The notes under the pieces: model-generated
Databases searched by the model: none
The model's input: only the letters and a program-made list of their open reading frames with translations
What the model was told of the DNA's origin: nothing
In this document: positions 1-30,824 of the stretch, piece by piece
How the letters are laid out: the number at the start of each line of letters is the position of its first letter
Position numbering within the stretch: position 1 is the stretch's first letter
DNA from: a virus
Length of the DNA stretch: 30,824 nucleotides
IMG/VR virus record: IMGVR_UViG_3300025127_000151
Location: 1-30,824 of that record
Reading direction: 5' to 3' (one strand)
Translations under genes and position numbers: made by a program

Positions 1-101
1 TCACCTGATGCGCCATTGTTATTCATTTTCTCAACTTCTTTAACTAACTTTGCAGTCAAAGAACCTAACTTAGATTGTTTTTTTAATTTTGCAAACGACA
101 T
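1..101 (-). CDS. 32: gp32 single-stranded DNA-binding protein, N-terminal fragment
   Basis: Only the first 33 codons are in the window; the rest lies beyond base 1. The peptide starts MSFAKLKKQSKLGSL and continues with a basic, Lys-rich segment and a KEVEKMNN motif. This matches the N-terminal domain of cyanophage gp32, which mediates cooperative binding of the protein to ssDNA in T4-like phages. gp32 coats ssDNA during replication, recombination and repair, and helps gp59 load the gp41 helicase. The start is supported by GAGGT seven bases upstream. The gene lies downstream of 33 and 59, as in T4, and has its own sigma70-type promoter and a repeated leader element. The call rests on 33 residues plus this context. 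Confidence 0.88.
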   Translation of the reverse strand, partial: MSFAKLKKQSKLGSLTAKLVKEVEKMNNNGASG

Positions 102-144
102 TTGGATACCTCGGATTAAATTGGATTGCGTTGGATAATTGGAT
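102..144 (-). promoter_or_regulatory. Repeated ATCCAA elements in the gp32 leader (candidate autoregulatory operator)
   Basis: On the minus strand, five copies of ATCCAA (one is ATCCGA, running into the ribosome binding site) start at 144, 136, 126, 116 and 107, so spacing is 8, 10, 10 and 9 bases. The last copy ends directly before the gp32 start codon. T4 gp32 is known to repress its own translation by binding cooperatively to an unstructured leader with short repeats. The spacing resembles the footprint of a gp32 monomer. The repeats are seen; the operator role is inferred. Confidence 0.5.
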
Positions 145-171
145 TATAACAAAGGATAGATTAAAAGTCAA
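143..171 (-). promoter_or_regulatory. Sigma70-type promoter for gene 32
   Basis: TTGACT (171-166), a 17-base spacer and a perfect TATAAT (148-143) read towards gp32. Transcription would start near 136, giving a leader of about 35 bases that contains the ATCCAA repeats and the ribosome binding site. It indicates expression by the host RNA polymerase early in infection. Confidence 0.8.
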
Positions 172-328
172 GTGACTTCTGTTTTTCACATTTAAAATAG
201 ATTTTGATTTGATGAAATTTGATTGGTTGATAATTAGATTCAAGAGGTTTTGAATACTCTTTTAGTGGATTTCGGTGGATTGAAATTAGATCGTGTTTGT
301 GATACATAAATGATTGGTTGTAACCAAC

Positions 329-336
329 TATTTATA
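329..336 (-). promoter_or_regulatory. T4-like late promoter motif upstream of gp32
   Basis: The octamer TATAAATA lies on the minus strand just after the DUF1825 gene, about 230 bases before the gp32 start. T4 gene 32 is likewise transcribed from several promoters including late ones. The long leader weakens the case, but the site is intergenic. Confidence 0.5.
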
Positions 337-344
337 TTAGTTTT

Positions 345-677
345 TCACATTTTGTTAAGATTTTTTAACTGTTCTATTGTCTTCTCCATTCCTTCAAATA
401 ACCTTTCAACACTAGTGCCTGACGGAAATCCCATCAGTGAAACAGACTGTCTCATTGTCTCTTTCATTTCAATTGCCTGAGGATCGTCTGAAAGACTTAA
501 TCTTCCATACATAATTTTTTGTTTTTGTAATAATAAAGATAATTTGTCAATATGTTCCTGTTGTTCCTCAGGTGACAAATTTGGAAAAGCAATAAGAGTT
601 CCATAAACTTCTTGTTGAAGTTCATTGATTTGTTCAAGTTCCTCTCTCACAAGAGGTGAATCAAAAAAATTACTCAT
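345..677 (-). CDS. DUF1825 family protein
   Basis: This 110-residue protein begins with FFDSPLVREELEQI and has the length and helical, Glu/Gln-rich character of DUF1825, a small family found in cyanobacteria and cyanophages. The closing segment GTSVERLFEGMEKTIEQL matches the family's C-terminal helix pattern. Its function is unknown. It overlaps the end of gene 59 by eight bases, so the two are probably translationally coupled, and it is followed by the gene 32 control region. No membrane segment, Cys motif or catalytic motif is visible. The family link supports a cyanobacterial host, and host origin of the gene is an inference. Confidence 0.75.
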   Translation of the reverse strand: MSNFFDSPLVREELEQINELQQEVYGTLIAFPNLSPEEQQEHIDKLSLLLQKQKIMYGRLSLSDDPQAIEMKETMRQSVSLMGFPSGTSVERLFEGMEKTIEQLKNLNKM

Positions 678-1266
678 TGACTAGACCTTTTAAAATTTGT
701 TTATACTGAAACACATTAATATTTAGGAAAGGTAAATACTTCTTAATTTTCAAACTGACGGTTTCCCATACCGGATCAACTAACTTTTTATCAAAGTTTT
801 TACGAAAGGAAAATATCTTTTCGTAAATTGTTAATGTCTCTAAGTTTAGATCTCCACCAAGATACTTTTTGAGAATTGGTGGATGACCTTTCGAGCAATT
901 GAATATTTGCTCTAATTCGTTTTCGTAGAGCAATTCCTTTGATTGTTCTTTGAACAAGTATGTCAAACTCTGTTGTCTTTTCATCCAGTCTGAATAATTT
1001 CTTTCTCCAGAATTTATGATTTCTCCAATCCATAAATTTTGTGGTGCATCTGTGTTTACAAAGTTAGATAACAAAAAATCTGTAATCTCTTGGTCTGAAT
1101 ATTTTCTTGATGTCTTTTCAAACCAATACTTATCCTTTCTTTTATTAAAAGATGATACTGTTGCTCTTGACTTACCGCCATACTTAAAAAAGTCATACTT
1201 ACGATTCGTAAAATGACTCTTCATTGAAAGATATGTCTGGTAGGTCTCATATGGTGTCACTTTCAT
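670..1266 (-). CDS. 59: gp59 loader of the gp41 helicase
   Basis: The 198-residue product aligns by eye with T4 gp59 (about 217 residues): an N-terminal YDFFKYGG element, the basic KRKDKYWFEKTSRKY segment around residues 42-56, then SNFVNTDAPQNLWIGEI, and a C-terminal helical half. gp59 binds fork DNA and gp32-coated ssDNA and recruits the replicative helicase gp41. The start at 1266 is preceded by AGGAAG four bases upstream. It overlaps the upstream 68-residue gene by 20 bases and the downstream DUF1825 gene by eight. The position between 33 and 32 is the T4 core order. Sequence and context agree. Confidence 0.9.
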   Translation of the reverse strand: MKVTPYETYQTYLSMKSHFTNRKYDFFKYGGKSRATVSSFNKRKDKYWFEKTSRKYSDQEITDFLLSNFVNTDAPQNLWIGEIINSGERNYSDWMKRQQSLTYLFKEQSKELLYENELEQIFNCSKGHPPILKKYLGGDLNLETLTIYEKIFSFRKNFDKKLVDPVWETVSLKIKKYLPFLNINVFQYKQILKGLVNE

Positions 1267-1453
1267 CTACTTCCTGACTATCTAATTCTATAATAGCATC
1301 AACTGGCACTTCGTGTCCACCTATCAGATACCAATGTTGTTGAACTCCAATACTATCAGGTTTGACACCCAAGTATTCTAAATCGGGAAAGGTATGCTCC
1401 CTTAACATCGCTTGAAGACGATGATGTGTCAATTCAGTTTGTGATACTTTCAT
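1247..1453 (-). CDS. Small conserved-looking protein of unknown function between the 2OG oxygenase and gene 59
   Basis: A 68-residue acidic protein, not recognised as a named family. It has no membrane segment, Cys pair or nucleotide-binding motif. The middle, with LGVKPDSIGVQQHWYLIGGHEVPVDAIIEL, reads like a compact beta-rich fold and the C-terminus is a short acidic tail. No good Shine-Dalgarno precedes the start, but the gene is packed three bases after the oxygenase stop and overlaps gene 59 by 20 bases, which favours a real translated gene. Its place in the replication block suggests, without proving, an accessory role in replication or late transcription. Confidence 0.65.
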   Translation of the reverse strand: MKVSQTELTHHRLQAMLREHTFPDLEYLGVKPDSIGVQQHWYLIGGHEVPVDAIIELDSQEVDESDTI

Positions 1454-1455
1454 AA

Positions 1456-2082
1456 TTAAGTAATAGGTTCTTTGTAATTAGATAAAAAACTTGTAATTGC
1501 ATATCTCCCTTGTCCATCATAATAATCAGAGTCTTGTATACTTACCTTAGTAACTCCATGTTCTACCCAACCAGGAAACATGATTAATGAGTTATTTTCA
1601 CATTCAAATTTATAATCATACTTAGGAAAATACAATTCTCCTCCCGTGAATTTTTTAGGTTCTTTATAAAAATAAGTAAAACCTAAAAATTGAATTGATC
1701 TATCAGTGTGTGGTTCATAATACTCATCGTTATGATAGTATCTTACTTTTGTGCAATCATTATTTACGTCTCGTGCAATATTACAACAATCATGAATATT
1801 TGAAAATGCTGCCAGTAAATCTTGATTGAATAATTTACGATTAACTGATAATATGTTCGATAATGATCTATATTTCCCTACATAGACTAAATCCAATACT
1901 AATGCTTTTGCATTTGTATATTTACCAGCTCCACCATAATCTTTTGCTTCAAGTAATTTACCTGGCTTAGTATAATAATTAAGTTCTTCCCATATTAATT
2001 TTAATTCATCTTCATTGTAAAAATTTTTAATAATTAAATGAGGGAATGGTTCTACAAAAGCATCTGCTACAAGGTTTTCCAT
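1456..2082 (-). CDS. 2-oxoglutarate/Fe(II)-dependent dioxygenase (prolyl 4-hydroxylase-like)
   Basis: The 208-residue protein has the iron triad of the 2OG-Fe(II) oxygenase fold: His125-x-Asp127 in YYEPHTDRS, distal His175 in GWVEHGV, and Arg193 in GRYAITSFLS, which would bind 2-oxoglutarate. The TGGELYFP segment between them is typical of the P4H/PKHD group. Such enzymes hydroxylate protein side chains or small molecules and are common in T4-like cyanophages, where the substrate is unknown. The start codon overlaps the gp33 stop as TAATG, so the genes are coupled. The catalytic residues appear intact. Confidence 0.85.
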   Translation of the reverse strand: MENLVADAFVEPFPHLIIKNFYNEDELKLIWEELNYYTKPGKLLEAKDYGGAGKYTNAKALVLDLVYVGKYRSLSNILSVNRKLFNQDLLAAFSNIHDCCNIARDVNNDCTKVRYYHNDEYYEPHTDRSIQFLGFTYFYKEPKKFTGGELYFPKYDYKFECENNSLIMFPGWVEHGVTKVSIQDSDYYDGQGRYAITSFLSNYKEPIT

Positions 2083-2342
2083 TATAAAGGTAATTTAGAT
2101 CTTGATGTCTTCTTCATGAAGTTTAAATTTATAGCGTCATATTTTAATCTTTCCTTCAATGGTTTTGACATCAGTTTTGATACTGACTCAACCTCTATGT
2201 CATTCATCTCACAGTAATGACAAATTGCATCAATGTAATTGAGTTCCTCTTCTGCCACAATCTTTTCAATCTCAATCGCAAACTTGGATGGAGTTAAAAA
2301 TTTCTTCTCAATGGCTTTTTCTAATTCTTTATTCGGTTCCAT
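2082..2342 (-). CDS. 33: gp33 late-transcription accessory protein
   Basis: From Met at 2342 this is an 86-residue protein with the features of cyanophage gp33: an N-terminal helix (KELEKAIEKKFLTPSKFA), EEELNYIDAICHYCE in the middle, and the basic end NFMKKTSRSKLPL. In T4, gp33 bridges the host RNA polymerase and the sliding clamp to activate late promoters. The frame stays open upstream to 2447, but that would overlap the nuclease gene by 119 bases. The 2342 start gives an overlap of 14 bases and a usual family length, so I prefer it although no strong ribosome binding site is seen. It fits the TATAAATA late motifs elsewhere. Confidence 0.82.
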   Translation of the reverse strand: MEPNKELEKAIEKKFLTPSKFAIEIEKIVAEEELNYIDAICHYCEMNDIEVESVSKLMSKPLKERLKYDAINLNFMKKTSRSKLPL

Positions 2343-3009
2343 AGATTCGCAATTTGTCTCTAACAAACTTCTTAATATATTGGTTGAGAAGTTTGATGTA
2401 TTTTTGTTTGTTGTACTCTTCATAAACGACGCATTCTCCATTTTCACAAGCCATTATAATGACTAATTTTTTAACTGATATTCCAGTGATTTCATACAAC
2501 ATACAACCATATGCCATACATTGAACAAAATAATGTTCTATCCACTCTCGTGGTTTTGGTTTTTTAGATGTTTTAAAATCTATTATTGCCAGTTCGTTGT
2601 TATACTCTGCAATACAGTCTACGGTTCCAGCAATACCAAGGTATTTGCTGTATAACGAACCCTCTAATGCGTGTATATTATTTATATTACGTAACTCACG
2701 CTTCGAAATATTAAATAAGAACTCAGAGATCGGAGGTGCACTTGGGAGATCATCATTTTTTAAATAATGTTCTGTAAGTGTATGCATGTCAGTGCCACGC
2801 TTTGTAGCAGCTTTCGTAATTTTATCTGCTGTTTCGTCACCTACCTTTTTTCTCCAGTTGATGAATATCTCACGATTAAAATGACTCGTGATTGAGGTAA
2901 TTGAAACTAACTTAATGAGTTCATCTTCATTAGGCACAGAATAATAACGAACACCATCTATAGTTTCTCTCTCCAACTTAGGGAGATCAATATCAATATG
3001 ATCAAACAT
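2329..3009 (-). CDS. PD-(D/E)XK superfamily exonuclease (RecB/MGME1-like)
   Basis: The 226-residue protein carries the ordered motifs of a RecB-like PD-(D/E)XK nuclease: RGTDMH (71-76), Glu116, GTVD ending at Asp131, the metal-binding D144-F-K146 in AIIDFKTSKK, and Gln163 with Tyr167 in VQCMAYG. Such enzymes cut DNA with two metal ions; in phages they act in recombination, repair or host DNA recycling. The start overlaps the PhoH stop as TAATG. The end overlaps gp33 by 14 bases. No helicase or binding domain is fused. The exact polarity or substrate cannot be read from sequence. Confidence 0.85.
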   Translation of the reverse strand: MFDHIDIDLPKLERETIDGVRYYSVPNEDELIKLVSITSITSHFNREIFINWRKKVGDETADKITKAATKRGTDMHTLTEHYLKNDDLPSAPPISEFLFNISKRELRNINNIHALEGSLYSKYLGIAGTVDCIAEYNNELAIIDFKTSKKPKPREWIEHYFVQCMAYGCMLYEITGISVKKLVIIMACENGECVVYEEYNKQKYIKLLNQYIKKFVRDKLRIYGTE

Positions 3010-3761
3010 TACATTCCTAATTCAATTTTTGCTGTAAGATATTCTTTAACAAGACCAGAACGGACAATATCATCTATTCCAAACTCTATTATATCAAATG
3101 AACTCATTTTACGCAAGATGTTGAGAAAATCAACGATGCCATTACGATCATTTGTTTTTGTCAAGTCAGATTGACGAGCATCACCACAAAATAGGATTCT
3201 ACTATTCTCTCCAACTCTTGTTATTATACTATCTAATTCATGAAAATTCAAGTTCTGAAATTCATCAACTATCACAATCGCATTATCTAACGTAGTTCCT
3301 CTCAGAAAAGATGTGCTCCAAAAGCGAATTGTCTCTTGTGCCTTTAAGTTTCCATATAACATTTCAAAATCTGCGTCAGTTGGCATCTGAAACATATACT
3401 TCACCATGTTCTTATATGGAATCTGATAGATGTCTGCCTTATCTTCATGATCACCTGGTAGAAATCCAATCTCTCTGGTTGCAACTAAAGATCTAACAAG
3501 GTATATCTTATCGTATGGTGTCTTGTCAGATAATACATCTTGAATAGCATTATATAAACTGATGAAGGTTTTACCTGTACCTGCACACCCAAATGCAACG
3601 ATATGTTGTCCTTTACTGTACGCATCAAATAGTAATTTTTGATTATCAGTCAAAGGTTCAATATTGACAAGATAATCAGAATTAACAGGTTTCTTCCTTT
3701 TCATCTGTTTCGATGTATAACCAATCCCTATTGGTTCAGTTCCTTTTTTTCTTCTTGCCAT
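3009..3761 (-). CDS. phoH: PhoH-like P-loop ATPase
   Basis: The 250-residue protein has the PhoH ATPase core: a Q-motif-like LTDNQKLLFDAY (37-48), Walker A GCAGTGKT (58-65), Walker B IVIVDEFQNL (162-171) and a GDARQSD motif (193-199). It resembles the ATPase half of superfamily 1 helicases. PhoH is among the commonest genes of marine phages; the name comes from phosphate-starvation induction in E. coli, and its role in phage is unsettled, with RNA or nucleic-acid processing most often proposed. The first 30 residues are strongly basic. Start and stop are both coupled to neighbours as TAATG. No pho box was seen upstream. Confidence 0.93.
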   Translation of the reverse strand: MARRKKGTEPIGIGYTSKQMKRKKPVNSDYLVNIEPLTDNQKLLFDAYSKGQHIVAFGCAGTGKTFISLYNAIQDVLSDKTPYDKIYLVRSLVATREIGFLPGDHEDKADIYQIPYKNMVKYMFQMPTDADFEMLYGNLKAQETIRFWSTSFLRGTTLDNAIVIVDEFQNLNFHELDSIITRVGENSRILFCGDARQSDLTKTNDRNGIVDFLNILRKMSSFDIIEFGIDDIVRSGLVKEYLTAKIELGM

Positions 3762-4009
3762 TACTGTTTTCTAACGTTAGCACCAGGTGTTTTTCCGACC
3801 TTATTTAATACCTCATTCCAACCAGGATGTTTCATACGAAGTTTATCTTTCCACTCTCCGACTTCACCTACACCTGGCATTGTTGAAGGATCTGAATAAT
3901 CTCTCAACCAATCAGGATTATCTTCTTTCCACTGATCCCACTCAGTAACACTCATGATTACTTCTTTTTGTTCACCAGTTTTTGAATTGACTACAGGATA
4001 AGTTGCCAT
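3761..4009 (-). CDS. Conserved phage protein of unknown function upstream of phoH
   Basis: An 82-residue hydrophilic protein that starts ATYPVVNSKTGEQKEV and continues with a Trp-rich stretch (EWDQWKEDNPDWLRDY). The opening resembles the first strands of small FmdB-like phage proteins, but the Cys residues of a zinc ribbon are absent. A pair of WKxKL/HPGW motifs follows and the end is basic. Proteins of this shape occur beside phoH in T4-like cyanophages as far as I recall. Its stop overlaps the phoH start as TAATG, so co-translation is likely. Function unknown. Confidence 0.7.
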   Translation of the reverse strand: MATYPVVNSKTGEQKEVIMSVTEWDQWKEDNPDWLRDYSDPSTMPGVGEVGEWKDKLRMKHPGWNEVLNKVGKTPGANVRKQ

Positions 4010-4030
4010 TTAATTATAAAGTTATGTGTA

Positions 4031-4669
4031 CTATTTAGACCACTCTAGGGACTCTGATACAGTTGGAAACTGCTCAATAAAGATAGACTTGCAAGCATTT
4101 GCAATATCCATGTGCTCTTTTTGTGTTCCGTGTCCGGAGCGGAGATCAATATAATGTATCCAAGAACGAACACTCCCAGACATATAAAGACGAGTTGGTG
4201 TTGCTAATGGAAGAACAAATCTTGCACATTCTTTTGCAATACCTTCTCTCAGTAACTCATTATATAAATCCATTCCTTCATTGAAATACAATCTGATTCT
4301 CTCTTGTAAAAATTTAGTTTGTGTTTCTGGAACATCATCAATACTATTTTGACGATTCTTTGTATCTTGTCTTCTTAACTCTGGTAAAGGTATATTGCTA
4401 TCTAACAAGTTTGTATCTGCGTATCTTTGACTAAACTCTTGGAATGTAAAAGAACGATGTCTTAATATCTGTGCAGCAAGTCCTCTTGTCGTATTGATTT
4501 CAAGAGTCATAAATGCTTGCTCAAAAATAGACCAGTGTTGATGTTTGATACAATATCTCAACAAACCTGCATAATTTTCATTTTCCTGATTATTTGGATT
4601 GCTCACACGAGCACAATATGCCATATGTTTTTCTGCATCAGGAGAGACACTAATTAATGATACGTTCAT
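4031..4669 (-). CDS. thyX: Flavin-dependent thymidylate synthase ThyX
   Basis: The 212-residue protein has the ThyX signature RHRx7S: Arg70-His71-Arg72 followed by SFTFQEF and Ser80-Gln81-Arg82. C-terminal MSGSVRSWIHYIDLRSGHGTQKEH carries the conserved Arg and His of the FAD and dUMP sites. ThyX methylates dUMP to dTMP using methylenetetrahydrofolate and NADPH, supplying thymidine for phage DNA synthesis. It acts as a homotetramer in the cytoplasm. The start overlaps the stop of the 51-residue gene upstream (ATGA), and it lies in the unit driven by the promoter at 4991-5019. Length is normal and no key residue is missing. Confidence 0.95.
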   Translation of the reverse strand: MNVSLISVSPDAEKHMAYCARVSNPNNQENENYAGLLRYCIKHQHWSIFEQAFMTLEINTTRGLAAQILRHRSFTFQEFSQRYADTNLLDSNIPLPELRRQDTKNRQNSIDDVPETQTKFLQERIRLYFNEGMDLYNELLREGIAKECARFVLPLATPTRLYMSGSVRSWIHYIDLRSGHGTQKEHMDIANACKSIFIEQFPTVSESLEWSK

Positions 4670-4821
4670 TTAAATCCTTTTGATGTTTTTTCTTCAATCA
4701 TTGCTAACTCATTCTTAGCAACTTTCAACTGTTCTCTAAGTAATTTGATTTGGTCTTCATCATAGAGATAATCCTTTTTTAATAATCTCTCCAATAACTT
4801 AATTAATCTTTTGAGTCTCAT
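4666..4821 (-). CDS. Small basic coiled-coil-like protein (51 aa), unknown
   Basis: This short gene encodes 51 residues beginning MRLKRLIKLLERLLKK and ending TSKGFK. It is almost wholly helical in character, with Leu/Ile at heptad-like intervals and many Lys, Arg and Glu, so a coiled coil is likely. The stop TGA overlaps the thyX start and its own start overlaps the stop of the next gene upstream; both junctions are ATGA. This double coupling is the main evidence that it is translated. No family is recognised; small helical proteins of this type are common in T4-like phage early regions. Confidence 0.65.
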   Translation of the reverse strand: MRLKRLIKLLERLLKKDYLYDEDQIKLLREQLKVAKNELAMIEEKTSKGFK

Positions 4822-4970
4822 GGTCCTTCGTATTCATTATCATAACCTAATTCAATCGGATCAATATCATCATAAGAATATGATTTGACATCTGAGTATA
4901 CTTCAGTCTTTAATTGATCTACTAACATTTCAAGATTACGAATAATCAGTTTTAATTTATCTTTATCCAT
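4818..4970 (-). CDS. Small acidic protein (50 aa), first gene of the thyX unit
   Basis: The 50-residue product starts MDKDKLKLIIRNLEMLVDQL, a Leu-rich helix, and ends in a Tyr/Asp-rich acidic tail (YDDIDPIELGYDNEYEG). A similar small protein with the same opening helix is familiar from cyanophage genomes, but no function is known to me. It is the first gene after the promoter at 4991-5019, with a leader of only about 13 bases and no Shine-Dalgarno. It overlaps the next gene by four bases. Confidence 0.68.
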   Translation of the reverse strand: MDKDKLKLIIRNLEMLVDQLKTEVYSDVKSYSYDDIDPIELGYDNEYEGP

Positions 4971-4990
4971 GAAATAAACGATTATTACTT

Positions 4991-5019
4991 ATTATATACA
5001 AAAAAAGAGGAAAGGTCAA
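4991..5019 (-). promoter_or_regulatory. Sigma70-type promoter embedded in a terminator
   Basis: TTGACC (5019-5014), a spacer of exactly 17 bases and a perfect TATAAT (4996-4991) drive the small-gene/thyX/phoH unit. The -35 box lies in the loop and descending arm of the terminator hairpin at 5005-5031 and the T-run forms part of the spacer. Transcription would begin about 13 bases before the 4970 start codon. Confidence 0.75.
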
Positions 5020-5031
5020 CCCTTTCCTCTT
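5000..5031 (-). terminator. Rho-independent terminator, 11-bp stem
   Basis: On the minus strand an 11-bp perfect stem (AAGAGGAAAGG with its complement; arms 5031-5021 and 5015-5005) encloses a 5-base loop and runs into seven T's. The ascending arm encodes the last codons of the 58-residue gene at 5016-5192, whose TGA stop lies in the loop. It would end the upstream transcript while a new promoter starts in the same bases. Confidence 0.8.
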
Positions 5032-5192
5032 GGATTTTTAAGTTTCCAATCTGTATGATGGAAAATATCAAGATACACCCACTTCGCATAGTGAATCCCA
5101 CGATAACACATAAAAGCAAAAACTTTTTCTGGGTTATGGATTTCTGGATCGAAATCTGGGACTTCGGGTGTCTTCCACCCAATATGTAACAT
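5016..5192 (-). CDS. Small protein (58 aa), unknown, behind a late promoter
   Basis: The product begins MLHIGWKTPEVPDFDPEIH and contains an aromatic-rich middle (FAFMCYRGIHYAKWVYLDIFHH). A longer reading from 5213 is open, but the start at 5192 has an excellent GGAGGT seven bases upstream, so I chose it. A TATAAATA motif at 5215-5222 sits just before, so this gene may be expressed late. Its last codons form one arm of a terminator. No family is recognised and there is no clear membrane segment. Confidence 0.7.
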   Translation of the reverse strand: MLHIGWKTPEVPDFDPEIHNPEKVFAFMCYRGIHYAKWVYLDIFHHTDWKLKNPRGKG

Positions 5193-5213
5193 TGACTTTA
5201 CCTCCTGTAACAA

Positions 5214-5303
5214 TTATTTATAACTGTACAAGAGTCTGGCTTCAACGTAGATTAATGCTAGAAATGCTACGCTCGCCACGAGAATTTCTGCAGTTACCAA
5301 CAT
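5214..5303 (-). CDS. 29-residue single-pass membrane peptide
   Basis: A very short gene with a strong ribosome binding site (AAAGGAGG, spaced five bases from the ATG) and a start that overlaps the DUF4278 stop as TAATG. The product starts MLVTAEILVASVAFLALIY and ends in a short polar tail with Glu, Arg and Lys. Residues 3-19 would form one transmembrane helix. It resembles in size the small membrane subunits of photosynthetic complexes, but no match to a known one (PetN, PsbM and so on) is visible. Its final codons TAT AAA TAA double as a late promoter motif. Confidence 0.55.
   Translation of the reverse strand: MLVTAEILVASVAFLALIYVEARLLYSYK
5215..5222 (-). promoter_or_regulatory. T4-like late promoter motif
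   Basis: TATAAATA on the minus strand, formed by the last codons of the 29-residue gene, 23 bases before the well-placed start at 5192. Spacing leaves room for a short leader holding the GGAGGT site, as expected of a T4-type late promoter. Confidence 0.6.
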
Positions 5304-5428
5304 TACTTGCCTCCTTTAACTGCAACACCTCTGTAAACAAGTTGTTCCTGTTGAGGCTGTTGGACTTTTTGATTTTGTAGACGAGTTTCAGTGTCGTACT
5401 GAACTCCTCTGTATGTGACTTGTGCCAT
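5303..5428 (-). CDS. DUF4278-like small protein (41 aa)
   Basis: The product starts MAQVTYRGVQYDTETR and has a second, similar YRGVAVKGGK near its end, separated by a Gln-rich linker. The TYRGVxYD opening is typical of DUF4278, a short family of cyanobacteria and cyanophages of unknown function. A good ribosome binding site (TAGGAG) precedes the ATG. The stop overlaps the start of the 29-residue gene as TAATG. The twin YRGV motifs suggest a small symmetric beta element. Confidence 0.75.
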   Translation of the reverse strand: MAQVTYRGVQYDTETRLQNQKVQQPQQEQLVYRGVAVKGGK

Positions 5429-5462
5429 TTGGTTTCTCCTAAAGTAGTTGGACTTTTTACAT

Positions 5463-5483
5463 CCGTTCCTTCAGTCGGCTTTT
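5463..5483. repeat. Copy 1 of a direct repeat following two paralogous micro-genes
   Basis: Minus strand GCCGACTGAAGGAACGG lies at the 3' end of the 5471-5668 gene. A close copy, GCCGACTCGGAACGG, lies at 5683-5700 just after the neighbouring 5698-5901 gene. Both are preceded by GGACGCAA. The upstream flanks also match (see the gene entries), so the repeat marks a duplicated gene cassette. Confidence 0.6.
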
Positions 5484-5668
5484 GCGTCCCTACAATCTAA
5501 ACCATACTTGTCACCAAACTCATAATACAGATCAATAATTTCCTGTCTTTCCTCTACACTAAGGTCAGGGTAGACTTTAGCACGATCAACAAGAGTATTA
5601 ATATCTGTACATGATACTGTAACTATAGTAGTGACAGCACTTGATGCAGCAATTAAAGTTTCAATCAT
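5471..5668 (-). CDS. Small protein (65 aa) with hydrophobic N-terminus, paralogous micro-gene 1
   Basis: The product starts MIETLIAASSAVTTIVTVSCTD. The first 20 residues are hydrophobic and end near a Cys, which could be a signal or anchor segment; the rest is an acidic helical domain with a second Cys. No Shine-Dalgarno is seen. Instead, TCGTTCATCC lies immediately before the ATG, and the same element precedes the gene at 5698-5901. Both proteins open MIE and contain two Cys, so they appear to be diverged paralogues. The family is common among small cyanophage genes but has no known role. Confidence 0.65.
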   Translation of the reverse strand: MIETLIAASSAVTTIVTVSCTDINTLVDRAKVYPDLSVEERQEIIDLYYEFGDKYGLDCRDAKAD

Positions 5669-5682
5669 AAGGATGAACGAAC

Positions 5683-5700
5683 CCGTTCCGAGTCGGCTTA
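5683..5700. repeat. Copy 2 of the direct repeat following the paralogous micro-genes
   Basis: Minus strand GCCGACTCGGAACGG follows the stop of the 5698-5901 gene and matches copy 1 at 5463-5483 apart from a small insertion. It is followed by TCGTTCATCC and the next start codon. Confidence 0.6.
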
Positions 5701-5901
5701 CTTGCGTCCGATGATATAAGCATCACAATTGTCTGACACTTTAGTTCTCAAGTAATCTATAAGATACTCGTGAGCATCAGAGTTAAGATTCTTATCACTA
5801 AGTATCTCTATTCTGTTTTGATTCCATTCTGAACAAGTCATTTCCCAGTGGGAAGCATTATGTTCAGCAAGGAGTGATGCCAGTAGTGTGAGTTCTATCA
5901 T
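5698..5901 (-). CDS. Small protein (67 aa), paralogous micro-gene 2
   Basis: From Met at 5901 the product starts MIELTLLASLLAEHN, like its neighbour's MIETLIAAS. A 16-residue N-terminal extension to 5949 is open but would start inside the promoter at 5921-5949, so it is rejected. TCGTTCATCC precedes the start, as in the paralogue. The rest is acidic with Trp and two Cys (MTCSEW, DNCDAY). The gene is first in its unit with a leader of about 13 bases and no Shine-Dalgarno. Function unknown. Confidence 0.62.
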   Translation of the reverse strand: MIELTLLASLLAEHNASHWEMTCSEWNQNRIEILSDKNLNSDAHEYLIDYLRTKVSDNCDAYIIGRK

Positions 5902-5920
5902 TCGGATGAACGATGTGTCT

Positions 5921-5949
5921 ATATTAACACATTCATAGTATATAGGCAA
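5921..5949 (-). promoter_or_regulatory. Sigma70-type promoter for the micro-gene unit
   Basis: TTGCCT (5949-5944), a 17-base spacer and TAATAT (5926-5921) read towards the gene starting at 5901. It lies after the terminator at 6058-6091, as expected for the start of a separate transcript. Confidence 0.6.
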
Positions 5950-5979
5950 GAAGTTTTGTAATTTGTGTTACAATTTTAC

Positions 5980-6028
5980 ATTATTTTTAGATTTAATCAA
6001 AAATTAAACTGTTTTTAATCTAAATAAT
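5980..6028. repeat. AT-rich inverted repeat between terminator and promoter
   Basis: Left arm 5980-5993 (ATTATTTTTAGATT) pairs with right arm 6017-6028 (AATCTAAATAAT) apart from a two-base bulge, around an AT-rich centre. It sits just upstream of the promoter at 5921-5949 and could be a protein site or an UP-like element; equally it may be chance in AT-rich DNA. Confidence 0.35.
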
Positions 6029-6057
6029 GGGTTTAGTTGTCGTAAAAACCCTACAGA

Positions 6058-6091
6058 CAAAAAAAATACCGGGATTTTTTTCCCCCGATAT
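6058..6091 (-). terminator. Rho-independent terminator after the 6117-6470 gene
   Basis: On the minus strand, ATATCGGG (6091-6084) pairs with CCCGGTAT (6073-6066), one pair being G-T, around an A-rich loop and followed by eight T's. It lies 26 bases after the stop of the 6117-6470 gene and closes the unit running down from the surface-chemistry cluster. Confidence 0.8.
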
Positions 6092-6116
6092 TTGAAATTA
6101 AAAGTTGATTTTGGTT

Positions 6117-6470
6117 TTACTTCTTTTTTTTACCCTTTGTGTTCTTTGATTGATATCCCCACAACTTCGCACTGATTTTACCATTACCAAAATTAATAGA
6201 CTTTAAATCACCTTTAAACTTATCATAATACATATCGAACAACGAAGTACGACTGCCTCTTGTTAAATCATATCTCAATTCACCATCTGCCATGTATGAT
6301 ACAACTTGTGCATCATTAGGTGCATTATTAGTCATCGCTTCTTTATATGTGACGTTTGTCAAAAGAATTTCACAACCATACTCTGCCTTTGTATTTTCTT
6401 TTTCAGTTGGTGTCCAAAATTCCATCTTTGATTTTGCCTTTGGTTTTGCCTTAAGTTCTGGTTTTGACAT
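6117..6470 (-). CDS. Conserved phage protein of unknown function (117 aa)
   Basis: The product has a Lys/Pro-rich start (SKPELKAKPKAKSK), then EFWTPTEKENTKAEYGCEILL, VTYKEAMTNNAPNDAQVV and LWGYQS, and ends in a Lys run. Close relatives are familiar from T4-like cyanophages but have no assigned function. A start six codons earlier is open; I chose 6470 because GGGGAGG lies at good distance and because the stop of the upstream gene overlaps it as TAATG. The two genes seem coupled. The charged ends suggest nucleic-acid contact, which is only a guess. Confidence 0.75.
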   Translation of the reverse strand: MSKPELKAKPKAKSKMEFWTPTEKENTKAEYGCEILLTNVTYKEAMTNNAPNDAQVVSYMADGELRYDLTRGSRTSLFDMYYDKFKGDLKSINFGNGKISAKLWGYQSKNTKGKKKK

Positions 6471-7069
6471 TACGAACGACCTCCCCATTTGATATCTGGA
6501 TATGCCTCTGCAACCACTTCTTTTGTTATCTTATACACTTCACCAAGTTTTTTATCCTTGCACAGAGTTATAATCTCTGCTTCTAAGGGATGCAAACCTT
6601 GAAGTATATTAATAAACATTGTCTCTCTTCTCATTTGATTCATTGAATCTTCACCACCTTTAATGAATCTATAAAAGTGTTTTGATTCTCTACGAATTGT
6701 GGTGTGTCCTTGTTGATCGGCAGCACCAAGAGAAAACGAACCTGTTTCATGCATTTTACGAACCTCTAAATCTAATTTCTTAGATAGAGTTCCACTGTAT
6801 GTATTCTTTTCATCAAATCCTGCATATGGCACCTCACCCTCTGGTAACATGCTCACAACACTCTCATCAAAGTTCCATATCAAAACAACTTTTAATGATA
6901 GATGCTCATATTTTTTGAGCACCTCAATTTTCTTTGCCTTAGATCTCTGCCGAGATACTAAATCAAGAACCTCAAATGCAAATGGATTACGTGGTAGTTC
7001 TAAACTTGGTTTAGATTTAACTGTAAAACTTTTTGCCTTTTTAGTTGTTGTCTTCTTCGTCGTAGTCAT
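6470..7069 (-). CDS. DUF6433 family protein
   Basis: A 199-residue protein with a Thr/Lys-rich N-terminus (MTTTKKTTTKKAK), then KKIEVLKKYEHLSLKVVLIW, NFDESVVSMLPEGEVPY, a KGGEDSMNQMRRETMF segment and the ending EAYPDIKWGGRS. These blocks match the DUF6433 family of T4-like phages; its function is unknown. The reading is open to 7099, but the start at 7069 gives the usual Thr/Lys-rich opening and a smaller overlap (29 bases) with the upstream membrane protein. Neither start has a strong ribosome binding site, so the start is uncertain by ten codons. Confidence 0.78.
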   Translation of the reverse strand: MTTTKKTTTKKAKSFTVKSKPSLELPRNPFAFEVLDLVSRQRSKAKKIEVLKKYEHLSLKVVLIWNFDESVVSMLPEGEVPYAGFDEKNTYSGTLSKKLDLEVRKMHETGSFSLGAADQQGHTTIRRESKHFYRFIKGGEDSMNQMRRETMFINILQGLHPLEAEIITLCKDKKLGEVYKITKEVVAEAYPDIKWGGRS

Positions 7070-7262
7070 AATTTTCAAATCTGAATGCAATAATTTCATC
7101 AGGTACTAGATTACCATTTTGATCTAACATCTCTGGATGAGGTCTAGGAATTTCACGATAATTCATCATGTAATCTCTTGCTAACCAACCAGCAATTATT
7201 CCTGCTGTAAATAGTAGGAATGATATTGGTAACACCAATACTAATACTGTTTCTAAAGTCAT
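7041..7262 (-). CDS. Small single-pass membrane protein (73 aa)
   Basis: Residues about 4-28 (ETVLVLVLPISFLLFTAGII and on) form a clear transmembrane helix, followed by a cytosolic or periplasmic tail with PHPEMLDQNGNLVPDEIIAFRFE and an Asp/Glu-rich end. The HPEMxDxNGNxxPDE motif recurs in small cyanophage membrane proteins of unknown role. A strong CGGAGGT lies three bases before the ATG. It overlaps the DUF6433 gene by 29 bases. No signal cleavage site is evident, so it is probably an anchored inner-membrane protein. Confidence 0.78.
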   Translation of the reverse strand: MTLETVLVLVLPISFLLFTAGIIAGWLARDYMMNYREIPRPHPEMLDQNGNLVPDEIIAFRFENYDYDEEDNN

Positions 7263-7279
7263 GATACCTCCGAAAGTGA

Positions 7280-7495
7280 TTAGTCCTTTTTGATGTCAAG
7301 TGAAAACTCAAAATTAATTGTAATCTTTCGATTAAGTAAAACTAAAATCTTATGAAAATATATTTCAAATGATTTCTTAAGTTTTCTTTTTCCTCCACTA
7401 AGAATGAGTTCAACACCACGATCAGAATAATCGTTTGTCTTATTTATGTCAAGAGGCGATGACTCTTTTTTTCTTAAGGAATTGTATTGTTTCAA
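7280..7495 (-). CDS. Small basic protein (71 aa), probable TTG start
   Basis: The reading frame has no suitable ATG; a TTG at 7495 preceded by AGGAGG would start a protein whose C-terminal two thirds (YSDRGVELILSGGKRKLKKS and LVLLNRKITINFEFSLDI) looks like a folded, basic domain. It overlaps the end of the glutaredoxin gene by 47 bases, which is long but in a different frame. It fills a gap that would otherwise be empty and is followed closely by the membrane-protein gene. Family not recognised; the start is uncertain. Confidence 0.5.
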   Translation of the reverse strand: MKQYNSLRKKESSPLDINKTNDYSDRGVELILSGGKRKLKKSFEIYFHKILVLLNRKITINFEFSLDIKKD

Positions 7496-7691
7496 TGGAA
7501 CCTCCTAATTTTTTTCCTTCACAGGATACTTGTGGAAAAGTAGATCCTTCACCAAATTCTGCAATAAATTCTTCCTTTGTAAAGTCCTCTCCTAAATTAT
7601 AGACCACAAATGTACTACCTGTCAACTCTAATACTTTTTTTACCTTTTCACAATATGAACAACCATCCTTTGAATAGATTACAAAATTCAT
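7449..7691 (-). CDS. grx: Glutaredoxin
   Basis: The 80-residue protein has the glutaredoxin active site Cys11-Ser-Tyr-Cys14 right after the first strand, the cis-proline motif TFPQV (Pro53), and the glutathione-binding GG at 63-64. Length is typical. Glutaredoxins pass electrons from glutathione to ribonucleotide reductase and other disulfides in the cytoplasm; phages of the T4 group often carry one to support deoxynucleotide synthesis. The active site is CSYC rather than the common CPYC. An AATAAATA late-like motif lies upstream. Confidence 0.92.
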   Translation of the reverse strand: MNFVIYSKDGCSYCEKVKKVLELTGSTFVVYNLGEDFTKEEFIAEFGEGSTFPQVSCEGKKLGGSIETIQFLKKKRVIAS

Positions 7692-7707
7692 CTGCTTCTT
7701 AAAATTT

Positions 7708-7719
7708 TATTTATTTATT
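7708..7719 (-). promoter_or_regulatory. Late-promoter-like motif before the glutaredoxin gene
   Basis: Two overlapping copies of AATAAATA on the minus strand at the stop codon of the carbamoyltransferase, about 20 bases before the glutaredoxin start. They fit a relaxed NATAAATA consensus and the spacing seen at other late sites here, but the run is simple AT-rich DNA. Confidence 0.35.
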
Positions 7720-9396
7720 TTTAGTAATTAAGAAATTGTTAATTACGAGGAAATCCAAATCTATCTTATTAAAGGTATCAACAGCATCTTTTGGTGTTTC
7801 AATAATTGGTTGTCCATTGTCATTGAATGATGTATTCAATAGCACAGGAGTCTTTGTAACTTCATTGTATTTCTGTAATAGTGTTGTAACCTCTGGATGC
7901 AAGTCTTTGTTAACTGTCTGTATCCGACAACTAAAATCTCTATGTGTAATTGCACCAAGTTTTCTTCTTTGATGTGGTCTAACTATTAATGAATACAACA
8001 TATACTCATTTGGATATGTGTCCATAAAATAATCTTCCTGATACTCTTCGAGCATAATACCTGCAAAAGGTCTCCATTCTTCACGGTGCTTGATGCGTGT
8101 ATTAATCATCTCTTTATTTTTTGATGGAGTTGGATTCATGAGTATTGACCTTGAACCTAATGCTCTTGGTCCAAACTCTGACCTATTCTGAAACCATCCT
8201 ACAATTTTATTGTCCGCAAGATGTTTTGCAACAACTTCACATAGTTCATTAAAATCATCGTATTTTTTATACTTTGTATCTACAAGTGCTTCTTCAACCT
8301 CAGTATTATCGTATGTTTTACCAAGAAGAGATATATTATGTGGTAGTTTAACTACCTCTTTACTCTTGAATAATCCAAGAGCAGCAGCACCAAATGATAG
8401 TCCAGTATCATCTGGAAATGGTGGTATATGAATATTTTCTGTAATTTTATTCTTACGAAGCACAGAGTTGGCAAGTATATTTAAGAACACTCCACCAGCA
8501 AGACAAAGATTATCATTAATATATTCCTTTTCCTTCAGTTCTTTCATGTATTCAAGCATCGCATTCTCAAAGTTGTGTTGAAGTTGCTTTGCTTTATTCT
8601 CAGGTGTGAGATTACCATAGTTGAAATCACGACCAGGAAAAGATTCGAGTGCAACCTGTGGTATGCCTTCAAAATGAGTTCTATAATCTTTCTTAAACTC
8701 TTTGGTGTTACCATAGGCAGAAAGACCCATCACCTTACCACAAAATGTCTCACGATATTTTGGATCTGTAAGTTGAATATCTTTACCGATCTTATTGACG
8801 TAGATATGATATGCCCACATCCAATAGTAATTACCGAAGTTATTTGTCTGAGGTATGCCTGGATAATATTTGAATAAACCTTTCTTCTTATTAAAGTATC
8901 CAAAAGAATGATTCTCACAGGCAAATATTTGTCCTGTTGTGTCAAACAAAACTGACCCTGCATTATCTAATGTGACAAATGAACCTTCATTATAGTCACA
9001 AGAGAACACAGAGGAATAAGCATGACACATGTGATGTGACGCGATTTCAACCTTTGCTTTTGGGAAATATCTTTTAACTTTCTTTTCAAGTGTCTTATTA
9101 ATATAATTCTTATAGAATTGTTGATTTGCCATTGATGGAACAATCACTAAATCAATATCATTCTTGTCTAAGTTTGCAGCAGATAAACAATATTCAATAG
9201 ACTTTCTTGGAAAATTACCATCATACTTGATACCACTCAATCTCTCTTCACTGATGCTGACACAATGTTCTCCATCCTTGATGAGAGTTACACTTGCACC
9301 ATGTGTCCAAGAGTCCTCTGATTGTTTTAGTAACTTAGGGTTGTCAGATATTAAAACATTCCAACCAATCGCACCATAAAGTCCAATTACATTCAT
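7711..9396 (-). CDS. Carbamoyltransferase, NodU/CmcH/TobZ type
   Basis: The 561-residue protein has both domains of O-carbamoyltransferases. The Kae1-like N-terminal domain shows EERLSGIKYDGNFP (50-63), the metal-binding HHMCH (His121, 122, 125) and LAGGVFLN (299-306). The YrdC-like C-terminal domain shows GWFQNRSEFGPRALGSRSI (400-418), WRPFAG (441-446) and NTSFNDNGQPI. Such enzymes use carbamoyl phosphate and ATP to carbamoylate hydroxyls of sugars or other small molecules. Homologues occur in marine T4-like phages; substrate unknown. The start overlaps the glycosyltransferase stop (ATGA), which suggests they act on one glycan. No key residue is missing. Confidence 0.92.
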   Translation of the reverse strand: MNVIGLYGAIGWNVLISDNPKLLKQSEDSWTHGASVTLIKDGEHCVSISEERLSGIKYDGNFPRKSIEYCLSAANLDKNDIDLVIVPSMANQQFYKNYINKTLEKKVKRYFPKAKVEIASHHMCHAYSSVFSCDYNEGSFVTLDNAGSVLFDTTGQIFACENHSFGYFNKKKGLFKYYPGIPQTNNFGNYYWMWAYHIYVNKIGKDIQLTDPKYRETFCGKVMGLSAYGNTKEFKKDYRTHFEGIPQVALESFPGRDFNYGNLTPENKAKQLQHNFENAMLEYMKELKEKEYINDNLCLAGGVFLNILANSVLRKNKITENIHIPPFPDDTGLSFGAAALGLFKSKEVVKLPHNISLLGKTYDNTEVEEALVDTKYKKYDDFNELCEVVAKHLADNKIVGWFQNRSEFGPRALGSRSILMNPTPSKNKEMINTRIKHREEWRPFAGIMLEEYQEDYFMDTYPNEYMLYSLIVRPHQRRKLGAITHRDFSCRIQTVNKDLHPEVTTLLQKYNEVTKTPVLLNTSFNDNGQPIIETPKDAVDTFNKIDLDFLVINNFLITKNK

Positions 9397-10298
9397 GATT
9401 CTTTGTCAACTGCCTCTACAATTTTATCAAAGTCAAATATATCATCATCCTCATCTACATATGGATACTCTGCTTCCTGACCAGTAAAGTCAAAGTCAAA
9501 TAATACACTATTGGGTAACTTACATTTAGCAGGTTTCTTTGCCTGTATATTTGTATGCATGTCCCATCCAAATACAATTGGACTTGTGCCATTCCACAAT
9601 ACAACTGATGGCATCTTTAATGCTGCTGCAGCATGTTGCATACAACTATCAATTAATATTCTTTTTTCACTATGTAATAGAAGACTTACCAACTCCATGT
9701 TTGTCATTGGATCTTTAATTGCTTCTACACCATCTAAAATTTCACATGAAGGTCTTGTAACTTGGAAGATATGATAATCGTCTGCGTAATGATCTACAAG
9801 TTTTTGTGCTAGAACCACAGGCATATCTCTTGCCCATAGATATGGTCTTTGTTCCTGATACATACCACCATTGGTTTGTATCACCATAATTGGTTTTCCA
9901 TTTGCTCGACTTGGCCAAAATTCTCTCGCACCTTTTCTCTGTAGTGGATTGAATTTTATTTGTGGCATCTCACCATTATAATCAAGATTGTACATCTTGC
10001 ACCAAGATTGAACCAATGGAAGTTTTTTATTTACATGATCGGTTGTAAAATATGGTTCATTCGCAAAGATTAATGAATCCATACCTTCAACATAAGTTTG
10101 ATAATAATAACTTGTATTTCCCATTTGATACACACGATCAATAAAGGGAAGGTTTTGGAATATTTCAATCCAAACACCACATACGATTAACTCTCGACTT
10201 GGAAAGTTATTCTTTATACATTTCGCAACTGCTGTTGATGCAACGTGTTTTCCAAACCCACCTTGTACATGGAACAAAGAATATTTTTTTTGTGACAT
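9393..10298 (-). CDS. Glycosyltransferase family 9-like protein
   Basis: The 301-residue protein has the GT9 (ADP-heptose:LPS heptosyltransferase-like) pattern: an N-terminal HVQGGFGKHVASTAVAKC (10-27) that recalls the GxGD start, a VIQTNGG strand at the domain junction, and the C-terminal donor-site block MELVSLLLHSEKRILIDS, then QHAAAALKMPSVVLW and GTSP (Asp217, His222, 237-240). The acidic tail (EDDDIFDFD) is unusual. GT9 enzymes add sugars to lipopolysaccharide; in a phage it may alter host surface glycans or decorate a virion protein. It precedes the carbamoyltransferase with a four-base overlap. Confidence 0.8.
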   Translation of the reverse strand: MSQKKYSLFHVQGGFGKHVASTAVAKCIKNNFPSRELIVCGVWIEIFQNLPFIDRVYQMGNTSYYYQTYVEGMDSLIFANEPYFTTDHVNKKLPLVQSWCKMYNLDYNGEMPQIKFNPLQRKGAREFWPSRANGKPIMVIQTNGGMYQEQRPYLWARDMPVVLAQKLVDHYADDYHIFQVTRPSCEILDGVEAIKDPMTNMELVSLLLHSEKRILIDSCMQHAAAALKMPSVVLWNGTSPIVFGWDMHTNIQAKKPAKCKLPNSVLFDFDFTGQEAEYPYVDEDDDIFDFDKIVEAVDKES

Positions 10299-10320
10299 AA
10301 TGAAGAATTAGATTATGTAA

Positions 10321-10662
10321 TTACCAAGGAAGTGCTTTATCTACTTCTGCTGGTGCTGGAGGATTCTTAACAGATTCAATCCATGCCTCATGATTGACTT
10401 TTGTATTTGATGAAGCAAGACCATCTTTAACTGTAGTCCAATTTAAAATTGTATCTTGAGTCAAACTAGCGTATGCAACAAATCCTGATGCACCTGTGCC
10501 ACCACTTGTATCTACTTGAAATGATTCCTCATTATCAATAGTGAGTGTAGATGGATCAGAGTCATCAACTGATACTGTTTTTACAGTCACTTCTGAAACA
10601 ATGTTATCAGAGGTATTTAAGATTGTCAATGATGATACTGTTTGTGTATGTGTAATTGCCAT
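10321..10662 (-). CDS. DUF7936-like small protein
   Basis: The 113-residue product starts MAITHTQTVSSLTILN, is Ser/Thr-rich with alternating hydrophobic residues typical of a beta sandwich, and ends in a Pro-rich tail with PxxxKALPW. This start and the PLPW-like end match DUF7936, small proteins found near structural genes of tailed phages; role unknown. A CATAAATA late-like motif precedes it, so unlike its neighbours it may be made late. No signal peptide or membrane segment is visible. Confidence 0.68.
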   Translation of the reverse strand: MAITHTQTVSSLTILNTSDNIVSEVTVKTVSVDDSDPSTLTIDNEESFQVDTSGGTGASGFVAYASLTQDTILNWTTVKDGLASSNTKVNHEAWIESVKNPPAPAEVDKALPW

Positions 10663-10684
10663 TTTAAAATTTTACTTTATGTTA

Positions 10685-10692
10685 TATTTATG
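10685..10692 (-). promoter_or_regulatory. Late-promoter-like motif before the DUF7936 gene
   Basis: CATAAATA on the minus strand overlaps the TAA stop of the sulfotransferase and lies 23 bases before the 10662 start, the same arrangement as the TATAAATA at 5215-5222. Confidence 0.5.
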
Positions 10693-11599
10693 AAAATAAA
10701 TTGTAATTGTTTGGTTTAGTTTTTGGGGGTGGTACCTTTTGTGGTTTAATTGAAACCACTTCCGGAGTTGACCAAAACTCTAATCTTTGTCTATTGTTAT
10801 TATATAGTTCAATTATAGAGGGTGGAAGAATCGCACTAGGATGTGTGGATTTCTTCTTGAATTCGGAACGCACCTCGTGCATATCACGCAAACCATAAGT
10901 CGCAAGATCATCTTCACGATGAGGATTTTCTAGATTATTAAATGAATGTTCAAACGATTCCTCACCTAAAAATTGATATATTTTATCTAACTCACCTTGT
11001 GGATCACTCATTAAGTCATTATAATCCACGAAGTGAAATTTATCCCTATGCCCTTCTTGAAAACCCAACATGATTGCATTTAAAGAATCATAAAGAATAC
11101 CACCATCACCTAAAAGAAGTTGACAACGATTCTCATCATTGAGTGGAGAATCACGTTTAATTAACATTTCATCTAAAAAATTAACTCTTGGTTGTCCTTC
11201 TTCATAGGGATTACGATGAATCATAGTGAGAAATGATGCTAAAATCTCATCTACTTTTCTTACTGGAACGATAATTTTAGTTTCCTCTGGTTTAATATAC
11301 CCTTCTATAAAAGGCACTCTCGCACACCAAGCACGATTCTTATCAATCACAATTGGTTTTTTTACATCAGAATACCATCCATCTATAATTGAACCTACAA
11401 TTTTATTTGCACAATCTGGTTTTGGAAATCCAATGTACAATTCATTATTCAAAAAATGATCATGAGCAGTATACATCGCTCCAAGCACAGGACTTGAAGG
11501 ACCAGAATGTAGATTTGGATTCTGATTTAATAATGTTGAAAGAAGTGTACTTCCTGCTCTCGGAAGACCTGACATAAAATAATATTTTTTCTTATTCAT
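10688..11599 (-). CDS. Sulfotransferase family protein
   Basis: The 303-residue protein starts with a strand and the 5'-phosphosulfate loop GLPRAGSTLLSTLL (11-24), the PAPS-binding signature, and has a 3'-phosphate-type segment IIVPVRKVDEILASFL (109-124). The C-terminal half is helical with a Pro/Lys-rich tail. Sulfotransferases move sulfate from PAPS to a hydroxyl or amine of a glycan, protein or small molecule. Related genes are frequent in marine T4-like phages, with unknown acceptors. It is first in the unit driven by the promoter at 11621-11649, with a 15-base leader and no Shine-Dalgarno. With the glycosyltransferase and carbamoyltransferase it suggests glycan modification. Confidence 0.85.
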   Translation of the reverse strand: MNKKKYYFMSGLPRAGSTLLSTLLNQNPNLHSGPSSPVLGAMYTAHDHFLNNELYIGFPKPDCANKIVGSIIDGWYSDVKKPIVIDKNRAWCARVPFIEGYIKPEETKIIVPVRKVDEILASFLTMIHRNPYEEGQPRVNFLDEMLIKRDSPLNDENRCQLLLGDGGILYDSLNAIMLGFQEGHRDKFHFVDYNDLMSDPQGELDKIYQFLGEESFEHSFNNLENPHREDDLATYGLRDMHEVRSEFKKKSTHPSAILPPSIIELYNNNRQRLEFWSTPEVVSIKPQKVPPPKTKPNNYNLFS

Positions 11600-11620
11600 T
11601 CAAATCATTCTTATATGTTT

Positions 11621-11649
11621 ATTATATATCACATTCCGAAGAATGTCAA
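11621..11649 (-). promoter_or_regulatory. Perfect-consensus sigma70 promoter for the surface-chemistry unit
   Basis: TTGACA (11649-11644), exactly 17 bases, TATAAT (11626-11621): both hexamers are perfect. The -35 box overlaps the stop codon of the preceding tail gene, and the spacer holds most of a UUCG hairpin. It would start transcription about 15 bases before the sulfotransferase ATG. Confidence 0.85.
11631..11646 (-). other. C(UUCG)G tetraloop hairpin at the end of the tail gene array
   Basis: Minus strand ACATTC-TTCG-GAATGT forms a 6-bp stem closed by a C-G pair over a UUCG loop, an exceptionally stable RNA motif. It begins in the stop codon of the 11646-12110 gene. T4 is known to carry such CUUCGG hairpins between genes. 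No T-run follows, so it may stabilise the 3' end of the tail transcript, or terminate weakly. Confidence 0.65.
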
Positions 11650-12110
11650 TCTATCTTTGCCATCGCAAAATGACTATTAGTGCCAATCAATTGACAAGTG
11701 CCTGTATCTGCCTCTCTCTGAAATCCAAGATTTACTTGTTGACCAGATGTTAAGTAAGCAATTTGTTGATTACCCACAGAACTATTTCGATGTGAATCGT
11801 GATCACGAATATATCCATGAGCACCGATTGAAGTAGGTATCCCCGATATTAAAGCGGTAACCAATACATTTTCTCTATCTGCACTAGAGAACATATAACA
11901 ATTATAACATATCAAATAGAGTCCGTTTACAGGTACAGTAATACCGTTTGCTTGATTTACAATAAATCCCCCATTATTGAAATCAGTTGATGTGTTTACA
12001 CAATTATATGTTGCAAATGTGGTTGAAGCGTTAACATTGGATACATCGAGTAAAGATGTTGATACACAATATAATTGTCTTGTTATGTCGTCGGTGATTA
12101 ATTTTCCCAT
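11646..12110 (-). CDS. C1q-like tail protein (154 aa)
   Basis: The product shows the C1q/TNF-like jelly-roll pattern: FNNGGFIVNQANGITVPVNGLYLICYNCYM, later IPTSIGAHGYIRDHDSHRNSS and the final strand SHFAMAKID. Such folds trimerise and are used by phages and bacteria as receptor-binding tips. An upstream extension to 12215 is open but would run into the preceding gene, and its Lys/Leu/Cys-rich sequence does not resemble the siblings, so I chose Met at 12110. It is the last of three neighbouring paralogues (with 12115-12624 and 12626-13198) and of the nine-gene tail array. Confidence 0.65.
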   Translation of the reverse strand: MGKLITDDITRQLYCVSTSLLDVSNVNASTTFATYNCVNTSTDFNNGGFIVNQANGITVPVNGLYLICYNCYMFSSADRENVLVTALISGIPTSIGAHGYIRDHDSHRNSSVGNQQIAYLTSGQQVNLGFQREADTGTCQLIGTNSHFAMAKID

Positions 12111-12114
12111 AATT

Positions 12115-12624
12115 TCACTGTAATTTAAACATATACATAATAGAATTTTGCATAATTTCAACTCCTTGAGCCGAGTCTGCACTACGTCTTGTTTGAATTT
12201 TAATTTTATCAACACCTAGTTGAACGATTTGAGTAATCATAGAAGATGAATTTCTTGAACCACTATATCCAGAACTATTTAAATTACGACAATATCCCAT
12301 CGCAGCGATTGATCCACCACCAGTCAAAACAGCATCTTGAGTGTGATTATAAAATCTCATTTCTGGACATGTACGATCATTTGTATCATTAGCTTGCTCT
12401 GATCGATAGTATAATGAGGCACCAATCACATAAAACCCTGCAGATGGAACTGTGATGCCATTTTCATCTATCGTAAATCCACCATTGTTAAAGTGAACTA
12501 AAGAGGTGTTAATGCATGTTCGATTAGTAAATGATGTATTAGTTCCTATATCATCTGCATTTTTCATTGATACTTGAACAGAAATGACATCTCTTTGAAT
12601 AGTGCTTGCGTTAATTGTGCTCAT
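12115..12624 (-). CDS. C1q-like tail protein (169 aa)
   Basis: It starts MSTINASTIQRDVISVQ, like the other array members, then shows the C1q-like block FNNGGFTIDENGITVPSAGFYVIGASLYYRS, an AAMGYCRNLNSS segment that matches GAHGYIRDHDS in its neighbour, and an aromatic last strand (MYMFKLQ). Probably a trimeric virion protein at a fibre tip or baseplate. It lies one base from the upstream gene and four from the downstream one, so the three are one operon. Confidence 0.68.
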   Translation of the reverse strand: MSTINASTIQRDVISVQVSMKNADDIGTNTSFTNRTCINTSLVHFNNGGFTIDENGITVPSAGFYVIGASLYYRSEQANDTNDRTCPEMRFYNHTQDAVLTGGGSIAAMGYCRNLNSSGYSGSRNSSSMITQIVQLGVDKIKIQTRRSADSAQGVEIMQNSIMYMFKLQ

Positions 12625-12625
12625 T

Positions 12626-13198
12626 TTAAAATAACTTTGCTAATGAAAAGTGAGAACGATCTCCTGTGCACTCTGTCGTTCCATCATTCCCTCCTAGTGC
12701 TTCACATGCTAATCCCACTATAGCACCCTTATTAAGTTGCATTAACCTTGATTGAATATTAGAGGATGTAGTATGACTTGATGCATTACGAATATAACAC
12801 ATTGCAGATTTTATTCCTCCAACTCCTTCTGGAAATCCGGTTCCAGAACCATGCGCATCATCATGAGTCAAGGTAAACATACAGGCATTTCTAAATCTGG
12901 TGGATGACCATGATCCATCATTAGTTAACACCATATTAAACATCGCTAGATATATACCAGCTACCGGCACCTTGACTCCACTCCAACCCTGAACTGTATT
13001 TCCAAGATTCTCATCTTTAAATCCTCCTGCCACAATTTGAAATCCACCTATGTTTATATCATTCGCTGTTTGCCTATTAAATAAAAAAGGCATCGAAACC
13101 TGGTCATTTTTACCTTCATTGTTTGGATTAAACTGATCACCCATTGAAGTCTGAAAGTAGTATACATTTGTTGAAATTGAATTTGCGATTACAGACAT
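12626..13198 (-). CDS. C1q-like tail protein (190 aa)
   Basis: The first of the three C1q-like paralogues in transcription order. It has INIGGFQIVAGGF, GVKVPVAGIYLAMFNMVL, then KSAMCYIRNASSHTTSS and a final SHFSLAKLF strand that matches SHFAMAKID in the 11646-12110 protein. Loops are longer than in the siblings, with a Gly-rich HGSGTGFPEGVGG insertion. Start and upstream stop overlap as TAATG. A receptor-binding or virion-decorating role is inferred from the fold and position. Confidence 0.68.
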   Translation of the reverse strand: MSVIANSISTNVYYFQTSMGDQFNPNNEGKNDQVSMPFLFNRQTANDINIGGFQIVAGGFKDENLGNTVQGWSGVKVPVAGIYLAMFNMVLTNDGSWSSTRFRNACMFTLTHDDAHGSGTGFPEGVGGIKSAMCYIRNASSHTTSSNIQSRLMQLNKGAIVGLACEALGGNDGTTECTGDRSHFSLAKLF

Positions 13199-13602
13199 TA
13201 CGTTTTTGCGAAGAACATCATTGTTACATAGTTATCATCTAGAGCACCAGAAGTACGATGAACCTTCATTCTAAAATCAGAGGGAGTGAATACTCCATCT
13301 TGTTGACAATACCGATTCTGAGTTGTTGTATTACCACTATCAGTTGCTCCATTTGCAGATGAACCCAAAACCACATATCCATTACCCTTGATCCCTAAAT
13401 TTTTTTCAAATACTGCTCGGAATAGACCAGAAGCCTCATCTACTAATGTAATAACATTGAATGATTCATTAATACAATTGTTTGTATTATTTGTTGAAAA
13501 AACACACCAAGCATCTGCAACACCTGCGTACAAATTCGAAAGTGTTACTGCAGTGCTAACACCTGCGCGATTTTGAAGTGTATCTACATTTAAAATACTC
13601 AT
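13198..13602 (-). CDS. Small tail protein of the MST-L-V family (134 aa)
   Basis: Starts MSILNVDTLQNRAGVSTAV and has the family's ADAWCVFSTNN strand, SFNVITLVDEASGLFRAVFE, and a final hydrophobic strand (NYVTMMFFAKT). The common outline of this family is a short N-terminal peptide, AWVxF, FNV, a strand before VxF, and a C-terminal VxVF strand. Similar proteins are found in tail regions of marine phages and are presumed structural. It overlaps the C1q-like gene downstream as TAATG. Confidence 0.65.
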   Translation of the reverse strand: MSILNVDTLQNRAGVSTAVTLSNLYAGVADAWCVFSTNNTNNCINESFNVITLVDEASGLFRAVFEKNLGIKGNGYVVLGSSANGATDSGNTTTQNRYCQQDGVFTPSDFRMKVHRTSGALDDNYVTMMFFAKT

Positions 13603-13614
13603 AATGATATTTAG

Positions 13615-14037
13615 TTAAGTAGGTTTATAAGTGATATAAGAACCTGTAGAGATACCTACCCATACACAACCATTATATGCATTATCTTCAGCAGTGCCTG
13701 AGTTTTGATTTGCTCTTGTACCAAATTGCATTGCAGTTTGTACACCATTATGAATTATCATGTGTGTAGAACCTGTATCAGAAGTTGCTGGATCATTCGC
13801 AGTCATACCAGAGAAAGAATAATATGCATTACGGAAAGGTTTTTCAAATGTCCATGTAACTTTACCCACAGCATCATCTGATCCGCTGACGACATTATAA
13901 TCATCTATTATTACGGGACTACCACTAGAAGAATCCCATCTTACCCAAGCCTTAACCCCACCTAAATTTAAAGCATCTATGGTCATCGTATTGATACCAG
14001 TGCTTGATTTTAGTGTATTAACTATTAAAGTGCTCAT
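13615..14037 (-). CDS. Small tail protein of the MST-L-V family (140 aa)
   Basis: Starts MSTLIVNTLKSSTGINTMTID, the clearest form of the shared N-terminal peptide, followed by VKAWVRWDSSSG, DYNVVSGSDDAVGKVTWTFE and the final strand GCVWVGISTG. All predicted secondary structure is beta. Start overlaps the upstream stop as TAATG. Presumed virion protein; the N-terminal peptide may dock it to a common partner. Confidence 0.67.
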   Translation of the reverse strand: MSTLIVNTLKSSTGINTMTIDALNLGGVKAWVRWDSSSGSPVIIDDYNVVSGSDDAVGKVTWTFEKPFRNAYYSFSGMTANDPATSDTGSTHMIIHNGVQTAMQFGTRANQNSGTAEDNAYNGCVWVGISTGSYITYKPT

Positions 14038-14474
14038 TAAAAACCTCCAAAAACAGCAACAGCAACATAATCTCGATCTGAAGTTGAATTTGTACCTGCA
14101 GAATTTATAGTTAAAACTCTAATATGAAAAGATGAAGTAGTTAAACCACTTGACCCATCAGGTTTCATATTCGGTTGAACCGTTATACAGGTGCCAGTGG
14201 TGGTTCCATCATTATTTCCTGGACCTGCCATACCCAAAATTATATATTTAGTATTTATAGCGTTGTTTTCAAATGTAAATGTAATTCTACCTGACTGTTC
14301 AAAAGTAGCAGCAATTATATTATGACTTTCATCAATATCATACTCATTAAGTGTGATACCATCATAATTCACCGTAGCCCAAGCAAAAGCTCTTTGATAA
14401 AATAAATCATCAGGAGTGCAAGTCATTCCAATCCCACTTTTACTTTCTAATAAATCTACTTGAAGTTTACTCAT
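14037..14474 (-). CDS. Small tail protein of the MST-L-V family (145 aa)
   Basis: Starts MSKLQVDLLESKSGIGM, then AFAWATVNYDGITLNEY, SHNIIAATFEQSGRITFTFE and the final YVAVAVFGGF. The DDGxGxxxxxF turn of its siblings is replaced by EQSGRITFTF. Contains three Cys, none in a recognisable motif. It is followed by the next paralogue with a TAATG overlap. Confidence 0.67.
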   Translation of the reverse strand: MSKLQVDLLESKSGIGMTCTPDDLFYQRAFAWATVNYDGITLNEYDIDESHNIIAATFEQSGRITFTFENNAINTKYIILGMAGPGNNDGTTTGTCITVQPNMKPDGSSGLTTSSFHIRVLTINSAGTNSTSDRDYVAVAVFGGF

Positions 14475-14475
14475 A

Positions 14476-14925
14476 TTACTGGATAATTAGATTTCCTGCC
14501 GATGCATAAGCGTTATCACCAATAACCGTTATAGTATGATATGTGCTATTTTCCTGTGCGGAAGTAGTTGTTCCATTTTGATTATTTCTCATGGCAATTC
14601 TTACTTCTGATGAGAAAGCATATTGTTGATTTCGGTTAACGTCATTATTCGCAAAAATTACAGGATGAACGATAACACCGTTAGCATTTGATGATCCAGC
14701 AACTGCAGGATTATTTATTCTTAGACCTGGTGTAAATGAAATAGTGTAGATAGCAGATCCATGTGCAGTTATTGATATTACACCATTACTGTTTAATATC
14801 GTGCCATCATCTGTAAAAGCAACCCAAGATGAAGCAAGTTTCCCTATCTCTGTGCCACCTGGACCTAAAATAAGTGGTGGATATTTAGTAATTGATTGAA
14901 CATTATTTACTTTAAGTGTGCTCAT
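14476..14925 (-). CDS. Small tail protein of the MST-L-V family (149 aa)
   Basis: Starts MSTLKVNNVQSITKYPPLI, then the family strand LASSWVAFTDDGTI and a central SAIYTISFTPGLRIN. The end departs from the family: after the STYHTITVIGD strand there is an extra NAYASAGNLIIQ. No Cys. One base separates it from the next gene. Presumed virion protein. Confidence 0.66.
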   Translation of the reverse strand: MSTLKVNNVQSITKYPPLILGPGGTEIGKLASSWVAFTDDGTILNSNGVISITAHGSAIYTISFTPGLRINNPAVAGSSNANGVIVHPVIFANNDVNRNQQYAFSSEVRIAMRNNQNGTTTSAQENSTYHTITVIGDNAYASAGNLIIQ

Positions 14926-14934
14926 ATTTCTTCC

Positions 14935-15348
14935 CTACTCATCACCGTATGCAAAGAATGTTACCATTAGTGGATCAGAATCTGCATTAGAACCAACTGT
15001 AGTTCGAATGAAGGCACGAGCCGTGGTTAAAGGTGGAGTTTCACCATTACCAGCGTTTATAATTACAGCAACTACATCGGTTGTATTACTCGCTGAACCT
15101 GCACAAGCATAACGATTTGATGGCATCGCAATTTTAAATTGAATCGTAAATTGTCCTGCCGCAGTATCCTCAATTGCAATAACATTAAATTGAGACATTA
15201 CCTCATACTGACCAACATCACCTAATTTTCTACCAAATGAAACCCAAGCACGACAAAATTTTCCCCGATCAATTCCATTCTGTGACTGCATAGTTGGAGG
15301 AGTAGCAGCAGTTGTGCTTTTAATTGCGCTTAAATTAATCGTACTCAT
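14935..15348 (-). CDS. Small tail protein of the MST-L-V family (137 aa)
   Basis: Starts MSTINLSAIKSTTAATPPTM, with CRAWVSFGRKL, SQFNVIAIEDTAAGQFTIQF and a final LMVTFFAYGDE. The block FNVIAIEDTAAGQFTI pairs closely with FNVITLVDEASGLFRAV of the 13198-13602 protein. Its start overlaps the previous stop as TAATG. Presumed virion protein. Confidence 0.67.
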   Translation of the reverse strand: MSTINLSAIKSTTAATPPTMQSQNGIDRGKFCRAWVSFGRKLGDVGQYEVMSQFNVIAIEDTAAGQFTIQFKIAMPSNRYACAGSASNTTDVVAVIINAGNGETPPLTTARAFIRTTVGSNADSDPLMVTFFAYGDE

Positions 15349-15848
15349 TAGTCTATCCTCTGAGGATTAATGTATCCTTGATCTGGATTTGCGAATACTA
15401 TAACTGAATTATATGTTGAATCTTGATCACCAACAATAGAACCATTAAAACCAGCACATCTTATTTTAACGAAAGTAGAATGAATTGTAGCAGAATGATC
15501 AGTGGTGCCATTTGATTCATCAATCATAAGTGACACTCGGTTAGTACCTGCCTGTGATGTCCCTGTCACAGCATAAAGAGATGATGTAGATATATTGTAA
15601 CCAGTTTCTAATGCATTTTGAAAATTAACTTTAAATTTTCCCACACCATCATCAGTAAATCCAACACAATTAAAATCATTATATACAGCGTTTCCACCAG
15701 CAGTGTCATTATTATTAAATGTTATCCAAGCACTTGCCAGATGTCCAACATTTTGTCCCGTGACATTCCGAAACACTGGGGGACGAGTTGTACCCAACCC
15801 CACAGTGCTCACGGTAGATACGGTAAGAGTTGAACTACTACTAATCAT
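15348..15848 (-). CDS. Small tail protein of the MST-L-V family (166 aa), first of the array
   Basis: The N-terminus is longer and Ser-rich (MISSSSTLTVSTVSTVG), but ASAWITFNNNDT, DFNCVGFTDDGVGKFKVNF and STYNSVIVFANPD match the family outline. It also has the GLGTTRPP segment before the first strand that recalls fibre connectors. First of nine small tail genes in transcription order and placed just after the assembly-like proteins. The extended end (QGYINPQRID) is unique to it. Confidence 0.66.
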   Translation of the reverse strand: MISSSSTLTVSTVSTVGLGTTRPPVFRNVTGQNVGHLASAWITFNNNDTAGGNAVYNDFNCVGFTDDGVGKFKVNFQNALETGYNISTSSLYAVTGTSQAGTNRVSLMIDESNGTTDHSATIHSTFVKIRCAGFNGSIVGDQDSTYNSVIVFANPDQGYINPQRID

Positions 15849-15851
15849 TTT

Positions 15852-16127
15852 TTATAGTGGGTTTGATCCTAATACATCTGTATCCCAACACGCTTTTAAC
15901 TGTGTTGTAATTCCAGCAACCGTTGTTTCAGTAATAACAAGTGAATCAACTGCTGCAGGAGCATCTCTTAATTTTTGTTTTTTCTCAACAATCGCTGTAG
16001 TTGCTGATCCAACCTCTTGCGCTCTCTGATATTCTACATCCAAGGCGGCAAGTAGTGGTGCTCTAACAGCACGAATTTTATCTTTATGTATTGCTATCGC
16101 TGTTGTTGTATTAATTCCAATCGGCAT
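15852..16127 (-). CDS. Tail fibre assembly-like protein, C-terminal-type part (91 aa)
   Basis: From Met at 16127 the product shows AIAIHKDKIRAVRAPLLAALDVEYQRAQEVG, then IVEKKQKLRDAP and a Trp near the end. This pattern is the helical C-terminal domain of small phage tail assembly proteins found beside tail fibre genes. A start at 16193 is open but would overlap the upstream gene; GGAGAG lies seven bases before the chosen ATG. In many phages this part is fused to a domain like that of the 16129-16332 gene. Here they are two adjacent genes one base apart. A chaperone role for the giant fibre is inferred. Confidence 0.65.
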   Translation of the reverse strand: MPIGINTTTAIAIHKDKIRAVRAPLLAALDVEYQRAQEVGSATTAIVEKKQKLRDAPAAVDSLVITETTVAGITTQLKACWDTDVLGSNPL

Positions 16128-16128
16128 T

Positions 16129-16332
16129 TTAACTCTCCACGTAAGTCCAAGCGTCTCTGTATGTACGATCTGATGGTATCTCAGATACGTCAACAGTTTG
16201 ACGTGATTTTCCAGTTGGAACTACTCTTGCTTCAATTTCTGCAAGAGATAATGATGTGTTTGGCGAAGGAACTACGATGCTCACTCCACCCTCATCATTT
16301 GGATAAATTATTCTTTTAGTAGTATCAGCCAT
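16129..16332 (-). CDS. Tail fibre assembly-like protein, N-terminal-type part (67 aa)
   Basis: The product has KRIIYPNDEGGVSIVVPSP near the start and SEIPSDRTYRDAWTY near the end, the hallmark of the N-terminal domain of small tail assembly proteins (typical IPSDRTFRNAW). It stops just where the helical domain of the next gene begins. A TATAAATA late motif lies 21 bases upstream. It follows the giant fibre gene, the usual place of a fibre chaperone. Confidence 0.68.
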   Translation of the reverse strand: MADTTKRIIYPNDEGGVSIVVPSPNTSLSLAEIEARVVPTGKSRQTVDVSEIPSDRTYRDAWTYVES

Positions 16333-16352
16333 AGATTTCTATAGTCTTGGTT

Positions 16353-16360
16353 TATTTATA
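16353..16360 (-). promoter_or_regulatory. T4-like late promoter motif between the giant fibre and its assembly genes
   Basis: TATAAATA on the minus strand in the 35-base gap after the giant gene, 21 bases before the 16332 start. This is the right place for a late promoter driving the assembly-like and small tail genes. Confidence 0.65.
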
Positions 16361-16367
16361 TTATATA

Positions 16368-19300
16368 TCAAACAACGGTAAATGTCGACCCATCACCAAT
16401 AGTGAGGGTAACACCGGTGTTTATGGTATACGGACCGTACACACCGCCATTGACTGCAGCACCTCCATCAGCAGGGAATGACTCACTCGTATCAAGTGCT
16501 GTTGGGTTCTGGAAGAAGCGAGATGCATGAACTGAACCCTCAACATGAAGTTCTGCTCTAGGTGATGTTATATTTGAGGAAATACCAACTTTGAAAGAAC
16601 TATTACCCGTGATCCAACGATCTGTTCCATTACCAATGACAAGTTGGCAACTACCAGTTGCTGATGCTAATTCTACATTATAACCAATCGCAACGTTTGC
16701 ATCTCCTGTTGTATTTGTATTACCCGCACAGAATCCTAAAAATGTGTTTTTACTACCGTCATTAAGTAAACCAGCCTGTGCTCCTACAAAAACATTATCA
16801 CATCCAGCAGCACCACTGCCCTTTCCAGCACATGTACCTATAACGACGTTGCAAGCTGAATTACTAGCCATGAGCAGAGCCGCCTCGTATCCCATAACAA
16901 CGTTATAATGTCCAGTTGTAACACTTAAAAGAGATCGTGTTCCAATAGAAACTGAACATGCTCCAGTTTGAATCTGTCCACCTGCATTATCACCAACAAA
17001 AACATTACAGGTAGCACTTGTTATACATTTTCCAGAATTACATCCAATCGCAATATTATTAGAACCAGTGGTGGTGCTACAATCACCGAGTGCATTAGAT
17101 CCAATCGCAATATTCTCAGTACCAGAACTTATTTTACCTGCCTTTCGACCTATCGCAATATTACATGAACCACTTGTTACTTCTTTACCAGCACACTTTC
17201 CAATTGCTATGTTAGTAGCTCCTGCACAAACACCACAAAGAGCTGAATCACCTAATGCAACATTATCACTTCCAGTGACATACCCCTGACCACCCATTGC
17301 CCTAGTGCCAATTGCAGTGTTGCAATTTCCTGTGGTGTTACAAACACCAGTATAATGTCCCAAGAATGTATTTTTACTACCACTTGTTATATTAATTCCT
17401 GAACAATCACCTATAGTAGTGTTATATCCACCAGTAGAATTACCTTGAGAAACACTTTTTCCTCCTGCAGGATTACCAATAGCAACGTTTCTAACACCTG
17501 AGGTAATACATCTTCCAGCATATCTTCCTATGAGTACATTACAACCAGATGTTGTTTCTTTTCCTGCTCCTTGTCCAATCATGACATTGAAACTACCACT
17601 TGCATTAGATGATCCTGCAAAACATCCAAGTATTACATTATTATCACCTGCATTTATTTCACAACCAGATGCTTTTCCAATCATAATGTTGAAGCAAGTG
17701 TCAGAGTCTTTCGCTGCACCAGCATCAGTTCCTGCAACTAAGTTCTCTTGATCGTCTGGTGAGAATCCAGCAAGTCCACTTAAATTAGAACCATCACCAT
17801 AAAGTTGATAGGCAGATACAATACCGACTGATAACTTACTTGTAAGTCCAGCTCCAACTGCATCATCAGGTTTTGTGGTGTCAATACCAACATTAACACA
17901 ACCCCCATTACAGCAACCAACTAAGAAAAATATTTCAGGACCAGATCCTGATAGACCACCAGCACCTATTGCTAATTGATCTGAACCATCTAAAACAGGA
18001 GCATTTATATTACATCCAATTACAATATTACGTTGTCCATCGGTTTGATCATGACCTGCTCCACATCCAACGTAAACATTAAAGCAGTGTGAACTAGAGG
18101 TGGAAGTACATCCTGCCATGTGACCAATAAATGTATTCGAATTACCACCACAATTCTTTTGACCAGCATATACACCTAGGAAAACATTATTTTGACCAGA
18201 GGTATTATTACATCCCGCGTCAGGACCTACAAATACATTATTAAATCCAGTGTTCTTTGCATTAGCACCTTTTCCTGCTCTATGACCTATGAACACACCT
18301 GCACTACTTGGTGATGCACAACATCCTGCTTCATTACCTATGAAAACGTTGTTAGAACAAGCACATAACCGATGACCTGCACAATTTCCTAACGCAATAT
18401 TATTACTTCCAGTTGATGAATATCGACCTGCGTATTTACCAATAAAAACGTTACAACCACCAGTGGTCACAACTCTACCAGCACCAAAACCCATCATGAC
18501 GTTTGCAGGACCAGTGCAAACTGAACATCCAGCTACAAATCCAAGAGCCACATTATTACTACCAGATGTTATTTTTGTACCAGCATAGAATCCCAAGAAG
18601 ACATTTCGAGAAGCATCAAGTCCCTCACATCCTGCATTTGAACCAATGTATATGTTTTGTTCTCCACTCGTGGTTTTCTTACCTGCACAGGCACCTAAGA
18701 AAACGTTAAAGCAACCATTAGTTCCATTAAGATCACATCCAGAACAGGTGTTAGATGCCATTAAGTTTAGGTCAGCATCGGCACTAAATCCACCAGCACT
18801 AAGACCAGTTAAGTTTGATCCATCACCATAGAATGCTGTTGCACTTACAATACCAGTGGCACCGTATACAGTCGCAATACCAGCAAGAGTTGTATTAAAT
18901 GAACTGTCACCAGTTATCCAACGATTTGTTCCACATCCAATTGCAAATGTAGTAGATGTGCTTGAGGATGCCACATCCATCTGAGATCCAATGAGAATAT
19001 TACAATCCCCAGTGGTCAATGTATGTGCAAGATTATCACCGATTATGATGTTTCTAACACCTGAAGTTACAGCACAACCAGCTTTATATCCAATATGTAT
19101 GGCACATGTCGCATCTGTGGTATCATTACCAGCGTACGCACCCACGAAGACACCACCTGTTTTTGTTCCACCACCATGTCCTGCTCTAAATCCAATTGCA
19201 GTGACCTGATTACCCTCAGAATTATGACCTGAAGCACATCCTATGAATACAGATTGAGAAGAACTATCAGTATATTTTCCTGCTCCACCACCTAAGAATG

Positions 19301-22300
19301 TATTACCAGCACCATCAGTAAGTTTTGGACCAGCATCCATACCCATGATAACATTACAACCACCTGATGTTAGTTTACAACCTGCTTTACACCCAATAGC
19401 AATATTAAAATCACCAGTCACCGTGCCACAATGCATAGCGTAAGCACCAAGTGCGATATTATGAGTTCCAGTTGATAACCTTGAACCAGCCAACTTACCT
19501 ATCAAAGTATTACATTCACCAGAAGACATACAGAAACCTGCATAGGATCCTATAGCAGTATTACTGCGACCAGTATTAGATGATGCGGTAGTACCACCCT
19601 TAAGTGCATTGTGTCCAATTGCAACACTATTTTCAGTGGTGCACATGTCTTTTCCAGCATAATTACCTATAAAGGCATTATTATAACCAGTTGTATTATC
19701 CTTTCCTGCATAAAGACCAATGAATGTATTTCTTGCTGCTGTAGTATTCTCACCTGCTCCAGGACCAATAAATACTTGCTTACCAAAACAACTAGTTAAA
19801 CTTTTACCCGCATTATCTCCTATGATAACATTTAAAAATGCTGAAGTCATAGAACAACCTGCATTGAAACCAATCGCAATATTTTTATCACCCTCATTCA
19901 ACGCTGCACCAGCATTACAACCAAGTAGTATGTTGCAACAAGTATCAGAATCAATTGCTGCACCAGCACCAGTACCAGCAACTAAGTTTCCTTGAGAGTC
20001 TTGTGAGAATCCACCACCACCAGAGATACCAGTTAAGTTTGATCCATCACCATAAAGTTGATAGGCAGATAGAATACCAACACTTAACTTAGCAGTGTTA
20101 CCAGCACCAACTGGAGCATTTGGATTTGTGGTTCCAATACCAACATTGAAGTCAGAGTTACCAGTTATCCAACGATCTGTTCCATTACCAATTGCAAGTT
20201 GCAAATTATCATTTGCTGATGGTAGTTCTACATCATAACCTATTGCAATATTACAACATCCAGTTGTATTTGTATTACCAGCTTGTGAACCAAGGAAAGT
20301 ATTTTTACCACCAGTGATATTACAACATCCAGTACGATTACCAATGAAAGTATTGTGGGATGCATTATTACAAGCTGGTGTATTTGTTCCTATACCTGAA
20401 CAAGAACCAAGATATACGTTATAACTACCAAATTTTACAAAATTACCAGCATGCTTTCCTATTACAGTATTGGCATCACCTTGTGACCAATGCCTAGCAG
20501 TACAATCACCCATGAAGATATTGAAGTCGGCACTACAACCAAATTGTCCTAGACATCTTCCAACTAAATTTCCAATTCCAATATTTTTATTACCAACACT
20601 ACAGCAAGAACCACCTGCATTTACACCGATATAGACATTTCGATCACCAGTATCTATTCCACATCCAGCTTGACAACCAATTAAAATATTACGATCACCA
20701 GAAAGAGAAAACTTGCAACCAGCATTATAACCTATCGCAATGTTAAATGTAGCATTAGCGTCTGACGCTGCACCAGCGTTAGTTCCAGCATATAAGTTTT
20801 CTTGTGCGTCTGGTGAGAATCCACCACCAGAGATACCAGTTAAGTTTGATCCATCACCATAAAGTTTATAGGCAGACACAATACCAACAGATAACTTAGT
20901 TGTAAGTCCAGCTCCAACTACATTATCAGGATTTGTTGTTCCGATACCAACATGAGCACAACCACCACTACAACATCCATAGATCCAATAAATCTCATTT
21001 AGTCCTCCAAATGTGCCATACCCACCAGTAAATGCTATCTGATCAGAAGTGGATGATCTTGGAAGATATGCACCACAACCAATCGCAATATTTCTTTGCC
21101 CTGTGACTTGTTTCTTTCCTGCACCACATCCAATATAAGTATTGTAACAATGACTATTATCAGTAGAACAAGCACCAGCAGCTCTACCTACGAATGTGTT
21201 TGCATCACCACCTCTATTTTCTCTTCCTGAGTAATCTCCTACAAAAACATTATCATCTCCGTTAGTATTGCAACATCCTGCACGAGCACCTAAGAAGGTA
21301 TTTCTACCTCCTGATGATCCACTTGAACTACCTTTACCTGCTCTGTATCCCATAGCAATATTGTATTGCGCAGTTATTTGTCTACATAATGCCTCAAAAC
21401 CAAATGCAGCATTATTAATTCCCGAACCATTATGTTTTCCTGCATCAGTTCCAACAAAAGCATTGCAACTCCCGCTACACAAACAAAGTCCTGCATTACA
21501 TCCAATCGCAATATTGTCAGTACCAGTAACAACACCACAACCCAGTGCATTAAGACCTAAAGCAATATTTTTACTACCTGTTGATAAACAATATCCTGCA
21601 CATTCACCTATGATGATATTTTCATCACCAGAAGTAATTTTATTACCAGCCTGCCTTCCTATAATTACATTAGAATCACCAGTAAAATCTGCACCGCCAT
21701 TACTTGCAACTCTATCACCCAATAATATGTTATTAACACCAGTGGATAAACAAGCACCTCCCGAATACCCACCAAGAACAATGTTACAACTACCAGATGT
21801 TAAAGATACTGCACCATTTTTACCAAATACAAAATTATAACTACCCGTTGTTGCTGCATTTGCTGCTACATTATTACCTATGAAAGCATTATGATTACCA
21901 CTGGTTAGTTTAAGAGCTGCTTGACAACCTATTGCGATATTATTTCCACCCGTAACATCGCATGACCCCATAGATAACTTACCAAATGCAATGTTATAAT
22001 TACCACTAGTGCTCTTACAACCTGCACATTTACCTATGAAAACATTATCATCACCTGCATTTAATGACATACCAGCATTACAACCCAGTAATACATTGAA
22101 ACAAGTATCAGAATCAATTGCTGCACCAGCACCACCACCAGCAACTAAGTTTCCTGTAGAGTCTTGTGAGAATCCACCTAATGAACTACCATCTGCCTTG
22201 GCAAAGTTTGCTGCGGTGACAATTCCAGTTACATGCACATTACCAGTTGCATTGTAGAAAGTTGCAATACCAGCAATCGTTGATTCTATCTTATTAAATC

Positions 22301-25300
22301 CTACACATTGACCAGAAATATAATCAAGACATGCAAGACCTATTGCTAATCTACCACTATCTGATCCTGACCAGCACATTCCTGCACATTTTCCGATCGC
22401 GATATTTGTTGAACCTGTCGTGGTGCATTTACCAGCATACTGTCCAAGGAATAAATTACATCCACCTTCTGTGAGTGCACCTGCTGCTGAGTTTCCAAAC
22501 ACCATATTATGGGTACCACTCGTTATATTAAACGCTGGCATGTCTCCGACGAGAGTATTATTTGCACCACTTGTAAGTGATCTACCCGCATATCTTCCTA
22601 AGAATACGTTTCTACCACCAGGTTCGGTTCCTGAACCTCCAGCAGCACAATGACCAATGAAGATATTATCACAACAACCATCTGTTATACCTAATCCTAC
22701 ATTTTTTCCTATAAATATACTTCTATTTGATGTTAATACACCACCACCTGCACAACAACCGATAAATATACCATCATCAACTTCCTCTTGATCAGAAAAA
22801 CCACCCTTTAACGCTTCATAACCAATTGCGATAGTCGCTGTTCCTCTACAGAATAATCTACCTGCCTCAGATCCCATGAATATATTACCACTAAATGATC
22901 TATTACATTCACCTGCCTTCTTACCAATCATTATATTATTATCAACGTTTAATATTGATGATCCAGCACAGAAACCAAACAAAAGATTATAGTTACCAGA
23001 TGTGATTGCCTTTCCTGCACCCACACCGATAGCAAAATTTCGATCACCTGAATTTAGTGCTTTAAGTGCATCATTACCTATACCAATGTTAAAGCATGTA
23101 TCAGCATCGGAAGCTGCACCAGCATCAGTACCAGCATATAAGTTTTCTTGTGCGTCTGGTGAGAATCCACCAGCACTAATACCAGTTAAACAAGAACCAT
23201 CACCGCAGAACTTATGGGCAATGACACAACTGGTTGTGCCAGAGGTCATTGTGACTCCAACACCGGCTAAACATACGTTATAAGAACTATCACCAATAAT
23301 CCAACGATTTGTACCACAACCAATTGCTAATTGTGTATCACCAGTGGCAGATGCAAGTTGAACACATTGACCAATTGCAATATTACTATCACCACTTGTA
23401 ATAGTGCAACCAGCACGATGACTCAAAAATACGTTACCAGTTCCTGATGTTATACATTTTCCTGATTCTTTTCCGATAAAAATATTAGCACCACCAGAAG
23501 TAATACACCTTCCTGAATATGAACCAATTGCAATATTACCACCACCAGTATTACTTGTTGTGGTTGATGAACCTACTAATGCACGGTTTCCCAAAGCAAT
23601 ACTACCATCTGGAGTGATCATACAAGATAGTGCTCTCTCTCCAATAGCAATGCTATGACTATTATTGCAATTCATCTTCGCAGCATAATTTCCAGCAAAG
23701 AAATTATGAGTTCCAGTGCATGTATTCTGACCAGCTTTTCTACCAAATGCTATATTACATCCTAGACCTTTCATCGATTCTAGAGATCCACAACCGATGG
23801 CAACACTGAAGCACCCTGTTTCTGCACTTGCACCAGCACCCCTACCAATGAAAACATTAGCGAGAGCAGAACTTGTTGTTAAACATCTACCTGCATAACA
23901 TCCAATTAATACGTTTTGAGTTCCAGATGTAAGGTCACGACCAGATTTGAATCCAAATGCAATATTATAGTTACCAGTAATAATGCCGCTACCCATCGCA
24001 CATCGACCAATCGCAAGGTTTGTATTTCCAGAGGTCAGATTTTTTCCTGTGCAATGTCCTAACATTATATTACAATTAGCTGAAGTAGCTGTCTTTGCCG
24101 CATACTGACCCAAGAAGATATTATCATGTCCAGTTAATACACCAGTTGCAACTACCTTTCTACCAATAATAACGTTACAATTTCCTGTTGAAAGACAATC
24201 AGCATTACAAGCACCAATAACAGTATTACAACATCCAGAAGTAATACGACGTGCATTTTGTTGACCAATAAATACGTTCTGCTCACCTGTTACATCATTT
24301 ACAGTAGCATTTTCAAAACCTATAGCGACATTATAATCAGAACCTGTTGCATCTTCTAAATTTCCAGTACCCATGGCAACATTTCTTTTACCAGTTGTCA
24401 TTTGGAAACCAGAACCAGTACCCATTAAAATATTTGAAGATCCTGATGTTAGACAAAGACCTGACATTCTACCAAATGCAATGTTATAGTTTCCAGAGGC
24501 ATTCACACCAATATAACATCCCATGAATATATTTCCTACAGCACCATTTAAGTTATATCCTGAACAGAATCCCATCACAATGTTCTTATCTGTTCCAACT
24601 CCTGCAGTGACACCTGAACCAAATCCGGCAAATAAGTTACATCTTGAGTCTGCTGAGAATCCAGGAAGATTAGATAAGCAAGAACCATCACCACAGAATT
24701 TAGTAGCACTTACGATACCAGTAGCACTGTATACAGTTGCAATACCAGCAAGAGTTGTATTGAATGAACTGTCACCAGCAACCCAACGACTTGCTCCACA
24801 ACCGATTGCTAATTGGTCATCACCTGAAGCACTTGGTAAACAAACATCTCTACCAAGTGCAATATTACGACCACCAGTTGTGTTTGATCGACCAGCACCA
24901 CATCCAAGGAATAAATTATGACTTCCACTCTCGTTTATTTTTCCAGCACAAGATCCAAGAGCAATATTATGATTTCCTGTATTTTGATTAAGAGTGACTT
25001 CACCCATTCCAATATTATTATTACCTGAAACCGTACAACAACCAGTTAACGTTCCCATAAATATATTATCACTACCAGTTGTCATATTGCGACCTGTCAA
25101 TTTACCCAAGAGGATGTTAGCATCTCCACAAGTCATATTCCTACCAGCACAATTACCTAACATTATGTTAAAATGTGCTCCTGTTCCAAATGTCAAGTCA
25201 AGATTACATCCAGCACAAGTGCCAAGCGTGAATATATTACACTTTGCGTCTACCTTGGTTCCAACACTAATAGCAATAGTTGCGATTCCTGCTGCACCAC

Positions 25301-26348
25301 TTGATGCTGTGACAGTTACTCCTGTTGAGTCATCAAAATCAAGAGTGGAAATACTCCCTGCAGTTCCTACTGTAGATCCACCTTGGTCTTTAACAGTCAG
25401 ACCTCCAATTGCACCAACACCATCAGCAGTAATTCCAGTTAAGTTAGAACCGTCAATTGCTGGTAATGTGCCACTTAGTTGACCAGCAGGTAAACTGGTT
25501 AAATTTGCACCACTTCCGGAGAATGTAGTTGCAGTTACAACACCAGAAACTTTTGCATCACCAATCAAGTGAAGTTTTGATGAAGGAACCGTTGTACCAA
25601 TACCAACGAGTTCACCTGCACCAAAAGGAGCAAGTTGAATTGTACCATCAGCATTGACATCAATGCTCGGCATACCACTTATATCATTTACTGCAAATAT
25701 CGAACCTGATGATAAACTATTTGTGACTGTGAATAATTGCCCTTCACTTCCTTCTATATTCAATGCAGTTACGGAAGAACCAACATTGACATCTAATTGT
25801 GCAATCGGATTTGTTGTACCAATTCCAACCTTTGATAGTGTATGAATACCTACGTCTGTTTGTACAAATAAACCTCCAGATATACCAGTCAATGCAGAAC
25901 CGTCAATTGCAGGAAGTGTACCTGTCAAATTACCTGCAGTTAGATTTGTTAAGTTTGCACCACTGATTGCAGGAAGTGTACCTGTCAAATTACCAGCAGT
26001 TAGATTTGTTAAGTTTGCACCACTGATTGCAGGAAGTGCTCCAGTTAAATTACTTGCAGCAAGTGAACCATCAAATGAAGTTGCACTTACAACACCAACT
26101 ACGTTTAATCCACCACCTGTTATTCTTACATCATCCGTAAATGTTGTGATTCCAACTACGTTTAATCCACCTGCTGTTATTCTGACTCCCTGACCCGCTG
26201 TTATTATTCCTACTGAATCTATATTAGTTACGTCTTCATAAGTTAATGTACCACCAATCGTGACGTTTCCTGTGAATGTCGCCGCTGCACCGCTTACTAT
26301 ATTTCTACTATCGTCAATGATAGTAGAGCCTGATATCTTAATTGCCAT
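16368..26348 (-). CDS. Giant modular Cys-rich fibre/adhesin with YadA-head-like repeats (3,326 aa)
   Basis: This gene fills almost a third of the window. Residues 1 to about 365 are a beta-rich N-terminal region of the cyanophage fibre type (TFTGNVTIGGTLTYED, then repeats of AGNLTGTLPAISGANLTNLT and VGIGTT). From about 367 to 3,249 I count about 143 short repeats of the form NIAIGxxAGxxxTSG, as in left-handed beta-roll heads of YadA-type adhesins. They fall into eight modules, each opening near GFSxDxxxNLxAG and most closing with QLAIGxGTxRWIxGDSSFN and GDGSNLTG. The C-terminus is a short beta tip (GVTLTIGDGSTFTVV) with no S74 chaperone. Cys is frequent: 11 of about 155 residues in module 1. 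No signal peptide. Probably a trimeric virion fibre for host attachment. Confidence 0.8.
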   Translation of the reverse strand: MAIKISGSTIIDDSRNIVSGAAATFTGNVTIGGTLTYEDVTNIDSVGIITAGQGVRITAGGLNVVGITTFTDDVRITGGGLNVVGVVSATSFDGSLAASNLTGALPAISGANLTNLTAGNLTGTLPAISGANLTNLTAGNLTGTLPAIDGSALTGISGGLFVQTDVGIHTLSKVGIGTTNPIAQLDVNVGSSVTALNIEGSEGQLFTVTNSLSSGSIFAVNDISGMPSIDVNADGTIQLAPFGAGELVGIGTTVPSSKLHLIGDAKVSGVVTATTFSGSGANLTSLPAGQLSGTLPAIDGSNLTGITADGVGAIGGLTVKDQGGSTVGTAGSISTLDFDDSTGVTVTASSGAAGIATIAISVGTKVDAKCNIFTLGTCAGCNLDLTFGTGAHFNIMLGNCAGRNMTCGDANILLGKLTGRNMTTGSDNIFMGTLTGCCTVSGNNNIGMGEVTLNQNTGNHNIALGSCAGKINESGSHNLFLGCGAGRSNTTGGRNIALGRDVCLPSASGDDQLAIGCGASRWVAGDSSFNTTLAGIATVYSATGIVSATKFCGDGSCLSNLPGFSADSRCNLFAGFGSGVTAGVGTDKNIVMGFCSGYNLNGAVGNIFMGCYIGVNASGNYNIAFGRMSGLCLTSGSSNILMGTGSGFQMTTGKRNVAMGTGNLEDATGSDYNVAIGFENATVNDVTGEQNVFIGQQNARRITSGCCNTVIGACNADCLSTGNCNVIIGRKVVATGVLTGHDNIFLGQYAAKTATSANCNIMLGHCTGKNLTSGNTNLAIGRCAMGSGIITGNYNIAFGFKSGRDLTSGTQNVLIGCYAGRCLTTSSALANVFIGRGAGASAETGCFSVAIGCGSLESMKGLGCNIAFGRKAGQNTCTGTHNFFAGNYAAKMNCNNSHSIAIGERALSCMITPDGSIALGNRALVGSSTTTSNTGGGNIAIGSYSGRCITSGGANIFIGKESGKCITSGTGNVFLSHRAGCTITSGDSNIAIGQCVQLASATGDTQLAIGCGTNRWIIGDSSYNVCLAGVGVTMTSGTTSCVIAHKFCGDGSCLTGISAGGFSPDAQENLYAGTDAGAASDADTCFNIGIGNDALKALNSGDRNFAIGVGAGKAITSGNYNLLFGFCAGSSILNVDNNIMIGKKAGECNRSFSGNIFMGSEAGRLFCRGTATIAIGYEALKGGFSDQEEVDDGIFIGCCAGGGVLTSNRSIFIGKNVGLGITDGCCDNIFIGHCAAGGSGTEPGGRNVFLGRYAGRSLTSGANNTLVGDMPAFNITSGTHNMVFGNSAAGALTEGGCNLFLGQYAGKCTTTGSTNIAIGKCAGMCWSGSDSGRLAIGLACLDYISGQCVGFNKIESTIAGIATFYNATGNVHVTGIVTAANFAKADGSSLGGFSQDSTGNLVAGGGAGAAIDSDTCFNVLLGCNAGMSLNAGDDNVFIGKCAGCKSTSGNYNIAFGKLSMGSCDVTGGNNIAIGCQAALKLTSGNHNAFIGNNVAANAATTGSYNFVFGKNGAVSLTSGSCNIVLGGYSGGACLSTGVNNILLGDRVASNGGADFTGDSNVIIGRQAGNKITSGDENIIIGECAGYCLSTGSKNIALGLNALGCGVVTGTDNIAIGCNAGLCLCSGSCNAFVGTDAGKHNGSGINNAAFGFEALCRQITAQYNIAMGYRAGKGSSSGSSGGRNTFLGARAGCCNTNGDDNVFVGDYSGRENRGGDANTFVGRAAGACSTDNSHCYNTYIGCGAGKKQVTGQRNIAIGCGAYLPRSSTSDQIAFTGGYGTFGGLNEIYWIYGCCSGGCAHVGIGTTNPDNVVGAGLTTKLSVGIVSAYKLYGDGSNLTGISGGGFSPDAQENLYAGTNAGAASDANATFNIAIGYNAGCKFSLSGDRNILIGCQAGCGIDTGDRNVYIGVNAGGSCCSVGNKNIGIGNLVGRCLGQFGCSADFNIFMGDCTARHWSQGDANTVIGKHAGNFVKFGSYNVYLGSCSGIGTNTPACNNASHNTFIGNRTGCCNITGGKNTFLGSQAGNTNTTGCCNIAIGYDVELPSANDNLQLAIGNGTDRWITGNSDFNVGIGTTNPNAPVGAGNTAKLSVGILSAYQLYGDGSNLTGISGGGGFSQDSQGNLVAGTGAGAAIDSDTCCNILLGCNAGAALNEGDKNIAIGFNAGCSMTSAFLNVIIGDNAGKSLTSCFGKQVFIGPGAGENTTAARNTFIGLYAGKDNTTGYNNAFIGNYAGKDMCTTENSVAIGHNALKGGTTASSNTGRSNTAIGSYAGFCMSSGECNTLIGKLAGSRLSTGTHNIALGAYAMHCGTVTGDFNIAIGCKAGCKLTSGGCNVIMGMDAGPKLTDGAGNTFLGGGAGKYTDSSSQSVFIGCASGHNSEGNQVTAIGFRAGHGGGTKTGGVFVGAYAGNDTTDATCAIHIGYKAGCAVTSGVRNIIIGDNLAHTLTTGDCNILIGSQMDVASSSTSTTFAIGCGTNRWITGDSSFNTTLAGIATVYGATGIVSATAFYGDGSNLTGLSAGGFSADADLNLMASNTCSGCDLNGTNGCFNVFLGACAGKKTTSGEQNIYIGSNAGCEGLDASRNVFLGFYAGTKITSGSNNVALGFVAGCSVCTGPANVMMGFGAGRVVTTGGCNVFIGKYAGRYSSTGSNNIALGNCAGHRLCACSNNVFIGNEAGCCASPSSAGVFIGHRAGKGANAKNTGFNNVFVGPDAGCNNTSGQNNVFLGVYAGQKNCGGNSNTFIGHMAGCTSTSSSHCFNVYVGCGAGHDQTDGQRNIVIGCNINAPVLDGSDQLAIGAGGLSGSGPEIFFLVGCCNGGCVNVGIDTTKPDDAVGAGLTSKLSVGIVSAYQLYGDGSNLSGLAGFSPDDQENLVAGTDAGAAKDSDTCFNIMIGKASGCEINAGDNNVILGCFAGSSNASGSFNVMIGQGAGKETTSGCNVLIGRYAGRCITSGVRNVAIGNPAGGKSVSQGNSTGGYNTTIGDCSGINITSGSKNTFLGHYTGVCNTTGNCNTAIGTRAMGGQGYVTGSDNVALGDSALCGVCAGATNIAIGKCAGKEVTSGSCNIAIGRKAGKISSGTENIAIGSNALGDCSTTTGSNNIAIGCNSGKCITSATCNVFVGDNAGGQIQTGACSVSIGTRSLLSVTTGHYNVVMGYEAALLMASNSACNVVIGTCAGKGSGAAGCDNVFVGAQAGLLNDGSKNTFLGFCAGNTNTTGDANVAIGYNVELASATGSCQLVIGNGTDRWITGNSSFKVGISSNITSPRAELHVEGSVHASRFFQNPTALDTSESFPADGGAAVNGGVYGPYTINTGVTLTIGDGSTFTVV
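16600..25250 (-). repeat. Eight-module coding repeat region of the giant fibre gene
   Basis: Module limits, in transcription order, are about 25250-24663, 24662-23169, 23168-22176, 22175-20823, 20822-20013, 20012-18793, 18792-17769 and 17768-16600, with about 9, 26, 16, 21, 12, 21, 16 and 22 short repeats. Connectors are of two kinds: one with GDSSFNTTLAGIATVY (modules 1 and 6, variant in 2) and one with VGAGLTxKLSVGIVSAYQLYGDGSNL (4, 5, 7); module 3 is irregular. Connector DNA is similar between modules, for example near 17790, 20040 and 20845. Confidence 0.75.
25911..26030 (-). repeat. Two tandem 60-bp repeats in the giant fibre N-terminal region
   Basis: Units 25911-25970 and 25971-26030 differ at a single base and encode 20 residues each around NLTGTLPAISGANLTNL. 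A diverged third copy begins at 26031. Near-identity at the DNA level suggests recent duplication or homogenisation. Confidence 0.85.
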
Positions 26349-26386
26349 TTAATTACCGTCTTCGTGTAGCACTAGGTAGTTTTTAT

Positions 26387-26394
26387 TATTTATA
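26387..26394 (-). promoter_or_regulatory. T4-like late promoter motif before the giant fibre gene
   Basis: TATAAATA on the minus strand overlaps the TAA stop of the preceding LamG gene and lies 39 bases before the giant gene's ATG. It would let this very long gene be transcribed late and on its own. Confidence 0.65.
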
Positions 26395-27091
26395 AATTAA
26401 ACCTGCCCTTAAATGAATTGTAATTTTGTTTGACTTCTGCTTCAGTAAGTGATTTATTATATAACATAGCACACGCTATTCTGCCTGGAAATTGACCTCC
26501 ACCAGATGGTCTCATTCCTATCCTAAAATTACTTCCAGATTCAAAATTTCCACTAAAGTTAGATGTACTAGTTCCCGTATTAATTCCATTTACATAAGCA
26601 GTAAATAAATCTGGTGAAGTCGATGAATCAAAATTATATACAGCGTTATTCCATTCATTCAAAGTGTAAGAACCATATCTAACAGCATTTACGATTCCAC
26701 CAGAGGAACCTCTTAAATACACCTCTAATTTACCAGCATCTAATCTACAACTAATATCTTGTGTACTTCCATCATAATTATCAAACATATAATACTCACT
26801 AGTACCACCTGTTTTAAACCATACTGAAAAACTAAAAGAAGTAGAAGTGTCGTTAATTCCCAGATCGGTGGCAGTACCTAACATACCAATATGATCATTG
26901 CTTCCATCGAAAACAATACAACCACCATTATCACTACTAAAAGTAGGACCGTTTGTTAGAGTACCATCATGATTCTTACCACTTACATCTGTCCAAGTGG
27001 TTCCACTACCAGGATAACTTTGAGTGTTCGCCGCGTCTAAGCATAATATTAAACCATCAGTTACTGTATTAGGTCCTGCAAAACTTGCCAT
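26390..27091 (-). CDS. LamG-like (concanavalin A-like fold) protein, copy 3
   Basis: A 233-residue protein with the LamG-like jelly-roll pattern: LILCLDAANTQSYPGSGTTWTDVSG, DGTLTNGPTF and GGCIVFDGSNDHIG near the start, FSVWFKTGG, WNNAVYNFD and YVNG in the middle, and ACAMLYNKSLTEAEVKQNY near the end. Such domains bind sugars or peptides and, in phages, sit in fibres and tail tips. No glycosidase catalytic motif is evident. It shares its first 80 and last 40 residues most clearly with the 27348-28013 paralogue. The start overlaps the upstream stop as TAATG. Confidence 0.8.
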   Translation of the reverse strand: MASFAGPNTVTDGLILCLDAANTQSYPGSGTTWTDVSGKNHDGTLTNGPTFSSDNGGCIVFDGSNDHIGMLGTATDLGINDTSTSFSFSVWFKTGGTSEYYMFDNYDGSTQDISCRLDAGKLEVYLRGSSGGIVNAVRYGSYTLNEWNNAVYNFDSSTSPDLFTAYVNGINTGTSTSNFSGNFESGSNFRIGMRPSGGGQFPGRIACAMLYNKSLTEAEVKQNYNSFKGRFNL

Positions 27092-27333
27092 TATTCCTCT
27101 GATTCTAATGTCCAGTCTGTTCCGGAGAGTATTGTTATTATTTCTGAATTCGTATAAGTTCCTTCAGTATTAGAAAGACTTGAGATGAAAGATGGATCAT
27201 CACCATCCCATTTGATAAATGTTTTAGAATTATCCACAGATTTTCTTAGTGTATCCTCTGATGTTTCACAAACCTGTGAAAAATCAACTTTCGAGACTTC
27301 TGATACTGGAATAATTAGATATTTTCTTGTCAT
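27091..27333 (-). CDS. Small conserved tail-region protein (80 aa)
   Basis: The product starts MTRKYLIIPVSEVSKVDFSQ and has CETSEDTLRKSVDNSKTFIKW, then DPSFISSLSNTEGTYTNSEI. I recognise the outline from fibre regions of cyanophages but know no function. It is wedged between two LamG paralogues; start 12 bases after a TATAAATA motif. The size and position would fit an assembly or adaptor protein. Confidence 0.65.
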   Translation of the reverse strand: MTRKYLIIPVSEVSKVDFSQVCETSEDTLRKSVDNSKTFIKWDGDDPSFISSLSNTEGTYTNSEIITILSGTDWTLESEE

Positions 27334-27344
27334 AATTTTTTGAT

Positions 27345-27352
27345 TATTTATA
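27345..27352 (-). promoter_or_regulatory. T4-like late promoter motif after LamG copy 2
   Basis: TATAAATA overlaps the TAA stop of the 27348-28013 gene, 12 bases before the next start. The resulting leader would be only a few bases, so it may serve later genes, or be a by-product of the TTA TAA codon pair. Confidence 0.45.
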
Positions 27353-28013
27353 AACCAAACCTCCCTTTGAGTGCATTATAATTTTGTTGAACTTCAGTTG
27401 ATGTGAGTCCTTTTGAATATATACGTACTACAGCGAATTTACCATCCCACTCAAATCCAGCAGTAGACCCTCTGCTTCCAATTCTAATTCCAGAGAAATC
27501 ATGAGTAGCACTACTACCTGGAGTATTAGTCCATGCTTGTGCTCCATTCAAGTATCCAGTAAGAGTGTTACCAGACTTAGTAAGTATTAAATGACCCCAC
27601 GTATCGTTATTCAAGACCCCAAAAGGCTGATTGCCTGTTTCACTAGAATAATAAACTATCTGGTCTGGACTTACATTGGAAGAAAACTGAAGTGTTTTGT
27701 CATTTGACGTTCGCCAGATGTGATTTGATGTTAATTGAGTATCAGTCATCAACCAAGTTTCATATGAAAAATCACCAGTTAATGTTAAATCTGAATTACT
27801 TGACAGTTGGATGTAGTCATTACTCCCATCTAATAAAATAGATCCCAAATTATTACTATCAAACGTAGGTCCGTTAGTTAATGTTCCATCAATGCTTTTT
27901 TCAGTCAAATTTTTCCAGTTAGTTCCACTACCAGGATATGATTTAGTATTTGCTGCGTCAAGACATAGTACAAGGTTATCACTAACAATTGACGGGTTGT
28001 ATCTTGTACTCAT
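27348..28013 (-). CDS. LamG-like (concanavalin A-like fold) protein, copy 2
   Basis: A 221-residue relative of the 26390-27091 protein. It has LVLCLDAANTKSYPGSGTNWKNL, DGTLTNGPTFDSNNLGSILLDGSNDYI, FSYETWLM, TLTGYLNGAQAW and the end VVRIYSKGLTSTEVQQNYNALKGRFGL. A virion sugar-binding role is inferred. The start overlaps the stop of copy 1 by four bases. Confidence 0.8.
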   Translation of the reverse strand: MSTRYNPSIVSDNLVLCLDAANTKSYPGSGTNWKNLTEKSIDGTLTNGPTFDSNNLGSILLDGSNDYIQLSSNSDLTLTGDFSYETWLMTDTQLTSNHIWRTSNDKTLQFSSNVSPDQIVYYSSETGNQPFGVLNNDTWGHLILTKSGNTLTGYLNGAQAWTNTPGSSATHDFSGIRIGSRGSTAGFEWDGKFAVVRIYSKGLTSTEVQQNYNALKGRFGL

Positions 28014-28750
28014 AATCCAAACCTAGATTTAAGTGCGTGGTAATTTTGTAAGACCTCACTGTCACTTAGTTGTTTACTATAAACTTTAACGACAGCGATT
28101 TTCCCGACCAGTTTTCTCCATTTACCACTAATTTGAATATATGATCTACCAATTATACTATTAAAAATAGTGCCACCACGAAAATTTGCAGTAGTAACTT
28201 GACTTCCTTTGATACTTCCATTAATATAAAGTTTTGCAGATTTGGTGGCATCTTGAGTTAACCCAGTGAAAGTAGCTGTTGCACAAGTCCAAGTATTAGC
28301 AGGAATGGCATCAGGAGTAGTAATGTTTATATCTGCGTCTGCACCTTCAATAAAAAAGTTCACAGTTCCATTTTTCATCTGACCTAAATGTAATTCCCTT
28401 TCAATACCAAACCCATTGCCATTACCCTCAAAGTATAACATACCCATTTCGTTGTGAGTGTTCTGATCATGTTGATACCATACTTCCACAGTCCCTGCAT
28501 TTGGACAAACATTTTCTGCGAATAATGGGTTCCCAAAAAAACGAGATTGACTTTGATTAAAGTTAAAACATTTTGGTTCAGTGCTTTCAAATGCTGCTAC
28601 ATTAATAGTGGTGCCATTAGTACTATCATTTCCTTTACCACTTATGTCAGCCCAAGTGAGTCCACTACCAGGATAAGACTTTACATTTCCTGCATCATGA
28701 TACCTTATCAAACTATCTCTGACAATACGTGGTGAGTGTATTAATCCCAT
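28010..28750 (-). CDS. LamG-like (concanavalin A-like fold) protein, copy 1
   Basis: The most diverged of the three copies (246 residues). It keeps IRYHDAGNVKSYPGSGLTWADISGKGND, VEVWYQHD, AKLYINGSIKG and AVVKVYSKQLSDSEVLQNYHALKSRFGL, but the DGTLTNGPTF/FDGSNDYI block is replaced by NSTNGTTINVAAFES and NFNQSQSRFFG. One base separates it from the S74 fibre gene upstream. Function as for its paralogues, perhaps with different specificity. Confidence 0.78.
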   Translation of the reverse strand: MGLIHSPRIVRDSLIRYHDAGNVKSYPGSGLTWADISGKGNDSTNGTTINVAAFESTEPKCFNFNQSQSRFFGNPLFAENVCPNAGTVEVWYQHDQNTHNEMGMLYFEGNGNGFGIERELHLGQMKNGTVNFFIEGADADINITTPDAIPANTWTCATATFTGLTQDATKSAKLYINGSIKGSQVTTANFRGGTIFNSIIGRSYIQISGKWRKLVGKIAVVKVYSKQLSDSEVLQNYHALKSRFGL

Positions 28751-28751
28751 A

Positions 28752-30824
28752 TCATTCTAATTTAGATATACGCTCATTCAAGGTATCAATTTGCTTCTGT
28801 TGATCTTTCACAACTTCAATCAAGAGTCCAACTAAACCATTATAATTTACAGTCTTTGGATCATCTCCATGAACAAGTTGTGGTAATATCTTCTCAACCT
28901 GATCGGCGATCACACCAAGTGCTGGTCTATCATCTTTCTTCCAGTTGAATGATACACCTTCAATCTGTATGACTTTAGCAATTGGATCATCGATTGGTTG
29001 AATATTAGTCTTCAATCTAATGTCAGAAGTTGCATCAAAGTCAGTTGCAGTTACGACACCTGAGATAATTGCATCACCAGTGACGTGTAGTTTTGATGTA
29101 GGAGTTGTAATACCAATACCAACTCTACCTGTTGATGTGATTCGAAGTCTTTCTGTTGGAATTGCTGACCCATCTGCCGAAGTCTTGAATACAAGTGCTC
29201 CAGGCATATCAGATGATCCTGGAGTACCATCAACTTCAGTAAGAATTTGAGCAGCATTTCTGAAATCTGATCCATCCCATCCATTGAATACAATTGATCC
29301 TATTACATCATTATCCTGAACAATGCTTGGTGATCCATGAGCACCTCTTGCTTTTTGTAAAAATAATCTTGAAGAGACAGCGTTATTTGAAAATAAACCT
29401 AATGCAAGAGAAGCTTCAGTATTATCTTCTAATTGAATGTTAGGTACTACAGTATCGTTATCTTGTCTAGTTGCTCTTCCAGTTATATCCATTCCAAAAA
29501 GGAACTTGCCCGTAGTTCCATTAATTCTGAACCTTTCGTGTCCCCCACCTTCAAATACAATTTGATCAGCGGCTGGAAAACTCATGAAAGTATTTGTATC
29601 TCCAGTATGAACTATCTTATCAGCAATTGAAAGATCTCCAGTGAATGTTGAAACACCAGATACATTTAATTGTTTTGATATTAATGTCCCATCAGAATGT
29701 GCGGTTGAGACCCCTGCAAGAGTAACATTAAAGGAACTATCACCAGCAATCCAACGACCTGTTCCACAACCGATTGCTAACTGATCATCGCCAGTTGCTG
29801 AAGGTAGTTCAACATTATCACCAATCGCGATGTTTCTGGATCCTGAGGTGTTTGTATTACCTGCTAATCTTCCTAAGAAGATGTTACAACCACCTGAGGT
29901 TAAATCACAACCTGCTTGAATACCTAAGGTTATATTACAACTACCAGTTGCACCACAAGTTTTTGGACCTGAACAAGCACCGATGTATATGTTAGCACCA
30001 CCTGATGTGTTACCATATCCTGCCCTACGTCCAAGTGCGATGTTGCAGTTACCATTTACGGTGCATGCACCAGCTTGATAACCACCAAGGAATATATTTT
30101 GTACACCAGTAAATATTTTTGCACCAGCAGCATATCCAATTGCAATATTACACTGAGAAGTTCCGCCACAGGTCTGTCCACCAGCATGATTACCAATGTA
30201 AACATTTGCATGTCCGTAGGTGTCTCCAATACCAGCACCTCTACCAATTGCGATGGTGCAAGTACCATTGATATTACATTGACCAGATAATGCACCCATA
30301 TAAATGAGTGATAGACCAGTGCTGGTTTGAGAACCTGAACATTGACCTATCATTATATTTGTGCCACCCCTACTTGAACCAGTTCCATCAGCCAGTGCGC
30401 CACCAAGATTACATCCAGCAAGAGGACCAATTGCAATGTTTATACCACTTCCTCCCTTATTTCCTGCCTGATGACCTATGAATACATTACATCTACAAGT
30501 TCCTGTCAAACATCCTGTCTGATTACCAATGGCTATGTTATTACAACCTGAGGTAATACATCTTCCAGAACTTTGACCTAATGCAATGTTAGTTACAGCT
30601 GTGGTAGAGCATTTCATCGCACTATTCATGATGGCAATATTACTACCACCAGAAATAATTCCCTCACCTGCTTGATTTCCTAAGAAAACATTATGACTGG
30701 AGGTAGATCCAGATAATCCTGCACATCTTCCTATTACAACGTTGTGTGACGCACTCGAATTAACATTACCCGAATTTAAAGCACGTCCCGCAGCACAACC
30801 TATGGCAACATTATGACTACCTTT
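28752..30824 (-). CDS. Fibre protein with YadA-head-like repeats and C-terminal peptidase S74 chaperone (5' end outside window)
   Basis: The frame is open to the right edge, so the gene starts outside; an internal Met at 30629 is not the start because the repeats run on upstream. The 690 visible residues hold about 20 NIAIGxxAG repeats, closing with QLAIGCGTGRWIAGDSSFN as in the giant. Then come a beta region (FEGGGHERFRINGTTGKFLFG, RLRITSTGRVGIGITTP) and the S74 domain from about residue 599. Its Ser600-Asp601 in TSDIRLKTNI is the expected self-cleavage site. GVIADQVEKILPQLV follows, ending in a coiled coil. S74 domains fold trimeric fibres and then cut themselves off. Confidence 0.85.
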   Translation of the reverse strand, partial: KGSHNVAIGCAAGRALNSGNVNSSASHNVVIGRCAGLSGSTSSHNVFLGNQAGEGIISGGSNIAIMNSAMKCSTTAVTNIALGQSSGRCITSGCNNIAIGNQTGCLTGTCRCNVFIGHQAGNKGGSGINIAIGPLAGCNLGGALADGTGSSRGGTNIMIGQCSGSQTSTGLSLIYMGALSGQCNINGTCTIAIGRGAGIGDTYGHANVYIGNHAGGQTCGGTSQCNIAIGYAAGAKIFTGVQNIFLGGYQAGACTVNGNCNIALGRRAGYGNTSGGANIYIGACSGPKTCGATGSCNITLGIQAGCDLTSGGCNIFLGRLAGNTNTSGSRNIAIGDNVELPSATGDDQLAIGCGTGRWIAGDSSFNVTLAGVSTAHSDGTLISKQLNVSGVSTFTGDLSIADKIVHTGDTNTFMSFPAADQIVFEGGGHERFRINGTTGKFLFGMDITGRATRQDNDTVVPNIQLEDNTEASLALGLFSNNAVSSRLFLQKARGAHGSPSIVQDNDVIGSIVFNGWDGSDFRNAAQILTEVDGTPGSSDMPGALVFKTSADGSAIPTERLRITSTGRVGIGITTPTSKLHVTGDAIISGVVTATDFDATSDIRLKTNIQPIDDPIAKVIQIEGVSFNWKKDDRPALGVIADQVEKILPQLVHGDDPKTVNYNGLVGLLIEVVKDQQKQIDTLNERISKLE

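Follow-up and report, generated by a model that had tools for sequence, protein, structure and literature searches.

A giant modular repeat protein, probably a mosaic host-recognition fibre, in a Kyanoviridae-like phage

How phages of ocean cyanobacteria keep up with changes in the surfaces of their hosts is an open question. The locus described here bears on it through one gene, a complete open reading frame (ATG to stop, minus strand, 26348→16368) that encodes a protein of 3,326 aa. What does so large a protein do, and how does it vary between related phages? The window that we analysed is the entire 30,824-base virus record, which is a fragment. Matches to the flanking genes come from phages of Prochlorococcus and Synechococcus and from the single-cell virus MH319754, which is assigned to the Kyanoviridae, and by these matches the source virus is a Kyanoviridae-like phage, a relative of viruses of ocean cyanobacteria. 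A megablast search of phage records with the whole gene gave 0 matches, and no RNA families were found within the window.

Repeat units and modules of the giant protein

The repeat unit comprises 17 residues, NI(A/F)IGxxAGxxxTSGxx, with a modal spacing of 17 aa, and its consensus accepts almost any residue at the variable positions. A profile parse identifies 133 full units in the protein; the same parse returns 1-9 units for each of 20 shuffled copies and 2 for the reversed sequence. This count leaves out 8 closing half-units (QLAIG... and variants) as well as degenerate units such as NIGMG at aa 444. When the half-units and the few degenerate units are added, the total reaches ~141-144, which bears out the figure of about 143 given in a preliminary description of this DNA. 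The eight modules of about 9 to 26 repeats listed there also agree with the 6-25 full units that we find per module (Table 1), once closing and degenerate units are included.

The same description proposed a common frame for the modules, and this layout is borne out. An opening motif, GF(S)xD...NLxAG/S, is present in seven of the eight modules (at aa 563, 1061, 1392, 1843, 2113, 2520 and 2861) and is lacking from module 1. Five modules carry a closing motif of the RWIxGDSSF type, and a variant (FLVGC) is found in a sixth. The linkers are conserved, recurring as direct DNA repeats within the gene with 80-83% identity. The interiors of the modules share a mean identity of 42.5% and are no closer to one another than to blocks of the corresponding protein in a sister phage (see below), which argues against recent tandem duplication as the origin of the modules. 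When module 7 was used as a search query, no relatives were recovered.

It was also suggested there that a beta-roll of this length would be a very long fibre, a view that we do not retain. Beta-solenoids rise by ~0.48 nm per coil, such that ~143 coils would extend over about 70 nm, an ordinary length for a fibre. Moreover, larger proteins exist: ORF101 of S-TIM4 is a structural protein of 6,603 aa, and 17-aa repeat ORFs on other viral contigs reach 4,734 aa and 202 units. Extreme length was therefore set aside as the main novelty. By a motif scan, several loci with very large 17-aa repeat ORFs (L207, L209, L215 and similar loci) have no closing caps.

Table 1. Features of the giant gene and of the surrounding island, in window coordinates
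Feature	Position	Strand	Remarks
Carbamoyltransferase, glycosyltransferase-like and sulfotransferase-like proteins	7711-11599	-	beside the fibre island
Two or three related fibre-tip-like proteins	11646-13198	-	one with weak TNF/C1q-type resemblance
Six small tandem proteins, 134-166 aa	13198-15848	-	five start like MS(T/I/K)L... or MSTI...
Two overlapping ORFs, 67 and 113 aa	15852-16332	-	directly after the giant gene; second matches PHROG 20196
Putative modular repeat fibre, whole gene	16368..26348	-	3,326 aa; matched by PHROG 4636 and PHROG 6002
Conserved C-terminal segment, aa 3225-3326	16371..16676	-	78% identical to sister phage; no Peptidase_S74
Module 8, aa 2861-3250	16599..17768	-	21 full units
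Module 7, aa 2520-2860	17769..18791	-	14 full units
Module 6, aa 2113-2519	18792..20012	-	20 full units; module used for structure prediction
Module 5, aa 1843-2112	20013..20822	-	11 full units
Module 4, aa 1392-1842	20823..22175	-	21 full units
Module 3, aa 1061-1391	22176..23168	-	15 full units
Module 2, aa 563-1060	23169..24662	-	25 full units
Mosaic block, ~aa 552-796	23960..24693	-	90.8% identity over 740 nt to L174 528-1267
Module 1, aa 372-562	24663..25235	-	6 full units; degenerate and closing units also present; junction at the end
Repeat-free N-terminal region, aa 1-371	25236..26348	-	aa 1-69 86% identical to sister phage; presumed virion attachment
Three lectin-like proteins of the LamG type (Laminin_G_3); one ORF of 80 aa	26390..28750	-	flanked by the two repeat-fibre genes
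Companion repeat fibre (690 aa or more; truncated at the window edge)	28752..30824	-	same 17-aa units, Peptidase_S74 C-terminus

Relation to phage fibres and to YadA heads

Several lines of evidence point to a virion fibre, as the preliminary description had suggested. In profile searches the giant protein matches PHROG 4636 (tail spike, E 1e-164) and PHROG 6002 (virion structural, E 1e-153). Its N-terminus is shared with proteins annotated as tail fibres in cultured cyanophages, and the gene resides in an island of putative fibre genes. Units of 17 aa are also found in podovirus tail spikes. In addition, a short run of such units closed by the same cap, QLVIGSGSGVWIRGDSSYNV, lies within Syn1_219, which is annotated as a virion structural protein; the structural names used in the Syn1 study are based on orthology and on proteomic data from virions of S-SM1, Syn9 and S-PM2 (PMC3037559). 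It is very unlikely, by comparison, that the protein acts off the virion, as a released or cell-surface adhesin or as a decoy during infection. Such a role would fit with the absence (by Pfam) of the Peptidase_S74 chaperone that many such fibres have and that the companion fibre carries. The N-terminus held in common with annotated tail fibres, the structural PHROG categories and the related repeat blocks in the tail spikes of podoviruses and of P-SSM2 all speak against it.

The closest comparisons include phage proteins that carry 17-residue units. The P-SSM2 protein PSSM2_298 (Q58M57; 1,094 aa), annotated as a tail spike or proximal tail fibre, has 31 units of the 17-residue NTAVGxxAL type by our parse and matches the predicted structure with an E value of 4.8e-10 in a viral library. 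Unlike the giant protein, however, it has one interrupted block, 1.1% Cys, an S74-like C-terminus and no framed multi-module array. Syn1_219 and gp073 of S-CAM4, each termed ‘virion structural protein’ in a cultured cyanophage, have a single small block within a different fibre of ~1,200 aa and 0.1-0.3% Cys. A similar modular build is seen in MH319754 (AG-345-L05), which was deposited without annotation, and in IMG/VR loci including L091, L098 and L176. Several of these giants have the N-terminus MAIKISGSTI in common and junction motifs recur among them, but block number, order and content differ from those of the source protein. The framed-module layout seems to be confined to such cyanophage-like relatives.

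Other fibres offer looser parallels. The lateral tail fibre pb1 of T5 is a trimeric fibre whose several subdomains are joined by rigid linkers (PMC12750041); apart from this rigidity, the build is like that proposed for the giant protein. For a structural repeat protein of a cyanophage, there is evidence that the repeats recombined with one another as the phage adapted to hosts (PMC6224464), but this protein lacks the 17-aa unit (1 unit by parse). Also lacking this unit is S-TIM4 ORF108, described in the literature as having a YadA domain, which was consequently rejected as a relative.

A single-chain AlphaFold model of module 6, computed with an alignment of 23 modules, forms a regular solenoid in which each coil has two short strands (unit positions 2-4 and 14-16), and its pLDDT values lie at ~85-96 over most of the module. 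The linker after module 6 falls below 50, and linkers overall are largely below 50-60. Linker confidence was again low in a second model, centred on the linker and built with its own alignment, and a PDB fold search with this junction model gave no matches. A confidently predicted solenoid within the module and linkers of low confidence support the earlier suggestion that the modules could be separate heads along a stalk.

The preliminary description had further likened the repeats to YadA heads, and this assignment is not supported as regards family membership. Pfam YadA_head matches neither the whole protein (E≤1) nor any of the eight modules searched individually (E≤10), no significant match was obtained in a PDB sequence search, and the unit has 17 residues whereas that of the YadA head has 14. 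A true trimeric autotransporter YadA head with a lengthened unit is thus a doubtful identification. In its favour, the strand-turn-strand logic is alike, in that the heads of YadA, BoaA and CbpF also place a short inner strand and a turn in each coil, with an adhesin-type role assumed, and one fold match in the viral library carries the annotation YadA-like head. CbpF (probability 0.69) and the YadA-like head of BoaA (0.47-0.54) also appear among the weak Foldseek matches to the PDB. Nonetheless, none of these PDB matches is significant (E ≥ 0.038), and left-handed beta-helix transferases score similarly. Foldseek against a viral library yields 78 proteins at E ≤ 1e-3, one of them the P-SSM2 tail spike. 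Sequence profile and anchoring differ as well: Pfam detects no C-terminal membrane anchor domain of the autotransporter kind, and the protein ends instead in a short segment that is conserved in the counterpart from the sister phage. The giant protein plausibly works like a YadA head, while sequence and unit length do not support membership of the family. With no related solved structure found, the repeats are a source of numerous natural solenoid blocks of 17-residue coils, many of which are rich in Cys.

Constant ends and replaced interiors

Comparison with relatives, which had been proposed as a check on whether module number and size vary, confirms that they do and reveals that module content is exchanged too. 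In the sister phage (the contig carrying L091/L171), flanking DNA is 85.5-87% identical to the window and the conserved flanking proteins are mostly 92-98% identical (94% for the carbamoyltransferase and 95% for the glutaredoxin-like protein). Exceptions are the sulfotransferase-like protein (67%) and the small fibre-like proteins beside the giant gene, which are largely replaced. The positional counterpart of the giant protein has 3,700 aa and likewise eight modules. Both ends are constant, with 86% identity over the first 69 aa and 78% over the last 102 aa. Between them, the block interiors have been replaced wholesale: modules of the same rank share a mean identity of 43.8% and mismatched pairs 41.9%, so that there is no positional correspondence. 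Moreover, an N-terminal piece of the window protein (aa 187-282) recurs in the central part of the sister protein (aa 2401-2496). A second pair of sisters, L095 and L101 (2,171 and 2,019 aa), behaves in the same manner, with 95% identity over the first 228 and last ~413 aa and a diverged middle.

Blocks are also shared between different phages. The first ~13 coils of module 2 match a different repeat protein, L174 (Table 1); protein identity starts abruptly at the opening of module 2 (aa 564) and fades inside the module. L091 and L101 have in common a block of ~190 aa (88% nt identity over a 180-aa core) that starts at an opening, behind different linkers, and a third block, interior and ~150 aa long (84% nt identity over the core), occurs in both L098 and L097. 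Two left breakpoints therefore fall at block openings. Linkers also recur between proteins, and the simplest reading is that the conserved linkers serve as recombination joints. We only infer this role, because two of the three clear shared blocks start at an opening and assembly artefacts are possible. The evidence for exchange comes from metagenomic contigs, any one of which may be a chimeric assembly, though three block pairs were found. Among the ORFs examined in the window, itself a fragment, no reverse transcriptase of a diversity-generating retroelement was recognised, and block replacement already accounts for the variation without such an element.

Cysteine content is a separate peculiarity. 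The giant protein contains 157 Cys (4.7%), compared with 1.4% for the other window proteins pooled. There is about one per coil, almost exclusively at the variable unit positions 6, 7, 10, 11, 13, 16 and 17. A disulfide ladder between neighbouring coils was rejected, as Cys residues stack 22 times against an expectation of 29.8 ± 4.6. Nor is the richness special to the source phage: units with ~5% Cys occur in many viral 17-aa repeat proteins, in a survey whose queries were themselves rich in Cys, and it is absent from other repeat proteins, for example those of S-B05 and CRP-1.

Gene neighbourhood and probable function

The genes around the giant gene include further candidates for surface recognition. 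Four of the five proteins scanned among the six small tandem ones match PHROG 11355, ‘tail fiber protein’, and the six resemble paralogous fibre tips arranged in tandem. One of the neighbouring fibre-tip-like proteins contains 4.2% Cys, and two of them overlap in the ORF list. The sister locus L091 has one related LamG copy, which is 38.9-43.3% identical to two of the window copies and 25.6% identical to the third. It is possible that the transferase genes at 7711-11599 modify glycans of the phage or the host. A frameshift, either natural or a sequencing error, may have divided a single protein into the two overlapping ORFs next to the giant gene.

Taken with the exchange of blocks, this setting leads us to regard the giant protein as probably a mosaic, hypervariable host-recognition fibre, or adhesin, of the Kyanoviridae-like phage. 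The constant N-terminus would anchor the fibre to the tail or baseplate, and the chain might trimerise as YadA heads do. The eight solenoid blocks would then form rod segments joined by linkers, with exposed loops at the variable positions binding glycans or proteins of the cell surface. Recombination through the conserved linkers and the repeats could replace blocks, giving rise to new binding surfaces and new lengths.

It is unlikely that the blocks are instead a passive spacer which only sets fibre length or decorates the virion, with divergence reflecting loose constraint. The tolerance of the consensus for nearly anything at its variable positions would suit a spacer, as would the variation of length and block number among relatives, and the receptor could be bound by the companion fibre and the LamG proteins. 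However, the interiors in the sister phage have been replaced as whole blocks and have not drifted, in a setting where flanking proteins and protein ends are largely conserved, and the gene lies amid putative receptor-binding and glycan-modifying genes. A more elaborate proposal is that the gene is an adhesin library in which linkers act as joints that deal blocks between phages, and in which the Cys-rich repeats have a chemical role beyond glycan binding, such as metal or thiol capture or cross-linking; this combination is less probable still.

As a mosaic host-recognition fibre, the protein is of interest mainly for its constant ends and swapped interiors, which make the idea testable, and not for its size. 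A single gene separates the parts that stay constant, its ends and linkers, from the block interiors that are swapped. If the linkers are indeed joints, they predict the sites at which recombination occurs.
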